In this document: positions 1 to 64,000 of the stretch, piece after piece
Layout of the letters: the number at the start of each line of letters is the position of its first letter
How positions within the stretch are numbered: position 1 is the stretch's first letter
Assembly: GCA_905234075.1 (NCBI GenBank)
Contig: CAJOGI010000002.1
Coordinates: 143,035-207,034, forward strand
Origin: an uncultured Synergistales bacterium
GTDB taxonomy: Bacteria > Synergistota > Synergistia > Synergistales > Aminobacteriaceae
Direction: 5' to 3'
Length of the DNA stretch: 64,000 bases
Notes under the pieces: generated by a model
Databases searched by the model: none
What the model saw: the letters and a program-made list of their open reading frames with translations, nothing else
Told to the model about the DNA's origin: nothing
Program-made: the position numbers and the translations under genes

Positions 1-366
1 AACTGTAAGTTTCTTTTCCGCCGCCGCCGCGATCGATTCAGCCGCCGAAATTCTGACGGAAGAAGTCGAAGTCGAGTTATTGACGTGAACTTGAGGAATC
101 CCGAAGAAGTTCAAGAAGTAAGGTTTGCCAGTCAAATCAGTCAAATACAATTCCGACAAATTAACCTCTGTTTCTGGAGCTACAGCAGATTCCGTCTCAT
201 TTACTTTTACTTCCGGATTGTAACCGTCGCCGCTGCCGCCGCTGCCTCCGCTGGAGATCGGGCCGTTATCCCCTCCCCCGCAGCCGCCTGTGGTGATTGC
301 AAAAAATAACGCAATCAACACTGCAATAAACGCATTGATAGAAAAAATTTTTTTATGCAACTTCAA
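1..366 (-). CDS. Secreted lipoprotein, 3' end outside window (partial)
   Basis: An open frame runs off the left edge of the window. Its N-terminus has a basic start, a hydrophobic stretch (FIAVLIALFFAI) and a cysteine followed by Gly, after which comes a Gly/Ser linker (SSGGSGGSGDG) and an Ala/Ser/Thr-rich region. This is the form of a secreted lipoprotein, although the lipobox (TTGGC) is weak because Thr replaces Leu at -3. I chose the first of two TTG codons (364-366), which has GGAAAGG about 5 nt upstream; an in-frame TAG lies further up. No ATG is available. The mature region matches no family I recognise. A + strand ORF in the same DNA (85-309) is low-complexity and is a shadow of this gene. 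Confidence 0.6.
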   Translation of the reverse strand, partial: MKLHKKIFSINAFIAVLIALFFAITTGGCGGGDNGPISSGGSGGSGDGYNPEVKVNETESAVAPETEVNLSELYLTDLTGKPYFLNFFGIPQVHVNNSTSTSSVRISAAESIAAAAEKKLTV

Positions 367-423
367 AAACGCCTTTCCAAAAAATTTTTTACACTATACG
401 GTAAAATTTATGAACATTCTAAC

Positions 424-470
424 ATAAAAAATAAGAATGAGAAAAAAAATTTTTCACTCTTATTTTTTAC
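424..470 (-). terminator. Terminator of the rnf operon
   Basis: Inverted repeat of about 12 bp (arms 426-438 and 455-467) with an AT-rich loop, ending in a run of T on the minus strand. It lies about 20 nt beyond the rnfB stop. The T/A runs on both sides mean it could also act on the + strand. Confidence 0.6.
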
Positions 471-487
471 CGCCTCATTAAAATTAT

Positions 488-1321
488 TTACGCGCTCTTC
501 GCTAAAACTTCAACGCGCTCGCCGGTCTTGATACATTTTGCCGGGCACTTCTCGGCGCATTTTCCGCACTTAATGCATTTTGTCTGATCGATTACGGCTA
601 AATCATTCACCATCGTGATAGCCTGAACGGGGCATAATTTTGTGCAGAGAGTACAGCCGATACAGCCTGCACTGCAAACGCTCTTGACCATCTGGCCCTT
701 CCAGTGTGAGTTGCAGGCAACGACAACATCAGCCGCCTTCGGAATAAGCGTGAAAATTCCTTTAGGACATGCCGCCACGCAGGCACCGCAGGCAACGCAT
801 TTATCACCGTCAACTTTCGGCAGACCGTCATCGCCCATTGAGAGTGCGCCGAAATTACAGACGCTCACGCATGTTCCAAGACCGATACAGCCGAACGGGC
901 AGGCGTTAGGAGAACCGCCGGGAATAGTCGCGGCACTGCGGCAGTCTTTTATTCCGTCATAAATTAACTGGCGCGGTGAAGCCGTGCATGTTCCCTTGCA
1001 TTTTACAAACGCTCTCATTGGTACGCTCTCTCCGGCGTCAACGCCCATGATCGCCGCGATTTTTTCAGCGACTTTAGCACCGCCGACCGAACATTTATTT
1101 ACGGGCGCGCCGTCATTGACAACTCCTGAAGCGTAGCCGTCGCAGCCGGGATAACCGCAGCCTCCGCAGTTAGCTCCGGGCAAAGCCGCTCTGATTAAAC
1201 CTATTCTCTCGTCCTGATGAACTTTGAAAATTACTGAGGCAATCGCAAGAAGAACTCCGAAAACTCCGCCCATTATTCCCATTAATAATAACGGCGTTAC
1301 AAATACGTGCATTATATCCAT
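488..1321 (-). CDS. rnfB: Rnf complex subunit B, multi-cluster ferredoxin
   Basis: RnfB carries electrons inside the Rnf complex, which couples ferredoxin oxidation and NAD reduction to ion transport across the inner membrane. The protein (277 aa) has one N-terminal membrane helix, then the NCGGCGYPGC motif of the four-Cys cluster domain, a middle CPFGC...CVSVC stretch, and three further ferredoxin motifs (CVACGACVAACP, CIGCTLCTKLCP, CIKCGKCAEKCP). It is therefore the long, cluster-rich form seen in anaerobes rather than the short enterobacterial form. I start at ATG 1321, which has GGGGG 8 nt upstream; a TTG two codons earlier is also open. It is the last gene of the operon, 13 nt after rnfA, with a terminator behind it. 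Confidence 0.95.
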   Translation of the reverse strand: MDIMHVFVTPLLLMGIMGGVFGVLLAIASVIFKVHQDERIGLIRAALPGANCGGCGYPGCDGYASGVVNDGAPVNKCSVGGAKVAEKIAAIMGVDAGESVPMRAFVKCKGTCTASPRQLIYDGIKDCRSAATIPGGSPNACPFGCIGLGTCVSVCNFGALSMGDDGLPKVDGDKCVACGACVAACPKGIFTLIPKAADVVVACNSHWKGQMVKSVCSAGCIGCTLCTKLCPVQAITMVNDLAVIDQTKCIKCGKCAEKCPAKCIKTGERVEVLAKSA

Positions 1322-1334
1322 CTTCAAAGCCCCC

Positions 1335-1922
1335 TTACTTTATTATTCCCGTGAAGCCCATGAAAGCTATCGACATCAAGCCGGCAGTTATTAAGGCCAT
1401 TGGAAGTCCCCTTAAACTGTTAGGTATGCCGTCGTTGCCTTCAATTCTTTCACGGATACCGGCCATTAACGAAATTGCAAGCAAAAATCCTAATGACGAG
1501 CCAAGCGCGTTGACCAATGCCGCCGCAAGTCCGTAGCCTTCGTTCATATTGAGAACTGCAACTCCAAGAACGGCGCAGTTAGTTGTAATTAACGGCAGGA
1601 AAATTCCAAGCGATTTATAAAGCACGGGATTTAATTTTTTCAACGCAAGCTCAACGAACTGAACGAGAGCCGCAATGACCAAAATAAATGACAGAGTATA
1701 TAAATATTCAAGATGAAGCGGAACGAGTAAATAATTATAAGTCAGCCATGTCATTAACGACGCAAGAACGATGACGAAAACAACAGCCGCGCCCATTCCT
1801 TGAGCAGTCTTTAATTTTGAGCTAACGCCCATGAACGGACAACAGCCTAAAAATCTTGAAAGCAAAATATTATGAACAAATATTGAGCTTATGAAAAGCA
1901 AAACTAATTCTGTAAACGTCAT
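1335..1922 (-). CDS. rnfA: Rnf complex integral membrane subunit A
   Basis: RnfA is a six-helix membrane subunit of the ion-translocating Rnf complex, homologous to RnfE and to NqrE. The protein (195 aa, the usual length) starts MTFTELVLLF, contains the conserved NILLSRFLGCCPF segment in the first helix pair and NCAVLGVA in a later helix; such Cys residues in RnfA/RnfE hold an iron-sulfur cluster in the membrane. I start at ATG 1920-1922, which overlaps the rnfE stop as TAATG and has GAGGAGG 10 nt upstream. A longer frame begins at 1943 but would add seven residues (MRGGESI) with no ribosome site. The overlap implies translational coupling to rnfE. Confidence 0.93.
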   Translation of the reverse strand: MTFTELVLLFISSIFVHNILLSRFLGCCPFMGVSSKLKTAQGMGAAVVFVIVLASLMTWLTYNYLLVPLHLEYLYTLSFILVIAALVQFVELALKKLNPVLYKSLGIFLPLITTNCAVLGVAVLNMNEGYGLAAALVNALGSSLGFLLAISLMAGIRERIEGNDGIPNSLRGLPMALITAGLMSIAFMGFTGIIK

Positions 1923-2617
1923 TATGCTTTCGCCTCCTCGCACTCGTCTTTGTCTCTGTTGCAGAATTTAGCCATAGCACAGCAGCCGCAGCCGGTCTTA
2001 GCTTCAGCCGGTGTCGCTCCGATTCCTCTAAATCTTGCCTGAATAGCTCTGAATGCTCCCATGCAGCAGCCGAGAATTATAAATCCGCCCGGTGCCAACA
2101 CGATTAACATAGCAGGCTCAAAACTTATTACGGGCATTCCAAGCCACGTGCCGCCGCCGAAAATTTCACGGATTGAGCCGAGAAACGTTAAAGCAATCGT
2201 GAAGCCCAAGCCCATTCCGATACCGTCAAGAGCCGACTCAAAAACTCCGTTCTTTGACGCGAAAGCCTCAGCGCGTGCCAAGATAATGCAGTTGACGACG
2301 ATTAACGGAATAAAAATTCCAAGCGATTTATTTAATTCAGGAGCAAAGCCCTTCATTAAAAACTCAATGACCGTAACGAAGCCGGCTATGACGACAATAA
2401 AAATCGGAATACGGACTTCATCGGGCACCATTTTTCTTAAAAGCGAGATAACCATGTTCGAGGCAATTAATACGAACGTCGCGGCTATACCCATTCCCAA
2501 GCCGTTAGCTACGCTGGTCGTAACCGCAAGCGTCGGGCAGAGTCCGATACACTGAACGAACGTTGGGTTATCGGTTAAAATTCCGTTAGTGATAATTCTA
2601 AATTTGCTCTGGCTCAA
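1922..2617 (-). CDS. rnfE: Rnf complex integral membrane subunit E
   Basis: RnfE is the second six-helix membrane subunit of Rnf, paralogous to RnfA in inverted topology. The protein (231 aa) has the NPTFVQCIGLCPTLAVT signature in its first helix and VVNCIILARAEAFA later; the Cys residues correspond to the intramembrane cluster ligands. The C-terminus carries an extra cysteine-containing tail (TGCGCCAMAKFCNRDKDEC), which is not needed for the core fold. Translation appears to start at TTG 2617, three nt after the rnfG stop, with GGGG upstream. The stop overlaps the rnfA start by one base. Confidence 0.93.
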   Translation of the reverse strand: MSQSKFRIITNGILTDNPTFVQCIGLCPTLAVTTSVANGLGMGIAATFVLIASNMVISLLRKMVPDEVRIPIFIVVIAGFVTVIEFLMKGFAPELNKSLGIFIPLIVVNCIILARAEAFASKNGVFESALDGIGMGLGFTIALTFLGSIREIFGGGTWLGMPVISFEPAMLIVLAPGGFIILGCCMGAFRAIQARFRGIGATPAEAKTGCGCCAMAKFCNRDKDECEEAKA

Positions 2618-2620
2618 TTT

Positions 2621-3193
2621 TTATTCAGCCCCTTTCAAATTTTTGTTCCAGTATTCGACTGCGGCATTAACTCCCGTTGTTACTCCGTTTGAAGTTATCG
2701 TAGCTCCCGAAATTGCTGAAATCTCATCAGCTCCGTTTGCCGAGCCCTTAACGACTTTCAAAGGCAATGTGCTTCTGTCGTTGAACTGCGTGTAAAATTC
2801 AGGCTCTGTGGATTTTGCGCCGAGTCCCGGAGTTTCTGAATGATTTAATATATTTATGGCCTTGACTGTTCCGTCTTTAGTAACGCCGACGATGAAATTA
2901 ATTTCTCCGCCGTAGCCCTTTGAATGTACTGTCATGCACCAGCCTACGAGGCCGTTCGCGTCCGTGCCTTTCTGAACGTCAGCGACAAATTCATCTTCTT
3001 TAAGTTCATAAGTGTTGAAGTCCTGAGCCGCCGGCATAACAATTCTGAAAGCCGCGTTGCGTGCTTCCTGCTCGACTCTTGCGATAGCCTGCGAGGTGAA
3101 ATGCTCAACGAAGCCTAAAATTAATCCCGTTACGGCCGTTACAGCGAAAAGAGTTCCGCCCAAGCGTAGAGCTTTTCTTACATTCTCGTTCAT
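2621..3193 (-). CDS. rnfG: Rnf complex FMN-binding subunit G
   Basis: RnfG is a periplasm-facing subunit anchored by one N-terminal helix that carries covalent FMN on a threonine. The protein (190 aa) shows the anchor helix at about residues 11-30, the FMN_bind fold in the middle (GYGGEINFIVGV) and the flavinylation motif ISGATITS near residue 165. HSETPGLGAK is also typical of the family. It sits between rnfD and rnfE with gaps of 2-3 nt. Confidence 0.94.
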   Translation of the reverse strand: MNENVRKALRLGGTLFAVTAVTGLILGFVEHFTSQAIARVEQEARNAAFRIVMPAAQDFNTYELKEDEFVADVQKGTDANGLVGWCMTVHSKGYGGEINFIVGVTKDGTVKAINILNHSETPGLGAKSTEPEFYTQFNDRSTLPLKVVKGSANGADEISAISGATITSNGVTTGVNAAVEYWNKNLKGAE

Positions 3194-3195
3194 GA

Positions 3196-4143
3196 TTATT
3201 TGCCCCCTACTCTCTTAAAGAAATTGCTTTTAGGCGCACCCAAAATTCTTGGTGCTGTGTACATGTCAATTAAAGGCACGGCAACGTTCATTATTAAAAT
3301 CGAGAACGAAACGCCTTCGGGATAACCGCCCCATGTTCTTATTAATGCTGTCAATAATCCGCAGCCGAATGCGTAAATATATTGACCCTTCGCGCTCATC
3401 GGGCTTGTCGTGTAGTCCGTAGCCATGAAGAACGCGCCGATTAACAAACCGCCGGTGAAAATTTCAGCAGTTACGCTTCCGTGTCCGAACAACGCTCCCA
3501 AAATTGCCGCAGTCGCTATATAAACTACAGGGATACGCCACGAAATTACGTTCTCCCAGATTAAATAAGCTCCGCCGAGAATTAATAATATCGAGCAGGT
3601 CTCGCCGATACAGCCGCCCATGTTGCCGACTATCATATCCCAGCATGAAACATTTACGGCGTTTCCGGCTTTCATTGCGGCTAACGGAGTAGCTCCTGAA
3701 ATTCCCTGCACTGTCCATGTAGTCATCGCTGTGGGCCATGAGATTAACATCATTGCGCGGGCAGCTAAAGCAGGGTTGACGATGTTACAGCCAAGACCGC
3801 CGTAAAATTGTTTTACTACGATAATCGCAAAAATACTTCCGCAGACAGCCATCCAGATAGGCATCGTTGGAGGAAGATTATAAGCAAGCAGTAAGCCCGT
3901 TACGACTGCGGATAAATCGCAAACCGTAACTTTTGTTTTCATTACGCATTTCTGCCAGAAAAATTCGCTCAAGACGCACGCAAGAATACACGCGGCTATG
4001 ACGGCAAGCGAGCGAAGGCCAAGAAAATATACGCTCGTTATTCCGGCAGGAAGCAGCGCAAGAATTACCGTGAACATGATTCCGCGCGTCGAAAATTCTG
4101 AATGAACGTGCGGTGAAGTTGATACTGTGAGCTGTGTTGACAT
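3196..4143 (-). CDS. rnfD: Rnf complex membrane subunit D
   Basis: RnfD is a polytopic inner membrane protein with covalent FMN, a core part of the ion path in Rnf and related to NqrB. The protein (315 aa) has about nine to ten hydrophobic segments, the conserved GGLGCNIVNPALAARA segment (about 115-130) and the flavin attachment motif GISGATPL with Thr at about 152. The start ATG at 4143 follows the rnfC stop by 2 nt and has a good GGAGGCG site inside the end of rnfC. Confidence 0.95.
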   Translation of the reverse strand: MSTQLTVSTSPHVHSEFSTRGIMFTVILALLPAGITSVYFLGLRSLAVIAACILACVLSEFFWQKCVMKTKVTVCDLSAVVTGLLLAYNLPPTMPIWMAVCGSIFAIIVVKQFYGGLGCNIVNPALAARAMMLISWPTAMTTWTVQGISGATPLAAMKAGNAVNVSCWDMIVGNMGGCIGETCSILLILGGAYLIWENVISWRIPVVYIATAAILGALFGHGSVTAEIFTGGLLIGAFFMATDYTTSPMSAKGQYIYAFGCGLLTALIRTWGGYPEGVSFSILIMNVAVPLIDMYTAPRILGAPKSNFFKRVGGK

Positions 4144-4145
4144 AA

Positions 4146-5510
4146 TTATTTATTCGCCTCCGCTTTCTGTTTTGCAAGGGCAGCGGCTTTTCTGCGAGCC
4201 TCATTTACTGCCGCTTTACCGTTCTTATAGCTCTGTACTAAATGTCTTGATGCCGGGCACGAATAAGCGCACGACCCGCACTCGATACAGTTCATTCCGC
4301 CGTGAGCTTCAAAAGTTTCATAATCTCTCTTTCTTACAGCGTGGTCTAATAACGTCGGCTCAAGGTGCATAGGGCAGACCTCAAGACATTTTCCGCAGCG
4401 CAGGCACGCACTCTCTTCGGCAATGTACGCTGATTTTGAAGTTAAAGCTAAAATTCCTGACGTTCCTTTAACTACAGGAACATCAACCGAACGCATAGCA
4501 AGTCCCATCATCGGACCGCCGGCAATAATTTTTACGGGCTCGCTCTTAAATCCGTTGCACGCTTCTATTAATCTGCGGACTGAAATTCCTAACGGGACCT
4601 GTAAATTTTTCGGCTCGTTCACAGCGTCGCCGGTTACTGAAATAACGCGCTCAACAACGGGCAGTCCCTCCTCAATCGTCTTGCAGATCTGCCAAGTTGT
4701 GCGGGTGTTCAGGACTATGCAGCCGACATCAGCAGGCAGTGCCGGGACTAACGGAACTTCTTGGCCCGTTACGGTCTTGATTAACATTTTTTCAGCACCC
4801 TGCGGATATTTGACTTTATGAGGCATGATTTTAATTTTTGGGTTTTTATTATGCTCTTTCATCGTCGCTATAGCTTCGGGCTTATTATTCTCGATAGCTA
4901 TAACGCCCTGAGCGTTCGGGAAAATTTCGAGAACATATTGAAGACCCCTGATGATTTCGTCCGGGCTTTCAATCATAAGCCTATTATCACAGCTTAAATA
5001 CGGCTCGCATTCTGCGGCGTTGACGATTACCCAGTTAATAATTTTATCTTTGGGCGGTGAAAGTTTTACGTGAGTCGGGAAACATGCTCCGCCCATTCCT
5101 ACGATACCGGCGGAACGGATTAATTTCACGTAATCGCCTGGTGCGGGCTTGTGCCCTAACTCGTCAAGAAGCGAAGGGGCTTTCTCATATTTTCCGTCGC
5201 TCTCAATTACAATACAGTTTTCAATGCTTCCGGCTACGGTCATTTTCGGAGCGATCTCCTTCACCGTTCCTGACACTCCCGAAAAAATCGGAGCAGAAAC
5301 AAACGCTTCAGTGTCTGCAATTTTCTGACCGACAAGAACAGCGTCTCCCTTCTTCACAAGCGGAGAACACGGCGCACCGATATGCTGGGATAATGGATAA
5401 ACGAACAGCTCTCCGGAATTTTCGGGCATTAATTTTTCGATTGCCTTGCTTTCCGTCAGGGCTTTGCCTTCGGGCGGATGCACTCCGCCTAAAAACGTCG
5501 GCAGGTTCAT
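4146..5510 (-). CDS. rnfC: Rnf complex NADH-binding iron-sulfur subunit C
   Basis: RnfC is the cytoplasmic NAD(H)-interacting subunit of Rnf and the first gene of the operon. The protein (454 aa) has the N-terminal barrel-sandwich region, the Gly-rich stretch GIVGMGGACFPTHVKL (about 135-150) shared with NuoF, and two ferredoxin motifs, CLRCGKCLEVCP (about 369-380) and CIECGSCAYSCP (about 408-419). The C-terminus is short and basic, without the long Ala/Lys repeats of enterobacterial RnfC. A GAGGGGAG stretch lies 13 nt before the ATG. Gene order C-D-G-E-A-B matches Rnf operons of anaerobes. Confidence 0.95.
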   Translation of the reverse strand: MNLPTFLGGVHPPEGKALTESKAIEKLMPENSGELFVYPLSQHIGAPCSPLVKKGDAVLVGQKIADTEAFVSAPIFSGVSGTVKEIAPKMTVAGSIENCIVIESDGKYEKAPSLLDELGHKPAPGDYVKLIRSAGIVGMGGACFPTHVKLSPPKDKIINWVIVNAAECEPYLSCDNRLMIESPDEIIRGLQYVLEIFPNAQGVIAIENNKPEAIATMKEHNKNPKIKIMPHKVKYPQGAEKMLIKTVTGQEVPLVPALPADVGCIVLNTRTTWQICKTIEEGLPVVERVISVTGDAVNEPKNLQVPLGISVRRLIEACNGFKSEPVKIIAGGPMMGLAMRSVDVPVVKGTSGILALTSKSAYIAEESACLRCGKCLEVCPMHLEPTLLDHAVRKRDYETFEAHGGMNCIECGSCAYSCPASRHLVQSYKNGKAAVNEARRKAAALAKQKAEANK

Positions 5511-5565
5511 GGTAGTATAAACACTCCCCTCAAAATTTTGAAAAAATAAAAAATTTGTTGATTGA

Positions 5566-5580
5566 GTGTATTATATCCTA
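5566..5580 (-). promoter_or_regulatory. Probable promoter of rnfCDGEAB
   Basis: A perfect TATAAT (complement of 5570-5575) lies about 60 nt before the rnfC start in the divergent gap between rnfC and the gene at 5624. No good -35 was found. Confidence 0.5.
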
Positions 5581-5623
5581 ACAGTTAATTATTTATCGTA
5601 GGAGACATAAAAATAAAAACTTC

Positions 5624-6253
5624 ATGCTTGACGGAAACTTTTTTAATAATTTGGGCGTTGTGCTTTGTCGCGGGAACTCGGGCGAGAAAAATTTATGGCT
5701 GAAGTTATTTCTCAAAGACGCAGGGATTGTCAACGTGTCCGCTAAAAAAAAGGACAGCAACATCGAGCCCCTTACGTGGGGAAATTTCAGCTTGAAGAAA
5801 AAACAGAAAAGCACGAATTATTTTATAGACGAAGCTGAAATTTTTGACGACATGTTCGCACTAAGGGAAAAAAAAGACAGTCTGCTTAACAGCCTTAAAT
5901 GGGTTAGGCTTGTTATGAAATTTCTTGAGCCCGGTCAGCCCGACAATGACTTGCTGATTAATTTATATTGGAGCATGAAGTTGCTGACGCAGCCCAAAGT
6001 TCCGCCCGATGCAGCGAGCTGGAAATTTTTATGGCGGTGGCTTGATAGCTGGGGGCTTGCGCCTGACCTCGTGAATTTTTACGGGGCACAAAATTTTAAT
6101 CATGATGAGATTGTTTTGCTTGCCCAGATGTCAATGTTAAGCACGGCCGGAGTCGCCGATATTTTTTCTAAAAATAAAATCAGTCCGAATATCCGTGAAA
6201 ACTCTTTCAAAATTGCAGTCAGTCTTGCCGAAAAATTTTTAATTGAGAAATAA
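5624..6253 (+). CDS. RecO-like DNA repair protein (divergent)
   Basis: The protein (209 aa) resembles RecO, which helps load RecA onto SSB-coated DNA. Seen in the sequence are an N-terminal beta-rich stretch with VLCRGNSGEKNLWLKLFL and AKKKDSNIEPL, which line up with the OB-fold of RecO, and a helical C-terminal part with the typical LLINLYWSMKLL and SWGLAPDL segments. The C4 zinc site found in many RecO proteins is absent. The assignment rests on pattern similarity by eye. The start ATG is 18 nt after GTAGGAG, which is long, but no nearer in-frame start exists. It is divergent from rnfC, and its stop is followed within 10 nt by a copy of the dispersed element. Confidence 0.55.
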   Translation: MLDGNFFNNLGVVLCRGNSGEKNLWLKLFLKDAGIVNVSAKKKDSNIEPLTWGNFSLKKKQKSTNYFIDEAEIFDDMFALREKKDSLLNSLKWVRLVMKFLEPGQPDNDLLINLYWSMKLLTQPKVPPDAASWKFLWRWLDSWGLAPDLVNFYGAQNFNHDEIVLLAQMSMLSTAGVADIFSKNKISPNIRENSFKIAVSLAEKFLIEK

Positions 6254-6258
6254 TGTTT

Positions 6259-6440
6259 GTGATATAATACTAAAGTAAATTCTCCTTCACGAAGGGGAAT
6301 TATTTTTTTGGGGACTACAATGGGGACTACAATAACTTCAAAATTTTTTAGCTTTCATAAATTTTCAAGAGGCAATTAAAAAAATAGAGTCTGAAATTTT
6401 TTCGGCGCATCTAAAAATTTTTCTTGCAAAAAAGTTTTGA
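6259..6440 (+). repeat. Dispersed element, copy 1 (extended -10, stem-loop, GGGGnCTACA motif)
   Basis: Extended -10 TGTGATATAAT (TATAAT at 6263-6268), then a 10-bp stem with a 4-nt loop (6278-6301, one G-T pair), seven T, GGGGACTACAAT followed by GGGGACTACA, a 19-codon ORF, and an A-rich then T-rich tail. The same order and spacing occur near 24613, 44518 and (minus strand) 58752. The stem-loop followed by T could end transcription of the gene at 5624 or of a very short RNA begun at the -10. Confidence 0.75.
6320..6379 (+). CDS. Micro-ORF of dispersed element copy 1 (19 aa)
   Basis: Possible peptide MGTTITSKFFSFHKFSRGN. GGGG lies about 7 nt before the ATG as a weak ribosome site. All four copies of the element have an ORF beginning MGTT at the same place, with SK, F and KF at fixed positions and no frame-breaking gaps in the first 16 codons. 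The copies are so alike in DNA that conservation of a peptide cannot be separated from conservation of RNA or DNA. Confidence 0.3.
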   Translation: MGTTITSKFFSFHKFSRGN

Positions 6441-6490
6441 GCCATAAAAAAAATTTTTGTTCTCCGTGAAAAAATCTGCGCAGCATCCGC

Positions 6491-6500
6491 GTGATATACT
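6491..6500 (+). promoter_or_regulatory. Extended -10 promoter of the Na/Pi symporter gene
   Basis: GTGATATACT contains TG-n-TATACT, about 30 nt before the TTG start at 6530. Confidence 0.45.
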
Positions 6501-6529
6501 TACAAGAAAAAAATATGGAGGTACTCCAC

Positions 6530-8167
6530 TTGGAAATCAGTACGTTTTTGAATATTGCCGGCGGTGTTGCACTCTTCCTCTACGGCATAAAATTAATGAG
6601 CTCGGCTCTGCAGTCTATAGCCGGCGACAAAATGCGCAAACTCATCGGCACTCTGACAAAAACACCCCTTCGCGGAATATTCGTAGGAATTTTAGTTACC
6701 GTTTTAATTCAGTCAAGCACAGGCACAACGGTTATGACTGTCAGCTTTGTCAATACCGGCCTGTTAAATCTCAATCAGGCAATCGGAATAATAATGGGCG
6801 CGAACATCGGAACGACCGTAACCGCGCAGATCATTGCCTTCAAGATTGAAGCGTTTGCCCTGCCTCTTGTCGCGCTGGGAATGATTTTGTCAATCCTTGC
6901 GAAAAATAAAAAACAGCTCTCCTACATCGCAAGCGGCATAATCGGTCTTGGCCTTCTGTTCTTGGGTATGCAGACAATGTCTTCAAAAGAAGTCGTCAAT
7001 ATAATCTCAAGGCACTCCGACTTGATAATGACGTTGAGCGGAAATCCTTTAACGGGAGTTTTAACCGGAATGATTTTGACGATTTTAATTCAGTCAAGCG
7101 CGGCGACTATAGGTCTTGTAATGGCAATAGCGGCAAATTCAAACGGACTGATCGGACTTGACGCGGCGATCCCGATAATTTTGGGAGACAACATCGGCAC
7201 GACATTAACGGCTATAGTTGTCGCGATGGGCGCAACCCGTCCGGCCAAGCAGGCGGCGGCGGCTCACGTATTATTTAATCTAATAGGAACCGTAATATTT
7301 TTACTAGCCTTCCCGCTTTACCGCGAGATAGTAGTCTGGAGCAGTCCTGACATCGGCCGACAGATAGCTAACGCCCACACGATTTTTAATATTTTGAACA
7401 CAGTTATATTCTTCCCGTTCGTTTCACTGCTCGCAAAATTAATTTCAACGTTAATCCCTTTAAGCCCCGAAGACAAGCCCGAAGACGTAATGTATCTCGA
7501 CCCGAATTTAATTTCAATTTCAAGTGCGTCCGCAGTTGAGGCTGTTAAAGATGAATTAATGCACATGGGACGCATAACTCAAGGCATGTTTGATTTACTG
7601 CGCACGACTTTCTTTGAATATGACAGCGCGAAACTTGAAGAACGCCGCAAAAAATTTGACGGCATGGAAGAGAGCGTCAACAAGATCACGCGGGCAATAT
7701 CTGAATATTCTTCCGAGATATGGCAGCGCGGAGTATCCGATGAAATTTCAACCGTGCTCGGCTGTTACGTGAACGCTTCGCTTGATTTAGAGCGCATAGG
7801 CGACCGCGCAGAAAATTTAATCGAACGCTGTGATGTCATGGATAATTATCTCTCTGCCGACGCTATTGAAGAGTTCCGCGACATGTTTGAGACTACTAAA
7901 CTTGCGCTTGATACTTCATTGGAGTCAATGGAAAATGAAAATCCGGTGCAGGCCTGGCTGGTGATCCGCGACATTGAAAAGAAAGTTGACGACCAAGAAA
8001 GAACATACCGCAAGGCTCACATTGACAGGCTCAATCGCGGCGAGTGCGACCCTGAAAAGGGCGTGAACTTCATCACACTATTGAGCAACCTCGAACGCAT
8101 CAGCGACCATAGCAATAATATTGCAGGCTACACGCTTGATATTTTGAGGCTGTCAGGGAAGAGCTAG
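6530..8167 (+). CDS. Na+/phosphate symporter family protein (NptA/PhoU type)
   Basis: A membrane transporter of the Na/Pi cotransporter family, expected to bring in phosphate with sodium. The N-terminal two thirds hold two inverted copies of the family signature, each with QSST/QSSA (ILVTVLIQSSTGTTVMT and ILTILIQSSAATIGL), plus MGANIGTT and LGDNIGTT loops. The C-terminal third is a PhoU-like helical domain. I start at TTG 6530 (545 aa), because GGAGGT stands 7 nt before it; a longer frame from ATG 6491 would begin inside the promoter and has no ribosome site. Its stop lies next to a heptad array. Confidence 0.85.
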   Translation: MEISTFLNIAGGVALFLYGIKLMSSALQSIAGDKMRKLIGTLTKTPLRGIFVGILVTVLIQSSTGTTVMTVSFVNTGLLNLNQAIGIIMGANIGTTVTAQIIAFKIEAFALPLVALGMILSILAKNKKQLSYIASGIIGLGLLFLGMQTMSSKEVVNIISRHSDLIMTLSGNPLTGVLTGMILTILIQSSAATIGLVMAIAANSNGLIGLDAAIPIILGDNIGTTLTAIVVAMGATRPAKQAAAAHVLFNLIGTVIFLLAFPLYREIVVWSSPDIGRQIANAHTIFNILNTVIFFPFVSLLAKLISTLIPLSPEDKPEDVMYLDPNLISISSASAVEAVKDELMHMGRITQGMFDLLRTTFFEYDSAKLEERRKKFDGMEESVNKITRAISEYSSEIWQRGVSDEISTVLGCYVNASLDLERIGDRAENLIERCDVMDNYLSADAIEEFRDMFETTKLALDTSLESMENENPVQAWLVIRDIEKKVDDQERTYRKAHIDRLNRGECDPEKGVNFITLLSNLERISDHSNNIAGYTLDILRLSGKS

Positions 8168-8169
8168 AA

Positions 8170-8240
8170 CAGGTAGGAGTTAGGAGGTAGGAAGTAGGAA
8201 GTTTTTTTCACCCCTCACTCCTCACCATTAACCCCTAACT
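8170..8240. repeat. Heptad array, paired orientations
   Basis: CAGGTAGGAG, TTAGGAG, GTAGGAA and GTAGGAA units, then seven T, then degraded units in the opposite orientation (CTCCTCA, CCCCTAA). The two halves can pair, so the block may serve as a terminator after the symporter gene. No ribosome site is left in front of pbpC. Confidence 0.7.
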
Positions 8241-8249
8241 AAAACGCTA

Positions 8250-10496
8250 ATGCTTTTGAAAAAAAAATTTTTAGTTATTATCTCTGCGCTAATAATAATT
8301 TCTTGTTCGATTGTCTTTTTCTCAATCGAAATTAACCCCGGCAGAGTAAAAACAATTTTCGGCTCAACGGCATTTTATGACATTAACGGAAATTTATTTC
8401 ATGTCCGCTTGTCGCCGTCGTCGGAGTGGCAGATACCCATTAAGTTAAACGATATGGGGAAGTGGCTTCCGATTGTTGCTGTCAACGCTGAGGACGGGAG
8501 ATTTTATCGGCACTTCGGGATAGATTTTTTAGCGATGGCCCGTGCAGTTTTTCAAGACATAACGCGGGCTAAAGTTGTCTCTGGAGCTTCGACAATAACA
8601 AGCCAAGTTATAAGAATGTCAGTCTCTGAACGTGAAGGCCGTAAGCGAACGCCGCTGACAAAAATCCGTGAATTTATAATGGCGGTAAAGATAGAATTTC
8701 AGATGACTAAGCCGGAAATTTTAGAGACTTACTTAAATTTAGCTCCGTTCGGCGGAAATATTCGCGGTGTTCAGGCAGCGTCGCTGATTTATTTTGGGAA
8801 ATCGGCATCACAGATTTCTCGCGGAGAAGCCTGCTTATTAATCGGAATGCTGAAAAGCCCCACGCTCTACAGGCCCGACTTGAGGCCAAGCGCGGCGAAA
8901 AAAAGACGCGATAACATAATCGCTTTAATGGAGCGCAAAAAAGTTTTCACTCATGACGAAGCGCAGAGGGCATATCTTGAAGAGCTGCCGCGAAAAAAAT
9001 TTGAATTGCCTTCGCGTGCTTATCATTATTCAGAATTAATTTTGAGTCAAAATCCCGGCTTAATGCCCTCGCAAAAATTTGACACGACGCTAAATCTTGA
9101 AGCGCAGACAAAATTAGAAGGTATTTTGCGGCAGTCATTAAATGATTTTCCAAGCGACATAACTTTAGCCGCCGGAGTCATTGATAACAAGACGGCGGAT
9201 TTAATAGCGTGGGTCGGCAATGCGCGGTTCAGCTATAAAAATAATTTTGCGTCTAACTGGGTGGACTGCGGACGCTCTCCGCGCTCGCCCGGCTCGACTC
9301 TGAAACCGTTTGCTTATATCAGCGCGATAGATAACGGAGATTTAACGCCTTCGACTCTGCTGGCCGATACATCAATGGCTTTTTCGGGACGCGCTCCAAG
9401 AAATTTTGACTTAAAGTATCGCGGTGCAGTGAGTGCCCGTGTAGCGTTATCGGAAAGCCTGAACGCCCCTGCCGTCCGTGTGTTAAGAGCGACAGGCCAA
9501 GATAAAATCCTTTCACTAATGCGCGATGCAGGATTGAGGCATTTAACGCAGTCAGCAAATTATTACGGCGACAGTTTAATTTTGGGCGGCTGTGATGTTA
9601 CGGTGCTCGAAGAGTTAGAAGCCTTTACTTCGATAGCGTCGTTAGGAGTTCACAGGCAGATAAGATTTTTACAGGACTCCGCACAGACTTCAGAGAGAAT
9701 AGCGAGCCCGGAGGCCTGCTGGCTAGTCAGCGACATGCTGAGATATAACGGCGAACTTTCTTTATTTGCACGCGGAACTTTGGGGCTTCAGTGGCGAATG
9801 GCATTAAAGACAGGAACGTCGTACGGGCTTCGGGACGCATGGGCAAGTGCCTGGACACCTGATTACACCGTTGTAGTTTGGGCAGGCAATCCCGACGGGA
9901 CATCGTGGGACGGACTTGTGGGAGCGAGAGCCTCCGCGCCCGTCGCAGTAAAAATTCTGCGCGTAATCTCTCCAAAATCAAAATGGTATGAAAAGCCGGA
10001 TAATTTAATTTTGCGCAAGGTCTGCTCTCTTTCGGGAAAGCCTCCGACGGCCTTATGTCCTTCAGTAAAATTTGAATGGGCCATTGACGGCGTAACAAAA
10101 ACTTTTCCGTGCGACATGCACACAATAAAATCCGGCCAGACTGTCGTAAATCTTCCGGCAGGTTTTAATGAAAAGTTAAAGCGCGAAAATTTAGCCGTAA
10201 AAAAAGTCAGCCCGTTTTTATCAATAGCCTCTCCGATAAATGGAGCGTCATACTTTGCCGCGCCGTTCGACACTGAAAGAAAAATCCCAATGAAGTCCGA
10301 AGGAGCAGCGAGCCGAGTCTGGTGGTATCTTGACGGAAAATATATCGGCTCATCGCTTCCTGATAAAACTTTTTTTCACGGAGTGCCTGACGGTGAACAC
10401 GTCATCAGTGCGGTTGACGAGGAGGGGCGAACTTCATTTGTCAGCATAAAAGTTTTCACGCCCGGCAGACGAAAACAGAACGAATTATTATTTTAA
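8250..10496 (+). CDS. pbpC: Penicillin-binding protein 1C
   Basis: A bifunctional peptidoglycan synthase anchored in the inner membrane. The protein (748 aa) has an N-terminal membrane helix (about 8-27), a GT51 glycosyltransferase domain with AEDGRFYRHFG, a transpeptidase domain with SPGSTLKPF (active Ser), SESLNAP and KTGTS, and a C-terminal beta domain of the PBP1C type. The Cys residues near 640 (KVCSLSGKPPTALCP) are also typical of PBP1C. Length fits the family. There is no clear Shine-Dalgarno site because the preceding DNA is a heptad array in CTCC orientation. Confidence 0.92.
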   Translation: MLLKKKFLVIISALIIISCSIVFFSIEINPGRVKTIFGSTAFYDINGNLFHVRLSPSSEWQIPIKLNDMGKWLPIVAVNAEDGRFYRHFGIDFLAMARAVFQDITRAKVVSGASTITSQVIRMSVSEREGRKRTPLTKIREFIMAVKIEFQMTKPEILETYLNLAPFGGNIRGVQAASLIYFGKSASQISRGEACLLIGMLKSPTLYRPDLRPSAAKKRRDNIIALMERKKVFTHDEAQRAYLEELPRKKFELPSRAYHYSELILSQNPGLMPSQKFDTTLNLEAQTKLEGILRQSLNDFPSDITLAAGVIDNKTADLIAWVGNARFSYKNNFASNWVDCGRSPRSPGSTLKPFAYISAIDNGDLTPSTLLADTSMAFSGRAPRNFDLKYRGAVSARVALSESLNAPAVRVLRATGQDKILSLMRDAGLRHLTQSANYYGDSLILGGCDVTVLEELEAFTSIASLGVHRQIRFLQDSAQTSERIASPEACWLVSDMLRYNGELSLFARGTLGLQWRMALKTGTSYGLRDAWASAWTPDYTVVVWAGNPDGTSWDGLVGARASAPVAVKILRVISPKSKWYEKPDNLILRKVCSLSGKPPTALCPSVKFEWAIDGVTKTFPCDMHTIKSGQTVVNLPAGFNEKLKRENLAVKKVSPFLSIASPINGASYFAAPFDTERKIPMKSEGAASRVWWYLDGKYIGSSLPDKTFFHGVPDGEHVISAVDEEGRTSFVSIKVFTPGRRKQNELLF

Positions 10497-10518
10497 GAAA
10501 AAATTATAAAAAACGATC

Positions 10519-11772
10519 ATGATAAAAATAATTGAAGCAAAAAATTTTTCATACACTCACATAAAAGACAATGCCACCGACGTTAGCTCTGCAGTCCGTG
10601 AAATTATTGAGGACGTTAAGAATAACGGCGACGAGGCAGTTAAAAAATACGAAAAAAAATTTGACGGCGTTGAATTAAATTCCCTCGAAGTCTCTCAAGC
10701 CGAAAAGGACGAGGCATTAAAAGCGGTCGGCGATGACTTCATAAAAATTCTTGAGCGAGCCGCGAAAAATATTCATGAATTTCATTCTAGGCAGGTCCGC
10801 AGCGGTTTTGCTTTTTCAAATAAAGACGGCGTTATTTTAGGTCAAAGGATAATTCCGCTTGAGCGTGTCGGTCTTTATATTCCCGGCGGCACGGCTTCGT
10901 ATCCTTCGAGCGTCTTAATGAACGCGATACCGGCAAAAATCGCGGGCTGCAAAGAAATTTTTATCGCGACTCCTCCGAAAATAAAAAATGAAATTATAGC
11001 GGCGGCTGAAGTCGCAGGAGCAAATAAAATTTTTAAGATGGGCGGCGCACAGGCTGTCGCGGCGTTTGCGTACGGGACTGAAAGCGTGCCGAGAGTTGAT
11101 AAAATTTCAGGGCCCGGAAATATTTTTGTTGCTGAAGCAAAGCGTCAGGTATTCGGTCAGGTTTCTATCGACATGATAGCCGGGCCGAGCGAGATTTTAA
11201 TAATTGCTGATGAAAATAACAATCCTGCTTACATCGCCGCCGACATGTTGGCGCAGGCCGAACACGATAAATTAGCGAGCGCGATTTTAATTACGAACTC
11301 TAAAAATTTTGCCGAGAGCGTATCGAATGAAATTGAAGCCCAGATAAAAAATTTAATTCGTCATGACATCGCAAGAGCCTCAATCGACACGAACGGAAAA
11401 ATAATTTTGATTAATAATCTTGAAGAAGCCATAAAAATTTCAAATGAAATTGCGCCTGAACATTTAGAGCTTTGTGTTGAAAATCCGTTTGAATGGCTGA
11501 CGGAAGGAAAAATTAAAAATGCCGGCTCGGTCTTTTTGGGTAAGCATTCGCCCGAAGCATTAGGGGATTATTACGCAGGCCCTAATCACACACTGCCGAC
11601 AATGGGGACGGCGAGATTTTCAAGCCCTCTTTCAGTCGATGACTTTGTGAAAAAGTCGCAGTATATTTTTTACACTCAAGACGCTCTGAAAAAAGTTTCT
11701 GATGATATTGCAAAGTTCGCCCGGTCTGAAGGACTTACGGGGCACGCGAACAGCGTTTTAATTAGAAAATAA
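10519..11772 (+). CDS. hisD: Histidinol dehydrogenase
   Basis: HisD oxidises L-histidinol to L-histidine in two NAD-dependent steps, using zinc. The protein (417 aa) shows the family signature SGPGNIFVAEAKRQVFG, GPSEILIIAD, AQAEHD and the catalytic Glu-His pair in IAPEHLEL. No other histidine biosynthesis gene is present in this window, so hisD stands alone behind pbpC (22-nt gap). No good ribosome site precedes the ATG. Confidence 0.95.
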   Translation: MIKIIEAKNFSYTHIKDNATDVSSAVREIIEDVKNNGDEAVKKYEKKFDGVELNSLEVSQAEKDEALKAVGDDFIKILERAAKNIHEFHSRQVRSGFAFSNKDGVILGQRIIPLERVGLYIPGGTASYPSSVLMNAIPAKIAGCKEIFIATPPKIKNEIIAAAEVAGANKIFKMGGAQAVAAFAYGTESVPRVDKISGPGNIFVAEAKRQVFGQVSIDMIAGPSEILIIADENNNPAYIAADMLAQAEHDKLASAILITNSKNFAESVSNEIEAQIKNLIRHDIARASIDTNGKIILINNLEEAIKISNEIAPEHLELCVENPFEWLTEGKIKNAGSVFLGKHSPEALGDYYAGPNHTLPTMGTARFSSPLSVDDFVKKSQYIFYTQDALKKVSDDIAKFARSEGLTGHANSVLIRK

Positions 11773-11810
11773 AAGCTCATATATTTTTCTGAGTGAAGCC
11801 GTTAAATTTT

Positions 11811-11820
11811 GTGATATAAT
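11811..11820 (+). promoter_or_regulatory. Extended -10 promoter of the pilin-like gene
   Basis: TG-A-TATAAT (TATAAT at 11815-11820), giving an mRNA leader of about 78 nt before the ATG at 11905. Confidence 0.6.
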
Positions 11821-11839
11821 CAAAATCATAAGTAATTTA

Positions 11840-11894
11840 CCCCCCTCCGATACGTAATTCACACGAAGAATCTTGGGGTTGGGGAAGAAAGGGG
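11840..11894 (+). promoter_or_regulatory. Leader with C-rich and G-rich tracts able to pair
   Basis: CCCCCCTCC (11840-11848) can pair either with GGGGTTGGGG (11875-11884) or with the GGGG of the ribosome site (11891-11894). This could control translation of the pilin gene. It is a pairing seen by eye only. Confidence 0.3.
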
Positions 11895-11904
11895 AAATTA
11901 TAAA

Positions 11905-12477
11905 ATGAAAAACTTTTCAAAGCGCAAGGGCTTCACGTTGGTTGAGTTGTTAATTGTTATTGTCGTCATTGGCGTTCTTTCGGCTATGATGATGTTGTCG
12001 AGTACGGAGGCTGTGTCTTCTGCAAAGGCCGCGAATGTTATCAACAATCTTCGCAACATCAAGACCGCCGTTTTGTCGTGGTATACGGATAATCTTGACA
12101 GAATAAAGTTAGATAACGATCATCACTATAAAATAGACGGCGGGAATTTCTCTGCCTTCTTTGTTCAAAACAAGAAGTCAGAAATATTAAAATACCTCAA
12201 CAATGACAGTTCTATAAACATAAAGAATAAAAATGACACATTGAATAATGGAGACTATTTACTGACAACTATAGCCGGTAGTAAATACTGGTATATTTGC
12301 TATTATGTTGGCAATGATAAAAGTCTTCAAGCTAAACTTGCCTCAAGAGCAAAGACTGCCGAGCTATTCGGTGAAAACGCTAAGGATTTTAGAAAAGATT
12401 TAAACTCCACTAAATGTGATACTTATTACACTAATCAGAACTTTGCTTGTATGTTTGTTCTTAGCTTAGTCGATTAG
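11905..12477 (+). CDS. Type IV pilin-like / pseudopilin protein
   Basis: The N-terminus KRKGFTLVELLIVIVVIGVLSA is a prepilin signal: basic leader, Gly before the cleavage site, Phe at +1, Glu at +5, then the hydrophobic pilin helix. The rest (about 50-190) is a globular domain with no recognised match and three Cys. No pilus assembly genes lie nearby, so it is an orphan gene and might be a pseudopilin of a secretion or uptake system encoded elsewhere. It has its own promoter and leader. Confidence 0.8.
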   Translation: MKNFSKRKGFTLVELLIVIVVIGVLSAMMMLSSTEAVSSAKAANVINNLRNIKTAVLSWYTDNLDRIKLDNDHHYKIDGGNFSAFFVQNKKSEILKYLNNDSSINIKNKNDTLNNGDYLLTTIAGSKYWYICYYVGNDKSLQAKLASRAKTAELFGENAKDFRKDLNSTKCDTYYTNQNFACMFVLSLVD

Positions 12478-12493
12478 CACGGCGCAAAAAAAT

Positions 12494-12523
12494 TCCTACC
12501 TCCTACCTCCTAACTCCTACCTG
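12494..12523. repeat. Heptad array (CTCC orientation)
   Basis: TTCCTAC, CTCCTAC, CTCCTAA, CTCCTAC and CTG between convergent genes. It contains the pgeF stop codon (12510-12512) and the last codons of pgeF. Confidence 0.8.
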
Positions 12524-13157
12524 TCTGTATTTTCAGCGTCATGCGTTCAGTTTTGTCGCCGCGCCTGTACGAATAACAATCTTTTTCAGTGAAAGTGTCA
12601 ACGCCGGAAAGAATAATATTTTCTTCGGCTAAATTTTTTTCTAATAACTGGCTCCTAATTTCTCCTGCCAAGTCAAAATAAATTTTTCCTTCGTTTTCTT
12701 TTATGTCGTAATTTTCTTTGTGAAAAGTCTCAAGCCCTTTTCGAGTCCATTCGTCGTTAATATCTCTGCAATAATTTTCGCGCCCTATGCACGGCCCGAC
12801 CCATGCGTGAAGATTTTTAGCAGGCTCGTCAAATAATTTAACGCCCTTCCCGGAAATATTTAACACTGTTCCTTTATAGCCTGAATGTAAAATCATCGCA
12901 AACTTTTCCGACCATATTAAAACCGGCGCACAGTCGGCAAATCTCAATGACGCTTCGGCGTTCGCGGTCTTCAAAAAAATTCCGTCAGCTTCGGGAACTT
13001 TCGGACGCGCATATTCGTTTATATTTTCGTCGTTAATTATTATTATGTTGTCCTTGTGAACCTGCGAGGGCCTTATCTGCGGCAGAAGGCTCTCCGCAAT
13101 TTTCTCGCCCCTCATAAAAAATTCAGCGTGTAAAAATTTCGGTGTCAGTATTTTCAT
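12510..13157 (-). CDS. pgeF: PgeF/YfiH family multicopper-oxidase-like protein (purine nucleoside or peptidoglycan editing enzyme)
   Basis: The family (laccase-like DUF152) has been linked both to purine nucleoside phosphorolysis/deamination and to removal of wrong residues from peptidoglycan precursors. The protein (215 aa) shows PSQVHKDN, EADGIFL, FADCAPVLIWS, HSGYKGT and GPCIG, which include the His, Cys and His zinc ligands. I start at ATG 13155-13157; a TTG six codons upstream overlaps the -10 box. The last residues (QTGRS) and the TAG stop are written by the heptad array. With TATAAT only 6 nt before the ATG, the mRNA may be leaderless. Confidence 0.88.
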   Translation of the reverse strand: MKILTPKFLHAEFFMRGEKIAESLLPQIRPSQVHKDNIIIINDENINEYARPKVPEADGIFLKTANAEASLRFADCAPVLIWSEKFAMILHSGYKGTVLNISGKGVKLFDEPAKNLHAWVGPCIGRENYCRDINDEWTRKGLETFHKENYDIKENEGKIYFDLAGEIRSQLLEKNLAEENIILSGVDTFTEKDCYSYRRGDKTERMTLKIQTGRS

Positions 13158-13190
13158 GACGTTATTATAATGCAAAAAAATTTTGTGCCG
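13158..13190 (-). promoter_or_regulatory. Promoter of pgeF, probably giving a leaderless mRNA
   Basis: TATAAT (complement of 13164-13169) is followed by 6 nt and then the ATG, so transcription would begin at or within 1-2 nt of the start codon. TTACGG 18 nt upstream may be the -35. Confidence 0.5.
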
Positions 13191-13194
13191 TAAT

Positions 13195-13222
13195 TAAAAA
13201 TCGCGCAATTTTTTTCCGATAA
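13195..13222 (+). promoter_or_regulatory. Candidate sigma-28 (flagellar) promoter of fliS
   Basis: TAAAAATC, 12 nt, TCCGATAA. The flagellar sigma factor prefers TAAA near -35 and GCCGATAA near -10 with 11 nt between, so seven of eight -10 bases fit and the spacer is one longer. The match is meaningful because the next gene is flagellar. Confidence 0.45.
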
Positions 13223-13321
13223 GATATTCAGCAAGCGAATAAAAAAATTAAGAACGGAATTAGAAATTATAAAATAAATTCTTATTCCAGACTCATAAAA
13301 AATATATGGGGGTCAGTAAAT

Positions 13322-13864
13322 ATGATAAACAGCAGCGCACAATTTAAGTATCAGGCGACAAGAATTTCAACGGCAACAAAAGAACAGCTTCTTTTAATCA
13401 CATACGACATCGGCATCAAAGCGTGCCACGCGGCGGAAAATGCTATGCGTTCAGTGAACGGCTCGGTGCCGGACTTCGATTTAGCTAACAGGGAAATAAT
13501 CCGGGCTCAGGAAGTTGTGAGGGAATTAATGGTAACTTTGAACCGCGACAAAGGCGGAGAGATGGCCGACAAATTAATGCAGCTCTACGAATACATGTAT
13601 CAGCTTCTCGTTGACGCTAACATGAAAAAAGAACCCGACAACCTTAAAACAGTGCGGGGCATGTTGGAAGAGTTGAAGCAGACTTGGGAGGCCGCGTTAA
13701 TGAAACTTTTGCAGGAGTATCAAGTGGCTCACCCGGACGATAAAGACCTTCAGAACGCGATGGCTGAAATTGAAGGCAGGAAGCCAGCAGCTCCGACAGC
13801 ACCGCTCAAGACGACCGCTCCGACAGTTAAACCGGCAGCAAGGAGTTTTACACTTGCGGGATAA
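13322..13864 (+). CDS. fliS: Flagellar export chaperone FliS
   Basis: FliS binds flagellin in the cytoplasm and keeps it unfolded for export. The protein (180 aa) matches FliS over its first 125 residues: the N-terminal AQFKYQATRISTATKEQLLLITYDIGIKAC, then the four-helix region. A C-terminal extension of about 40 residues rich in Pro, Ala and Thr goes beyond the usual 125-140 aa length. GGGGG lies 11 nt before the ATG. It overlaps the next gene by 11 nt. No flagellin gene is in the window. Confidence 0.9.
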   Translation: MINSSAQFKYQATRISTATKEQLLLITYDIGIKACHAAENAMRSVNGSVPDFDLANREIIRAQEVVRELMVTLNRDKGGEMADKLMQLYEYMYQLLVDANMKKEPDNLKTVRGMLEELKQTWEAALMKLLQEYQVAHPDDKDLQNAMAEIEGRKPAAPTAPLKTTAPTVKPAARSFTLAG

Positions 13865-14312
13865 AATTCTTGAGCAGTCCAAAGAATTAATAACCAGAGA
13901 AATAAAACTCTGTAAAAAGTTAAGGACAATGATCTCTCGCGAATTAGAGGCCATTGTCCTTGATGGTAATATGGACGAGCTTTTTAATATTCTTGAAAAG
14001 AAGGACGAAATATTATCGGAGCTTCAGCTTCTCGCGGACGGCTGGCGCGACGTTCTAAACAGTCCCTTAATTAATAACAACGCACCTAACGGACTTAGAA
14101 CACGTTTGCTAGAATTATACCCGGACGACACGGAGCTTCCTGAACTTATTCAAGAGAGCCGCGACATCGCAGACAGCATTATGCAGGCCGAAGACAACGC
14201 AATCTCAGAGCTTGGAAAATACAGAGACGGCCTCCGTTCGCAAATGGCCTCAAGAGTTCACGGACGCAACGCCGCCGCAAGTTATGCACGCATGGGAGGG
14301 TCAATGATATAG
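13854..14312 (+). CDS. FlgN/FliT-like flagellar chaperone
   Basis: A 152-aa, almost fully helical acidic protein following fliS, which is where FlgN or FliT type chaperones sit. The sequence has heptad-like helices (EQSKELITREIKLCKKLRTMI, with DELFNILEKKDEIL after it) resembling FlgN, which escorts hook-associated proteins. I start at TTG 13854, because AAGGAG stands 8 nt before it inside the end of fliS; a longer frame from 13770 would be the fliS gene read in a second frame. The stop TAG runs directly into a heptad array. Confidence 0.65.
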   Translation: MRDKILEQSKELITREIKLCKKLRTMISRELEAIVLDGNMDELFNILEKKDEILSELQLLADGWRDVLNSPLINNNAPNGLRTRLLELYPDDTELPELIQESRDIADSIMQAEDNAISELGKYRDGLRSQMASRVHGRNAAASYARMGGSMI

Positions 14313-14343
14313 TTAGGAGGTAGGAGTTAGGAGTTAGGAGGTA
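14311..14343. repeat. Heptad array supplying a ribosome site
   Basis: Units TTAGGAG, GTAGGAG, TTAGGAG, TTAGGAG, GTATAAA. The last AGGAGG is 7 nt before the ATG of the M48 protease gene and acts as its Shine-Dalgarno site. Confidence 0.8.
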
Positions 14344-14348
14344 TAAAA

Positions 14349-15404
14349 ATGAGGAAAAAATTTTTTTTAGCACTTTTAATTTTTTTGTTTTCTTTTGATT
14401 TTGCATGTGCCGCAGATGATTCAGACTTGGCAAAAGAGCGCGAGATCGGTCAAAAAATTGTCAAGCAGATTGAAGAGCAGTGGCCGTTGATTTCCGATCC
14501 GGCTGCAAATTCAAAACTCGAAATGATAATTAACCGTCTTGAGCCTTATATGGAACGCAGAATAGACTGGGAAGTCCGCATAGTGAACAGCGAAGAGTTA
14601 AACGCCTTTTGTCTTCCGGGCGGTTTTATTTTTTTTACGACAGGGATATTAAAAAAGCTCGAGACTGATTCAGAACTTGCCGCAGTCATGGCGCACGAGA
14701 TGATACACGCGGACAGGAAGCACGGATTAAAAATGGCAGCTGAATCTGAAAAAGTAACGTTAGGCGCGATTGCCATTATGTTATTGAGCGGAGGCGCGGC
14801 GGCTCCGATTATTCTTGCACAGATGGCGCAGGTTGCCATAACGAGCTCATACACTCTCGAACTTGAAAGCGAAGCTGACAGGCTTGGCCTTGAAGCTCTA
14901 ATTCAATCCGGCTATTCTCCTACGGGAATGATAACTTTGTTTGAGCGTTTCATGGCGGAAGAATATAAACAGCCTATTCACGAGTACGGAATTTACATGA
15001 ATCACCCGGACTCTCCGAAAAGATTAGACAGTGCCGTAAAAATTCTGCACGCGAAAAAAATTCCGATTGAAAGAAAATATCCGCTCGGACTGTTAAGAAC
15101 TTCGATAAAGAGGACGGACAAAAAAGTTTTACTCAGCGTTGACGGCGCGACGGTCTTGACGGCAGATAAAAATTCAGAGAATGAAAATACAGTTAAAGAA
15201 ATTAAAAATAATATCGACAAGTATTTACAGCTTGAGTTAGCTCCTTATGAACTCAATGTAATAAATAATGCTTTATACATCGGCAACAAATTAACCGCAA
15301 AAAATATAAAGGGCATGACAACGCCGGAAGATTTGAAAAAAAATCTTTTGAAGGCGATTAATTCTGCACGAGCTAAACACCCGACATCAAAATTTTTTAA
15401 GTAA
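14349..15404 (+). CDS. M48 family metalloprotease, periplasmic
   Basis: A secreted zinc protease of the M48 type (as in BepA/YfgC and LoiP). The protein (351 aa) has a signal peptide ([16 protein letters not shown]...ACA), then the zinc motif [12 protein letters not shown] (HExxH) and the third ligand in [16 protein letters not shown] short hydrophobic stretch after the active site is normal for these proteins. The C-terminal 120 residues have no recognised match. It probably handles misfolded envelope proteins. Translation uses the AGGAGG from the heptad array. Confidence 0.88.
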
Positions 15405-15412
15405 AAATAAAA

Positions 15413-16483
15413 ATGAATAACGAAATATTAAATTATGAATCTGTCGCGCTTGATGATGACGACAGCGCACTTGTTATACTCGATCAGACAGAACTGCCGG
15501 GCGAAATAAAAATTCTCTGCTTAAAAAATCAAAAAGATATTTGGCAGGCAATTTATAAGCTTCAAGTACGTGGCGCACCTGCAATCGGAATAGCGGCGAG
15601 CTTCGGCTTATATCTTGCGGCAAAAAATATTCAGGCCGACGATTACGAAGAATTTTTTTCAAAATTTCACGCAGCAAAAGAATATCTAAATTCTTCGCGT
15701 CCCACAGCTGTAAATTTATCGTGGGCATTAAACAGGCTTGAGAAAGTTTTGATTAATAACCGCGACAAAAATATTTCAGAGATAAAAAAATTACTGCGCG
15801 ACGAGGCCGTAAAAATTAAAGACGAAGATATTTTAATGTGCCGCAAGATCGGCGAATACGGGCTGACTTTAATAAAAGACGGCGACGGAATTTTAACTCA
15901 CTGCAATGCCGGACAGTTAGCGACTTCAAAATACGGGACCGCTTTAGCTCCGATACATTTAGGACGCGAAAGGGGTATGAATTTCAAAGTTTACTGCGAC
16001 GAGACGAGACCCCTGCTTCAAGGCGCGAGGCTCTCAACTTTTGAATTAATTGCCGACGGAGTTGACACTACTTTAATATGCGACAACATGGCCTCGCAAG
16101 TTATGAAAAACGGCTGGATTAACGCGGTCTTTGTCGGCTGTGATAGAGTAGCTGCGAACGGCGATGCCTGTAATAAAATCGGCACATCAGGCTTGGCGGT
16201 GCTTGCAAAATATTATGATATTCCTTTTTATGTTCTTGGCCCGACCTCGACAATAGACATGAGTATAAAAAACGGCAGAGAAATAATAATCGAACAGCGT
16301 CCTGCTGAAGAAGTAACTGAAATGTGGTACAAAAAGCGAATGGCCCCGAAGGACGTTAAAGTTTATAATCCTGCCTTTGACGTTACGGATAATGAATTAA
16401 TTACGGGAATTGTTACTGAATACGGAATAGCTAAACCGCCTTACTCTGAAAGCCTGAAAAAAATTTTCGACGAGAAAAATTAA
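15413..16483 (+). CDS. mtnA: S-methyl-5-thioribose-1-phosphate isomerase
   Basis: MtnA turns methylthioribose-1-phosphate into methylthioribulose-1-phosphate in methionine salvage. The protein (356 aa) shows [14 protein letters not shown], the catalytic Cys in [10 protein letters not shown] (usually HCNTG), GARLSTFEL, and the catalytic Asp in [11 protein letters not shown]. Length fits. The gene follows the M48 gene by 8 nt without a clear ribosome site. No methylthioribose kinase or other salvage gene is in this window. Confidence 0.93.
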
Positions 16484-16485
16484 CT

Positions 16486-16513
16486 TCTACCTCCTACTTC
16501 CTAACTCCTACCT
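16486..16513. repeat. Heptad array (CTCC orientation)
   Basis: CTACCTCCTACTTCCTAACT and following CCTACCTG, between the mtnA stop and the tRNA gene. Confidence 0.75.
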
Positions 16514-16521
16514 GAAGAAAG

Positions 16522-16597
<76 letters not shown>

Positions 16598-16609
16598 GAA
16601 AAATTCGTG

Positions 16610-16624
16610 AAAGATTATATCACA
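16610..16624 (-). promoter_or_regulatory. Extended -10 promoter of tRNA-Arg
   Basis: TGTGATATAAT on the minus strand (TATAAT is the complement of 16614-16619), 16 nt before the mature 5' end. Confidence 0.6.
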
Positions 16625-16635
16625 AAAATAATTCA

Positions 16636-16649
16636 TAACTCCTAACTCT
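16636..16649. repeat. Short heptad array at the flhB stop
   Basis: AACTCCTAACTC. It contains the flhB TAG stop (complement of 16642-16644), so the last two codons of flhB lie in the array. Confidence 0.55.
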
Positions 16650-17739
16650 TTTTTAATTTGTAGACCATCGCAAGAATTTCAGCCACTCCCCTGTATAAAT
16701 CTTCGGGAATTTCTTCGCCTATCTCGACATTCATATATAAGGCCCAAGCTAAAGGCTTATTCTCGATAATCGGAATTAAATTTATCTCTGCGATTTCTCT
16801 AATTCTTTTTGCTAAATAATCTCCGCCCTTTGCCAAGACCTGCGGTGCGCCCATAACTTTTCTGTCATATGCAAGAGCTACGGCAATATGCGTAGGGTTC
16901 GTGATGACTACGTCAGCTTTAGGAACGTCCGACATCATTCGCTGCTTTGCCATTTCGCGCTGCTTCTGTCGGATTTTACTTTTAATTTGCGGATCGCCTT
17001 CCATTTGTTTATATTCGTCTTTGATTTCTTTTTTGCTCATTCGTATGGATTTTTCAAAGTCCCATTTCTGATAAAAATAATCAGCGAACGCCATAACTAA
17101 AAGCATTAGAGCCAATCTCATTGCCAACGTCCACAGCATGTCCCAAAATTGACGACTGCCTATTTCTAAAGGCATCTGCATTGTTTTTGATGAGACGGGC
17201 AAATAATTTCGTATCGCTGTATAAATCATTACGGCAAAGATACTCGCCTTCAGCAAGCCTTTTAATAATTCAACGACTGAACGCAGGGAAATAATTTTTT
17301 TCATGCCCGTGAAGGGATTTAACCTGTCGAACTTAGGGACAAAAGGCTGACCCGTGAAAGCAAAGCCGACCTGAGCAATTACAGCGCACGTTGAAAAAAG
17401 AACGATAAGTGCGCCGAGCGGAAGCCAAGCAAAAAAATAATCTTTTATGGCTTCCCACGAGACATAATAAAACCAGCCGTCCTCTAATATAGTTCTCTCG
17501 CCGATAAAACTAAACATAAATTGAATCAGTCCCGTTAAAGTTGTCCATGTAAGCGTCCCGATCATCGTGAGTCCAAGCAGAGCCGTTATAATTCCAACTG
17601 CGGCGTTCAAGTCTTTGCTCATGCAGACGCGGCCTTCTTCACGGACTTTTTCGCGCTTATGAGGCGTGGCCTCTTCAGTGCGTTCTTCGGCAAAAAATTG
17701 AAGATTAAAAATTTTAAGCTGTAAGGCTCTCGATTTCAT
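16642..17739 (-). CDS. flhB: Flagellar export apparatus protein FlhB
   Basis: FlhB is the substrate-switch subunit of the flagellar type III export gate in the inner membrane. The protein (365 aa) has the N-terminal EERTEEATPHKREKVREEG motif, four membrane helices and the cytoplasmic domain with the self-cleavage site NPTH (about 281-284). The gene probably began near residue 11 (FNLQFFAEERTEEATP). The first ten residues (MKSRALQLKI) come from DNA that is also the 3' end of the vat gene, so the N-terminus seems to have been replaced when vat inserted. An in-frame ATG at 17739 is available but lacks a good ribosome site; coupling to vat translation is likely. It is normally next to fliR, from which it is now separated by three genes. 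Confidence 0.93.
   Translation of the reverse strand: MKSRALQLKIFNLQFFAEERTEEATPHKREKVREEGRVCMSKDLNAAVGIITALLGLTMIGTLTWTTLTGLIQFMFSFIGERTILEDGWFYYVSWEAIKDYFFAWLPLGALIVLFSTCAVIAQVGFAFTGQPFVPKFDRLNPFTGMKKIISLRSVVELLKGLLKASIFAVMIYTAIRNYLPVSSKTMQMPLEIGSRQFWDMLWTLAMRLALMLLVMAFADYFYQKWDFEKSIRMSKKEIKDEYKQMEGDPQIKSKIRQKQREMAKQRMMSDVPKADVVITNPTHIAVALAYDRKVMGAPQVLAKGGDYLAKRIREIAEINLIPIIENKPLAWALYMNVEIGEEIPEDLYRGVAEILAMVYKLKKS
17670..17716 (-). repeat. 47-bp direct repeat, flhB copy
   Basis: First codons of flhB after the vat stop TAA. It matches 18354-18400 at 40 of 47 positions in the same orientation. The two copies flank vat. Confidence 0.85.
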
Positions 17740-18346
17740 TTTTTACTTTTTCCAAATTACTGCAAGTTAATAAAGGGATAAGGTTTTTAATTTCTTCTAT
17801 GCTCTTGTCCCACCATTTGAATTTTAATAACAGGCCGATTAGTTCATCACTGAAACGTTTTCGCAAAATTTTTGCCGGATTACCTGCAACGATTGTATAA
17901 GGAGCTATATTACTTCCGACAACGCTGTTAGCTCCGATTATTGCGCCATCGCCAACGTGTACACCGGGAAGAATGACGGCATTTTGACCTATCCAAACAT
18001 CATTACCGATAACAGTATCGCCCTTAAAAGGCAAATCCGAATTTTTAGGAGGCGCGGCGTTCCAACCTTCAAGCGTATAAAACGGGAAAGTTGATACGGC
18101 GTTCATTTGATGATTTGCTCCGTTCATGATAAATTCAACACCTGATGCTATCTGGCAAAATTTCCCTATAATTAATTTATCTCCGTTAAAGTCATAAAAA
18201 TTTGTAACATGGCTCTCAAAATCATAATCGGCAATGTAACTGAAATCTCCGACTATAATATTTTTATTTTTTATTGTAGGCTTGATATAAATTTCTTTTT
18301 CATAATTTTTTATTGGGTGTATTACATTGGGATCTGGATTTGTCAT
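17714..18346 (-). CDS. Vat/CatB-type acetyltransferase (hexapeptide repeat)
   Basis: A trimeric left-handed beta-helix acetyltransferase of the xenobiotic acetyltransferase group. The protein (210 aa) follows the Vat (streptogramin A acetyltransferase) pattern: KPTI..., GDKLIIGKFCQIASGV, FIMNGANHQM with the catalytic His at about 79, TFPF, GDTVIGNDVWIGQNAVILPGV, GDGAIIGANSVV and PYTIVAGNPAKILRKRF. The family includes chloramphenicol and streptogramin resistance enzymes, but also many relatives with unknown substrates, so resistance is only a possibility. A GAGG ribosome site comes from the duplicated flhB fragment. Its last 26 bases overlap the flhB frame. Inserted between the restriction gene and flhB. 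Confidence 0.82.
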   Translation of the reverse strand: MTNPDPNVIHPIKNYEKEIYIKPTIKNKNIIVGDFSYIADYDFESHVTNFYDFNGDKLIIGKFCQIASGVEFIMNGANHQMNAVSTFPFYTLEGWNAAPPKNSDLPFKGDTVIGNDVWIGQNAVILPGVHVGDGAIIGANSVVGSNIAPYTIVAGNPAKILRKRFSDELIGLLLKFKWWDKSIEEIKNLIPLLTCSNLEKVKNEIESLTA

Positions 18347-18353
18347 TATAAAA

Positions 18354-18400
18354 CCTCTTCGGTACGTTCTTCTTCAAAAAATTAAAAATTAAAAAATTTA
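18354..18400 (-). pseudogene. Remnant of the flhB 5' end (47-bp direct repeat copy)
   Basis: Begins exactly at the TAA stop of the restriction gene and reproduces the flhB start region: 40 of 47 bases match 17670-17716. In the flhB frame it would read FFEEERTEEV but has a stop in the upstream part. Identity ends just after GAAGAGG, where the vat leader begins. It shows that flhB once followed the restriction gene directly. Confidence 0.8.
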
Positions 18401-19681
18401 TTCATTGATCAAAGAAATAATCCAGTTAAGCCAGCCTTTAATAGTTCCGGCACGACGCTTGTACGTTTCTTCACTTTTGACTTTATAAATTTCAGATTGT
18501 CTCATAATATGTGCAATTTCACTTATTGACGGCATACATGCTTTTTGAAAGTATAAACGAAGTGAAGTGTTAAAGGACTTATGAGATAAAATACTCTTAC
18601 AATAAGCTAATTGACGCTGTTTATAATTTAATTTCAAGATACTCCGGCCTTTTTCTGTTAATGAATAAACAGTTTTTCCGTCTTCATTTTTCTTTTCAAG
18701 TAAACCTAAATAGCGAGCAGCATCTGTATAATAATTTGCTTGTCTTGAAACAAAATCATAGTTTTCTGTAACGTCTGCCCTGTTTAATTCTTGAGAGCTG
18801 AGTAATTCACAGATATTTATAACTCTTTCAAATTTATCTGCTTGAGGAAATGGGAGTTGTGGTTCATCAGCAATAATTATATGTTCTAATACGGCTTGAA
18901 TTTCATTTAATGAAATTGCTGTATCTTCAACTGAATAATTTTTTTGTTTTACAAGCTGCAAAGAATTATAATTATTAACATTACTAAAGGCATATTCAAA
19001 TAACCTGAAAATCCCATTTGAATATATAAAAAAAATTGTCTTTATAGGCTTTGTTACACGTTTTAGCCATGTTCTGAATGGATAATACAGCTGCCTTATA
19101 AGAAAATCATCTGAAATATTTAACTTCGCTTCAAACAAAGCCAAACATGAAACACCCTCATATCCCGCGTCGATTTCAATTTGAGAATTAGCCACATTCA
19201 CTTGATGATATGACTGTAATTTTACATCATTAATATTGAAAGAAAAAATACCGGAGCCCATACGTCCTGAAACAGTAGCAAAAATATCGCTATCTTCCGT
19301 GAAATCAGCAATAATTCCTGAAGCTACGGCACAATGCAGCGCGATTGCTTCACTTGTTATATTATTGCTGTCCAGGCTCTGAATATATGAAGGCAACGGT
19401 ACTCTGATAATTGGAGAACTGTCATCTTCAAATTTATGATAGGCATCAAAATGAGAAATAATATATTCACCGCGAGTAGTCGGAAGAATAGCTAATTTAT
19501 TTTTCAAAAAAATTTCGGGAAGATCGATATTATGATCAAACTTTGCCATTAATCTTGGCTCTCTAAACTCTTTGATCTGTTCAGCAGAAATATTAAATAC
19601 TCTGTCATTTTCAATTTTTTGTAAAATATTATACTTATCAAATAACTTTTCCCATGCCAAGTCATTCAAACTTTTACTCAT
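18398..19681 (-). CDS. Type II restriction endonuclease (predicted, PD-(D/E)XK)
   Basis: A 427-aa protein next to and overlapping a Dam-type adenine methyltransferase (8-nt overlap), the usual arrangement of a type II restriction-modification pair. A nuclease-like core can be seen: IEIDAGYEG (Asp about 171) and ALFEAKLNIS (Glu-x-Lys about 184-186), the spacing of PD-(D/E)XK enzymes. The C-terminal part (about 280-427) looks like a winged-helix DNA-binding region. I do not recognise the exact family and cannot give the recognition sequence. The codon use is more AT-rich than its neighbours (many ATA, TAT, AAT), as expected of acquired DNA. Confidence 0.72.
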   Translation of the reverse strand: MSKSLNDLAWEKLFDKYNILQKIENDRVFNISAEQIKEFREPRLMAKFDHNIDLPEIFLKNKLAILPTTRGEYIISHFDAYHKFEDDSSPIIRVPLPSYIQSLDSNNITSEAIALHCAVASGIIADFTEDSDIFATVSGRMGSGIFSFNINDVKLQSYHQVNVANSQIEIDAGYEGVSCLALFEAKLNISDDFLIRQLYYPFRTWLKRVTKPIKTIFFIYSNGIFRLFEYAFSNVNNYNSLQLVKQKNYSVEDTAISLNEIQAVLEHIIIADEPQLPFPQADKFERVINICELLSSQELNRADVTENYDFVSRQANYYTDAARYLGLLEKKNEDGKTVYSLTEKGRSILKLNYKQRQLAYCKSILSHKSFNTSLRLYFQKACMPSISEIAHIMRQSEIYKVKSEETYKRRAGTIKGWLNWIISLINE

Positions 19682-20507
19682 AATTTCTCACCACAATTTC
19701 GTCAACATTTCCGCGCTTACTCCCTACAGAATTTATAGCACGCTTGGCTTTAACGATAGTTATATTATATTTTGAATATTGTTCCAGAATAAATGATGTC
19801 GCCGAATTTGACAGCATAAATTTAATTCCGTGCCGATCTAAATCATCACAATTTTTTCGCAGTCTGACTTGTTCGTCTTTAGTAAAGCCATTTTTTGAAT
19901 AACCTGTAAAATTTGAAGTTTCTGATATAGGATCATAAGGTGGATCAAGATACACGAAAGTACCTTTTTTTATATCTGTCAAGACTTCCGAATAATCAAC
20001 AGATGAAAAATGAATATTATTTTTGTTAAAATATGCGCTAACTGCACGTAAAACGGGTTCATTAACAATATTAGGATTACTGTAAAATCCAAAAGGCGAA
20101 TTAAATTCTCCTGCATTGTTTACACGATAAAGTCCGTTATAACATGTTTTATTAAGATAAATAATACGGGCGGCTTTTTCTGTTTCGGACAAAGATTTAT
20201 ATAAATATTTGTCTCTATCCAGATCACGAACGGAATAAAAAAACTCTGCCTCATTTTTATATTTCTTTAATTCTTCAATTAGTTCTTCAACATTATTTTT
20301 TATAACAGTATATACACGAATTAAATCGTGATTAATATCATTAATATATGCTTTTTTCGGCTGTAAATGAAAAAGCAACGCGCCACCACCAATAAAAGGT
20401 TCACAATATGACGATATTTTTTTAGGTAATAATGGTGTATAAGTCTCTATAAGCTGTCTTTTACCACCGACCCATTTGAGAACAGGCATGACAAGTTTAT
20501 TTTTCAT
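19674..20507 (-). CDS. DNA adenine methyltransferase, Dam/DpnM type (D12 class)
   Basis: Adds a methyl group to N6 of adenine in a short DNA site and protects it from the partner endonuclease. The protein (277 aa) has KWVGGKRQL, the AdoMet motif EPFIGGGALLF (about 36-46), NDINHDLIRVYT and the catalytic motif DPPYDP (about 188-193). The order is that of the alpha/D12 group, which includes Dam and DpnM; recognition of GATC is common in this group but not shown here. I start at ATG 20505-20507, which overlaps the fliR stop as ATGA and has GGAG 9 nt upstream; an earlier in-frame ATG would lie inside fliR. Confidence 0.9.
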   Translation of the reverse strand: MKNKLVMPVLKWVGGKRQLIETYTPLLPKKISSYCEPFIGGGALLFHLQPKKAYINDINHDLIRVYTVIKNNVEELIEELKKYKNEAEFFYSVRDLDRDKYLYKSLSETEKAARIIYLNKTCYNGLYRVNNAGEFNSPFGFYSNPNIVNEPVLRAVSAYFNKNNIHFSSVDYSEVLTDIKKGTFVYLDPPYDPISETSNFTGYSKNGFTKDEQVRLRKNCDDLDRHGIKFMLSNSATSFILEQYSKYNITIVKAKRAINSVGSKRGNVDEIVVRNYE

Positions 20508-21301
20508 AAAACAGGTCTCCATAGCCTAAGCACGCTCAAGGCAAATTCTATCCAGCGTTCCATTTGACCGCGTATTAAGTCCATGATTAACGGCACTACT
20601 GCCGCAAGCACCATGAAGCCCAGCATAACTTTTACAGGCAGGCCCACGACAAAAATATTCATCTGCGGAACTGTACGCGCCAAAAATCCCAAGCCGACAT
20701 CAGAGAGCACTAAGGCGCAGTAAAACGGAATTACCATTCTTATTCCTAAAATAAAAATATTTTGCAGCCACGTCCCAAGCGATAAATCACCGGCAGGAAA
20801 TAAAGAAATCTGACCGGGCGGAACAAGTTTCAACGTCTCAACTAACGCCTGTACCATTAATAAATGACCGTTCCAGCGAAAATAAAACCACATCGCTATT
20901 AAAAAATGAAGCTGTCCGACTATCGAAGTCTCGCTCTGCGTCGTCGGGTCCATTATTTGAGCCATCGAGAAGCCTATCATCGAGCCCGTCTGCTCACCGG
21001 CAACACGCAGCGCGAATAACGGCAATGACGCTATAAAGCCTAACGCAATTCCGATTAACAATTCACGTAAACATATCGCCGCAATAAAAATTACTTCGTC
21101 AAAATAAATTAAAGGAATGCTCTCCGTGTTTATTATTCCGACTGAACACACGGTGAGCATTACCGCAAAAAGATACCTGAACGGCGCGGGCGTTAATGTT
21201 GCAGTAAAAATAGGGGAGCTGAACATCAGCCCTATAAATCTTAAATGCAGCAGCAGGTAAATCATCACGAGCTGCGCCGGAAGTTCAAGCCCCTTCATCA
21301 T
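20504..21301 (-). CDS. fliR: Flagellar export apparatus protein FliR
   Basis: FliR is a membrane subunit of the flagellar export gate. The protein (265 aa) has about six hydrophobic helices, RFIGLMFSSPIF near the N-terminus, AGEQTGSMIGFSMA in the middle and a GLPVKVMLGF segment towards the end, all typical of FliR. The stop overlaps the methyltransferase start (ATGA). No ribosome site stands before the ATG, because the DNA there is a heptad array in the CTCC orientation relative to this gene. Confidence 0.93.
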   Translation of the reverse strand: MMKGLELPAQLVMIYLLLHLRFIGLMFSSPIFTATLTPAPFRYLFAVMLTVCSVGIINTESIPLIYFDEVIFIAAICLRELLIGIALGFIASLPLFALRVAGEQTGSMIGFSMAQIMDPTTQSETSIVGQLHFLIAMWFYFRWNGHLLMVQALVETLKLVPPGQISLFPAGDLSLGTWLQNIFILGIRMVIPFYCALVLSDVGLGFLARTVPQMNIFVVGLPVKVMLGFMVLAAVVPLIMDLIRGQMERWIEFALSVLRLWRPVL

Positions 21302-21303
21302 TG

Positions 21304-21341
21304 TCAGGTAGGAGTTAGGAGTTAGGAGTGAGGAGTGAGGT
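21304..21341. repeat. Heptad array between mrp and fliR
   Basis: CAGGTAGGAG, TTAGGAG, TTAGGAG, TGAGGAG, TGAGG. On the minus strand it codes for the last residues of Mrp (TSLLTPNS) and its stop. Confidence 0.8.
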
Positions 21342-22148
21342 AAAAAACGCCGTTATATCTGAAAAATATTTTTCAGCGTCGAATGCCTCAATATTCCCGG
21401 CATCGCAGAAGCCTGCAAGCTCAGGCATGACAGGAAGCTGCGCAGTTGCTTTAATTCCGTTTGAGTCCGCAATTTCTTTCAGATGGCTCTCGCCAAAAAT
21501 ATAATGCTTTGAATGACAGTCCGGGCACTCAAAATATGACATGTTCTCAACGAGACCAAGAACGGGAACATTCATCAAGGCCGCCATTTTTAGAGCCTTG
21601 CTCACTATCATTCCGACAAGCTCCTGCGGAGTCGTGACGATGATAATTCCTTTGACGGGCAATGACTGAAAGACAGTTAAAGGCACATCGCCGGTTCCGG
21701 GAGGCATGTCAACGAACATGTAATCAGTTTCGCCCCAGTCAACTTCTTCCCAGAATTGTTTAATCACTCCGCCGAGCACAGGCCCGCGCCACACAACAGG
21801 CTCGCCCTCGTCCTTGAGGCATAAGTTCATAGAAATTATTTTCGTGCCGTTTTTGCTGACCGCCGGTTGAATATAAATTCCGTCAGAAAAAATCTGTCCG
21901 TGTATTCCAAACATCTTGGGAATTGACGGGCCCGTTATATCAGCGTCAAGAATTGCCGTGTTAAATCCTTTTTTATTCATTTCCGACGCGAGCAGGCCGG
22001 TTATTAATGACTTCCCGACTCCGCCCTTGCCGCTCACGATGCCGATGACGTTTTTAATTTTGCTGTTGGGCTTGAATAAAAACGACTCGGCCGACCTTTC
22101 ACCGCAGTTCTCTCCGCAGTGCTCGCAGTCATGATTACATGATGCCAT
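21315..22148 (-). CDS. Mrp/NBP35 family P-loop ATPase (iron-sulfur carrier)
   Basis: A cytoplasmic ATPase that holds and passes on iron-sulfur clusters. The protein (277 aa) has a Cys-rich N-terminus (CNHDCEHCGENC) as in NBP35-type members, the deviant Walker A GKGGVGKS, DADITGPSIPKMFG, DMPPGTGDVPLT, and the cluster-binding CPDC motif near residue 210. The C-terminal eight residues are encoded by a heptad array. It may supply clusters to the Rnf and other Fe-S proteins in this genome, which is inference only. Confidence 0.92.
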   Translation of the reverse strand: MASCNHDCEHCGENCGERSAESFLFKPNSKIKNVIGIVSGKGGVGKSLITGLLASEMNKKGFNTAILDADITGPSIPKMFGIHGQIFSDGIYIQPAVSKNGTKIISMNLCLKDEGEPVVWRGPVLGGVIKQFWEEVDWGETDYMFVDMPPGTGDVPLTVFQSLPVKGIIIVTTPQELVGMIVSKALKMAALMNVPVLGLVENMSYFECPDCHSKHYIFGESHLKEIADSNGIKATAQLPVMPELAGFCDAGNIEAFDAEKYFSDITAFFTSLLTPNS

Positions 22149-22184
22149 AAAAATTTTTACTCCCCTTCAATAATTTTTTTAACT

Positions 22185-24536
22185 CTATAATAATAACATC
22201 AGTGTATAAGTCAGCCATGCAAAAATCCACGCTACAACGCACTGCCAGACGACGACACCGAATGCCCATTTAGAGCCAAGCTCTCTTTTAATCGAAGCTA
22301 CAGCGGCCACGCAGGGCGTGTATAAAAGACTAAAGACTAAAAGGGACGCGGCGGAGGCCTGTGAAAGTGCTTCGCCGACATTATTCCCGAATAACACTTC
22401 AAGAGTCGAGACTACGCTCTCTTTTGCCATGAAGCCGCTGATTAATGACGTGCAGACGCGCCAGTCTCCAAGCCCTAACGGTTTTAACAGCGGCGCAAAA
22501 ATTCCGGCAATGTAGGCGAGAATACTCTCGTTTGAATTTTCAACAAAGTTGAATGATAAACCGAAGCTCTGTAAAAACCATACGACTATCGTGGCAATAA
22601 AAATTACTGAAAAAGCACGCTGAAGAAAATCTTTCGCTTTCTCCCATAAAAGCCATAAAACATTTTTCGGCGCAGGCATTCTGTAATTCGGAAGCTCCAT
22701 TACAAACGGGACGGGCTCCCCCCTGAACAAAGTCTCTTTGTAAAGCAAGGCGACTAAAATTCCGACAACGATCCCTAAAATATAAAGCCCCGTCATAACC
22801 GCTCCGCCCTGCTTAGGGAAAAACGCGCTGACAAAAAATGCGTATATCGGAAGTTTTGCCGTGCAGCTCATAAAAGGAGTTAATAATATCGTCATTCGCC
22901 TGTCGCGTTCGCTCGGAAGAGTCCTCGTTGACATTACGGCCGGGACCGTGCAGCCGAAGCCTATTAACATAGGGACGATACTGCGCCCGGAGAGTCCTAT
23001 TTTTCTTAAAAGTTTGTCCATGAAAAATGCAACGCGAGCCGTGTAGCCGCTGTCCTCAAGAATTGAAAGAAAGAAAAATAAAGTTACGATTATCGGAATA
23101 AAACTCAAAACGCTCCCGATGCCGGCAAAAATTCCGTCAATCACAAGCCCGTGAATTACTTCATCAACATTCAGCGATGTCATGAAAGCGTCCGCTTGAG
23201 CCGTGAACAAGTCAATGCCCTCCTCTAACATTTCTTGGAAGTACGCTCCGATTACGTTGAACGTTAAATAAAAAATCGACATCATAACAAGAATAAAAAT
23301 CGGGATCGCCGTATATTTTCCCGTCAAAATTTTATCGATTGCCTGACTTCGGACGTGTTCTCTGCTTTCTCTCGGCTTCACGACGGACTGAGCGCAGACT
23401 TTTTTTATGAATGTAAATCTCATGTCGGCCATCGCCGCGTTTCTGTCAAGGCCGCGCTCGTTTTCCATTTGAACGATAATATGCTCAAGCATTTCTTTTT
23501 CGTTCTGTTCGAGATTTAATTTTTCAATGACTAACGGGTCGTTCTCGATTACTTTGCTCGCTGCGAATCTTAACGGCAGGCCGGCGCGTTCGGCGTGGTC
23601 CGCAATTAAATGCGAGATTGCGTGAATACATCTATGGACGGCTCCGTCGTGGTCGTTCTCATCGCAAAAATCATAACGCTTAGGCTTTTCCTGATACTTT
23701 GCAATATGTATGGCGTGATTAACAAGTTCGCCAACGCCCTCGTTTTTTAACGCCGAAATCGGAACTACGGGAACGCCCAAAATATTTTCCATTACGTTAA
23801 TATCAATCGTGCCTCCGTTGCCGCTCAACTCGTCCATCATGTTTAACGCCACGACGGTCGGGACTTGCATCTCTAAAAGCTGAATGGTCAGATATAAATT
23901 TCTCTCGATGTTCGTAGCGTCAAGAATATTAATTATCGCTTTGGGCTTCTCGTCCAAAATGAAATGACGCGAAATTAATTCCTCGCCGCTGTACGGGGAC
24001 ATTGAGTAAATTCCGGGCAGGTCCGTAACAAGCGTGTCATCGTGTCCTTTTATTGCTCCGTCCTTGCGGCTGACGGTAACTCCGGGAAAATTTCCTATTC
24101 TCTGCTTTGCTCCGGTGAGCTGATTAAATAAAGTTGTCTTGCCCGAATTTTGATTGCCTGCAAGAGCAAAAGTTAAAACAGTTCCGTCAGGCAAGGGCTC
24201 ATTTTTATCGTTGACGTGATATTTTCCCTCTTCGCCAAAGCCCGGGTGGGGAATTTTTATATTTTTCGGCAGCGATTGAATTTTTTTTGCCTCGCTCTCC
24301 GATATCGGCCTGATTGTAATTTGTTCTGCATCTGAAACGCGAAGCGTCAATTCATAATCATGTATTCTGATTTCTAAGGGGTCGCCCATCGGCGCAAGCC
24401 TTACCATTTTTACTTCAGCACCGGGAATTATTCCCATGTCGAGAAAATGCTGACGAAGGCTTCCGGTTCCGCCCACACTCGTTATAACTGCGCTCTCATC
24501 AATTTTTAATTCCTTGAGAGTCATTTCGTTGCTCAT
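22185..24536 (-). CDS. feoB: Ferrous iron transporter, FeoA-FeoB fusion
   Basis: FeoB imports Fe(II) across the inner membrane using a GTPase domain; FeoA is its small SH3-like partner. In this 783-aa protein FeoA is fused to the N-terminus (about 1-75, MTLKELKIDESAVITSV, GMGIIPGAEV-like turn, MGDPLEIRIHDYELTLR), followed by the G domain with GNQNSGKTTLF, a G3 DLPGIYS and NMMD, and then the membrane domain with the two Gate regions (GFGCTVPAVMSTR is visible). I start at MSNEMTLKE (24536), with GGAG 12 nt upstream. Transcription starts divergently from dispersed element copy 2. Confidence 0.93.
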   Translation of the reverse strand: MSNEMTLKELKIDESAVITSVGGTGSLRQHFLDMGIIPGAEVKMVRLAPMGDPLEIRIHDYELTLRVSDAEQITIRPISESEAKKIQSLPKNIKIPHPGFGEEGKYHVNDKNEPLPDGTVLTFALAGNQNSGKTTLFNQLTGAKQRIGNFPGVTVSRKDGAIKGHDDTLVTDLPGIYSMSPYSGEELISRHFILDEKPKAIINILDATNIERNLYLTIQLLEMQVPTVVALNMMDELSGNGGTIDINVMENILGVPVVPISALKNEGVGELVNHAIHIAKYQEKPKRYDFCDENDHDGAVHRCIHAISHLIADHAERAGLPLRFAASKVIENDPLVIEKLNLEQNEKEMLEHIIVQMENERGLDRNAAMADMRFTFIKKVCAQSVVKPRESREHVRSQAIDKILTGKYTAIPIFILVMMSIFYLTFNVIGAYFQEMLEEGIDLFTAQADAFMTSLNVDEVIHGLVIDGIFAGIGSVLSFIPIIVTLFFFLSILEDSGYTARVAFFMDKLLRKIGLSGRSIVPMLIGFGCTVPAVMSTRTLPSERDRRMTILLTPFMSCTAKLPIYAFFVSAFFPKQGGAVMTGLYILGIVVGILVALLYKETLFRGEPVPFVMELPNYRMPAPKNVLWLLWEKAKDFLQRAFSVIFIATIVVWFLQSFGLSFNFVENSNESILAYIAGIFAPLLKPLGLGDWRVCTSLISGFMAKESVVSTLEVLFGNNVGEALSQASAASLLVFSLLYTPCVAAVASIKRELGSKWAFGVVVWQCVVAWIFAWLTYTLMLLL

Positions 24537-24584
24537 AAAAATTTTTTTCTCCTTGAATGTTGTTTGAAGTAACAAAAATAATTT

Positions 24585-24600
24585 TTAATGATAGCACAAA
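24585..24600 (-). promoter_or_regulatory. Extended -10 promoter of feoB
   Basis: TG-C-TATCAT on the minus strand (complement of 24588-24593), about 50 nt before the start codon. No Fur site was recognised. Confidence 0.4.
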
Positions 24601-24612
24601 AATAAAACACTT

Positions 24613-24780
24613 ATGATATAATATTAGCAAGTTCTCCCGAAATGATGGAGAATTATTTTTTTGGGGGCTACAATGGGGACTACAAGAACTTCAAAAATTT
24701 TTACTTACCGCAAATTTTTACAGAGCAATTAAAAAAAAATAGAATCAAAAATTTTTCAGAGGCATCAGCAAAAATTTTTT
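24613..24780 (+). repeat. Dispersed element, copy 2
   Basis: ATGATATAAT (TATAAT 24617-24622), stem-loop 24632-24652 (6-bp stem), T tract, GGGGGCTACAAT then GGGGACTACA, a 19-codon ORF and an AT-rich tail. It fills most of the 350-nt gap between feoB and the gene at 24888 and is the only copy not directly behind a gene on its own strand. Confidence 0.75.
24673..24732 (+). CDS. Micro-ORF of dispersed element copy 2 (19 aa)
   Basis: Possible basic peptide MGTTRTSKIFTYRKFLQSN. GGGGG is 7-11 nt before the ATG. Compare the ORFs at 6320, 44583 and 58694. It is unproven that any is translated. Confidence 0.3.
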   Translation: MGTTRTSKIFTYRKFLQSN

Positions 24781-24847
24781 TATTTTATTTTTGAGTGCCT
24801 TCGTAAATTTTTATCGCAGTCATTAATCAAGAGCTAAAAATTTTCAC

Positions 24848-24860
24848 TGGGATATAATTA
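24848..24860 (+). promoter_or_regulatory. Promoter of the gene at 24888
   Basis: GGGATATAAT with TATAAT at 24853-24858, 30 nt before the TTG start. Confidence 0.5.
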
Positions 24861-24887
24861 TCAAAAAATAAGAGCAGGTGAAAAATT

Positions 24888-25757
24888 TTGTCCGGCGTAA
24901 AAATTTTTAGAGATAAAATAAAAATTTATTTAACAGTTTCGGTCTTGCTGATCTTTTTTTCGGGAAGCTCCCAAGCTGTAGAGAGATTGACAATGACACC
25001 GAACGGGGCTGTTTTATATGGAGCGCGGACTTATTCGGGGGTTGTCATGGCGGCGTATCAAAGGGCCTACGCAATGAACTTTGAGATATGGAAGCCGCAG
25101 GATCTTCCGGCAGGCTGGTACGCGACATTTGACGGCTTCCCTGTCGCGCAGATTGCGGAGAACCGCTGGGTATATGGTCAGCTTGGCCTCGATGGAGCGA
25201 TAAGGCCCACGAATGTTTTAGTAGGCTCTGTGGTGCCGTCGAATGTTCCCGGCCTCGTCAGGATTGCTTCGGTATGGAGCTACGGAAGATATTTAGACAG
25301 CAAAGAATTTTTAGTGATTAGAGATTACAGGTGCAACAGAATGGGCTGGCTCGACTTGGATAAGTATCACGCAAGCACTTTAATAGCGTGGAACACGGAC
25401 AGAGTCGGCGTGTGGCTGTGGCTTGGCAACCGCTGGAAAAGATTCACGCCTAATCCGGGCGAATATACTTGGCAGATGCTGAAACGCTTAACGCCTTACG
25501 TAACTGAAGAGTTAAGAAAGGCTAACGCATGGTATCAAGGGGGCGAGCCTTTTGAAGTTGCGGACCTTGCGCGGCAGTGGGGGTTCATCTGGAGCGGAAA
25601 AGTTATTCTTGAAAGCCTCAAGAACTATCATCATGAAAGCGGCGGAAGCGATGCAAATGTAACCTCTATGAAGGACAGCGCGAGCTCTGAGGAAAGTTCC
25701 ACGACACCTCAAGAGACACAGAATAATAATTCAAACACACAGTGGGACGTTGATTAA
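24888..25757 (+). CDS. Secreted protein of unknown function
   Basis: The protein (289 aa) begins with a signal peptide (KIYLTVSVLLIFFSGSSQA, cleavage after QA). The mature part is rich in Trp and Tyr (WYATFDGFPVAQI, WVYGQLGLDG, VWLWLGNRWKRF) and may form a beta-rich envelope domain; the last 45 residues are a low-complexity Ser/Thr/Asn/Glu tail. I do not recognise the family. The start is TTG, preceded by AGGTG. The next gene follows by 12 nt, so the two may be co-transcribed. Confidence 0.65.
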   Translation: MSGVKIFRDKIKIYLTVSVLLIFFSGSSQAVERLTMTPNGAVLYGARTYSGVVMAAYQRAYAMNFEIWKPQDLPAGWYATFDGFPVAQIAENRWVYGQLGLDGAIRPTNVLVGSVVPSNVPGLVRIASVWSYGRYLDSKEFLVIRDYRCNRMGWLDLDKYHASTLIAWNTDRVGVWLWLGNRWKRFTPNPGEYTWQMLKRLTPYVTEELRKANAWYQGGEPFEVADLARQWGFIWSGKVILESLKNYHHESGGSDANVTSMKDSASSEESSTTPQETQNNNSNTQWDVD

Positions 25758-25769
25758 GGAGAAAAAATA

Positions 25770-26720
25770 ATGCCTAGAAAGAAAAATAAAACTGCAGATG
25801 AAATTAAAACGGACGAGGGACGAATTTTTCAGCTTATCGACTTGGCTTGGGAGTCGTCGAGCCCGGAGAGAACTCTTGCTATAGCAGAACAGATACTTGA
25901 GATAAATCCCAACCGCGTGGAGGGGTTAATCCTTAAAGCCGACCATACTGACGATACGCAAGTATCTGTCAACTGTCTTAAAAAAGCTCTGTCGGCTTTG
26001 AAAAATCCCGATAATTGTCTTGAAGGCGATAAAAATGTGTTATTTCTAACGACTAATCAGAGGCTGGCACTTGCTTACTTAAAACTTGAAAATTTTGATG
26101 AAGCATTTGAATACTGCAAGACTGCCATAAAATTTTATGAAAAATATTTAGACGCTGATGATGTAGATGTCGATGCCTCAAACAGCAATATACTGATGAA
26201 AAATGTTTATTACAAGATATTAATAGAACGTAAGGCATGGCAGCAGATTTTACAGGACTCAATGCGCGACCCTGACATAACTCTAGGGCGTGCTTATGCG
26301 CGTCTGCTAGCGGCGTGGTTCATTACGCCCGAAAATCCCGGAGGCAATAGAAGCGTCTGTGCTAATTTATTTTGGGACGCTCTCGCGATTGCGCCGAATG
26401 TCCCCTTCTATATTACGAATTATTTTGAAGAGCCGGACGACAACGCACCGCCGGAAGCTATGGAGGAGTATCGCTTTGCTCTGATGTATTATGATATTGT
26501 TTCAATAACGGACGATTTTTCCGAGTGGTTCGTAAGAGGCATTCTTCTTTTCGGGCTTTTCTCCGGGCGTTTTGAAGAGCGTGAACGAGACTACGTCATT
26601 GATGCCCTTGATGATTTCGGAGGCTATGGTGATTACGAAAAGATGAAAAAAATTATAGTCGGAACTGAAGACAGCGAAGTTATTGAGGCCCTCGCCGCGA
26701 ATAAATGCCTTGCTAACTAG
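25770..26720 (+). CDS. Tetratricopeptide (TPR) repeat protein
   Basis: A soluble helical protein (316 aa). Two TPR-like units can be seen: PERTLAIAEQILEINPNRVEGLILKA (about 30-56) and RLALAYLKLENFDEAFEYCKTAIKFYEK (about 95-125). The rest is helical and acidic without catalytic motifs. TPR units usually hold protein partners. A GGAG site precedes the ATG. It lies between a secreted protein and a Lon-like protease in one apparent transcription unit. Confidence 0.7.
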   Translation: MPRKKNKTADEIKTDEGRIFQLIDLAWESSSPERTLAIAEQILEINPNRVEGLILKADHTDDTQVSVNCLKKALSALKNPDNCLEGDKNVLFLTTNQRLALAYLKLENFDEAFEYCKTAIKFYEKYLDADDVDVDASNSNILMKNVYYKILIERKAWQQILQDSMRDPDITLGRAYARLLAAWFITPENPGGNRSVCANLFWDALAIAPNVPFYITNYFEEPDDNAPPEAMEEYRFALMYYDIVSITDDFSEWFVRGILLFGLFSGRFEERERDYVIDALDDFGGYGDYEKMKKIIVGTEDSEVIEALAANKCLAN

Positions 26721-26750
26721 GTAACGAAAAAATTTTTAAGGAGAAAAAAT

Positions 26751-29282
26751 TTGACTTTGAAATTAAAAGATTCTCACAGGCTCCAGCCTGACGCGCTGAG
26801 AAAAATAAAACCCGTCTCAAGCTGGAAAATAAAAAGCACTGACGAAATTATATTAAAAACTACGAAAACACCGGAGCCTCTAATCGGCCAGCAGAGAGCC
26901 GTTGAAGCAATGGACTTCGGACTTGCCGTGAACGGGCGCGGCTATAATATTTTTGTAACCGGACAGCCCGACAGCGGACGGACTACTTACACTCTTGAAA
27001 AATTACAGGCTCTGGCAAAAACTTTCCCCGCTCCTGATGACTGGGTTTATTTATATAATTTTGACAAGCCCGAAGAGCCTATGGCAGTTTCAGTAAAGGC
27101 CGGGCAGGGGAAAAAATTTTCTGATGCTCTCGAAGAATTGTTGAAGGACTTAACGAACACTATCAGCAAGGCTTTTGAACAGGCTCAATACGAGGACGCT
27201 AAAGCGCAGTACGTGAAAGAATTTCAGGAAAAAGCCGGAGACATCATGGACGAGCTGAAAGCACTAGCGGCAAAGGATAAATTTTCCCTCAAGCGAACGC
27301 CGCAGGGATTTATAAACGTTCCGCTGATAAAAGACAAGGACGAGGACGGAAAATCGATTATTCGCGAAATGAAACCGGAAGAATTTGACGAGCTCGACCC
27401 GAAAAAACAAAAACGCTTCATGGACAAGAGCGAAAAAATTTCACAGCGGACTCTGCTTGCAATGAGAGAGATACGCGACATGGAAAAAGAACTCCGCGAA
27501 AAATTAAACAAACTTGAAGCCGAGATATGCCGCTCTGCAATAACGCCCTGCATGAATGAAATCCGCGAAGAATATAAAAAAAATGTGCCGCTGTTAAAAT
27601 GGCTCGATAAAATGGCTGATGATGTCATTGAAAATTTCAGCGTGTTCATAACGGCCTCAAGAGACGATAACGCAGAAATTGATTTCTCGCGCTATCAGGC
27701 AAATTTATTCGTCAGCAATGACCCCGAAAACGGTGCGCCGGTAATCTGGGAGACAAACCCGACTTACTACAATCTTTCAGGCCGAGTCGAATATGAAAGC
27801 CATCAGGGATATTTATACACCGACTTTCAAAAAATTCTTGCCGGAGCTTTTCACAAGGCTAACGGGGGATTTTTAGTAATCGACGCTGAAAAAGTCTTGA
27901 TGAATTTCATGTCGTGGGAGTCCATAAAAAGAATCATGCGCACGGGAGAGGCCGCTATCGAAAATTTAGGCGAACAGTACGGAGCTCTGCCCGTCGCTTC
28001 TTTGAGGCCCTCGCCGATCAAAATGAATTTGAAGATCGTTATGACAGGCTCGCCGTATATTTATGAGCTGCTGCAGTATTATGACCCGGAGTTCAGCAAA
28101 ATTTTTAAGATTAAAGCAAGTTTTGATATCGACATGCCGCGAACTTCAGAGAACGAAGAAAAAATGGCTCAATTTATTGCGGAGTTCATAAAGCGTGAAA
28201 ATTTGAGGCCGTTCGATTCGTCGGCTCTCTCTGAAATTATTGAATGGTCGGGGCGCGAAGCTGAAGATCAAAATTTATTGTCAGTAGAAGTCGGAAAACT
28301 GCGCGAACTTTTGACGGAGTCGAACGCTTGGGCCGAAGTCTCGAGCTCAAACTCAAATTCAAATAAAAAAAGCAAAAAGAAAACTCCCGTTACACGCGAA
28401 AATGTAATCAAAGCCATTGAGCATAAAAATTACAGATCCGGGCTTTATCAGGAAAAACTTGCGCGGGCTTTCAAGGACGGAATTATTCACATCGACACGA
28501 CCGGCGAGGCTGTAGGGCAGATTAACGGCCTCAGCGTAATTGATCTGAACGATTACAGATTCGGCCACCCGTCAAGAATCACGGCAAACGTTTTCATGGG
28601 GCAGGAAGGTGTCGTGAACATTGAGCGCGAAGTAAAAATGACAGGGCCTATTCACAATAAGGGGCTTATGATTCTGTCGAGCTATCTTGGCCGCAAATAC
28701 GCTCAGGATATGCCGCTGAGTTTGAGTGCGCACATAACGTTTGAGCAAAATTATTCCGGCATTGAGGGCGACAGCGCGTCTTCTACGGAATTATACTGCC
28801 TGCTCTCGGCTCTTTCGGGGCTTCCGTTAAATCAGGGCATCGCCGTAACAGGCTCGGTCGATCAATTCGGAACTGTTCAGCCTATCGGCGGAGTGAATGA
28901 AAAAATCGAAGGGTTTTACGAATATTGCAAGATCTCCGGGCTTACAGGCAGGCAGGGCGTAATGATTCCTGAGTCGAATAAAAGACACTTAATGCTAAAT
29001 TCTGAGGTCATTCAAGCCGTGCGCGACGGAAAATTTTCTATCTGGTCAGTGAATGATATTGACGAGGGAATAGAAATTTTGACGGGCGTATCAGCAGGCA
29101 AGCCCGATAAAAACGGCTTATATAATAAAAATTCCGTGCATGGACTTGTCAGGGCAAAGCTGAAGCAAATGTTGAGCGATACTCTAAGGCTCGAAAAAAA
29201 ATTCGGACGCGAACCGAGCAAAAAGAAAAAAGCTAAGGCTCAAAAAAAATCTGAAACTAAATCAGAAAATGAACAGCAGTAA
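26751..29282 (+). CDS. Lon-like ATP-binding protease (AAA+ plus S16)
   Basis: A cytoplasmic protease related to LonB/LonC (843 aa). The N-terminal part has a Walker A-like GQPDSGRTT (about 71-79, Arg in place of the usual Lys) followed by a long coiled insertion (about 120-300), then an AAA lid region. The C-terminal S16 domain has the catalytic Ser in EGDSASST (about 675) and the Lys in GGVNEKIEGF (about 718). A Lys/Glu-rich tail ends the protein. The start is TTG with GGAG 8 nt before it. The end overlaps nth by 14 nt. Confidence 0.88.
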   Translation: MTLKLKDSHRLQPDALRKIKPVSSWKIKSTDEIILKTTKTPEPLIGQQRAVEAMDFGLAVNGRGYNIFVTGQPDSGRTTYTLEKLQALAKTFPAPDDWVYLYNFDKPEEPMAVSVKAGQGKKFSDALEELLKDLTNTISKAFEQAQYEDAKAQYVKEFQEKAGDIMDELKALAAKDKFSLKRTPQGFINVPLIKDKDEDGKSIIREMKPEEFDELDPKKQKRFMDKSEKISQRTLLAMREIRDMEKELREKLNKLEAEICRSAITPCMNEIREEYKKNVPLLKWLDKMADDVIENFSVFITASRDDNAEIDFSRYQANLFVSNDPENGAPVIWETNPTYYNLSGRVEYESHQGYLYTDFQKILAGAFHKANGGFLVIDAEKVLMNFMSWESIKRIMRTGEAAIENLGEQYGALPVASLRPSPIKMNLKIVMTGSPYIYELLQYYDPEFSKIFKIKASFDIDMPRTSENEEKMAQFIAEFIKRENLRPFDSSALSEIIEWSGREAEDQNLLSVEVGKLRELLTESNAWAEVSSSNSNSNKKSKKKTPVTRENVIKAIEHKNYRSGLYQEKLARAFKDGIIHIDTTGEAVGQINGLSVIDLNDYRFGHPSRITANVFMGQEGVVNIEREVKMTGPIHNKGLMILSSYLGRKYAQDMPLSLSAHITFEQNYSGIEGDSASSTELYCLLSALSGLPLNQGIAVTGSVDQFGTVQPIGGVNEKIEGFYEYCKISGLTGRQGVMIPESNKRHLMLNSEVIQAVRDGKFSIWSVNDIDEGIEILTGVSAGKPDKNGLYNKNSVHGLVRAKLKQMLSDTLRLEKKFGREPSKKKKAKAQKKSETKSENEQQ

Positions 29283-29931
29283 AATTTTTTTTATACTCGA
29301 CGAACTTGAAGAGATTTATCACAACGAGAAATGCCCGCCTGAGTTAGGACACGAGGAACCTTTAGACGGGCTTATTCTCACTGTTCTTTCACAGAACACG
29401 AACGATAAAAACAGAGACTCGGCCTTCACGAAATTAAAATCTCTTTACCCGGAGTGGAGCGACGCTGCGCAAGCTGACGCAAAAAAAATTGAAGCCGCTG
29501 TCAGGACTGCCGGGCTTGCCCACACGAAGGCCGCAAGGATTATGCAGATCTTAGAAAGAATTTATCAGGACTTCGGCGAATATTCGTTAAAAAAATTAGC
29601 GAAAGAAAAATCAGAATTTATACGAGGATATTTGAGAGCTCTGCCGGGTGTCGGCGCGAAAACTGTCGCGTGCGTCATGCTGTTCGATATGAAGAGGCCG
29701 GCTTTCCCCGTTGACACTCACGTAACAAGAATTTCAAAGCGCGTGGGGGCTGCTCCGTTGAATGACTCGCCCGAAAAAATTTCGCAGCTTTATGAAAGCG
29801 TCGTGCCCGTTGAAAGATGTCTAGGCGGACACGTGAACATAATCGCTCACGGCCGGGCGGTATGCCACGCAATAAAACCCGGCTGCAAAAACTGCGTACT
29901 CTCTAAGCAATGCGATTTTCTTAACTCCTAA
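29269..29931 (+). CDS. nth: Endonuclease III (DNA glycosylase/AP lyase)
   Basis: Removes oxidised pyrimidines from DNA and cuts at the abasic site. The protein (220 aa) shows the helix-hairpin-helix LPGVGAKTV with the catalytic Lys, the catalytic Asp in FPVDTHVTRISKR, and the cluster motif C-x6-C-x2-C-x5-C at the C-terminus. Its start overlaps the protease gene. The last codons (LNS) and the stop fall in a short heptad array, where its TAA overlaps the galU TAG on the other strand. Confidence 0.96.
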   Translation: MNSSKIFFILDELEEIYHNEKCPPELGHEEPLDGLILTVLSQNTNDKNRDSAFTKLKSLYPEWSDAAQADAKKIEAAVRTAGLAHTKAARIMQILERIYQDFGEYSLKKLAKEKSEFIRGYLRALPGVGAKTVACVMLFDMKRPAFPVDTHVTRISKRVGAAPLNDSPEKISQLYESVVPVERCLGGHVNIIAHGRAVCHAIKPGCKNCVLSKQCDFLNS

Positions 29932-29937
29932 CTCTCC
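29921..29937. repeat. Short heptad array shared by two stop codons
   Basis: TTAACTCCTAACTCTCC. The four bases CTAA hold the nth stop on + and the galU stop on -. Confidence 0.6.
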
Positions 29938-30797
29938 TGCCCCTTAACTATTTTTAATATCACGTCTCTTAATTCCGGATCGTCCATAGCTAATTGAACG
30001 TTCGCGGCGAGCCAGCCCTTTTGTGTTCCGCAGTCGAATCTTCTGCCATTATAGACGACCCCCCACACCGGCTCTTGAGTGCATAGAGTTTTTATAGCGT
30101 CAGTTAATTGAATTTCTCCGCCTGCCCCGGCCTTTTGTTCTTTGAGAACTTCAAAGATCGACGGCGAAAGAACATAGCGTCCCATTATTGCGAGGTTGCT
30201 CGGAGCTTCTTCGGGCTTCGGCTTTTCTGTCATGTCGATAATTTTATGAAGTCCCGGCTCAATTTCAAACTGCGATTTTACAATTCCGTAGCGTGAAACA
30301 TTTTCCGGCGCGACTTCTTCAAGGGCTATGACGCTTCCGCCCATCTTCTCATGAATTTTAATTAACTGTGAAAGAACGGGTGCGTCATCGTTAATAAAAA
30401 CGTCATCGGGAAGAGCTACGGCGAAATATTCATTTTTGCAGACCTGCTCGGCGCATAAAACAGCGTGGCCAAGTCCGAGCGGTTCTCTCTGACGAATAAA
30501 TAAAATTTCAGCCATGTTTGAAATTTTTATCATCTCGTCGTAAAGTTCCATTTTGCCGCGTGATTTTAATAACTCTTCGAGCTCGAAGGATCTGTCAAAA
30601 TAATTTTCGAGCGAACGTTTTGCCCGTCCCGTTATCATTATTATTTCTCCGCAGCCTGAAGCGATAGCCTCCTCAACTCCGTAAGAAATAATAGGACGAT
30701 TAACAAGCGGCAGCATTTCTTTGGCAAGCTCTTTAGTAACGGGTAAAAATCTTGTTCCAAGTCCTGCGACAGGGAATACGCATTTTGAAATTTTCAT
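29928..30797 (-). CDS. galU: UTP-glucose-1-phosphate uridylyltransferase
   Basis: Makes UDP-glucose from UTP and glucose-1-phosphate for envelope sugars. The protein (289 aa) has the nucleotide-binding signature AGLGTRFLPVTKELAKEMLPLVNRP (shown in part), QREPLGLGHAV, ALPDDVF, and the C-terminal FDCGTQKGWL. Length and motifs are typical. AAGGAA lies before the ATG. Tail to tail with nth with overlapping stops. Confidence 0.95.
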   Translation of the reverse strand: MKISKCVFPVAGLGTRFLPVTKELAKEMLPLVNRPIISYGVEEAIASGCGEIIMITGRAKRSLENYFDRSFELEELLKSRGKMELYDEMIKISNMAEILFIRQREPLGLGHAVLCAEQVCKNEYFAVALPDDVFINDDAPVLSQLIKIHEKMGGSVIALEEVAPENVSRYGIVKSQFEIEPGLHKIIDMTEKPKPEEAPSNLAIMGRYVLSPSIFEVLKEQKAGAGGEIQLTDAIKTLCTQEPVWGVVYNGRRFDCGTQKGWLAANVQLAMDDPELRDVILKIVKGQES

Positions 30798-30839
30798 TTT
30801 GATTTTTGATTTCCTTTTTAATTTTTCATTTAATTATAA

Positions 30840-30884
30840 AATAAAACTCCCCTTCAGGCTCTAAACCTAAAAGGGAAGTTTTTA
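30840..30884 (-). terminator. Terminator of pckA
   Basis: 11-bp stem with one mismatch (arms 30844-30854 and 30871-30881) followed on the minus strand by a T-rich stretch, about 35 nt past the pckA stop. Confidence 0.7.
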
Positions 30885-30915
30885 TGAATGAAAAATAAAT
30901 TTAGAAATTTATTTT

Positions 30916-32574
30916 TTAGCCTATCTCAGCGATTAATTTCTCGACGGCCTCGTGAGCGTCCGCAGGAAGTTTATCAATTCCGCCGCGCTCGGTGTCTCTG
31001 GACTTGATGAAATTCAATCTGTCCTGGAAACGCTTTTTCAGCTGCGTTCTGTATTCTTCGTTCTTGAGATCCGCGTCAAATCCCGGTATCTTCATTGTCT
31101 TAATTCCCGTGAGATTTCCGAACGGCTCCCACTTCGCTTTGCCCTCGACGATCGACTCTAAAATCATGAGCGTGTTTTCTTTGCCGACCGGCTTGCCCAT
31201 GAAGTTGCCTGTGTTGAGAATGTAGCAGTCGACTCCGTCAGCGATAAGCTGCTTAAATCTCTCGTAGTCCATGCCTAACGGGTACGTTCTGAACGGGTTT
31301 GCGTAAGGCTCGCAGACAAGCGCGTCAGGGTCAACGCCCGGTGCTAAGTTCTCCGCGCTCGTTCTCTTTGTTGCAAGCGTCGCTCCTAATACTGAACCTA
31401 ATGAAGCTCCTTCGAGTTTTAACACCGGCGGTATTGTCGGGTCTCTCATAAGCCAGAAGATAGCGTTTAACGGCTCGTCAATTCTGTCAACTCTGTTGGG
31501 CGACCACATACGGGATTTAATTGCGCGTCCGTTTCCGTTTCTTACGTCTTCAGTAACTGCGATGAGTTTTCCGTCCTTATCTTTTACGCAGCCGCAGTTC
31601 TGCATCGTGAGCAGGAATTTATTATCCGGGCAGCCGATAGGATAGTCCGCAACTTTATCGAAATATGTAGGCTCAAGAGCGATCGCGTACTTGTCTTTTA
31701 CATTTACGACGAATGCGTCATCATGAAGGACCATGACATCATATTTGCCGTCGTGTTTTGCGTGAGTGATTGTCGATTTTCCTGAACCTGAAAGACCGAA
31801 CGCAGCCATGACATATTTTTTATTGCTCCCGTCTTTGAGCGTGTAACGCTTTAATCCGCCGTGACATGAAGCGTAGCCGTTGCGTGCCGCAATGCCCCAT
31901 GCAAGCGTCAATGTTCCCTTCTTTAATTCTCCGAAGTAACGAAGGCCGAGAACGATCGCGCAGTTCTCTTCGGGCGAGAAGAACGCAAGGCCGAGCGGGA
32001 AGTCAGGGTGCGACCAGTCGGGGTCGGCTACAAAGAAAATATCGCCGTCGTGATCAGAAATTCTGCGCGACTTTTCATAGCGCGGTTTATAAGCCTCGTT
32101 AGCATACTGGAAATTAATCATCCAGTTATATAAATTATTTTCGTAGCCTTCCGGAAGGATTATATGCGCTGCCGTCATGAAGTCTTCGTCAAGTCCGACG
32201 TAAGCGTCAGCCTGATAAAGTTTTTTGTAACGCATTTTATAAACGGCCTCGCGGATAATTTTGCAGTACTTCGCAACATCTACATCGGGCCAGCCCACTA
32301 TGCGGCGAGCTGCTGCCGTTCTTCCGAAGATTGCGCCGTCGTTGAAGAGTAAGACGTTCGCGTCCATAGGAAGTTCCTGCTCTGTCGGTTTATAAACGGG
32401 CATTCCCGTAAGTTCGATTGTGCCGGGAGAATTTTTGGCAAGGTTATAAGCCTCTTTAAGGTCTAAAACATGGTGAACGTTATTTCCGTAAAAAAGTGTC
32501 TCAATAGTTGTGCGCGGCTGTGCGTGATAAACTTTCTTAAAGTTTTCAGGATCGTAATAGCCGATTGTTGACAT
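30916..32574 (-). CDS. pckA: Phosphoenolpyruvate carboxykinase (ATP)
   Basis: Links oxaloacetate and PEP with ATP/ADP; in amino-acid fermenters it can run in either direction. The protein (552 aa) has the kinase loop GLSGSGKST, the metal site LHDDAFVV, RNGNGRAIKSRMWSPNRVDR and the N-terminal PEP-binding region of the ATP-type family. Length is slightly above the usual 520-540 aa. It is monocistronic, with an A-rich leader and its own terminator. Confidence 0.95.
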   Translation of the reverse strand: MSTIGYYDPENFKKVYHAQPRTTIETLFYGNNVHHVLDLKEAYNLAKNSPGTIELTGMPVYKPTEQELPMDANVLLFNDGAIFGRTAAARRIVGWPDVDVAKYCKIIREAVYKMRYKKLYQADAYVGLDEDFMTAAHIILPEGYENNLYNWMINFQYANEAYKPRYEKSRRISDHDGDIFFVADPDWSHPDFPLGLAFFSPEENCAIVLGLRYFGELKKGTLTLAWGIAARNGYASCHGGLKRYTLKDGSNKKYVMAAFGLSGSGKSTITHAKHDGKYDVMVLHDDAFVVNVKDKYAIALEPTYFDKVADYPIGCPDNKFLLTMQNCGCVKDKDGKLIAVTEDVRNGNGRAIKSRMWSPNRVDRIDEPLNAIFWLMRDPTIPPVLKLEGASLGSVLGATLATKRTSAENLAPGVDPDALVCEPYANPFRTYPLGMDYERFKQLIADGVDCYILNTGNFMGKPVGKENTLMILESIVEGKAKWEPFGNLTGIKTMKIPGFDADLKNEEYRTQLKKRFQDRLNFIKSRDTERGGIDKLPADAHEAVEKLIAEIG

Positions 32575-32694
32575 AGTAAAAAAATTGCCCCTTTCTAAAA
32601 AAATTCAGATTTCTGCGTAATTATAGCACCGGCAAAAAAAATGGCGATTTTATTTTTACAGCTCCCCTCTTAATTTTTAACATCGAGTAAAAAA

Positions 32695-32746
32695 ATTAGG
32701 AGGCGGAAAAAATTACCTCCTACCTCCTAATTCCTAACTCCTCACT
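32695..32746. repeat. Heptad array, paired orientations
   Basis: ATTAGGAGGCGG, A-rich loop, then CCTCCTACCTCCTAAT and further CTCC units. The arms can form about 12 bp, so it may end transcription of gdhA, whose stop (32745-32747) touches it. Confidence 0.75.
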
Positions 32747-34019
32747 ATAAAAACGTTCCGCGCATTTCTACAATATCAGCAACTCGTTGAATGGCTGCCA
32801 TTGTCGCTGCCCGTCTCATTTTAATGTGCTTGGCCTCCGCGTAATCCCAAACGTTGCGGAAATTTCCCTTCATGATCTGCACGAGCTTAGAGTTATATTC
32901 TTCTTCGGTCCAAAAAGTTCCCTGTAAGTTCTGCGCCCACTCGAAGTATGAGCCAATAACGCCGCCCGAGTTCGCTAAGAAGTCCGGCACGATTATAACG
33001 CCTTTGTCTGCAAGAATTTCATCGCCTTCAGGCGTAACAGGCCCGTTAGCTCCCTCAATGATGTAGCGCGCTTTAATCTTGCCGGCGGTGTTCTTGTTGA
33101 TTACGCCGTCCCTAGCGCACGGGAATAAAAACTCAGCGTCAGCGAACAAAACATCATCAATCTTTTCACAGTTGCTGACCTGTTCAAAGCCCGTCAATAA
33201 TTTTTTCGGGTTCGAGCGAATTACCTCAAATGCCTTGTGAATGTCGATGCCTCCTGCCGAATAATACGAGCCCGTTATGTCGCTGATAGAGACAACCTTA
33301 ACACCGGCATCGCTGAGAGTCTTGGCCGTGTAGCTCCCGACGTTGCCAAAGCCCTGCACCGCCGCCGTAACGTTATCGGAGTGCTTCCCGAGTTCCTTCA
33401 TTAACTCAAGTCCGCAAGTAGCCACGCCGCGCCCGGTCGCTTCGTTGCGTCCGAGACTTCCCCAGTATGATACGGGCTTACCTGTTAATAACGCCGGCTC
33501 AAGTTCTCCGTGCATTTTGCATATTGTGTCCATGATCCAGACCATTTCCTGACCGCTTGTGTTCATGTCCGGCGCAGGGATATCCCTCCAGCGTCCGACT
33601 ATGGGCTCAATTCTTGCAGCGTAAGTCCGCGATAATTTTTCCTTCTCCTTCTTCGACATGTTGAGAGGGTCGCAGGCTATTCCTCCCTTGCCTCCGCCGT
33701 AAGGAATACCGGCAAGAGAACATTTCCACGTCATTAACATTGCTAACGCTTCGCACTCGTCCATATCTACTTCCGTGTCGTAGCGGATACCGCCCTTTGA
33801 AGGGCCGAGAGCTGTCGAATGTTGAACGCGGAAGCCCTCAAAGACATTTACGCTCCCGTCGTCCATTTCGACAGGGATCGAGACCTGCACTCTGCGCTCG
33901 GAATGACTCAAGATTGAGATTAATTTCTCGCTGAGTCCCATTTCGTCAGCCGCGCCGTAAAATTCCTGTAAAGCTGTATCGAGTAACACGTTTGAAGATT
34001 TCCGTCTTGCCTGTATCAT
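32745..34019 (-). CDS. gdhA: Glutamate dehydrogenase
   Basis: Interconverts glutamate and 2-oxoglutarate plus ammonia, a central step in amino-acid fermentation. The protein (424 aa) shows the catalytic Lys in PYGGGKGGI, the substrate region GPSKGGIRYD, PAPDMNTS, and the dinucleotide fold QGFGNVGSYTA. The length is that of the hexameric short-form (Clostridium/archaeal) enzymes. AGGAGG lies upstream of ATG. The Asp after strand two of the fold (VSISDITG) hints at NAD rather than NADP, which is only suggestive. Confidence 0.94.
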   Translation of the reverse strand: MIQARRKSSNVLLDTALQEFYGAADEMGLSEKLISILSHSERRVQVSIPVEMDDGSVNVFEGFRVQHSTALGPSKGGIRYDTEVDMDECEALAMLMTWKCSLAGIPYGGGKGGIACDPLNMSKKEKEKLSRTYAARIEPIVGRWRDIPAPDMNTSGQEMVWIMDTICKMHGELEPALLTGKPVSYWGSLGRNEATGRGVATCGLELMKELGKHSDNVTAAVQGFGNVGSYTAKTLSDAGVKVVSISDITGSYYSAGGIDIHKAFEVIRSNPKKLLTGFEQVSNCEKIDDVLFADAEFLFPCARDGVINKNTAGKIKARYIIEGANGPVTPEGDEILADKGVIIVPDFLANSGGVIGSYFEWAQNLQGTFWTEEEYNSKLVQIMKGNFRNVWDYAEAKHIKMRRAATMAAIQRVADIVEMRGTFL

Positions 34020-34039
34020 GATATTAACCTCCTAAATAG

Positions 34040-34327
34040 TTAAAGTCCAAACTTAGCTTTGTACTTTTCAGGGTCTTCCATGTACTCCTTATATTTCTGC
34101 CTCAGACAGTTTCCGCAAGGACGATAGCCTGCGGCTAAAGCAGTTTTTTCATCTGCAAAGAATACCCTGTGCTGTTCGTATGTTCCCGGAAAACGCCTTA
34201 TAGTTGAATTGGCAGAAGGGCAGTCAAGCCGACCGTATATTTTCATTTTGCCGTTGCCGCCGTATTGACCGGGTGTTTCTGATTCATATATCTTGCCGTC
34301 CGCGCCCAAAAGTTTATAAATTTTCAC
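34040..34327 (-). CDS. Ada-type metal-binding domain protein
   Basis: A 95-aa protein consisting mainly of the zinc-binding domain found at the N-terminus of Ada. Seen are KIYGRLDCPSAN, HRVFFADEKTALAAGYRPCGNC and a basic end; the Cys in DCPS and the CxxC pair supply three of the four ligands usually found. Stand-alone versions occur in many bacteria and their role is unknown. It sits between gdhA and pth on the same strand. Confidence 0.75.
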   Translation of the reverse strand: MKIYKLLGADGKIYESETPGQYGGNGKMKIYGRLDCPSANSTIRRFPGTYEQHRVFFADEKTALAAGYRPCGNCLRQKYKEYMEDPEKYKAKFGL

Positions 34328-34375
34328 TCCTATTTCATCTCATCTCTTTTCATCTAAGCTAAAACACCATAAAAT

Positions 34376-34408
34376 AAAAACCCTCCTGAAAAATTATTCA
34401 GAAGGGTC
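34376..34408 (-). terminator. Terminator overlapping the end of pth
   Basis: ACCCTTCTGA pairs with TCAGGAGGGT around an AT loop, followed by a T-rich stretch on the minus strand. The first arm also codes for the last residues of Pth (DPSE). Confidence 0.75.
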
Positions 34409-34948
34409 TGCGTTCACAAACGTCATTGCTTTTTGAATGTCTTTATCAAGCCATAAATTTACAGCCTGCTCAACTCTGTCTTCAATGTCCGGCAGATTCT
34501 CCCGTTCTTCGCCGCTCAAATGGCCAAGAACATAATTAATCATGCTGCCGGGCGCGTGGCCTATCCCTATTCGCAGTCGGGGGACTTCAATACTTCCTAA
34601 CGCCCCCAGAATCGAAGTCAGTCCGTTATGTCCTCCGGCTGACCCACGAGCGCGAAGTCTCAGCTTCCCGAACGGCAGAGCCATATCATCATAAATTATT
34701 AAAATATTTTCTAATTCAATCTTATAAAAATTGACGGCCTCGCTCACTGCAACTCCGCTCAAGTTCATGAAAGTTAAAGGCTTGATGAAAATCACATCTC
34801 CCGATTTCCAAAACTCAGAGTGAAATTTATTTTGAGACGTGCCGCAATTCTTATTGAGGACAATATGATCAACGCACAGCCAGCCCATATTATGACGGGT
34901 GAAAGCGTATTCAGCTCCAGGATTTCCGAGACCGGCTATGAGTTTCAT
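34394..34948 (-). CDS. pth: Peptidyl-tRNA hydrolase
   Basis: Frees tRNA from stalled peptidyl-tRNA. The protein (184 aa) has GLGNPG, the catalytic His in RHNMGW, the YDDMALPFGKLRLR segment and GSAGGHNGL, all standard. It follows rplY on the same strand, a common pairing, but a heptad array of about 65 nt lies between them. Confidence 0.96.
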   Translation of the reverse strand: MKLIAGLGNPGAEYAFTRHNMGWLCVDHIVLNKNCGTSQNKFHSEFWKSGDVIFIKPLTFMNLSGVAVSEAVNFYKIELENILIIYDDMALPFGKLRLRARGSAGGHNGLTSILGALGSIEVPRLRIGIGHAPGSMINYVLGHLSGEERENLPDIEDRVEQAVNLWLDKDIQKAMTFVNADPSE

Positions 34949-34975
34949 AATTTTTTATCTCCGTTATTTTTAATT

Positions 34976-35040
34976 TTTAGGAGCAGGGAGGTTTTTTATT
35001 TTTTTACTTCCTACTTCCTACTTCCTAACTCCTAACTCTT
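34976..35040. repeat. Heptad array between rplY and pth, paired orientations
   Basis: TTAGGAGCAGGGAGG, a T-rich middle, then ACTTCCT units and CTCCTAACTC. The rplY stop lies at its edge. Confidence 0.75.
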
Positions 35041-35705
35041 TACTTGCTTTCCTCTTCGTCTTCTTTGGCTGCTTTGCCCTTCGCTACGACTTCGACATCA
35101 GCCGCCGCAGGAGCTTCCTCTTCGGGTGCAGCGTCCTCAACGCCTCTCGACATAACGACGATTGCGACAACCTCTTCAGGGTCGGCAAGAGCCGAAACAT
35201 TTTCGGGAAGTTTGAGGTCTTTAACGTGAATGGCATCGCCAATGTTAAGCCCTGACACGTCAACCGTAATGACATCGGGAATACTCATCGGCAGGGTCTC
35301 GACTTCAAGCTCGTGAGTAAACTCAAGAACTCCGCCGTCCTTAACGCCCTGAGACTCTTCGCGGCCGACAACCTCAACAGGAATGTTGACGTTAATTTTG
35401 CGGCCTCTGACAAGGTGCAGGAAGTCAACGTGGAGCGGCATATCTGTCAACGGGTGCCTCTGTGCCTCGCGGATAATGCAAAGTTCTTCGCGTCCGTCCG
35501 GGAGTTTTACGTTAAGCCTTGTTGACTCCCAGCGGCCCGCTAAAATTCTTTCAACCTCGCGCATGTTCACTTTGCCCTTGATGTTCTCTTTAATCTCAGG
35601 CCCGTAAATAATGCAGGGCACGTAGCCTGCTCTCCTAATACGCCCGTTCTCGCCTTTGCCGGTCTTCTCACGGGACTCCATCACTAACGTTACTATGTCC
35701 GCCAT
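35040..35705 (-). CDS. rplY: 50S ribosomal protein L25 (CTC/TL5 type)
   Basis: Binds 5S rRNA in the large ribosomal subunit. The protein (221 aa) is the long form: an L25 domain (ESREKTGKGENGRIRRAGYVPCIIYG) followed by the TL5-type beta domain with VNIPVEVVG and SIPDVITVDVSGL, and an acidic Ala/Glu tail. AGGAG lies before the ATG. Divergent from copA. Confidence 0.95.
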   Translation of the reverse strand: MADIVTLVMESREKTGKGENGRIRRAGYVPCIIYGPEIKENIKGKVNMREVERILAGRWESTRLNVKLPDGREELCIIREAQRHPLTDMPLHVDFLHLVRGRKINVNIPVEVVGREESQGVKDGGVLEFTHELEVETLPMSIPDVITVDVSGLNIGDAIHVKDLKLPENVSALADPEEVVAIVVMSRGVEDAAPEEEAPAAADVEVVAKGKAAKEDEEESK

Positions 35706-35764
35706 GATAAAAAAATTTCTCCTTTTGAAAATAAATTTTTATGACGGTCTAATTATATCAATAC

Positions 35765-35776
35765 ATTGTTATAATT
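35765..35776 (+). promoter_or_regulatory. Extended -10 promoter of copA
   Basis: TG-T-TATAAT with TATAAT at 35770-35775, about 34 nt before the start. No copper-responsive operator was recognised. Confidence 0.55.
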
Positions 35777-35808
35777 TTGAAAAAAATTTAAGGAGCGAAA
35801 AATTTTTT

Positions 35809-38052
35809 ATGTCAGAAAAATATAACGTAACGGGCATGTCGTGCGCCGCGTGCAGTGCCAGAGTTGAGCGCGTTGTCAAAAAAGTTCCCGGCGTTTCGTC
35901 CTGTGCCGTGAGTTTATTAACTAATTCAATGACGGTCGAAGGAGACGCGGACAGCTCCGCAATAATCGCCGCCGTTGAGAAGGCAGGCTATGGAGCCAGC
36001 ATAGTTAGGAGTGAGCCTGCCGGCCGGACAGGCAGGGAGTTAGGAGCAAAAGAAGACGCATTAGAAGACAAAGAAACTCCGCGCCTAAAGAAGAGACTAA
36101 TTGCCTCGCTGGTATTTTTAATTGCCCTAATGTATTTTTCGATGGGGCATATGATAAATCTGCCTCTTCCTGAATTTTTCGTTGATAATCATGTCGCGCT
36201 CGGCCTCGTTCAATTATTATTGGCCGGAATAATTATGGTCATCAATCAGAAATTTTTTATCTCAGGCTTTAGCTCTCTTGCCCGTCTTGCGCCTAACATG
36301 GACACGCTTGTAGCTGTCGGGGCTTCGGCATCGTTCTTATGGAGCGTCTTTGTTTTGTTCATGATGACGAAGGAACACGCCGGAAAATTTGCTATGCACG
36401 ATTTATATTTTGAGAGTGCCGGAATGATTTTGACGTTAATAACCGTCGGCAAGATGTTAGAAGCCCGCTCTAAAGGCAAGACGACGGACGCAATAAAAAG
36501 TTTAATGAAGCTTGCTCCGAAGACCGCGAACATAATTAAAAAAAATAAAGAAATTTCCGTGCCTATCGAGCAGGTTAAAAAAGGCGATGTCTTTGTGATA
36601 CGTCCCGGCGAGAATATTCCAGTTGACGGCGTTGTTATTGAAGGCACGAGCGCGGTTAATGAAGCAGCCCTTACGGGCGAGAGCATTCCCGTTGACAAGG
36701 CAAAGGGCGATTTTGTTTCAGCAGCTACGCTCAATCAATCGGGCTTTCTTAAATGCGAGGCAACCCGAGTCGGGCAGGATACAACCCTTTCACAGATTAT
36801 TAAAATGGTAAGCGATGCCGCCGCTACAAAAGCCCCTGTAGCTAAGACCGCTGATAAAGTCTGCGGAATTTTTGTCCCTTCCGTAATTTTTATAGCTGTC
36901 GTTGTCGTGTGCGGATGGCTCTTGGCCGGAAAAAGTTTTGGCGACGCTCTCTCGTATGGAATTGCGGTACTTGTCATAAGCTGTCCATGCGCACTCGGCC
37001 TTGCTACTCCTGCGGCTATCATGGTGGGGAGCGGAGTCGGTGCTAAGAACGGAATTTTATTCAAGACTGCCGCGTCCCTCGAACAGGCCGGGAAAATTCA
37101 AGTCGCTGCCCTCGACAAAACAGGAACGATTACGAGCGGCGAGCCTGAAGTTACCGACATAATCACTAATAACATTCACGAGGAAGAATTAATCGGGCTT
37201 GCATGTTCTCTTGAGGCCAAGAGCGAACACCCGCTGGCAAAAGCTATCGTTAAATACGCGAAGGAAAAAAATATCACGCCCAGCGAAATAATAAATTTTG
37301 AAGCCATACCCGGAAACGGCCTGAAGGCAATTTTATCTGACGATGAAGAAGAATTAACCGGCGGAAGCGTGAAATTCATCAGCGAGAAATTCAAAGTTGA
37401 TGAAAAATTTATAGCACGGACTTCAAAACTTTCTGAAGAGGGCAAGACCCCGTTATTATTCGCACGCGGCGAAAAAGTTTTAGGAGCTGTAGCCGTCGCG
37501 GACGTTATCAAGCCCGACAGCAGAGAGGCCATTAAAGAACTTCAAAGCATGGGCATTAAAGTTGTCATGCTCACGGGAGACAATGAGAAGACCGCGAAAA
37601 GCATAGCCGCTCAGGCCGGAGCTGATGAAGTCATAGCTGGAGTTCTGCCCGGCGGAAAAGAAAACGCGATTAAAGAAATTCAGGAGAAAAATAATTTGCG
37701 CGTTGCTATGGTCGGAGACGGAATTAATGACGCTCCCGCGCTGACACGCGCCGACATTGGCATAGCTATCGGAGCAGGGACTGACATTGCGATTGACGCG
37801 GCTGACGTTGTATTAATGAAAAGCAGTTTGAAGGACGTGCCTGCTGCGGTGAAATTAAGCCGTGCAGTTTTACGCAATATTCACGAAAATTTATTCTGGG
37901 CTTTTATTTATAATGTTATAGGGATACCTTTGGCGGCCGGTCTATGGGGCTGGAAACTTGATCCGATGTTCGGTGCGGCGGCGATGAGCCTCTCAAGTTT
38001 TTGTGTTGTTACGAACGCATTGCGCTTAAATCTCTTAAAATTAAAAAAATAA
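35809..38052 (+). CDS. copA: Copper-exporting P-type ATPase
   Basis: Pumps Cu(I) out of the cytoplasm. The protein (747 aa) has one N-terminal metal-binding domain with GMSCAAC, eight predicted membrane helices with the intramembrane CPC motif (SCPCALGLATPAA), the TGES loop, the phosphorylation site DKTGTIT, HPLAKAI and GDGINDAPA. I start at ATG 35809, after AAGGAG and the promoter; a longer frame from 35656 would begin within rplY. The linker between the metal-binding domain and helix 1 (about residues 66-80, IVRSEPAGRTGRELGAK) is written by a heptad array with a GC-rich palindrome. Confidence 0.94.
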   Translation: MSEKYNVTGMSCAACSARVERVVKKVPGVSSCAVSLLTNSMTVEGDADSSAIIAAVEKAGYGASIVRSEPAGRTGRELGAKEDALEDKETPRLKKRLIASLVFLIALMYFSMGHMINLPLPEFFVDNHVALGLVQLLLAGIIMVINQKFFISGFSSLARLAPNMDTLVAVGASASFLWSVFVLFMMTKEHAGKFAMHDLYFESAGMILTLITVGKMLEARSKGKTTDAIKSLMKLAPKTANIIKKNKEISVPIEQVKKGDVFVIRPGENIPVDGVVIEGTSAVNEAALTGESIPVDKAKGDFVSAATLNQSGFLKCEATRVGQDTTLSQIIKMVSDAAATKAPVAKTADKVCGIFVPSVIFIAVVVVCGWLLAGKSFGDALSYGIAVLVISCPCALGLATPAAIMVGSGVGAKNGILFKTAASLEQAGKIQVAALDKTGTITSGEPEVTDIITNNIHEEELIGLACSLEAKSEHPLAKAIVKYAKEKNITPSEIINFEAIPGNGLKAILSDDEEELTGGSVKFISEKFKVDEKFIARTSKLSEEGKTPLLFARGEKVLGAVAVADVIKPDSREAIKELQSMGIKVVMLTGDNEKTAKSIAAQAGADEVIAGVLPGGKENAIKEIQEKNNLRVAMVGDGINDAPALTRADIGIAIGAGTDIAIDAADVVLMKSSLKDVPAAVKLSRAVLRNIHENLFWAFIYNVIGIPLAAGLWGWKLDPMFGAAAMSLSSFCVVTNALRLNLLKLKK
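36004..36046. repeat. Heptad array and GC-rich palindrome inside copA
   Basis: GTTAGGAGTGA, then CCTGCC...GGCAGG (36016-36036, 6-bp stem), then GAGTTAGGAG. It is in frame and lacks stops in the copA frame. Confidence 0.7.
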
Positions 38053-38053
38053 A

Positions 38054-38065
38054 TTAGTATAATAA
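38054..38065 (+). promoter_or_regulatory. Promoter of the TolC-like gene
   Basis: TATAAT at 38058-38063, about 37 nt before the ATG at 38100. Confidence 0.45.
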
Positions 38066-38099
38066 TGCACAAGATTAAACAGGAGTGAATAACATTATC

Positions 38100-39518
38100 A
38101 TGAAAATTCCATATAAAAAATTTTTGCTCTGTGTGCTGCTTATAGCGGCGACGGTTTTGCCTTCAGCGGCTTCGGCTTCCGTCTCGATGACATTGCCGCA
38201 GTACATCAAAGAAATTTTATTGAACAATCATTCTTTGCAGGCAGGCGTTAAAAACGTCGAGGCTGGTTATTATTCAGTGCTTGCTGCTGTGGGTTATCAA
38301 AGGCCCTCGACGAGTGCAACGCTCAACGGCTCATACGCAACTAAGCAGCAGAACGAGTCTAACGTTTTTGCAGGAAGTCTCGGAGTGAGGCTCACCCAGC
38401 GCATAGACATTTCCGGAAGCTATAAGCTTGACGCTCAACAAAATATTTTGGGTTACGAAGTTTCACGCGCAAATTTTGACACCTCCGTGAACACAATGAT
38501 AGCCGCTGCCGAAGAGACTTGGTGGTCGGCAGTGCTTGCAAGGGAGAACATGAAGTTACAGCGCGACATTCTTTTACAGCGTTCGGAAAATCACAGAGTA
38601 ACAATGGAAAAATATAATCAGGAGCTTGTCCCAAGACTTGACATTGTGAGAAGCGATGCGCAGGTAGTCGAGGCCGGAAGCCTCGTAAAAAAAGCCGAGA
38701 CAGCTTACTCAAATTTATTGGCTGAACTTTCCTACATGGCGGGCGGCCTTGACGTTGAACCCGTCGATGAAGAGTTACAAGTCCCCGTCTTTGACGTAGC
38801 TTTGAATTTCGATGAGGCTCTCGCATATCGTCCCGATGTCAGAGCGGCAAGGCTTAATCTTGAACGCGCAAGGCTCGTGAAAAGTTTAACGGCTAAGGGA
38901 CTTTCACCGACGCTTGATTTTGCTTTCCAGTTCACAGGTTGGTCAGACCCGGAATATTTTGCAACTCCGAATAAACATCAGGCCGGAGCATCATTAACTC
39001 TCAACCTTCCGATTACTGACGGCAACACAACAAAATATAAAGTGCTTAACACGGACAGGCTTATTCAGGCCGCAGAGGCTAATCTGCGTTCGCTCGAAGA
39101 GTCGACGCGCCGCGATATTGCCGTAGCCATGAACAACTGGAAGAACGCCGCAGCAGCCGAGCAGGATAAAAAAATTCAGGTCGAACGCTCCGAAGAGGAA
39201 TTAAAAATTACTGAATTAATGTACTCCGAAGGAATGGGAGCGCAGATTGATTTAATTAACGCTCAGACGGCTTATCAGGCAGTCAAAACTGAATATCTTG
39301 ACGCTGTAAAAGATATGTACGTTGCTCTCGTTGCTTTGAGAAAAGCTATCGGAGATTATTCGCCCGATGAGAACGGCGACTGGCGCGAAGCTGTCCAGCG
39401 TTACGGAAAAGGCAACGAAATTCTAGGAGAGACCGGCCTCAAAACTTTGAGAACGGAAATGAAGAAGTTAAAGGCTAAGAATGCTCAAAAAGAAGTCGAA
39501 GAAAAAGAAAAAGATTAA
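38100..39518 (+). CDS. TolC family outer membrane channel
   Basis: An outer membrane efflux protein (472 aa) with a signal peptide (FLLCVLLIAATVLPSAASA) and two long helical repeats typical of the OEP fold (DIVRSDAQVVEAGSLVKKAET and the later EGMGAQIDLINAQTAYQAVK). It shows the cell is diderm. The C-terminal 60 residues are charged. I start at ATG 38100; a GTG five codons earlier is too close to the AGGAG. The nearby copA suggests metal export, but no periplasmic adaptor or pump is adjacent, so the partner is unknown. Confidence 0.88.
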   Translation: MKIPYKKFLLCVLLIAATVLPSAASASVSMTLPQYIKEILLNNHSLQAGVKNVEAGYYSVLAAVGYQRPSTSATLNGSYATKQQNESNVFAGSLGVRLTQRIDISGSYKLDAQQNILGYEVSRANFDTSVNTMIAAAEETWWSAVLARENMKLQRDILLQRSENHRVTMEKYNQELVPRLDIVRSDAQVVEAGSLVKKAETAYSNLLAELSYMAGGLDVEPVDEELQVPVFDVALNFDEALAYRPDVRAARLNLERARLVKSLTAKGLSPTLDFAFQFTGWSDPEYFATPNKHQAGASLTLNLPITDGNTTKYKVLNTDRLIQAAEANLRSLEESTRRDIAVAMNNWKNAAAAEQDKKIQVERSEEELKITELMYSEGMGAQIDLINAQTAYQAVKTEYLDAVKDMYVALVALRKAIGDYSPDENGDWREAVQRYGKGNEILGETGLKTLRTEMKKLKAKNAQKEVEEKEKD

Positions 39519-39524
39519 GAGAAC

Positions 39525-40073
39525 ATGAAAAATGTAAATTCAAAGCGAAGATTTTTTTTATTCGTCATTGTATTTTTATTAATCATAGCGTGCGTTGCGG
39601 AGGCCAAGACCTCTAAGACGCAAAACATCGCTAATTTATTTTGCCGTGTCAATCCGTCTCTCAAGGCCAACAAAGCGAAGGATTATGCGACAGTTGTAAT
39701 TCATGCCGCAGAAAAATATAAGCAGGACCCTTACGCGATCGCGGCCTTAATCGTCCACGAGTCTACGGTAAACCCTAAGGCAATTTCAAAGGGCGGCGAC
39801 TACGGCTTGATGCAGATACGCTGGAAAGTTCACGCGACGGCAATAAAAAAAGCGTTCCCTAAAGTTAAAAAGGCTAAAGATATTCTTGACGTGAGAACTA
39901 ATGTTCTTTACGGGACTGAAATTTTTTCGCAGTGCATGAAAAAAGCTAATAACGATTTGCGTGGCGGAATACTTCGCTACAGTGCAGGCAACGAAAAATT
40001 AGTCAAAAAAGTTTTTGCGACGATGAATGAATTAAAAAACGGCACGGCTAAAAAAGCCAAAAAGAAAAAATAA
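39525..40073 (+). CDS. Lytic transglycosylase (SLT domain)
   Basis: A small secreted enzyme that cuts peptidoglycan glycan strands. The protein (182 aa) has a signal-like N-terminal helix (FFLFVIVFLLIIACVAEA) and the SLT fold with ALIVHESTVNPKAIS (catalytic Glu), GGDYGLMQI and a later LRGGILRYSAGN. It ends in a basic Lys tail. The gap from the TolC-like gene is 6 nt, so they are probably co-transcribed. Confidence 0.88.
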   Translation: MKNVNSKRRFFLFVIVFLLIIACVAEAKTSKTQNIANLFCRVNPSLKANKAKDYATVVIHAAEKYKQDPYAIAALIVHESTVNPKAISKGGDYGLMQIRWKVHATAIKKAFPKVKKAKDILDVRTNVLYGTEIFSQCMKKANNDLRGGILRYSAGNEKLVKKVFATMNELKNGTAKKAKKKK

Positions 40074-40091
40074 AAAATTAAAGGAGAGATT

Positions 40092-41258
40092 ATGAAAAGC
40101 ATGAAAAAAATTTTTTTAAGTTTTATTTTTCTTGGACTGCTCTGCGGAGTTTCTTCTGCCGACGTTGTGTATACTGCTACGACAGGAGCCAACGCGGGCA
40201 TCGGCTTAATAAAATTTTCGAGCTCGTTGGATGTTACAACAAGCGGACTTCAATACAGCCAAGCGGCGGCAGGTTCGATCGTTGCGCCTTACTGGGAAAA
40301 TAACACTTCAAACGGCAATGGAAATTCAAAATTAATTTTAGTTACGCCCGTCGAGAGTACAGACACGACGATTTCAGGTGATCAGGCTTATATATTCAGC
40401 CCGTCAAATCTCAACACGCCGGAAAATTCCGCGCCGATAATTTTAACGGGGACTTACGGAGTCCCGATTATATCCGGGACAAATCCGGGAGCTTATTTGT
40501 ATTTAGCGTCTAACTCTGCTATACGCGAATACGCAACGGCAAATTTTACGCTCAGAAACATTTACACGGCCACAAGCTCGGACAGTCTCCCTAATCCTGA
40601 AGTAAAAGGGCTTATGGTAGACAGCCGCATTCATGTCCTAATCCAAAGGCCGACAGGCTCCGGCGATGTCATCATGCATTTTGACGGACAGCTTAAAGCC
40701 TCAGGGTCAACGGCAACGAACACGACAACGGGATCGCAGGCAATGTGCTCTATAAGTTCAGGAACGGCCGTTGCGCATAACAAAGGCGTTCAAATTCTTT
40801 CGGGTTCGACTTCAAGCGATGCCGTAACAACTTCGGACCCCGTCATAGCGATATGCCGCGATACCGGCAGCGGCTTTTATTATGTCGAAAAAGGAAGCAG
40901 TAATTTTTCGCTCAAGCATTACAAAGATAAAGACAACACCACGACAATTTTCAGCGATGTCTCTGTTGATACGAATAGAGTCCAGCTTATGCAGGCCGAT
41001 AATAATCTTTTGGCTGTGGTAATCGCCGGCTCAATAAGATTTTATAACATGGCCAATAATGATGCGCACGTTAAGACTTTTTCTTCAAGCAATCTAGGCG
41101 GTTCTGCTGTCAGCATAGCGGCGGCAACAACAAGCGGCAGTAACGGAAGCTCCGGCGGGAGCGGATGTCAGGTAGGAGTTCGGAGGGAGGACTTAGGAGG
41201 TTTAATGCTCTTGGCTCTGGCCTTGTTTACGTTGATAAAGAAGGCGCAAAAGGCATGA
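40092..41258 (+). CDS. Secreted protein with Synergist-CTERM type sorting signal
   Basis: The protein (388 aa) has a signal peptide (KKIFLSFIFLGLLCGVSSA), a Ser/Thr/Asn-rich beta domain that may form repeats like a beta-propeller (LILVTPVESTDT, IIAGSIRFYNMA), a Gly/Ser linker and a C-terminal segment with a single Cys, a hydrophobic stretch and a basic end (SGCQ...LMLLALALFTLIKKAQKA). This layout fits the Synergist-CTERM tail known from Synergistetes. Eleven residues in the tail (QVGVRREDLGG) are encoded by a heptad array. The stop overlaps the next start as ATGA. Confidence 0.78.
   Translation: MKSMKKIFLSFIFLGLLCGVSSADVVYTATTGANAGIGLIKFSSSLDVTTSGLQYSQAAAGSIVAPYWENNTSNGNGNSKLILVTPVESTDTTISGDQAYIFSPSNLNTPENSAPIILTGTYGVPIISGTNPGAYLYLASNSAIREYATANFTLRNIYTATSSDSLPNPEVKGLMVDSRIHVLIQRPTGSGDVIMHFDGQLKASGSTATNTTTGSQAMCSISSGTAVAHNKGVQILSGSTSSDAVTTSDPVIAICRDTGSGFYYVEKGSSNFSLKHYKDKDNTTTIFSDVSVDTNRVQLMQADNNLLAVVIAGSIRFYNMANNDAHVKTFSSSNLGGSAVSIAAATTSGSNGSSGGSGCQVGVRREDLGGLMLLALALFTLIKKAQKA
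41168..41202. repeat. Heptad array inside the CTERM coding region
   Basis: CAGGTAGGAG, TTCGGAG, GGAGGAC, TTAGGAG, G. In the reading frame all units avoid stops; TTC replaces TTA at one unit. Confidence 0.65.
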
Positions 41259-41863
41259 ATAAAATCATAACGATTGGACGCGAATTTGGTTCGGGCGGCC
41301 GTGAGTTCGGAAGAAAACTCGCGGAACTTTTGGGCCTGCCGTATTATGACCGCGAAATAATTTCAGAAATTGCTAAGAGAACTTCTCTATCTGAAAAATA
41401 TATTCAGAACATCGCCGAGCATAAGCCCGTCATTCCTTTTCCTATACACACAGGGCGTACGTTTTGGGCGGTCGTTCCCGATTACGGTCAGTCAGTCCAG
41501 TCGGAACAGCATAACATAATCCGCGAGGCTGCCTCAAAATCCGATTGCGTCATCGTAGGGCGCGGAGCCGATTATATTTTGCGCGAGTTAAATCCGTTCA
41601 GAATTTTTGTTTATTCGAGCATTGAAAGCAAAATGAAACGCTGCCGCGAAAATCAGAGTAACGACTATGAACAGGGCAGTGGCGCGATGACTGATAAAGA
41701 ACTTGCAAGAAAAATCGAGCAGATTAATAAATCACGCGCTGATTATTACGAATTTTATACAGGCCAGAAATGGGGAGACAAAACTAATTACGACTTGTGC
41801 ATAAATACAAGTTTCATTGAACCGGAAAAAATTGCGGAAGCTGTGAAATTTTTAATAATTTAA
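41255..41863 (+). CDS. Cytidylate kinase-like protein
   Basis: A 202-aa P-loop kinase of the AAA_33/cytidylate-kinase-like group. The N-terminus ITIGREFGSGGREFGRKLAELLGLPYYDREII is the signature of the family; it differs from the true Cmk loop. DCVIVGRGADYIL and an arginine-rich lid follow. The substrate is unknown. I start at ATG 41255, overlapping the previous stop by 4 nt; the upstream extension is the end of the previous gene in another frame. Confidence 0.82.
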   Translation: MNKIITIGREFGSGGREFGRKLAELLGLPYYDREIISEIAKRTSLSEKYIQNIAEHKPVIPFPIHTGRTFWAVVPDYGQSVQSEQHNIIREAASKSDCVIVGRGADYILRELNPFRIFVYSSIESKMKRCRENQSNDYEQGSGAMTDKELARKIEQINKSRADYYEFYTGQKWGDKTNYDLCINTSFIEPEKIAEAVKFLII

Positions 41864-41873
41864 TTATAAAAAA

Positions 41874-41899
41874 TTCCTAGCTCCTAACTCCTAATTTCT
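41874..41899. repeat. Heptad array (CTCC orientation)
   Basis: TTCCTAG, CTCCTAA, CTCCTAA, TTTCTAA between the kinase-like gene and the next gene on the + strand. Confidence 0.7.
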
Positions 41900-41927
41900 A
41901 AATAAAAATTAAATTGGAGATGAGATT

Positions 41928-43193
41928 ATGCGCAATTATCTTGACGTTCTCGCAAAAATCGAAGAGACAAGAGCAAAAGCATGGCTAGTCGGCGACACTG
42001 TCCGTATGCTTCAAATGGGAGTGCAGCCGAAAGTTATTACGCTAGCGATTGATTCTGATGATATGTACAGCGTAGCTCTTGCACTAGGAACCGGCTCCGT
42101 AGATGCCAGAGGACCTTACCCTGCACTGCGTGGCGAAATTCTCGGCGTTAATTTCAGAGCCTTCGGACTGAGAGGCGCGACCATTGAGGACGATTTAGCC
42201 TGCCGCGATGTAAGCATTGAGGCCATTGCTATTAGATCTGACGGCGGAATAGTTGACCCGTTCGGCGGACGCTTCGACATTCGCAACAAAGTTATAAGGC
42301 TCACGGGCGACAACGTAGATTTAATCAGAGAGGACCCGTTAAGAATTTTAAGAATGCTGCGTTTCTCAGCTGAACTTGAGATGAACATCTTCTGGAAAAC
42401 TGAAAGCGATGTCAGGGCATTTCTTGAGAGTCACGCCGACAGAATGAGCGAAATTCCGCAGGAACGCTGGGGACGTGAAATTATGAAAGGTCTTGTCCGC
42501 CGTCCGTGCAGATTTATCAGAATGTGCGACAATTTCCATTTAATTCCGTTCTTTTTGAAAGAGCTTGAAGATTTAAAGCGCGAGAAAAATTTATACGAAC
42601 ACGTGCTGAACGTTCTTGACATAATCGAAAAAGAACTCGACACAAATAAAATCATGCAGAGCGAGGCTTTTGTTCTTGCAGGACTGTTTAACAACATCGG
42701 AACGAAAACTTTAGACGGCCATGACAGAACGAAATACACCGACAGGATCGTTAATGAGTATCTCACGCGCTGGAATATTCCTTCAGAGACGATTGAGGAA
42801 GTTCTGGCAATCCTGAATAATTACAGAAATTTCTATGTGCCTACCAGCGAAACAAAATTCTGCCGCGATGTTCTTGAGTACACTGAAGAAGCCGTGCTCG
42901 TCGCATTAGAGTTTGCAAAGTGCGTGGCCGAAGCGCAGGGTAAACTTGAAGAATACGGCGACGTTCTCGAAAATAACACTTGGAACTTGAAACAAGTTCT
43001 GCGAAGATTTACGAGCGTCAGACTTCAGACCGAAGGCGCACCGCGTTACATGACGGGCCGCGAAGTTATGAGCCTGTTGAACATGAAGCCGGGCAAACGT
43101 GTCGGCGAACTTCTCGAAGGTCTCGACATGGCAGTAGGAACAGGTAAAGTAAGCAGCCGAACAGGTGCTATAAAGTGGCTGAAAGCACAGTAG
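41928..43193 (+). CDS. CCA-adding enzyme/poly(A) polymerase homologue, probably inactive
   Basis: The protein (421 aa) has the overall plan of a class II tRNA nucleotidyltransferase with HD domain. The downstream family motifs are clear: CRDVSIEAIAI, DPFGGRFDIRNKVIR and EDPLRILRMLRFSAEL. The catalytic start is changed: GGAVRD is replaced by GDTVRM (about 22-27) and the DxD metal site by VITLA, so the two carboxylates are missing. The HD domain is also altered (AGLFNNIGTK instead of LLHDIGK). It may bind RNA or regulate rather than add nucleotides. GGAGATG precedes the ATG. It overlaps mnmE by 19 nt. Confidence 0.8.
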   Translation: MRNYLDVLAKIEETRAKAWLVGDTVRMLQMGVQPKVITLAIDSDDMYSVALALGTGSVDARGPYPALRGEILGVNFRAFGLRGATIEDDLACRDVSIEAIAIRSDGGIVDPFGGRFDIRNKVIRLTGDNVDLIREDPLRILRMLRFSAELEMNIFWKTESDVRAFLESHADRMSEIPQERWGREIMKGLVRRPCRFIRMCDNFHLIPFFLKELEDLKREKNLYEHVLNVLDIIEKELDTNKIMQSEAFVLAGLFNNIGTKTLDGHDRTKYTDRIVNEYLTRWNIPSETIEEVLAILNNYRNFYVPTSETKFCRDVLEYTEEAVLVALEFAKCVAEAQGKLEEYGDVLENNTWNLKQVLRRFTSVRLQTEGAPRYMTGREVMSLLNMKPGKRVGELLEGLDMAVGTGKVSSRTGAIKWLKAQ

Positions 43194-44509
43194 CGGCAAT
43201 TTCAACGGCGTTGGGCGAAGGAGGCATCGCCATAATAAGAGTCTCCGGATCCCGCGCCGTTCAAATCTCCACAAAAATTCTCACGCGGAAAAATTTTGAA
43301 ATTCCCGGAAAATTATATTTAACGAGCTTAATTGACGGGAACAAAAATATTTTAGATAGAGTCCTCGCAGTTTATTTCAAAGCTCCTCACAGCTACACCG
43401 GCGAAGATATTTTAGAAATTCATACGCACGGAGGAATTTTTATAGCGCGTCTGTGCCTTGAACTTTTATTAAAGAGCGGAGCAGTTTTAGCCCAGCCAGG
43501 CGAATTTACCCGAAGAGCTTTTATAAACGGAAGAATAGATTTATCACAGGCCGAAGGGGTTTTAGGGATTATCAAGGCTCAAAGCGTTGAAGCCCTCAAA
43601 GCTTCAGCACGGACTCTGAACGGCGGACTTTCAAAAATAATTCAGGACGTTCACGAAAAAATATTAAACATTCAGGCTAATATCGAAATTAATTTAGATT
43701 TCCCGGAGGGCGAAATTTTTGACGGAAATTTTGATTTAAGCCGCGAAATTTTTTGCGTGATTGAAGAACTTGAAAAACTTTTGTCGCGCTGCGAGGCCGG
43801 AATGATTTTTAATAACGGCGTTAAAATCACAATCGCAGGCCGTCCCAACGTCGGGAAATCTTCACTGCTCAATGCAATTTTAGAAAAAGACCGCGCAATC
43901 GTTACGGAAATTCCCGGAACTACACGCGATATAATCAGCGAGACAGTATTAATTAATTCTCTGCCGGTGATTTTGTCCGACACGGCAGGAATCAGAGAGA
44001 CTGAAAATATTATCGAGGCTGAAGGCGTTAAACTTGCAATGAAGGCCGCGAATGAAGGCGACTTGTGCCTGTTCGTCATTGACGGCTCAAAAAAAATAAC
44101 GGACGAAGAAATTAATTTTATAAATTCTCTTGACGACAAAGCAATAATCGTGATTAATAAATCTGATTTAGAGCAGGCTGCAAATTTTGAAACGGCTCTA
44201 ACAAAAATTCATGTCTCTGCAAAAAATAAAATAGGTCTAGAAGAATTAAAGCAGGCGATTTATGACAAAGCAATCAAAACTCCTGCGGCGGGCGGAGAAT
44301 TAAACGCTTCAGCGGCACAGCTTCAGGATATACGCGAAAGTTTGAACGCAATGCGCGAGGCTCACGGGCTTGCGGAAAAAAATTTTGAGCCCGACATCAT
44401 AGCCGGCCTTCTGAATGACGCGAGAATAAAATTAATGCACGTGCTTGGAATTGAGATCGGCGATGAACTTTTAGATTACATGTTCAATAGATTTTGTGTA
44501 GGCAAGTGA
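43175..44509 (+). CDS. mnmE: tRNA modification GTPase MnmE
   Basis: With MnmG it places the carboxymethylaminomethyl group on wobble uridine 34 of some tRNAs. The protein (444 aa) has the N-terminal TALGEGGIAIIRVSG, the G domain with GRPNVGKSSL, TTRDI, DTAG and NKSD, and the C-terminal FCVGK whose Cys is typical (usually FCIGK). The start is GTG, within the previous gene. mnmG is not in this window. Dispersed element copy 3 follows 9 nt after the stop. Confidence 0.96.
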   Translation: MAESTVAAISTALGEGGIAIIRVSGSRAVQISTKILTRKNFEIPGKLYLTSLIDGNKNILDRVLAVYFKAPHSYTGEDILEIHTHGGIFIARLCLELLLKSGAVLAQPGEFTRRAFINGRIDLSQAEGVLGIIKAQSVEALKASARTLNGGLSKIIQDVHEKILNIQANIEINLDFPEGEIFDGNFDLSREIFCVIEELEKLLSRCEAGMIFNNGVKITIAGRPNVGKSSLLNAILEKDRAIVTEIPGTTRDIISETVLINSLPVILSDTAGIRETENIIEAEGVKLAMKAANEGDLCLFVIDGSKKITDEEINFINSLDDKAIIVINKSDLEQAANFETALTKIHVSAKNKIGLEELKQAIYDKAIKTPAAGGELNASAAQLQDIRESLNAMREAHGLAEKNFEPDIIAGLLNDARIKLMHVLGIEIGDELLDYMFNRFCVGK

Positions 44510-44517
44510 AAAATATT

Positions 44518-44680
44518 GTGCTAAAATAATTTTAATTCTTCCTGTAGAAAGATTTGCAGGAAGAATTTTTTTGGGGGCTACAATGGGGACTACAGAGGCT
44601 TCAAAAATTTTCAGCTCTCATAAATTTTTACAACGCTGAAGAAAAAAATAAAGATGCAAAAAAAAATTCGCGTTCAAAAT
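44518..44680 (+). repeat. Dispersed element, copy 3
   Basis: TG-C-TAAAAT (44522-44527), perfect 10-bp stem (arms 44535-44544 and 44557-44566), seven T, GGGGGCTACAAT and GGGGACTACA, an 18-codon ORF, A/T-rich tail. The tail reaches the stop of the capA-like gene from the other strand. It probably ends the mnmE transcript. Confidence 0.75.
44583..44639 (+). CDS. Micro-ORF of dispersed element copy 3 (18 aa)
   Basis: Possible peptide MGTTEASKIFSSHKFLQR, in the same position as the other three micro-ORFs. Its translation is unproven. Confidence 0.3.
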   Translation: MGTTEASKIFSSHKFLQR

Positions 44681-44683
44681 TTT

Positions 44684-45856
44684 TTACTTCGGAGATTTTC
44701 TTCGGCTCTTCGGAAAAATATCTGCCGACTCTTCTTTCCATAAAGTATAAAATCCAAAATCGTCAACTTCGTCTTGAGCTCCTAAGAAATCTAAAACATT
44801 TTTGCCGACAATGCGAAGATTTTTAATTTGATTTTTGCTCAGGCCCTCAAGGTCGAGCGACGCAATAATATTTTCATCGCTTCCTGCGTAAGTTACTTCC
44901 GTTCGTTTTTGTCCGGGCGCGATAACCCACAAGGGAGCGGCGGAAATTTTCGCGAGCCTCGTTTTTTCGTTGTCGTCTTTAACAAATTCAGCCGCTAAAA
45001 TACAGGTTCTTTCACGCGGCAGAGTTCTTTGAAACGATACGAAATTCCCCAGCGACCACGCGACGGCCTTGAAATCTCCGCTTATATTTCTAATTTCAAC
45101 GGGCTGCAATACGTGAGGGTGAGTGCCTATTAATAAATCTGCTCCGTTGTTAAAAGCTATGTCGGCGGCTTTTTTCTGATGGACGTTCGGCGCGAAGTGA
45201 TACTCATTGCCCCAGTGAAAGCACGCTATGATTATGTCGGGGCTTAAATTTTTTGCGCGCTCAAGGCTCATCGTTAAATCTTTTTCAGAAATTATATTTA
45301 AGTGAACGTCGTTAGACTTCGGCCAGAGATTGCTCCCGTAAGAATGATTTACGAACGCGGCTTTTATTCCGTCATTCTCTAAAATTACAGCGTCGTTTGA
45401 CGGCACATCATCGAGGCCAAGACCGATCCATGTTAAGTCCGCAGAGTCTAGAGCTACGGTTGTGCGTCTCGCGCCTGCCGCGCCCCTGTCAAAAATATGA
45501 TTGTTCGCGAGCGTCAGCAGATCCATGCCTAAATCTTTCAAAACGTCAGTCAATGAGTCGGGCGTGTTGAACATCGGGAAGCCGGCATATTTTAATTTTT
45601 TGCCCGTGCCTGAAAAAGTTGTCTCTAAATTCCCGACCAAGAAAGCATTTTCGATTAGCGGCTTAACTCTTCGGAACTGCGGCGAAAAATCATACGTGCC
45701 GATTAATTCTTTGTCCTTGCCTTTGTAACGCGCTGCGTCGAGCTGCTGCTGATGCGTCATGATGTCGCCGATGAAAAGAAAACGCGCACGTGTCTCCGAA
45801 AATGCCGCTGACGCGAATAAAAATATAAATGCACAAGCTAAAAATTTTTTTACCAT
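44684..45856 (-). CDS. CapA family protein (PGA_cap metallophosphatase fold)
   Basis: A secreted protein (390 aa) with a signal peptide (FLACAFIFLFASAAFS) and the CapA fold: FIGDIMTHQQQ, VGNLETTFSG, LANNHIFDRG, HWGNEYHF and GTHPHVLQPVE. Members are linked to poly-gamma-glutamate capsules or to envelope sugar decoration, but no pgs or cap genes are near. A GGGGAG site precedes the ATG. Lies downstream of a GT10 gene on the same strand. Confidence 0.88.
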   Translation of the reverse strand: MVKKFLACAFIFLFASAAFSETRARFLFIGDIMTHQQQLDAARYKGKDKELIGTYDFSPQFRRVKPLIENAFLVGNLETTFSGTGKKLKYAGFPMFNTPDSLTDVLKDLGMDLLTLANNHIFDRGAAGARRTTVALDSADLTWIGLGLDDVPSNDAVILENDGIKAAFVNHSYGSNLWPKSNDVHLNIISEKDLTMSLERAKNLSPDIIIACFHWGNEYHFAPNVHQKKAADIAFNNGADLLIGTHPHVLQPVEIRNISGDFKAVAWSLGNFVSFQRTLPRERTCILAAEFVKDDNEKTRLAKISAAPLWVIAPGQKRTEVTYAGSDENIIASLDLEGLSKNQIKNLRIVGKNVLDFLGAQDEVDDFGFYTLWKEESADIFPKSRRKSPK

Positions 45857-45873
45857 GAAATTTTTTCTCCCCG

Positions 45874-46839
45874 CTAAGATTTAATAAAATACTTCTCGTA
45901 AATATAATCGCTAAAGTTTGCGTATTCCTTGACGCGCTCAAAGTTATCAAGAATTGCCGGGAGCCTACGCTCGTATTCTTCGGAGGTGCATTGAGCTAAA
46001 ATTTTTTCGATGTTTTCAATGTCGTCTAATGAAATTTGAATGATGCCGTCAGGATTGAAGAATTTATCAATTTTTTTTGCTCCCAGATAAATCGGGACCG
46101 TTTGAGCCGCAAAGCAGTTCGTAATTTTTTCAGTGAAGAAGAAAGAGCTTATGTCATTCTCAATGGCAATTTGAAATCTGTAATCTTTCAAAGTAACGCC
46201 GCAATTTACATAAGGGCCGCCGTCAAAAGTTCCGAACGTGTCCGCGAGTTTTTCTTTTTTGCACCTGAACGCTAAATTTTTTCGGAGCCTGTGAAGTTTT
46301 GCCGAATTTCTATCCGACGCAAGCATCGATATATTTTTATTTTTCCGCATGTAATTATTTTTGTCGGGCTCGCTGTACCAATAATCGGCGCAGAACGGAA
46401 CAAATTTTGCATTGCTGAACGTATCTAAAATTTCTTCATCGTAAGTGAAGAGGGCTTCAAATTCGTTCTCAATATATTTTTTATTGCGTATAAATTTTTT
46501 ATAGCTCTCAGGAGTTATCGCACGGGACTCAATAAGCATGGCGAACTTTTTGTCAGGTTTTCCGACAGTGTTAAATGCCTCGAAGTGGCTGTAAAAATGC
46601 GTCGTAAGCCCGAAATTATATCTGTCCCAAAAAATATATCTAGGATCAGCAGGGCCGTAAACCGATTCTGCACATTCACGGTCGGCCCAAAAAAATACGC
46701 TCATCTTTTCGCCGTATTTATTAAAAATTTCAGGGTGGCATGAGTTCAGCGGCCTGTGCCTTATATAATACGGCGTGTAATATAAATGCCGGCGCAGAAA
46801 TTGCTCGAGTTTGCCAAGCATTCGGGTTTTGAACTTCAA
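45874..46839 (-). CDS. Glycosyltransferase family 10 (alpha-fucosyltransferase-like)
   Basis: A cytoplasmic-face sugar transferase (321 aa). The C-terminal donor site matches GT10: RFQIAIENDISSFFFTEKITNCFAAQTVPIYLGA, shown here only in part (IENDISSFFFTEK, TVPIYLGAKKID). GT10 enzymes move fucose from GDP-fucose to an N-acetylglucosamine-containing acceptor. The acceptor here, probably in an O-antigen or other surface glycan, is unknown. Just 17 nt separates it from the capA-like gene. Confidence 0.85.
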   Translation of the reverse strand: MKFKTRMLGKLEQFLRRHLYYTPYYIRHRPLNSCHPEIFNKYGEKMSVFFWADRECAESVYGPADPRYIFWDRYNFGLTTHFYSHFEAFNTVGKPDKKFAMLIESRAITPESYKKFIRNKKYIENEFEALFTYDEEILDTFSNAKFVPFCADYWYSEPDKNNYMRKNKNISMLASDRNSAKLHRLRKNLAFRCKKEKLADTFGTFDGGPYVNCGVTLKDYRFQIAIENDISSFFFTEKITNCFAAQTVPIYLGAKKIDKFFNPDGIIQISLDDIENIEKILAQCTSEEYERRLPAILDNFERVKEYANFSDYIYEKYFIKS

Positions 46840-46870
46840 TTAAAAACCTCACCCCTCCGAGCTGAAAAAA

Positions 46871-47587
46871 TTATTTAGAATTTATGACAAACTCGTTGCG
46901 CTCTTTCAGGGCTCTCTCTGCGGCTGTGAAGGCCCGTGAAATTTCAGTGATGTCCTTCGTCTGCGCGGCGGTCTCTAAATTATTCACCGCTTCCTCTAAT
47001 TTTTTCTCAAGTTTTGATGAAGCCGGAGCAGGGTCTGAATACCTCAGGGCATCCGAAAAATTTACAAGCTGCGAAAGTGAATCTTTAGGAAGCCCGGCCG
47101 CTTTCATGTCCTCAAAAATATAATTGACTTTGTTAGCCATTGATGAAAGATTTAAGCGTCCCTCCTCGCGTTCTTTTCTGTCCGCGCCTGATAATCTTAG
47201 CGAGGCCATGTTCATCATTATCATGGGTACAAGAAAGACGACAAGGCCGCCGACATGAATCAACATATATTTTGTAACGGAAAAGTTAGCGAAGGCATTG
47301 CCTATGGACATGACGATGACGAAGAGAAAATAAACTCCGCCTAAAATTACTTTAGAAAAGCCGGCCGGAATTTCTTTGCCTCCGTTCGACCGCATGGCAA
47401 TCCCGGAGGCCATTAAAGTTTCAAGCACGAGAGCAAAAACTAAAAAGCCTGCCGAAATCCAAAAAGTCGTTCCGCGCTGCTCAGGCGTTGTCAAAAAATA
47501 AACGAATACAGCCGTAGCAGCCGCAATTAAAAGCATGATTAAGAATAAATTAAAAACTTGACGAATTTTATTGAAAAATTTTCCCAT
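46871..47587 (-). CDS. Integral membrane protein with cytoplasmic helical tail
   Basis: The protein (238 aa) has four hydrophobic helices (about 12-32, 42-62, 80-98 and 108-128) followed by a charged helical region of about 100 residues (SSKLEKKLEEAVNNLETAA). No catalytic motif is visible and I do not recognise the family. The start has a GGTGATAA stretch upstream. Confidence 0.65.
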   Translation of the reverse strand: MGKFFNKIRQVFNLFLIMLLIAAATAVFVYFLTTPEQRGTTFWISAGFLVFALVLETLMASGIAMRSNGGKEIPAGFSKVILGGVYFLFVIVMSIGNAFANFSVTKYMLIHVGGLVVFLVPMIMMNMASLRLSGADRKEREEGRLNLSSMANKVNYIFEDMKAAGLPKDSLSQLVNFSDALRYSDPAPASSKLEKKLEEAVNNLETAAQTKDITEISRAFTAAERALKERNEFVINSK

Positions 47588-47655
47588 GAATTATCACCTC
47601 AGAAAAATTATAAAGACTTTGCAATTATATTAACACTTTAGGCTGTAAATTTTTA

Positions 47656-47890
47656 GTGTGGTAAAATAGGGACAACATTGAGGGGAGTTGTTCCCTACTT
47701 TATGAAGATGATATTACTTCCGGCCTAGCCGAATAGTCTGTCCCAGAGCTGTAAAGCTGACAGGACAAAGTTAATCAACCAATAATCCTGTCCCAAAGCT
47801 GAAATGCTAAGAGGGCAAAGTCAACAAGCCAGTGAAGAACAGCGGCAATCAACTTAATAAAACGTAGGAGGTTGTGCCGCTGTTTGCGTC
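47656..47890 (+). ncRNA. Candidate structured RNA leader with tandem hairpins
   Basis: An extended -10 (TG-G-TAAAAT, 47662-47667) is followed by a hairpin (GGGACAAC/GTTGTTCCC, about 47668-47697), then two similar units of about 45 nt. Each unit has GTCC ... GGAC or GGGC enclosing AGCT/AGCT or AGC/GCT stems closed by GTAA or GAAA tetraloops, then CAAAGT, a purine-rich stretch and CCA. A final 10-bp stem (47838-47847 with 47875-47884) holds an AGGAGG in its loop and a GTG start in its arm. It looks like a riboswitch or attenuator but fits no class I recognise. Confidence 0.5.
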
Positions 47891-48065
47891 TGGAGATTTT
47901 GTGCTTTTTGCTCAAGTTAATTCACCAGATTTCTACACGGCGGTCTCCCTCGTTTACATGAGCCGTGTGTCCCATGACGAGCCCCTCGTGAAAATCATTA
48001 CATCAAAGGAAATTTTCTATAAGAATCGAATCAGAAAGCAGGAAGAAAAAACTCCTGCCTCCTAA
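47874..48065 (+). CDS. Small ORF (63 aa) behind the structured leader
   Basis: A hypothetical protein beginning MPLFASGDFVLFAQ, with no known family. AGGAGG is only 2 nt before GTG 47874, so that start is doubtful; CTG at 47880 would be better spaced. Codon use is unlike its neighbours, and the DNA also has stems that could form a pseudoknot (CACGGC/GCCGTG with CTCGT/ACGAG at about 47936-47981), so part of it may be RNA and not coding. The last residues (TPAS) and stop fall in a heptad array. Confidence 0.3.
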   Translation: MPLFASGDFVLFAQVNSPDFYTAVSLVYMSRVSHDEPLVKIITSKEIFYKNRIRKQEEKTPAS

Positions 48066-48081
48066 TTCCTAACTCCTACCT
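48049..48081. repeat. Heptad array before metH
   Basis: CTCCTGC, CTCCTAA, TTCCTAA, CTCCTAC, CTAACTT. GCAGGA just upstream (48037-48042) can pair with TCCTGC. Confidence 0.7.
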
Positions 48082-48084
48082 AAC

Positions 48085-48096
48085 TTTGTTATAATG
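48085..48096 (+). promoter_or_regulatory. Extended -10 promoter of metH
   Basis: TG-T-TATAAT with TATAAT at 48090-48095, 33 nt before the metH ATG; so metH need not depend on the upstream leader. Confidence 0.55.
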
Positions 48097-48128
48097 CCCT
48101 CTAAAAAACGCAGGAGGTATTATTTTTT

Positions 48129-50528
48129 ATGCTGGACTCCGAAAAAATTTTATTCTTTGACGGCGGAATGGGCACAATGTTGCAGGCTCGTGGTCTGAAG
48201 CTCCGCGAACTTCCCGAAATATTAAATTTAACTAATCCCGATTTAATTTTGTCTATACATAGCGAATATAAAAACGCCGGTGCAGATTTCATAACTTCCA
48301 ACACTTTCGGCGCAAATAAATTTAAGCTCGCTAAATCCGGCCACAGCGTTTATGAAGTCGTAAGCGCAGGAGCAAAGCTTGCGCGTCAGGCAGCCGGAAA
48401 GAGTTATGCCGCTCTCGACATCGGCTCTACCGGGCGCGTAATGGCACCTTCGGGCGATGCTTCTTTTGAAGAAATTTATGAGGCCGTCGCGGAAATCGTC
48501 AACGCCGGAAAAAATTTTTGTGATGCAATTCTATTAGAAACTTTCACGGATTTATATGAGCTAAAAGCGGCCGTGCTTGCAGCAAAAGAAAATTCCAGCC
48601 TTCCTGTTTTTGCCACGATGAGTTTTGAACAGTCGGGCCGGACTTTTTTCGGGACTTCCATTGAAGCGATGACCGCGACTCTTGAGGGGCTTGGTCTCGA
48701 CGCGCTGGGCGTTAATTGTTCGCTTGGCCCTCGTCAGTTATTGCCGATCGTTGAAAAAATCTGCGCTCTTTCTCACATTCCCGTAATGGTTCAGCCTAAC
48801 GCAGGGCTCCCCGTAATGCGCGACGGAGTTTCAAAATATGACGTAACTCCTGACGAATTTGCGGAGATTTCAATAAAATTTGCCGACATGGGCGTAAAAA
48901 TTCTTGGCGGCTGCTGCGGAACAACACCCGAATATATATATAAAATGAAGAACGCAGTGTTAAATCATTCAGTCAATGCCGTTAAAAGAAATGTAATTGA
49001 CGAGACTGTAATTTGTTCAGCGTCAAAAGTTACGAAATTCGGCAAAAAATTTATAGTTATCGGCGAGAGATTAAATCCTACGGGCAAAAAATTATTGCAG
49101 AAAGCTTTGCGCGAGGGCAATACGGATTATTTATTGAAAGAAGCAGTCAAGCAGCAGGAGCAGGGCGCGGACGTCCTCGACTTAAATACGGGACTGCCTG
49201 ACATTGACGAGCCTGAAGTTTTGAAAAAATCTTTGATTGAGATTCAAGGCATCGTTGATCTGCCCATTCAGATAGACAGCTCCGACTATAAAGCACTCGA
49301 AGCCGCTGCAAGAATTTATAACGGCAAGCCTTTATTAAACTCCGTGAACGGAAAAGCAGAGAGCCTCGAAAAAATTTTGCCCGTCGCAAAAAAATACGGC
49401 GCGTGTGTTCTCGGTCTTACTCTTGACGATAGAGGCATACCCGAAACGGCTGAAGAAAGATTTTCAATCGCTCAAAAAATTGTGAGTGAAGCTGAAAAAA
49501 TCGGAATACCTCGAAGAAATATTTTAATTGACTGTCTGACTCTCACGGCAAGTGCGCAACAAAAATTAGTTCCCGAAACTTTGAAGGCTATAAAACTTGT
49601 GAAAGAAAATTTAGGCGTGTGCACGGTGCTTGGCCTCAGCAATGTATCGTTCGGACTTCCGCGCAGACCCTTAATCAACCGCACAATGTTAATCGCGGCT
49701 ATTATGAACGGACTCGACGCGGCTATTATTAATCCGGGCGACGTTGACTTGAAAGAAACTCTCTACGCTTGGAATTTATTATCGGGCGATGAAAACGACA
49801 TCAGCGAATATATTTCTTACTGCGAAAAAAATCCTACTGTCTCTAATTCTCTGCCGCAATCGGGCATTTCAAAAAGTGCAGAAAATGAAAATAAAACTGA
49901 AGGGTTAATTGCCACTATTAAAAGAGGTCTGGCGGACGAAGCCGCGAACATTACGCACTCGCTGCTGAATGAAAAAAAACCGCTTGAGATTATTGAAAAT
50001 TACATTGTCCCAGCTCTTGATGAAGTCGGCAAAGATTACGAAACGGGAAAATTATTTTTGCCTCAGCTTATAAAATCCGCCGAAGCTGCAAAATCGGCCT
50101 TTGAAGTTTTATCGCTCTTAATGGAAAATTCCGGCGACACGTCAGAAAAAGCCAAAGAGCCCGTAATTCTTGCGACGGTTTACGGCGACGTTCACGACAT
50201 CGGAAAAAATATAGTCAAAACGATTTTTGAGAATTATAATTTTAATGTAATCGACTTGGGCAAAGACGTTCCGCCGGAAAAAATCATAGAGGCTGTAGAA
50301 AAAGGCCGGGTGCACGTAGTCGGTTTAAGTGCTTTAATGACGACGACGGTCGCGAGCATGAAGGACACAATTACGAAATTAAAAGTCGCATGTCCTGATG
50401 TAAAAGTCATTGCAGGCGGAGCGGTATTAACTCAAGAGCTTGCGAAATATGCCGGAGCAGATTTTTACGCACGCGATGCTATGGAAGGCGTAAGAATTTT
50501 AGAGCAGCTAGAATTAAAAATAAAATAA
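48129..50528 (+). CDS. metH: Cobalamin-dependent methionine synthase (short form)
   Basis: Moves a methyl group from methyltetrahydrofolate to homocysteine through B12. The protein (799 aa) has the homocysteine domain with the zinc site ending GGCCGTTPEYI (about 260-275), the pterin domain (VIGERLNPTGKK, LDLNTGLPD), and the B12 module with the ligand His in GDVHDIGKN (about 687) and GLSALMTTT. It lacks the C-terminal reactivation domain of E. coli MetH, as in many anaerobes, so another protein must reactivate oxidised cobalamin. AGGAGG lies 11 nt before the ATG. Confidence 0.95.
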   Translation: MLDSEKILFFDGGMGTMLQARGLKLRELPEILNLTNPDLILSIHSEYKNAGADFITSNTFGANKFKLAKSGHSVYEVVSAGAKLARQAAGKSYAALDIGSTGRVMAPSGDASFEEIYEAVAEIVNAGKNFCDAILLETFTDLYELKAAVLAAKENSSLPVFATMSFEQSGRTFFGTSIEAMTATLEGLGLDALGVNCSLGPRQLLPIVEKICALSHIPVMVQPNAGLPVMRDGVSKYDVTPDEFAEISIKFADMGVKILGGCCGTTPEYIYKMKNAVLNHSVNAVKRNVIDETVICSASKVTKFGKKFIVIGERLNPTGKKLLQKALREGNTDYLLKEAVKQQEQGADVLDLNTGLPDIDEPEVLKKSLIEIQGIVDLPIQIDSSDYKALEAAARIYNGKPLLNSVNGKAESLEKILPVAKKYGACVLGLTLDDRGIPETAEERFSIAQKIVSEAEKIGIPRRNILIDCLTLTASAQQKLVPETLKAIKLVKENLGVCTVLGLSNVSFGLPRRPLINRTMLIAAIMNGLDAAIINPGDVDLKETLYAWNLLSGDENDISEYISYCEKNPTVSNSLPQSGISKSAENENKTEGLIATIKRGLADEAANITHSLLNEKKPLEIIENYIVPALDEVGKDYETGKLFLPQLIKSAEAAKSAFEVLSLLMENSGDTSEKAKEPVILATVYGDVHDIGKNIVKTIFENYNFNVIDLGKDVPPEKIIEAVEKGRVHVVGLSALMTTTVASMKDTITKLKVACPDVKVIAGGAVLTQELAKYAGADFYARDAMEGVRILEQLELKIK

Positions 50529-50530
50529 AA

Positions 50531-50548
50531 TGTGTTATCATTCAAAAC
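50531..50548 (+). promoter_or_regulatory. Promoter of the hybrid kinase gene, probably leaderless
   Basis: TG-T-TATCAT (50536-50541), 7 nt before the ATG, with no ribosome site between. Confidence 0.45.
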
Positions 50549-53008
50549 ATGAACATACAATTATTGAGGGATTTTATTTTAGAACCTGACCGCAGGGGCG
50601 GAAAGGTTACGGCGTTTTGTTTCTTGACCTGCGGAATTTTTTCGCTGATTATCACGGGAGTTTCAGGCGTTGAAAGATTTTCTGCGAGTAACGATCCGGC
50701 AGGGTGGTGCTATTGTACGCTTTTCTTATTGCAGGCGGCTCTCATGCTGTGGCTGTTCGTTCAGATAAAGCGCGGAAAATCGGAGAACATTTCAAAAATA
50801 TCTTTCCCGTTTGTCGTTTTGGGATTTATTTTCGGGCTTACGTGTTTATTTTTTCTTGACGGCGGAACAGAAGGCATTGTCCCGATATTATTTATATTAT
50901 CTGTCGTAGTTACTCCGTGCTTTTTAGATTTCTGGGACGCTTTAATAATGATTGTGCTGGAAATTTCAGCCTACGCTCTCAACGTATTTTTCGCGTCAAA
51001 TTATCCCGGCTCGGTTAATAGTTCTATCTTGCAGCCGTTCGATATTTTTTTCCCGGTTTTAATAGTTACATTGACGCTGGCCCTGCTGTTTTTATTTTTC
51101 ACTTACTCGTATAAAAATAATCAGGAGAAACTTGAGACGGCAATTTCTGAAGCCCAAGCAGCAAACGAAGCCAAGAGTTCTTTCTTAAATAACATGTCCC
51201 ACGAAATCAGAACTCCTATGAACTCAATTTTAGGAATGAACGAAATGATTTTGCGTGAGGAGGAACGCCCGGAGATCCGCGAATATGCCCTCGTAATTCA
51301 GAGAAGCGGCCGTGCCTTGCTCGGAATTATTAATGACGTTCTCGACTTCTCGAAATTACAAGATAAAAAAATGGAGATAAGCCCTGTCCGTTATGATTTA
51401 AGCTCGCTTATTAATGACCTCGTTAATATGGCAGCAGAGGGAGCAAAGAAAAAATCCCTGACCTTCACCGTCAACGTAGATAAAACAATTCCAAGAATTT
51501 TAGACGGCGATGAATATCATATCCGGCAGGTTATGCTGAATATATTAAACAATGCCATTAAATACACGGAGCGCGGCGGCGTTACCGTTACAATGGGCTA
51601 CGAAAAAGTTGACGCATATACGATTTTATTGAAGTGCGCAGTAACTGACACGGGCATCGGAATAAAATCCGACGACTTAGAATATATTTTCCAGCCCTTT
51701 GAACATATAGAGTCCTCAAGAAAATTCAACGCGGACGGTTCCGGGCTTGGCCTCTCAATAGTTCAGAAATTATTACAGCTCATGGGCTCGGAGTTAAAAG
51801 TTGAGAGCGTCTATCATAAAGGCTCGACGTTCTCGTTTGAGGTCCGTCAGACCGTCGTTAAATGGGAGCCGATCGGAAATTACGAGAGAGCTTTTTCGGT
51901 GTCGCTCAGCCACGATAAAAAACTTATGCACACGTTCCAAGCTCCTAATGCGCGAGTTCTTGTCGTTGATGACGCTGATGTTAATTTGCTTGTGTTCGCA
52001 AATTTATTAAAGAAAACGAAAATAAAAATCGACACTGCCTCAAGCGGTCTTGAAATGCTGCAAATGGTCAGAATGAATCATTACAACATGATATTCTTAG
52101 ATCACAGAATGCCCGGCATGGACGGCATAGAAGCATTCCACAACATGAAAAAAATGACGGACGGATTAAATTTTAATACGCCTGTCGTGGCTCTTACGGC
52201 TAACGCTGTTTTAGGCGCAAGGCAGCTATATATCGATGAGGGCTTCAGCGATTATATCTCAAAGCCGGTTGATACTGTGAGGCTTGAGCAGGTTTTGCTT
52301 GAGTATCTTCCGAACGATTTAATAATTCGCGGCGAAGATATTTCGGACGACGAGAGCGAAAAAAATAACGTGCCCGTCGCTGACGTGAGCGTCATTGAAA
52401 AAGAAAACGAAAATAAAAATGAAAATGATGAATACGCTAAATATAAAAATCTCAACGGCATTGATTTTGACGCGGCCGTAACTAACTGCGGAAGCGAGGA
52501 CACTTTCATTCAGGCACTGGAAATTTTTTATAACACCCTCGACAAAAAAGCCGACGAGATAGAAAATTTTGAACGCGAGAAAGATATAAAAAACTACACT
52601 GTAAAAGTTCACGCACTTAAAAGCGCGGCAAGACTCGTCGGAGCATTAGACCTCTCTGCGGACGCGAAATATTTAGAGGAATGCGGCGATAAAAACGACG
52701 AACACGAGATTGAAACAAAAACTCCGGCACTGCTCAAAAAATACAGAGCTTATAAAGAAATTTTAGCTCAAGTCTTTGGCAGCAACGATGAGCCGGATAT
52801 GTCCCTGCCGGAAATTTCCGTAACGGATCTGCACGAGATGTATTCGCTGATAAAAAATTTCGCGGCCGATTTCGATTTAGATAACATTGACAGAATGATG
52901 GAAGAGGCTAAAAATTTCAGAATACCCGAAGCCGAGCGCGAACGTTTTGAAAAAATTAAAGAGTGCGTTACTAATGCGGACTGGGGAAATCTCGAACAGT
53001 TGCTATAA
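50549..53008 (+). CDS. Hybrid sensor histidine kinase (HisKA-HATPase-REC-HPt)
   Basis: The protein (819 aa) has an N-terminal membrane region of about six helices (20-200), a coiled linker, the dimerisation domain with phospho-His in NNMSHEIRTPMNS (about 217), an ATPase domain with DTGIGI and GSGLGLSI, a receiver domain with the phospho-Asp in MIFLDHRMPGMDG, and a C-terminal HPt domain with KVHALKSAARLVG. All four phosphorelay modules look intact. No extracytoplasmic sensor domain is obvious, so the signal may be sensed in the membrane. It is followed by a response regulator gene and may start from a leaderless mRNA. Confidence 0.92.
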   Translation: MNIQLLRDFILEPDRRGGKVTAFCFLTCGIFSLIITGVSGVERFSASNDPAGWCYCTLFLLQAALMLWLFVQIKRGKSENISKISFPFVVLGFIFGLTCLFFLDGGTEGIVPILFILSVVVTPCFLDFWDALIMIVLEISAYALNVFFASNYPGSVNSSILQPFDIFFPVLIVTLTLALLFLFFTYSYKNNQEKLETAISEAQAANEAKSSFLNNMSHEIRTPMNSILGMNEMILREEERPEIREYALVIQRSGRALLGIINDVLDFSKLQDKKMEISPVRYDLSSLINDLVNMAAEGAKKKSLTFTVNVDKTIPRILDGDEYHIRQVMLNILNNAIKYTERGGVTVTMGYEKVDAYTILLKCAVTDTGIGIKSDDLEYIFQPFEHIESSRKFNADGSGLGLSIVQKLLQLMGSELKVESVYHKGSTFSFEVRQTVVKWEPIGNYERAFSVSLSHDKKLMHTFQAPNARVLVVDDADVNLLVFANLLKKTKIKIDTASSGLEMLQMVRMNHYNMIFLDHRMPGMDGIEAFHNMKKMTDGLNFNTPVVALTANAVLGARQLYIDEGFSDYISKPVDTVRLEQVLLEYLPNDLIIRGEDISDDESEKNNVPVADVSVIEKENENKNENDEYAKYKNLNGIDFDAAVTNCGSEDTFIQALEIFYNTLDKKADEIENFEREKDIKNYTVKVHALKSAARLVGALDLSADAKYLEECGDKNDEHEIETKTPALLKKYRAYKEILAQVFGSNDEPDMSLPEISVTDLHEMYSLIKNFAADFDLDNIDRMMEEAKNFRIPEAERERFEKIKECVTNADWGNLEQLL

Positions 53009-53011
53009 TTT

Positions 53012-53044
53012 CAGGTAGGAATTAGAAATTAGGAGTTAGGAATT
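53012..53044. repeat. Heptad array between kinase and regulator genes
   Basis: CAGGTAGGAA, TTAGAAA, TTAGGAG, TTAGGAA. No stop or ribosome-site role is evident. Confidence 0.7.
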
Positions 53045-53074
53045 AAAAATAAGAAAGAGGGAGGAAAAAAAGAA

Positions 53075-53938
53075 TTGAGTAAAATATTATTTATAACTGA
53101 AAAAGTCAGCTTTATATCCGAAGGCATAATCAATCACTTAAAGGCTCAAGATTTTGAAGTCCTCACAGTCAAGCCCGATGTAACGGCCATATCAAATTTT
53201 CTCAAAGAGGACACCGGCAACGACGAAGAAGCAATAGATCCCGAAGTCGCGGCCTTATTGAGTCAGGAAGGCGGAGAAGGCGAAGAGGGTGCCGCGTCGC
53301 CTGAAGGCGAAAAGAAAGACATTCCCAGAATTTTTATCCTTTATCTTCAGGGCGAAGATAATTTAATGATTGACGTGCTTGGCTATATCCGTGATTTAGT
53401 CGAGGACAGGGGCATAAGATTTTTTGTAATCGGAACGCAGGAAGAAATTGATACGGTTATCGGCAAGAAAGCTGACTACGTCGCGCAGGTTTACACGAGG
53501 CCGGTTGACCTTGCAGAATTAATTAAACGTCTTCAAAAAGAGGGCGAGGCCGTTGACAAACTCAAAGAATTTAAGAGTATTTTAATAGTTGACGATGACG
53601 CGACCGCTCTGCGCTCAATGAAAAATCTTTTAGCGACACATTATAAAATTCTCGTTGCGAACTCCGGCATGAATGCGATAACTATTTTGGCTAAAAATAA
53701 AGTGGATTTAATTCTGCTTGATTTTGAAATGCCTATAGTGAACGGCCCGAAAGTTCTCGAAATGATTCGCTCTGACCCGAACACCGCGAATATTCCCGTA
53801 ATGTTTTTGACGGCTAAGGGCGACAAACGGAGCATCATGGAAGTTTTAAGGTTTAAGCCGGAAAAGTACTTGCTGAAAACAATGCTGCCCAAAGATATAA
53901 TTGACAGCATTGACGAATTTTTCAAGACAAGACGTTAA
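53075..53938 (+). CDS. Response regulator with degenerate N-terminal receiver
   Basis: The protein (287 aa) has a C-terminal receiver domain (about 165-287) with the acidic pocket ILIVDDD, phospho-Asp in LILLDFEMPIVNG, and the Thr/Lys pair in FLTAKG. The N-terminal 150 residues look like a second receiver that has lost its Asp and carries an acidic insertion (about 48-80, EGGEGEEGAASPEGE). There is no output domain, so it probably acts through protein contacts. TTG start with GGGAGG 10 nt before. Likely partner of the preceding hybrid kinase. Confidence 0.85.
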   Translation: MSKILFITEKVSFISEGIINHLKAQDFEVLTVKPDVTAISNFLKEDTGNDEEAIDPEVAALLSQEGGEGEEGAASPEGEKKDIPRIFILYLQGEDNLMIDVLGYIRDLVEDRGIRFFVIGTQEEIDTVIGKKADYVAQVYTRPVDLAELIKRLQKEGEAVDKLKEFKSILIVDDDATALRSMKNLLATHYKILVANSGMNAITILAKNKVDLILLDFEMPIVNGPKVLEMIRSDPNTANIPVMFLTAKGDKRSIMEVLRFKPEKYLLKTMLPKDIIDSIDEFFKTRR

Positions 53939-53971
53939 ATTTAGCTAACATCATTAAGAACCACTCCTTTC

Positions 53972-54655
53972 TCAAAAGTCTCCTTCTGATGAAATTTTTA
54001 ATAAGTCAGTAGGAGATTTTTTTATTGAAATTTTTTCCGGCAGTTCATTTTTTCTCGCGCATATGCCGACGACCGCGCCGTCATCGAGAAAAAAATTTTC
54101 CCCCTGAAATTCTCCGTCCCCGCTCAATAATTTTTCGCAGTCAACGCCCGTCCATTCTTTGAGGTTTAAGCACTTCAGGCAGCTTTCTTTTAACGTCCAG
54201 TACTGAAAAAATTTTTTCTTTTGTTCGTCATAACTGGGAGAAAAATTTTTTATCGCCTCGTATTCATTCGGAAGAAAAAATCTTTTCGCAATGTTCATAT
54301 CAATCTTTCTGTCAAAATTTTCGACATCAACTCCGTTTTCGCTGTCCCCTATGCTGCACGCGGCCCAAGCTCCGCTGTGAGACAAGCTGAAAAAAATTTC
54401 ACTGCCGTTATTTTTTTCACAGTAAGGCCGGCCGTCAGAATTTCTGAAAATTTTTATCTCTTTGAAATTTTTTCCCGTCCGTTCCGAAATTAATTTTCTC
54501 GCTAAAAGTTCCGCCCATAGCGTCCTGTTTCTGTCGGAATTAAATTTGTAGCTCAAAATTTTTTTTACGCGCTCTGCTGAAAAATATTCGAGATATTCAT
54601 CAACAGGGCTCTCAAGTTTTTCACGGATATTTAATAAATAAAGTTCTATGCTCAT
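53972..54655 (-). CDS. 4'-phosphopantetheinyl transferase (Sfp type)
   Basis: Attaches the phosphopantetheine arm of CoA to acyl or peptidyl carrier proteins. The protein (227 aa) shows FSLSHSGAWAACSI, the metal-binding GVDVE and FFQYWTLKESCLK, the Sfp signatures. Its carrier-protein targets are not in this window. I start at ATG 54653-54655 (MSIELYLL); a longer frame begins in the promoter. TATAAT is 6 nt before the ATG, suggesting a leaderless mRNA. Confidence 0.88.
   Translation of the reverse strand: MSIELYLLNIREKLESPVDEYLEYFSAERVKKILSYKFNSDRNRTLWAELLARKLISERTGKNFKEIKIFRNSDGRPYCEKNNGSEIFFSLSHSGAWAACSIGDSENGVDVENFDRKIDMNIAKRFFLPNEYEAIKNFSPSYDEQKKKFFQYWTLKESCLKCLNLKEWTGVDCEKLLSGDGEFQGENFFLDDGAVVGICARKNELPEKISIKKSPTDLLKISSEGDF
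53974..54024 (+). terminator. Terminator of the regulator gene, inside the PPTase coding end
   Basis: AAAGTCTCCT (53975-53984) pairs with AGGAGATTTT (54011-54020), followed by T. It lies 36 nt past the regulator stop and within the last codons of the gene on the opposite strand. Confidence 0.65.
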
Positions 54656-54670
54656 AAAAAAATTATACGC
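54656..54670 (-). promoter_or_regulatory. Promoter of the PPTase gene, probably leaderless
   Basis: TATAAT (complement of 54662-54667), six T, then ATG. No ribosome site. Confidence 0.5.
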
Positions 54671-54720
54671 TTCCAAAAATTAAATTAAAGTTTAATATAA
54701 AATTATTTTATAAAAATATA

Positions 54721-54748
54721 TTTACAAAATAAAAAAGTCGTGTATAAT
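54721..54748 (+). promoter_or_regulatory. Promoter of the solute-binding protein gene
   Basis: TTTACA, 16 nt, TATAAT (54743-54748): the only promoter here with a good -35. It is followed by a leader of about 60 nt and AGGAGG before the ATG. Confidence 0.65.
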
Positions 54749-54814
54749 TTTTCATCGTTGAAGTAAAAAAAATTTGAACTCGAAAAAAAAATCTAAGCAG
54801 GAGGAAAATAAATC

Positions 54815-55618
54815 ATGAAAAAAATTTTTGCAGCAGTCATTATTTTAGTGTTAAGCGCGTGCGCTTGCTTTGCTGAAGGTCTGAACATCTCCGAGCCCGA
54901 AGATTTTATTAATTATAAAATCGGAACACAGAGAGGAACAATCGCTGAAGGGCTTGCGAAAAATATGCTTAAGGAAAAAGCGAAGGAGCAGCTTACAACT
55001 TACGAAAAAGCTACGGACGTTATACAGGCTCTCAAGGTCGGAAAGATTCAGGGCGCAATAATGGACGAGGCACCGGCGATCCAGTTCGTTAAAAATGATC
55101 CAGAAGTTTTGAAAATTTTGCCGAAGCCCCTCACGGTTGAGCAGTACGCAATCGGTTTTAAGCAGGGCAACAAAGAACTTTTAGATAAAGTCAACAAGGC
55201 TCTCGCTGAAATTAAAGCTGACGGATCACTCGAAGCGATCATGCTGAAATATAAAGAAGACCCCACTGCGGCCAAGCCTGAGGATATTGACCTTCATAAG
55301 GGCGCGAAGGGCGGAAAGTTATATCTCGGAACAGAGTCGGGCTTCCCTCCGTATGATATTAAAGTCGGGGACGGCTACACGGGAATTGACATCGAGATGT
55401 GCGCGTTAATCGCCGGAAAACTCGATATGGAACTTGAAATAATTGCTTACCCGTTCGACTCGTTATTCATGGCTGTAAACAGCGGAAAGGTTGACATGAT
55501 CTGCGCAGGAATTACAGTCAACGAAGAAAGAAAAATGTTCACGGACTTTTCAGAACCTTACGAGGACGCGAAACAGGTTGCCGTAGTCCTCACGAAGGAT
55601 TATAAAGCTGAAAAATAA
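54815..55618 (+). CDS. Amino-acid ABC transporter binding protein (SBP family 3), halves in swapped order
   Basis: A secreted binding protein (267 aa), with a signal peptide and a possible lipobox LSAC at 13-16. The parts of the family-3 fold are present but rearranged. Residues 33-150 match the second half of a usual member (YKIGTQRGTIAEGL, ATDVIQALKVGKIQGAIMD, ALAEIKADGSLEAIMLKY). Residues 168-262 match the usual first half (KLYLGTESGFPPYDI, GIDIEMCALIAGKL, SGKVDMICAGITVNEERK, FSEPY). This is a circular permutation. No permease or ATPase gene is nearby. Confidence 0.85.
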   Translation: MKKIFAAVIILVLSACACFAEGLNISEPEDFINYKIGTQRGTIAEGLAKNMLKEKAKEQLTTYEKATDVIQALKVGKIQGAIMDEAPAIQFVKNDPEVLKILPKPLTVEQYAIGFKQGNKELLDKVNKALAEIKADGSLEAIMLKYKEDPTAAKPEDIDLHKGAKGGKLYLGTESGFPPYDIKVGDGYTGIDIEMCALIAGKLDMELEIIAYPFDSLFMAVNSGKVDMICAGITVNEERKMFTDFSEPYEDAKQVAVVLTKDYKAEK

Positions 55619-55655
55619 TAAATAAAAAAATCTTACCCAAGCCATTAAATTTTAC

Positions 55656-55690
55656 GAAGCCGTCGCTTTTTTGAGCGGCGGTTTTTATTT
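55656..55690 (+). terminator. Terminator of the solute-binding protein gene
   Basis: CCGTCGCT pairs with AGCGGCGG (55660-55667 with 55674-55681, one G-T pair), then a T tract that runs into the next promoter. Confidence 0.85.
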
Positions 55691-55697
55691 TATAATT
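55688..55697 (+). promoter_or_regulatory. -10 of the AddB-like gene
   Basis: TATAAT at 55691-55696, directly after the previous terminator, 35 nt before the ATG. Confidence 0.5.
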
Positions 55698-55731
55698 ATC
55701 TAAATTTTTCACTTAGGAGTTTTTTCTCATC

Positions 55732-58593
55732 ATGGGAATAAATATACACGCATATAATTACGTCAGCGAAGTTCCGGAAATTATCGACACGATTAAAAAA
55801 AATTTCCCGGACGCTGAAAAATTTTTTCATTTCGTTGTTCCTTCGAGGGCCGATAAATTTTGGTTCTCGTCAAAAAAAACTGATGAAAAAGATTTATGGA
55901 CATGGGACGAAATTTATAAAAATATCTGCGAGTCGGACAGCTCTATCACGCGCAAAAGAATTTTATCGCCGCCCGATCATTTATTAATCTTAGATTCAAT
56001 TTTGAAAGAAGTCTTTTCTGAATATCCTGACAAGATAAAAAATCTTCCCGGCCTCACGCGCCCGGGATTTTTAAGCATAATTTCAAGGGACATCAGAGAA
56101 CTTCTCAACGAGGCCGTAAAACCCGGACAGCTCGATTTTAATCCTGAAAGCGATAATCCTTCGGAGTTTCTTTTACCTGAAGTCTATGCACGCTACATAA
56201 AATATCTTGATGAATATAATCTGCTCGACAGCGCGGAAGTCTATACGGCGGCTCTCGAAGAGCTCATAAAAAATCAGGAATGGGGCAAAGAATTTTTTAT
56301 AATCTTTGTCGGCTTTTTGTCGTTCACTCACGCGCAGTTAGAATTGCTCTACGCTCTTAGGGACAGGTGCGCGGAGGTAATTATTTTGAAACCTGAGACA
56401 AATCTTAAAAAATTTTATGACGCTGATTTACAGCTTCGCGGAAAAAGTTCAAGTCTGAAAAAATCTAGCGGAAAAATTGTAAAAATTCCTGTTGCCGAGC
56501 CGGGACTTGAGCCCGAAGCCATTGCACGCAGCCTTGCTCTTTATGACAGAGAAAAATTTGACGACATCGGCATTATGATTTCTAACGGGCGCGAGGATTA
56601 TTTTGCAGAAGCCTTTGAACGTTACGGAGTGCCATATGATTTTGTCAGCGGCATAAAAATAAATCTGACGCTGCCGGGAAAAATTTTAACCTCGATTCGC
56701 CACTTGACCTCACGGAATTTTCCGACTTATGAAACAGCAATGTTATTAACCCAGCCGTGTTTCGCCGGAAGCAAATTCCCCGTCATGAAAGTTTATAGGG
56801 CAGGCCCGGCAGGTCTGGACAGATGGGAAGAATTTTTGAAAGTTAGGAGTGATGAAGAAAATATTTTTCAGACCGCTCTAATTTCTATACAAGCTATAAA
56901 AAAATTCAAGGACGCTATGACAAAATTAAACAGGCCCGAAAGAATTATGCAGGCGTTTTATGATTTTCTGACGGCCGAAAATTTATGGCTCGAACGTTTC
57001 GACACTCTTGAAATTGCAAACACCCCTGAGCTTGACGAAATTTTAAGGAATACCGCGAGCGCGATTGAGACTGTCGCCGGAAAAGTTTTAGCCTTAAATG
57101 AATTATTGCCGGACTTGGGAGCCGTTCAGAACGAAAAATTAAAGAATGACGAGGCTTGGGACTTCCTCGAACGCTGGTGCGCAAACACGGACACACGCGC
57201 CCCCGTGCAGATCTCAAACGCAGTCAGAATTTTCACGAACACTCCGCCGGTTCTCGCGTCCTTTCCTGTCTGGATAATGACGGGAGTAACTCAAAAGACT
57301 TGGTCGGGCAACGTAAACTCCTCGCCGCTTCTCGGAAATGCAGAGCGTGAAAAATTAGCCGCGAAAAAAGCATATCTCCCGACAACTTTTGACAAGGCCG
57401 CACAGCACGAGGCGTTATTCCGGCGTTTAATTCAGATCGGCGAAAAAGTTACGATTATTTCAAATCCTGAGCTTGACGAGGAAGGCCGCCCGCTTTCAGA
57501 ATCTCCCTTTATGCAAAAATTTTTGGCCGACATGCCCGAATGGAAATCTAAAAAAAATCAATCGGGGGGAATAAAAATTTTACTTCATTCCGACGACTTA
57601 ATCTTCCCGGAAATTGACGCAGAAGAAAAAATTTTCAGAGAGCCTCCTGTAATTTCAAAAAAGTTTAACGCTGTCGGGGCGAGCGACGTTCATAAATTAT
57701 TAAGCTGTTCTTTCTTATGGTGGCAGGAAAAAGGAGCAAATTTATACGCGCAGGACACGGAAATAGTTTCGCAGATTGAATGGGGCTTAATGCTTCATAA
57801 ATTTTGGGAAAGGGTCTGGCGGCGTTACAGAGCCGACACGGCGCAGGACTTCTCTAAAATTTCTGAGGACGAATGGAAAATATTAACTCAATCAGAAAAT
57901 TTAGACGAGGAGTATAAAAATTTTTCGCGTCTCGTCAGGGATTTCCGGCTCAAAAGAAAATTACAGGGGCTTGAATACCGCGTCAGACGCTTGAGCAATA
58001 TTCAATCAGAAGTTCTAAAAAAACTTTACGCAGCTGGCTACTCGCACGAAAAAATTTTGCTCGAAGAGGAAGCGTATTTAAGAACTGAATTTAACGGCGT
58101 TGCTTTTCTCGGCCAGTGCGACAGGATAGAAATTTTCAACGCTCCCGACGGCGGAAAAATTGCAATGATTGCGGACTATAAAGAAGGTGTAGGGGAAAAT
58201 TCCGAAGATGCCATGACGAAAATCGAAAATTATTCATGGAACTTTGAAAAACGCGAAAAATTTTCATACGGCCTTCAGCTTTCAGTTTATGCTGCTTTGT
58301 TCGCAGGGAGTCATGAAATTACTCTCGGCGGAGTTTATATTCTTGGCCTTGAGGACGGGAAAATTTCAGGGAGTTTTGTCGGCGGCCTTGCAGAATTTTT
58401 CAAGGAGTATAAATCAAAAAAATTTAAGTTCTCGATTGCTGAACGAATTGACGAGGGCGAATACGCTATGGCCTGCGCTGCGGAAGTTTTGAACGCTGAA
58501 AAATTTTCGCCGGAATATAATTCAGATTTGTGTCAGTTCTGCAAAATAAAAAGTATCTGCCGAAGAGGCGAACTTGAAAAAAATATTTTTTAA
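55732..58593 (+). CDS. AddB/RexB-like PD-(D/E)XK nuclease protein
   Basis: A 953-aa protein resembling the AddB subunit of the AddAB helicase-nuclease, which processes double-strand breaks. The N-terminal and middle parts look helicase-derived (VPSRADKFWF, EPEAIARSLALYDREKFDDIGIM), but no Walker A is visible. The C-terminal nuclease domain has GQCDRIEIF (about 793), IADYKEG and QLSVYAAL. One Cys at about 660 (LLSCSFLWW) with CQFCKIKSIC near the end fits the iron-sulfur cluster that staples the AddB nuclease domain. No addA gene is in the window. Confidence 0.8.
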   Translation: MGINIHAYNYVSEVPEIIDTIKKNFPDAEKFFHFVVPSRADKFWFSSKKTDEKDLWTWDEIYKNICESDSSITRKRILSPPDHLLILDSILKEVFSEYPDKIKNLPGLTRPGFLSIISRDIRELLNEAVKPGQLDFNPESDNPSEFLLPEVYARYIKYLDEYNLLDSAEVYTAALEELIKNQEWGKEFFIIFVGFLSFTHAQLELLYALRDRCAEVIILKPETNLKKFYDADLQLRGKSSSLKKSSGKIVKIPVAEPGLEPEAIARSLALYDREKFDDIGIMISNGREDYFAEAFERYGVPYDFVSGIKINLTLPGKILTSIRHLTSRNFPTYETAMLLTQPCFAGSKFPVMKVYRAGPAGLDRWEEFLKVRSDEENIFQTALISIQAIKKFKDAMTKLNRPERIMQAFYDFLTAENLWLERFDTLEIANTPELDEILRNTASAIETVAGKVLALNELLPDLGAVQNEKLKNDEAWDFLERWCANTDTRAPVQISNAVRIFTNTPPVLASFPVWIMTGVTQKTWSGNVNSSPLLGNAEREKLAAKKAYLPTTFDKAAQHEALFRRLIQIGEKVTIISNPELDEEGRPLSESPFMQKFLADMPEWKSKKNQSGGIKILLHSDDLIFPEIDAEEKIFREPPVISKKFNAVGASDVHKLLSCSFLWWQEKGANLYAQDTEIVSQIEWGLMLHKFWERVWRRYRADTAQDFSKISEDEWKILTQSENLDEEYKNFSRLVRDFRLKRKLQGLEYRVRRLSNIQSEVLKKLYAAGYSHEKILLEEEAYLRTEFNGVAFLGQCDRIEIFNAPDGGKIAMIADYKEGVGENSEDAMTKIENYSWNFEKREKFSYGLQLSVYAALFAGSHEITLGGVYILGLEDGKISGSFVGGLAEFFKEYKSKKFKFSIAERIDEGEYAMACAAEVLNAEKFSPEYNSDLCQFCKIKSICRRGELEKNIF

Positions 58594-58599
58594 TTTTTT

Positions 58600-58762
58600 A
58601 ATGAGGCTCGAAAAAATTTTTAATTCTATTTTTTTTAATTGCTCTATAAAAATTTGCGGTGAGTGAAAATTTTTGAAGTTCTTGTAGTCCCCATTGTAGT
58701 GCCCAAAAAAACAGTTCCCCTTCATTTCGAGGAACTGTCTTGATTATTATATCACAAGTGTT
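58600..58762 (-). repeat. Dispersed element, copy 4
   Basis: Minus strand: TGTGATATAAT (TATAAT is the complement of 58746-58751), 10-bp stem (arms 58729-58738 and 58711-58720), seven T, GGGCACTACAAT and GGGGACTACA, a 16-codon ORF, A/T-rich tail. The FNT gene's TGA stop lies inside the TTGTGATATAAT box. Confidence 0.75.
58644..58694 (-). CDS. Micro-ORF of dispersed element copy 4 (16 aa)
   Basis: Possible peptide MGTTRTSKIFTHRKFL; a TAG replaces the CAG found in copy 2, and the DNA beyond the stop still matches copy 2 (AGCAATTAA). This suggests a truncated copy of a peptide gene, or that there is no peptide at all. Confidence 0.25.
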   Translation of the reverse strand: MGTTRTSKIFTHRKFL

Positions 58763-59504
58763 TTTTATTGACGAGCCAGTAAATAAATCCGACAAAGACA
58801 GCTCCGCCGACAATGTTGCCTAAAGTTACAGGCAGAAGATTTTTAATGAACATTGCGGTCCAGGTAAGCCCTTCGCCCTCCGCAAATATTCCGGCAGGAA
58901 TGTAATACATGTTCGCGACGCTGTGTTCAAAGCCTGAAGCCACGAAAAGCCATATCGGAAAAAATATCGCTAAAATTTTTCCGGACGTGTCCGACGCTCC
59001 GAACGTCAGCCAGACCGCAAGACACACAAGCCAATTACAGAGCAGGCCCAAAATAAAAGCGTTGCAGAATGAAAGCGAAATTTTATTTTTTGCAACCCTA
59101 ATCGTAAATTCTTTGAGAAGCTCATTATTTAATTGCCCGGACTTAGAAATTAAAAACGCTGTGAAAATTCCGCCGATCAAATTCCCAATGTAGACGATAA
59201 TCCACGAGCGCAATAATTTTTTCAGCGTAATTTTTTTTTCGAGCAAAGCCATTATCATTAAACAGTTGCCCGTAAATAATTCCGCGCCTGCAAGCACAAC
59301 AAGTATCAGCCCGGCCGGAAAGATTAACCCGGCTATAAATTTTGCGAGCGCAGGATTATTTATAGCATGGCTTATCATGTTTGCGGCCTGCGAGCCGAAC
59401 GCAATAAAAGCTCCGGCTAAAATTCCTAATATAAATTGATTGAGCGCGGAAAAATTTGCTTTCTTTATTCCTGCATTAACAGCAGCGTCTTTGATGTCGT
59501 TCAT
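58752..59504 (-). CDS. Formate/nitrite channel (FNT family)
   Basis: A pentameric inner membrane channel for formate or similar small anions. The protein (250 aa) has six helices with LAGAELFTGNCLM and ASGFEHSVANMYYIPAGI, the two family signatures with the central His. In a fermenting anaerobe it would export formate, though nitrite or hydrosulfide are also carried by members. Dispersed element copy 4 acts as its likely terminator. Confidence 0.92.
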   Translation of the reverse strand: MNDIKDAAVNAGIKKANFSALNQFILGILAGAFIAFGSQAANMISHAINNPALAKFIAGLIFPAGLILVVLAGAELFTGNCLMIMALLEKKITLKKLLRSWIIVYIGNLIGGIFTAFLISKSGQLNNELLKEFTIRVAKNKISLSFCNAFILGLLCNWLVCLAVWLTFGASDTSGKILAIFFPIWLFVASGFEHSVANMYYIPAGIFAEGEGLTWTAMFIKNLLPVTLGNIVGGAVFVGFIYWLVNKKHL

Positions 59505-59540
59505 AAATTTTCAGCCCCCTTTGTAAAAATTTTATCATCT

Positions 59541-59560
59541 TTCCTAATTCCTAACTCTTA
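59541..59560. repeat. Short heptad array (CTCC orientation)
   Basis: TTCCTAA, TTCCTAA, CTCTTAA in the divergent gap between the FNT and YugP genes. Confidence 0.6.
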
Positions 59561-59561
59561 A

Positions 59562-59573
59562 CTTGCTATAATT
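59562..59573 (+). promoter_or_regulatory. Extended -10 promoter of the YugP-like gene
   Basis: TG-C-TATAAT with TATAAT at 59567-59572, 29 nt before the ATG. Confidence 0.6.
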
Positions 59574-59601
59574 ACTTCAAATTTTTTAAGGAGGATTTTT
59601 T

Positions 59602-60300
59602 ATGTTAGGCTATGGTTACGGACTTGACCCGACGATTATTATAGTAATCCCGGCGTTGTTATTATCAATGTGGGCGCAGTCGAGTGTGAAGAGCACTTTC
59701 TCTAAATACAGCATGATACAAGCGAGAGGGAACGTTACGGCGGACAGCGTCGCAAAAAATTTATTGACTCTCTACGGGCTTGGCAATATGCCCATAAATC
59801 ACGTCGCAGGTTCTCTCACAGATCACTACGACCCTACAAAGAAGACTCTAAATCTTTCTGATGAAGTTTACGGAAGCAGGAGCATCGCTTCAATCGGTGT
59901 TGCAGCTCACGAAGCAGGCCATGCAATTCAGCACGCGGAGATGTATTCGCCGCTGATATTAAGAAATTCTATCGTGCCTGTTGTAAATATCGCGACGACT
60001 GCTTCAACGCCGTTATTTTTTCTTGGCCTCGTGATGTCTAATTCAACGCTCGTTACGATTGGAATTATGTTATTCACGGCCGCACTTGTCTTTCATCTTG
60101 TTACACTTCCCGTTGAAATCAACGCAAGCTCAAGAGCTTTGACGCTGCTCGAACAGACTCACACGCTCTCGCCCGATGAATTAAAAGGCGCGAAAAAAGT
60201 TCTTACTGCTGCGGCGTGGACATATATCGCTGCGGCTGTAACTTCGGCTTTAACTTTAGTGAGAATGATTTTAATAGCAAATTCACGGAGGCGTGATTAA
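59602..60300 (+). CDS. YugP-like membrane zinc peptidase
   Basis: A membrane metallopeptidase (232 aa) with an N-terminal helix, the zinc motif VAAHEAGHAIQHAE (HEAGH, about 102-106), and three further hydrophobic helices. The substrate is unknown. AAGGAGG lies 10 nt before the ATG. The TAA stop is followed directly by the old start of rsmB (TTG 60301). Confidence 0.88.
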   Translation: MLGYGYGLDPTIIIVIPALLLSMWAQSSVKSTFSKYSMIQARGNVTADSVAKNLLTLYGLGNMPINHVAGSLTDHYDPTKKTLNLSDEVYGSRSIASIGVAAHEAGHAIQHAEMYSPLILRNSIVPVVNIATTASTPLFFLGLVMSNSTLVTIGIMLFTAALVFHLVTLPVEINASSRALTLLEQTHTLSPDELKGAKKVLTAAAWTYIAAAVTSALTLVRMILIANSRRRD

Positions 60301-60318
60301 TTGCGCGGAATAATAGCA
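60301..60318 (+). repeat. Imperfect duplication of the rsmB start, left copy
   Basis: TTGCGCGGAATAATAGCAG would read MRGIIA; 60357-60375 has ATGCGCGGAATTGAAGCAG, MRGIEA. Fifteen of the 18 bases after the first match. A ribosome site (GGAGG, 60287-60291) stands at the right distance before this TTG, so it may be the original start. Confidence 0.65.
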
Positions 60319-60351
60319 GGTAGGAGTTAGGAGTTAGGAGGCAGGAGGTAA
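60317..60351. repeat. Heptad array supplying the rsmB ribosome site
   Basis: CAGGTAGGAG, TTAGGAG, TTAGGAG, GCAGGAG, GTAAAAA. The last AGGAGG is 8 nt before the ATG. The array is flanked by the imperfect 18-bp duplication. Confidence 0.85.
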
Positions 60352-60356
60352 AAAAC

Positions 60357-61679
60357 ATGCGCGGAATTGAAGCAGCTCTGAAAGTTCTTGGCAATAATGA
60401 TAATAAAGGGGCGTTTGCGTCGGAGGCTCTAAGAAAACTCGCTGACCGTGAAAAAATGAAAGGCCCTGATATTTCTCTGGCCTCGTCATTAATTTATATC
60501 GTCATGAGACGGCGCGAGCTTTGGAAAAAAATCGCAGGCTCTTTCCTTCATTCAAAAGAGAAACTGCCGGCGCAGGTTTATACGGCTATAACTATGGGCG
60601 CAGGCGGATTAATGGAGCTTCGCAGATTTTCCGAAGGAGTTTTGATTAACGGCATTGTCGAGACTTTGAAGAGAAGCAAAGAAAATCAAAAATATATTTC
60701 GCTCGTCAACGCAGTCCTGCGGAAAATTAAAGAGGGCGGGCACGAGATGATCGACGCTATGAAAAAATCCCCCACGCTTGACGACAGAGCCTTAATCGCC
60801 GGAGTGCCTGTATTTTTTATTTCAGCGTGGGTCAGGTCGTGGAATAGAGCAGAGATTAACGAAATTTTTGAGATGTTCTCGCTGCCTTCGTACTCGTCAT
60901 TGAGAACTGAAGAGCCCGAAAAATTATTGAAACTTTTAGAAGAAAATAATATCCGCGCTTTTAAGTCGGACATGTCGCAGGCTTTGAGGCTTAATGAAAG
61001 CGTTTTGCCCGTTAATGTTCCCGGCTTCAGCGACGGATTGTGCAGCGTTCAGTCTGAAAGCTCAATAATAACGGCCTCGCTCGTAAGAAAATTTTATTCG
61101 GGCAGGGGATTAATTTTGGACATGTGCTCCGGGCGCGGAGTTAAGGCCGGGCAGATTTTGCAGGAATGTCAAAGCGCAAGGCTTGAATGCTGGGAACTCT
61201 CCGAGAAACGTTCAGCGAGCGCGGAGAAAGAACTTGAGAGACTAAAAGTAAAAGACCGGGCAGTATTAAAAATCGGCGATGCTCTCGTGATCGAACCGAA
61301 CGAAACGCCGAATTTTATAATGCTCGACGCTCCGTGCAGCGGATCGGGAACTTGGAACAGAAAACCCGAAGCAAAATGGCGGCTCGACTGGAAAAAATTT
61401 GACGCTATCGTCGCGACTCAAAAAAAATTACTCGAACGCGCTGTAAATTTATGCGCGCCCGGCGGAAATATTTTATATATTACTTGCAGTCTGCTGCGTC
61501 AGGAAAATGAAAACGTCATCGCAGAAATTCTAACGGCTCACCCTGAATGCGCAGAAATTTCCGGCATGATTAATTTCAAGGGAGCGGCTTTCAAAAAAGG
61601 CAGACCCTACGGATTTTATATCATGCCGTGTAATGCGTGGCTTGACGGTTTTTACTGTTCGCTGATAATAAAAAGATAA
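60357..61679 (+). CDS. rsmB: 16S rRNA m5C967 methyltransferase
   Basis: Methylates C967 of 16S rRNA. The protein (440 aa) has an N-terminal NusB-like RNA-binding domain, then the methyltransferase with DMCSGRGVKAGQI, the catalytic Cys in TCSLLRQENE and the second Cys in DAPCSGSGTWNRKPE. The sequence is more divergent than usual. The start ATG follows a heptad array. It is first in a group leading to rpe, in line with the rsmB-PASTA-rpe order seen in other genomes. Confidence 0.92.
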   Translation: MRGIEAALKVLGNNDNKGAFASEALRKLADREKMKGPDISLASSLIYIVMRRRELWKKIAGSFLHSKEKLPAQVYTAITMGAGGLMELRRFSEGVLINGIVETLKRSKENQKYISLVNAVLRKIKEGGHEMIDAMKKSPTLDDRALIAGVPVFFISAWVRSWNRAEINEIFEMFSLPSYSSLRTEEPEKLLKLLEENNIRAFKSDMSQALRLNESVLPVNVPGFSDGLCSVQSESSIITASLVRKFYSGRGLILDMCSGRGVKAGQILQECQSARLECWELSEKRSASAEKELERLKVKDRAVLKIGDALVIEPNETPNFIMLDAPCSGSGTWNRKPEAKWRLDWKKFDAIVATQKKLLERAVNLCAPGGNILYITCSLLRQENENVIAEILTAHPECAEISGMINFKGAAFKKGRPYGFYIMPCNAWLDGFYCSLIIKR

Positions 61680-61700
61680 TTGAAAGAGAGGAAAATTTTT

Positions 61701-62411
61701 TTGGCAACATTTAAGAAAGTTAAGGAGCAAAATTTTATTGAACTCTGCGAGACGGGGACTTTGCAGGAAATTCAAAGCGCGATAGACTCCGGGATAGATG
61801 TCAATGCGCTTGACGAATTTGGCGAGAACGCACTGCACATAGCGGCGGCCAGAAGAACTCCCGATATAATACAAGCTCTGATAAAAGCAGGAAGCGATAT
61901 AAATTTAGTCTCATATGACGGCAACACGCCTCTAATTTGGGCATCGGGCAATAATACTCTTGAAGCCGTTAAAATCCTTATTGACGCAGGAGCTGACGTG
62001 AACGCTGCAAGATATGACGGACTGACATCACTCGCGGGAGCTGCACGAAAGAATAAACTTGATGTCTTGAAATTGCTCCTGTCAGCCGGAGCGAATCCCA
62101 ACATAAGAGACAGCAACGGAATGACGGCTCTTTTACATGCGGCGCAGTTCGGTCTTCCCGAAGCCGTTGAGGCTTTAATTGAAGCAGGAGCTGACGATCT
62201 TAGAAACAATGCCGGCGATAATGCTCTCATGCTTGCGGTGCGCTGGAACAGTCCCGAAATGGTAGAAACTTTATTAAAAGCCGGAGCCGATATAAACTTA
62301 AAAAACAAAGACGGCAAAAATGTTTTAGACTATGCAAAAGAAAATGAAAAATTACAAGGCACTGACGCTTTGAAAAAATTAAGCGAAAAATTTTTGAATA
62401 AGGAGGCGTGA
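61701..62411 (+). CDS. Ankyrin repeat protein
   Basis: A cytoplasmic protein (236 aa) made of about six ankyrin units: DEFGENALHIAAARRTPDIIQ, then SYDGNTPLIWASGNNTLEAV, RYDGLTSLAGAARKNKLDVL, DSNGMTALLHAAQFGLPEAV, NNAGDNALMLAVRWNSPEMV, and NKDGKNVLDYAKE. I start at TTG 61701, which has GAGAGG 9 nt upstream; an earlier TTG at 61680 lacks one. Lies between rsmB and the PASTA protein, 6 nt before the latter. Partner proteins unknown. Confidence 0.9.
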   Translation: MATFKKVKEQNFIELCETGTLQEIQSAIDSGIDVNALDEFGENALHIAAARRTPDIIQALIKAGSDINLVSYDGNTPLIWASGNNTLEAVKILIDAGADVNAARYDGLTSLAGAARKNKLDVLKLLLSAGANPNIRDSNGMTALLHAAQFGLPEAVEALIEAGADDLRNNAGDNALMLAVRWNSPEMVETLLKAGADINLKNKDGKNVLDYAKENEKLQGTDALKKLSEKFLNKEA

Positions 62412-62417
62412 TTAATA

Positions 62418-63734
62418 ATGCGGCGCAAAGGAGGAATAGTTGCTTGGGTTTTATTTATGGTAGTCGTTACAATTTTTGCGTCAGGAGCGATAGCGGTCTA
62501 TACGATTTTTTTGAAGCCCGAAAATAATTCTCAAGTTCCTCAGTTAGTCGGGAAATCTAAATCAGAAGCTGTCGCTGAAGCAGAAAGCGCGGGGCTTGTC
62601 GTTCAGCTTGAGCCGGTTGCCTCGACAATGCCGGAGGGAAGAGTTTTAGCTCAGTCTCCGCAGGCCGGGACAGAATTAAGACAAGGCAGGGTCATCGTTT
62701 TGCAGGTAAGCCAGAGCGGAGAACTTCACGCGATCCCGGACGTTACGGGCAAGACTTTGGCGAAGGCTCAGGAAGAAATTAAAGAGCAGGGATTTTCGCT
62801 CGGCGACGTTATAAAAATCAGCGAACCTAACGCGAAGGCCGGGACAGTCATCGCTCAAAGCCCGGCAGCTCCTGCCAGCGTAAATTCAGGGCGTAAAATT
62901 GATCTGCTCGTTCAGGCAGGGACTGCACAGCCGGAAAATATAACTATACCCGACGTGAACAGAATGACAGAGGACGAAGCAAGAAATATTCTTGAGACGG
63001 GCGGAGTAAAAGTTCAAGCTGTCGAGAGAGTCTACAGCCCGTTATTGCCTGAAGGACTTGCAATCGAGACAAAACCGGGCGCAGGGACTTCCGTTAGGCC
63101 GGGGCAGGGAGTTACTCTCAAACTTGCGACACAGCGAAGGCCGTCAGGTTTTTCAGATGCTGACAGCAAAACGACAACGGCTCAAAGAAACGGAACTATT
63201 ACAATTCCGCGAAACACGGCTTCAAAAAATACGGCGCAGGACGATAAAAATAAAACGACTGCAGGCACAACGCAGAATAATAACCGCGGTGTTACTGTAT
63301 CGGTCGGCGGCGAGGACGAAGTTTTTATCGGCGACGACTACGATTTGAACGAATTAACGAAAACGGCACAGAATAACTCAAAACCGGCGGCGGCCACACA
63401 GACTTCAGCACCGTCAAAAACTCCGGCACCGGCGCAAAATTCTACACCGGCTTCAACTCCTACAAACAATGCTCCGGCAAAACAAAGCACGCCAGCTTCA
63501 TCAGGGGGCAGCGGAGCAGGAAATAAGACAGCGCGTATTCGTTATCCCGTTCCGCCGTTGGCAAGGCCTATGGATTTAAGAATAGAAATCACGGATCCAA
63601 ACGGAAAACGCGAAGTTATGAGCCGTCAAGTTAAGGGCGGAGAAAATATCAACACCACCGCAAGCTATTTGCAGGAATGCGTTGTCAGCATTTATCTGGG
63701 CGGTGAATTTGTTTGGCAGGAAAGGCAAAGGTAG
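62418..63734 (+). CDS. PASTA domain membrane protein without kinase
   Basis: A single-pass membrane protein (438 aa): short basic N-terminus, one helix (about 9-30), three PASTA domains (about 38-240, each with VPxLVGKSKSEA-like starts and PxGxVLxQSP-like ends), then a low-complexity Thr/Ala/Pro/Asn linker of about 150 residues and a C-terminal beta domain (RYPVPPLARPMDLRIEI). PASTA domains bind peptidoglycan fragments. A kinase domain, often fused to PASTA, is absent. The stop runs into a heptad array before rpe. Confidence 0.88.
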   Translation: MRRKGGIVAWVLFMVVVTIFASGAIAVYTIFLKPENNSQVPQLVGKSKSEAVAEAESAGLVVQLEPVASTMPEGRVLAQSPQAGTELRQGRVIVLQVSQSGELHAIPDVTGKTLAKAQEEIKEQGFSLGDVIKISEPNAKAGTVIAQSPAAPASVNSGRKIDLLVQAGTAQPENITIPDVNRMTEDEARNILETGGVKVQAVERVYSPLLPEGLAIETKPGAGTSVRPGQGVTLKLATQRRPSGFSDADSKTTTAQRNGTITIPRNTASKNTAQDDKNKTTAGTTQNNNRGVTVSVGGEDEVFIGDDYDLNELTKTAQNNSKPAAATQTSAPSKTPAPAQNSTPASTPTNNAPAKQSTPASSGGSGAGNKTARIRYPVPPLARPMDLRIEITDPNGKREVMSRQVKGGENINTTASYLQECVVSIYLGGEFVWQERQR

Positions 63735-63737
63735 CAA

Positions 63738-63785
63738 CAGGTAGGAGTTAGGAGGTAGGAGGGAAAAAATCCCTAACCCCTAATT
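63738..63785. repeat. Heptad array, paired orientations, before rpe
   Basis: CAGGTAGGAG, TTAGGAG, GTAGGAG, GGAAAAAA, then TCCCTAACCCCTAA in the opposite sense. The arms can pair around an A-rich loop. Confidence 0.75.
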
Positions 63786-63806
63786 AAAAAAAGAAAGGGA
63801 AAAATT

Positions 63807-64000
63807 ATGAGAAAAATATTTTTAGCACCATCGCTTTTTGGCGCGGACCCTCTGAACATTGCCGGAGCTGTTGACGCAATGAAAAATCAGTTCGACTGGC
63901 TTCACTTTGATATTATGGACGGGCATTTTGTAAAAAATTTATCGTTCGGCCCGCATTTTGTTGACGCTCTCAGAAAAAAATATCCTGATGCTTTTATTGA
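63807..64000 (+). CDS. rpe: Ribulose-phosphate 3-epimerase (partial, cut by window end)
   Basis: Interconverts ribulose-5-phosphate and xylulose-5-phosphate in the pentose phosphate pathway. The 64 visible residues begin MRKIFLAPSLFGADPLNIAG and include FDIMDGHFVKNLSFGP, the metal-binding motif of the family. The 3' end lies beyond the window. AAAGGGA precedes the ATG. Confidence 0.95.
   Translation, partial: MRKIFLAPSLFGADPLNIAGAVDAMKNQFDWLHFDIMDGHFVKNLSFGPHFVDALRKKYPDAFI

Follow-up and report, generated by a model that had tools for sequence, protein, structure and literature searches.

Textbooks describe the addition of CCA as universal; at this locus, a lineage of gut and mouth bacteria has kept an enzyme of this kind without its metal site, tied to a gene for wobble modification. 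The window analysed here, a stretch of 64,000 nucleotides from an uncultured Synergistales bacterium, contains an open reading frame which starts with ATG at exactly the coordinates first given for it and encodes a product of 421 residues; the start of the following mnmE gene is a GTG at 43175, 19 nucleotides inside this frame. The features considered below are:

41928..43193, + strand: gene of the putative pseudo tRNA nucleotidyltransferase, 421 residues (open reading frame, homology, predicted fold)
41991..42008, + strand: GDTVRM in place of GGxVRD, residues 22-27 (alignment)
42033..42041, + strand: V-I-T in place of the DxD metal site, residues 36-38 (alignment)
42156..42158, + strand: Arg in the column of the third catalytic carboxylate, residue 77 (alignment, not structure)
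42201..42224, + strand: CRDVSIEA, corresponding to motif B with Asn changed to Glu98, residues 92-99 (alignment)
42333..42344, + strand: DPLR, with the base-templating Asp and Arg of EDxxR retained, residues 136-139 (alignment)
42462..42479, + strand: ERWGRE, invariant neck motif, residues 179-184 (orthologue alignment)
42690..42695, + strand: NN at the HD column, residues 255-256, unconserved in the clade (alignment)
43035..43145, + strand: tail motif conserved at the C-terminus, residues 370-406, with a homologous tail in the solved class II enzyme 3wfo (profile alignment)
43175..43193, + strand: 19-nucleotide overlap between the end of the pseudo-nucleotidyltransferase gene and the start of mnmE (open reading frame coordinates)
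43175..44509, + strand: mnmE, conserved partner gene (TIGR00450, 338.9 bits, cut-off 252.6)

Further upstream (41165-41863) lies a cytidylate-kinase-like gene (TIGR02173, below cut-off), the listed start of which falls inside the preceding gene, with the internal MNKIITIG being its likely start. It adjoins in most congeners and was not found at the loci of other genera.

In a single-sequence search, the middle part of the window protein is similar to CCA-adding enzymes and to bacterial poly(A) polymerases. The Pfam PolyA_pol match covers profile positions 85-126 only, owing to the changes in the signature-bearing first half of the head; with a profile of the orthologues, the match to the same enzymes begins at residue 1. 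Sequence homology and the head-neck-body-tail fold thus place the protein by descent in the class II tRNA nucleotidyltransferase superfamily. According to the available text of PMC3925840, the metal in solved class II enzymes is held by three carboxylates (the DxD pair and a third one), which CC-adding enzymes likewise retain; the incoming base is paired by EDxxR through its Asp and Arg (available text of PMC3925840 and PMC7014341). The alignment, from which we assigned the catalytic residues, indicates that all three metal carboxylates are missing in the window protein (V36 and T38 at DxD, R77 at the third position) along with the GG motif (G22-D23), and that the motif-B Asn is replaced by E98; the base-templating D136 and R139 are present and invariant among the orthologues. 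The original prediction had described the changes of GGAVRD to GDTVRM and of DxD to VITLA, both of which we find (residues 22-27 and 36-40), and had included neither R77 nor E98.

All 47 other nucleotidyltransferases of the order in this alignment have an intact GG and DxD, and all 47 have the motif-B Asn; the third carboxylate is present in 44/47, its column being possibly misaligned for the insert-bearing type represented by L053-L055. The Asp of VRD is found in 42 of the 47, and M27 alone therefore means little. It had also been proposed that two active sites were selectively lost, the second being the HD site, changed to NN. Residues 255-256 do read NN, and loss of the nucleotidyltransferase site stands; HD, however, is absent at the aligned columns in 22/47 nucleotidyltransferases with intact GG and DxD, and residues 255/256 vary freely within the genus of the window, so that we reject the HD change as evidence for a selective inactivation. 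An error in sequencing or assembly is likewise rejected, since 35/35 orthologues from the same genus share GD, T38 and R77. The best match to the CCA nucleotidyltransferase equivalogs of NCBIfam (NF009814) reaches 90.2 bits at a cut-off of 290, and the intact enzymes L046, L049, L044 and L055 similarly score below the cut-offs of these equivalogs; for the A-adding enzymes of NF041569, which are about 880 residues long with extra N-terminal domains, the 421-residue protein scores 29.6 bits versus a cut-off of 1440. Being a class II tRNA nucleotidyltransferase by descent which fails the catalytic definition, it is, judged from its sequence, best called a new pseudoenzyme variant.

Among 81 genomes, 59 full-length copies and two fragments (G022 and G086) were found in 12/20 genera of a single Synergistales family. 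An order-wide search of 180 genomes (E up to 1e-50) yielded matches in 60, all within the same 12 genera; G083, from the genus of the window, gave no match in this search, and the short fragment of G086 falls under the E limit of 1e-50. Named records with orthologues comprise rumen, other gut and uncultured Synergistaceae entries as well as Fretibacterium fastidiosum, whose complete genome (NC_021038.1) encodes one; going by their isolate codes, we would guess that several of the uncultured Synergistaceae records are termite-derived.

For motif scoring, 53 of the 59 full-length members were used, with G080, G081, G082, G084, G085 and G024 left out, the last one being omitted from the alignment owing to an in-frame stop and having the same motifs when read separately; the two fragments were not used, and a second partial copy in G018 was counted only for adjacency to mnmE. 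Both Asp residues of DxD are lost in 50 of the 53, one is lost in L133, and both are kept in L126 and L132. The column of the third carboxylate holds Glu or Asp in 12 sequences, Arg in 37, Lys in three and Ser in one, and the second Gly of GG is Asp in 50, Asn in two and Gly in one. The loss is hence common to the orthologues, as the original prediction had suggested to check. Within the genus of the window, D23, T38, R77 and E98 are invariant in 35/35 aligned orthologues, although an unusual invariance of the replaced active-site positions is not significant against the background (4/6 invariant, hypergeometric 0.065). An Arg or Lys at position 77 accompanies E98 in 39/39 sequences carrying E98, which belong to lineages g22, g25 and the genus of the window (g1).

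In a tree of 50 rows, picked such that near-copies were thinned and long branches dropped, the clade is monophyletic (100/100) and sister to the intact paralogues L136-L144 (99/99) with the active-site columns excluded, and a quick first tree of 67 rows agrees. Since the support of 100/100 persists without these columns, we reject a convergent grouping of degenerate sites. The intact paralogues, which are full length like the window protein, differ from the clade in that GG-VRD, DxD, the third carboxylate, the motif-B Asn and HD are present in 9/9 and in that they do not adjoin mnmE; such sister copies occur in eight clade-bearing genomes (G090, G091, G093, G094, G096, G098, G099 and G100), which probably stem from termite guts. 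L132, in which DxD is still present, is the first branch inside the clade. Because this early branch keeps DxD and later lineages carry R/K77 together with E98, we read the sequences as pointing to a duplication followed by stepwise loss of the carboxylates.

Three members of the clade deserve separate description. In L126 (G095), both DxD and the third carboxylate are present, with GD instead of GG; no intact paralogue was detected alongside it in this 98% complete genome, and its sequence suggests that it may still be active. L037 (G024) contains one in-frame TAG, but otherwise the protein and its linkage to mnmE appear intact; the stop is either an error or an early decay, and loss of the gene may be tolerated in G024. 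L039 (G018) is a second, partial gene copy beside a second mnmE stretch of the same assembly and may reflect a strain mixture, contamination of G018 being 5%.

Of 14 tested pairs of genes, 10 with dS below 1 exhibit dN/dS values of 0.06-0.16 (Nei-Gojobori), and the closest pair gives 0.12 for mnmE. Within the genus of the window 29% of the positions are invariant overall; with domain limits set by hand, the fraction amounts to 39% for the head, 44% for the neck, 40% for the tail and 10% for the body. An RNA-binding role thus appears plausible from the sequences, given that neck and tail are as conserved as the head. The AlphaFold2 model computed from 40 natural sequences (pLDDT 91.8, pTM 0.84) has as its best match in the PDB the CCA-adding enzyme of B. 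stearothermophilus (1miv; Z 27.2, 4.8 Å, 372 residues), and the remaining top hits, which likewise extend over the full length, are CCA-adding enzymes and their class II relatives. A predicted fold that is kept, the clade-wide conservation of a protein with all catalytic carboxylates lost, purifying selection and a known intact paralogue agree with the pseudoenzyme originally proposed, and nucleotide transfer has very probably been lost in the genus of the window.

The tight joining to mnmE turned out to be stronger than first claimed: in 55/55 loci (54 genomes, 12 genera), mnmE is the very next gene and has the same orientation, its predicted start lying inside the pseudo-nucleotidyltransferase gene in 46 of them and no more than 74 nucleotides after it in the rest. 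For other nucleotidyltransferases, mnmE was found in none of 50 loci (flanks of roughly 0.6-1.5 kb). Comparison of 16 clade loci revealed that upstream flanking frames are common to 4/120 pairs and downstream ones to 0/120, about 1 kb or less being seen downstream and the upstream stretches being short in two loci. In 14 genomes devoid of the clade, the gene before mnmE is aminotransferase-like (13 genomes) or encodes an M17 peptidase (one genome), these families having been checked with Pfam in 3/14. Since all 55 loci are linked, the flanks are shuffled and the genomes devoid of the clade differ, the pair appears to have formed with the clade and to have been kept since. Genetic linkage across lineages is therefore in place for a partner of MnmE, although neighbouring genes demonstrate coupling and do not demonstrate that the products form a complex.

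The host genome (1.84 Mb, with an estimated completeness of 100%) does not contain a second, intact cca gene, for which the original prediction had suggested looking. Its only other PF01743 gene, on contig C4, encodes an 881-residue A-adding-type enzyme which matches NF041569 over the full length (544.9 bits, below the cut-off of 1440) and retains GGTVRD, DID and EDPSR, and no class I-type domain (PF09249) was found. Another nucleotidyltransferase gene, the absence of which would have spoken against the pseudoenzyme, is thus present, and no CC-adding enzyme was found. This lack is tolerable because all 43 host tRNA genes found with the Rfam model encode CCA, so that CC addition is unneeded for synthesis of the 3' end and needed only for repair. 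Counts of the CCA pattern (48 in the host versus 3 in a reversed control) show a clear excess also in most other genomes of 61, which, these being fragmented assemblies, is no proof; the gene-by-gene check covers the host genome. MnmG is present in the host.

Based on this evidence, we favour, at a probability of roughly 55%, a tRNA-binding pseudo-nucleotidyltransferase which is made together with MnmE and acts with it. According to this reading, a CC/CCA-adding-type enzyme was duplicated in the ancestor of part of one Synergistales family, one duplicate came to sit directly before mnmE, and nucleotide transfer was then lost stepwise, GG changing to GD and DxD disappearing first, followed by replacement of the third carboxylate by a basic residue and of the motif-B Asn by Glu, while neck, tail and the Asp/Arg pocket that templates the base would have been retained along with the complete fold. 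Such a protein would most likely still use its neck, body and tail to grip the acceptor and the elbow of the tRNA, the 3' end of which would lie in a pocket devoid of metal, and would serve as a chemistry-free tRNA adaptor or gate for the translationally coupled MnmE, which modifies the wobble U34. Considering its predicted fold and the conservation of neck and tail, the protein probably still binds tRNA; the linkage suggests, somewhat less firmly, an action together with MnmE. A more specific role, namely that of a non-catalytic reader of the tRNA 3' end through which U34 modification senses mature CCA, or which holds the tRNA for MnmE-MnmG, is a tentative proposal.

The main rival is a role as non-catalytic partner of the 881-residue A-adding-type enzyme, in which the protein would hold tRNA ends during repair and leave the chemistry to that enzyme. 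The two proteins are the sole products of PF01743 genes in the host, and 18/43 genomes of the genus appear to carry just this pair, as read from per-genome counts and frame lengths; however, the genomes in which the clade originated and DxD was lost still have an intact paralogue, and the gene of the clade is coupled to mnmE and not to the A-adding gene, which makes this role unlikely. New chemistry or the sensing of a ligand in the rebuilt pocket (D23, T38, R77, E98, D136, R139), e.g., of a nucleotide signal for MnmE, would accord with the invariance of the base-templating residues and with the pairing of R/K77 with E98 in every sequence having E98. Yet it matches no known chemistry, and the co-occurrence may be a single event on the tree and not repeated evolution; we thus regard this reading as quite improbable.

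The idea that the protein still adds CC by means of an unconventional metal site draws on searches with PF01743 and PF09249, in which no other CC- or CCA-adding gene was found in the host, but the carboxylates holding Mg in the solved class II enzymes, as given in the available text of PMC3925840, are all replaced, one of them by Arg, and the activity is unneeded for synthesis with CCA encoded in the tRNA genes; it seems most improbable. Very unlikely, too, is a relic retained only since its translation feeds mnmE: the overlap with the mnmE start in most genomes and the single genome with an in-frame stop are as expected for a relic, but purifying selection, a confidently folded model and residues of head, neck and tail that are invariant over 12 genera are not, and translational coupling alone would not require the latter.

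Comparison with known systems then delineates the preferred pseudo-nucleotidyltransferase. The class II CCA-adding enzymes from B. stearothermophilus (1miv) and of the psychrophilic type (6ibp/6q52) exhibit the same whole-length fold (Z 25-27) and share with the window protein the motif B frame, the Asp and Arg of EDxxR, the neck and the tail; unlike in these enzymes, GG, DxD and the third carboxylate are replaced, and identity is about 20%. The tail motif also aligns with 3wfo-3wfs (‘tRNA processing enzyme’; i-E 4.4e-6, fold Z 24-26). The latter entries presumably represent the CC-adding enzyme described in PMC3925840. A literature search of incomplete coverage returned no paper, by title or abstract, on a dead tRNA nucleotidyltransferase clade, and none on a tRNA nucleotidyltransferase clade linked to mnmE. 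Catalytically dead paralogues of tRNA enzymes of the HisZ type likewise reuse a fold without its chemistry, but have a different fold and role and provide an analogy only.

The intermediates of metal-site loss are still visible in living genera, and genes of the clade annotated as CCA-adding enzyme may not encode one. If tRNA is bound, the protein would constitute a clean example of an enzyme that has become an adaptor, and would point to a directly testable link between maturity of the 3' end and wobble modification.

Finally, the A-adding-type genes of related genomes exhibit variations of their own. Some congeners have one more intact nucleotidyltransferase gene (L040, L041, L042, L044 and L045) within a few kb of the A-adding-type gene, with a patchy distribution in the genus, as if gained and lost. 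Contigs C22 and C25 of G029 each carry a 999-residue frame in which the PolyA_pol head is matched twice, at a spacing of about 1.2 kb; this looks like a duplication, within one protein, of the catalytic domain found in the A-adding-type enzyme. In G073 (C1:2553806-2554183) the corresponding frame comprises 610 residues versus about 880 in relatives, reflecting a truncation or a frameshift.

Follow-up and report, generated by a model that had tools for sequence, protein, structure and literature searches.

A dispersed heptad element of about 40 bp was very probably inserted between the yugP and rsmB genes of a rumen bacterium (genome G000) after its split from a sister species, duplicating the target and bringing rsmB a new ribosome-binding site. 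The sequence studied is a window of 64,000 nt of this genome, in which the junction has the following layout, all on the forward strand.

59602..60300, +, zinc metallopeptidase gene of the yugP type, on the 5' side of the insertion (ORF; Pfam Zn_peptidase_2, 3e-85)
60287..60291, +, ancestral rsmB Shine-Dalgarno (SD) sequence GGAGG, within the end of yugP (from the sequence; same place in the empty site of the sister)
60301..60316, or to 60319 if CAG belongs to the target, +, left duplication copy with the ancestral rsmB TTG (17/19 identical to the single copy of the sister)
60301..60330, +, predicted nine-codon leader ORF MRGIIAGRS, read from the sequence, with its TAG stop in the array
60317..60356, +, inserted element CAGGTAGGAGTTAGGAGTTAGGAGGCAGGAGGTAAAAAAC, 40 bp, comprising 4.6 heptads and an A-rich end (not present in the sister or in 28 further loci)
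60343..60348, +, new rsmB SD AGGAGG, part of the element (from the sequence; 8-nt spacing to the ATG at 60357)
60357..60375, +, right duplication copy with the present ATG start (17/19 identical to the single copy of the sister)
60357..61679, +, rsmB (Pfam Methyltr_RsmB-F, the RsmB/F methyltransferase domain, 6.4e-30; NusB, 3.1e-11)

The yugP-rsmB junction in relatives

RsmB was located in all 43 members of the genus (43/43), and its start region was examined in 30 of them. The sister species, a goat-rumen Synergistaceae metagenome-assembled genome (G007) whose RsmB is 95% identical to that of G000, has an empty site, in which the YugP end GGAGGCGTGATTAA runs straight into the rsmB start TTGCGCGGAATAGAAGCAGCTCTG without an array, leaving a single TTGCGCGGAATAGAAGCAG directly after the YugP stop. 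A sequence-only reading of the window had taken the left copy for the original rsmB start and had looked to a relative without the array, with a single start after the YugP stop, as support for insertion; G007 is such a relative, and its empty site bears out the assignment of the left copy. No array is present at the junction in any of the 29 other loci of the genus (the sister and 28 congeners). The YugP end lies directly or closely before the rsmB start in 26 of these 29 loci, as judged by eye, and the remaining three have a different sequence upstream of rsmB. Because the single copy of the sister is uninterrupted and none of the 29 loci carries the array, the array is a gain in G000 and not a loss elsewhere, and because G000 instead has two diverged copies flanking a 40-bp element, the insertion is recent and lineage specific. 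The compared genomes with an identified source are metagenome assemblies, one per species, and the rsmB site rests on one assembly.

Target duplication and the start region of rsmB

The left copy (60301-60319) reads TTGCGCGGAATAATAGCAG, and the right copy (60357-60375) reads ATGCGCGGAATTGAAGCAG. As previously noted from the sequence, with the first base set aside, 15 of the next 18 are identical between the two; overall they differ at 4 of 19 positions, and each differs from the single copy of the sister at 2 of 19. Random places in the window rarely reach such a match, the best 18-mer match between 40-nt flanks separated by a 37-nt gap being at least 15 in 2 of 1500 places. The exactly shared core of the copies is 10 bp (TGCGCGGAAT), and if three mismatches are tolerated, the alignment of the two can be continued as far as AGCAG. 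Since members of the heptad family usually begin with CAGGTAGG, the terminal CAG of the left copy may be part of the element rather than of the target. Judged from these letters, the target duplication can be placed firmly at 10 to 12 bp, and it would probably span 16 to 19 bp when two mismatches per copy are allowed. Of the earlier proposal of an insertion with a duplication of about 18 bp, the insertion is upheld by the empty site, and the length is firm for 10 to 12 bp and reaches 16 to 19 bp with mismatches.

The array between the copies has a heptad score of 30.3, and the insert shares the preferred 5' end (CAG[GT]TAGG) and the modal length (32-33 bp) of the family. It is identical to other dispersed copies at 36 to 38 of 41 positions, and no unique donor was found in the 58% of the genome covered, where the best other copies match at 38/41.

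The AGGAGG that lies 8 nt before the present rsmB start derives wholly from the element, and the start codon of the right copy has changed from TTG to ATG; the old GGAGG is spaced 9 nt from the TTG. Read from the old SD and TTG, the frame is now MRGIIAGRS, ending at the TAG at 60328-60330 within the array. These positions agree with the earlier suggestion that the right copy is the new rsmB start, with an AGGAGG inside the array. The downstream copy, with its ATG and the SD supplied by the element, probably serves as the working start of rsmB, and ribosomes translating the leader could terminate at its TAG inside the array and then re-initiate via the array SD. The rsmB leader RNA is predicted to fold no more stably than shuffled sequences (z 0.66), and no terminator-like site was found at the rsmB array.

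At the rsmB-ankyrin junction (window 61677-61692), the sister has a short heptad array (G007:C16:41258-41281) and G000 has none. The sister array provides both the TAG that ends rsmB and a GGAGG ahead of the gene that follows.

The heptad family, its distribution and its turnover

With up to three mismatches allowed, the window holds 49 matches to the pattern TAGGAGTTAGGAGT versus 2.5 expected, and G000 contains 219 arrays in 1.06 Mb, or 2.06 per 10 kb (about 58% of G000 and half of the sister were covered). The preferred 5' end is CAG[GT]TAGG, and 82 of the 219 arrays have the modal length of 32-33 bp, corresponding to 4.6 units. In counts that pool G000, its sister, and a stretch of G042, with shared arrays counted twice, only 38 of 342 classified elements lie within called ORFs, so that the seven-base tandem unit is dispersed mainly outside genes. 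In the same counts, 110 of the 139 arrays in tandem gaps of at least 60 nt begin no more than 10 nt from the stop codon upstream versus 31.8 expected, although the gene calls are simple ORF calls and the arrays contain TAG, so some of these stops are the array's own; the ratio of sense to antisense orientation is 127:33. Pairs less than 50 bp apart have the TAGGAGT arm followed by the ACTCCTA arm in 37 cases and the reverse order in none (37:0; 66:0 with weaker arms in the pooled set). With RNA rather than DNA parameters, a two-layer quadruplex is predicted for the family consensus and none for the variant of G018, AGTGAGGAGTTAGGAG, which has the same length as the family. A TAAAARAC extension common to the genus and to G081, a member of another genus, was considered and dropped, having few occurrences directly after heptads. 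Three further family members in the window illustrate the settings in which the element occurs.

14311..14343, +, family member with an ATG within a few bases and a GGAGG in the SD position, shared with the sister
32714..32746, -, family member beside an inverted heptad arm and a T run, shared with the sister
63739..63762, +, family member just past the stop of a PASTA gene, with an inverted arm at 63768-63785

The family is concentrated in six species, with 358, 333, 384, 199, 123, and 49 pattern matches, versus three or fewer in each of the 37 other members of the genus. In the RsmB tree, the six array-rich species and G028 form a fully supported clade of seven species; since these are monophyletic, one gain, with loss or decay in G028, suffices. 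Only two arrays were found in 215 kb of G028, and the outgroup G038 yielded none over 100 kb. G081 has 77 pattern matches, with longer, uncapped arrays and many TAGGAGT-then-ACTCCTA pairs, which suggests an independent gain or a transfer. In this genome, which belongs to another genus of the family, one arm of the arrays (L207-L226) reaches up to about 117 bp.

Both flanks of 125 G000 arrays were found in the sister, where the array is also present in 116 and absent in 9. Four gains are clean, namely rsmB, C6:6513, C1:155110, and C1:156470. The gain at C6:6513 is a 79-bp inverted-arm insert with a perfect 27-bp duplication, for which the sister has a single copy, the duplication at C1:155110 is doubtful, and no clear duplication was seen at C1:156470. 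Flank duplication was rejected as a general signature of the arrays, the flanks of 348 elements (pooled as above) being no more alike than shuffled pairs. Apart from rsmB, a clear duplication (27 bp) marks one gain, and duplication is not typical of the family at large. Array lengths differ between G000 and the sister by 7 or its multiples, and because the changes come in such steps, slippage acts on existing arrays.

Some differences between the two genomes are larger. In the sister, about 250 bp that look like a degraded antitoxin gene separate a TAGGAGT array from an inverted ACTCCTA one (G007:C40:27428-27732, L066-L068), where the arms are directly adjacent in G000. Other gene-sized differences between these genomes also adjoin arrays, and a toxin-antitoxin-like gene pair beside an array in the sister (G007:C40:32706-33349, L067) is missing from the matching place in G000. 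Another sequence, with the palindrome CCTGCC-TTA-GGCAGG, lies in G007:C73 (opposite G000:C3:29067-29143, L104) and in G007:C26 near 38563 (L076), at places that have heptad arrays in G000.

Mode of insertion and comparison with known repeats

Insertion would have produced the duplication if a staggered or re-replicated target was filled in on both sides of the insert. The expansion of the family in one clade and the second gain, at C6:6513, count for insertion; the lack of a flank excess over the 348 elements, the lack of a clear duplication at C1:156470, the doubtful one at C1:155110, and the differences between the rsmB copies (4/19) count against it. The reverse transcriptase domain RVT_1 and the RAYT domain Y1_Tnp were not detected in G000, G007, and G018, which are the three array-richest genomes, none of the six array-rich genomes gave a Cas1 match, and DDE_Tnp_1, the sole DDE family searched, was not detected in G000. 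Reverse transcription, RAYT, Cas1, and DDE_Tnp_1 were accordingly set aside as movers, none being detected in G000. The duplications of the clean gains, at 27, 10-18, and about 0 bp, lack the fixed length expected of a classical DDE transposon or MITE.

The varied duplication length is in line with break repair or template switching, as is the CAG that the target and the element have in common. Within the insertion reading, we tentatively entertain replication template switching without a dedicated enzyme, in which the nascent strand would have left the target at the shared CAG, copied an array elsewhere, and returned 16 to 19 bases upstream. The CAG of the target coincides exactly with the beginning of the element, CAGG, and the duplication lengths and the failure to detect the four domains in G000 are also in keeping with such a process; however, the fixed 5' end, the sharp mode at 32-33 bp, and the same-length variants of lineages resemble the copying of a defined unit, and hundreds of copies in one clade are much for chance. 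Growth of the array in place by slippage from the stop and SD TAGGAGG, with the similarity of the flanks being incidental, is highly improbable. G000 and the sister do differ in heptad copy number, in 7-base steps, TAGGAGG joins a stop codon to an SD, and the array found only in the sister at the rsmB-ankyrin junction may derive from a local SD, but the sister has no TAGGAG seed at the rsmB insertion point, a second copy of the target accompanies the insert, and growth in place gives no fixed 5' end or length. A slippage origin is contradicted at rsmB by the empty site and could hold for some other arrays. An ancestral origin of the array and both copies, with loss from all relatives, is scarcely credible, for although direct copies can recombine to one, this would need independent, precise losses in 29 of 29 relatives, some of them nearly free of arrays.

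Beyond the inserted element at rsmB, the heptad arrays might, as a suggestion that we put forward with reserve, be tiny mobile elements with defined ends, copied and inserted by an unrecognized system with target duplications of variable length and leaving stops and ribosome-binding sites at junctions. Heptad repeats occur in several bacterial phyla, and the very small units of cyanobacterial small dispersed repeats were reportedly described as mobile by Elhai and colleagues in 2008. In the parts of the literature considered here, heptad repeats are described as stable or as lacking an evident transfer mechanism. The rsmB site adds a polarized insertion with an empty site, a duplication, and a visible effect on the start and ribosome site of a gene, in a clade where several species carry hundreds of arrays and close relatives nearly none, so that the spread is testable by genome comparison.

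The closest known kind is the G-rich heptads of Xanthomonas (GGGAATC) and Nostoc (GGGGA[C/T]T) (Rehm et al. 2015, PMC4692102), which are judged stable and for which the passages of that paper considered here do not describe insertion. As far as these passages go, the TAGGAGT arrays share the preference for four units and the position at stop codons on the sense strand, and they differ in their unit, in having GG tracts only, and in their fixed 5' end, as well as in the polarized insertion with its empty site and duplicated target and in the SD that a gene has received; in addition, the model does not support a quadruplex for all variants. The TAACTGA heptamer repeats of Beggiatoaceae and others (MacGregor 2015, PMC4679880) have a different unit and are likewise intergenic heptad arrays near genes with a patchy distribution, for which a role in translation has been proposed. 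In the Beggiatoaceae genome, TAACTGA lies mostly before starts and canonical ribosome-binding sites are rare (PMC4679880), whereas TAGGAGT arrays follow stops and hold an SD core. REP elements are tied to RAYTs and have a palindromic unit (PMC3733652), unlike the tandem heptad of the three array-richest genomes, in which no Y1 domain was detected. REP and REPIN elements with RAYTs nevertheless share with the heptads a short, dispersed form, proximity to stop codons, and inverted pairs, and REP GTAG ends can supply TAG stops (PMC3116915, PMC3733652), and many TAGGAGT elements contain GTAG.
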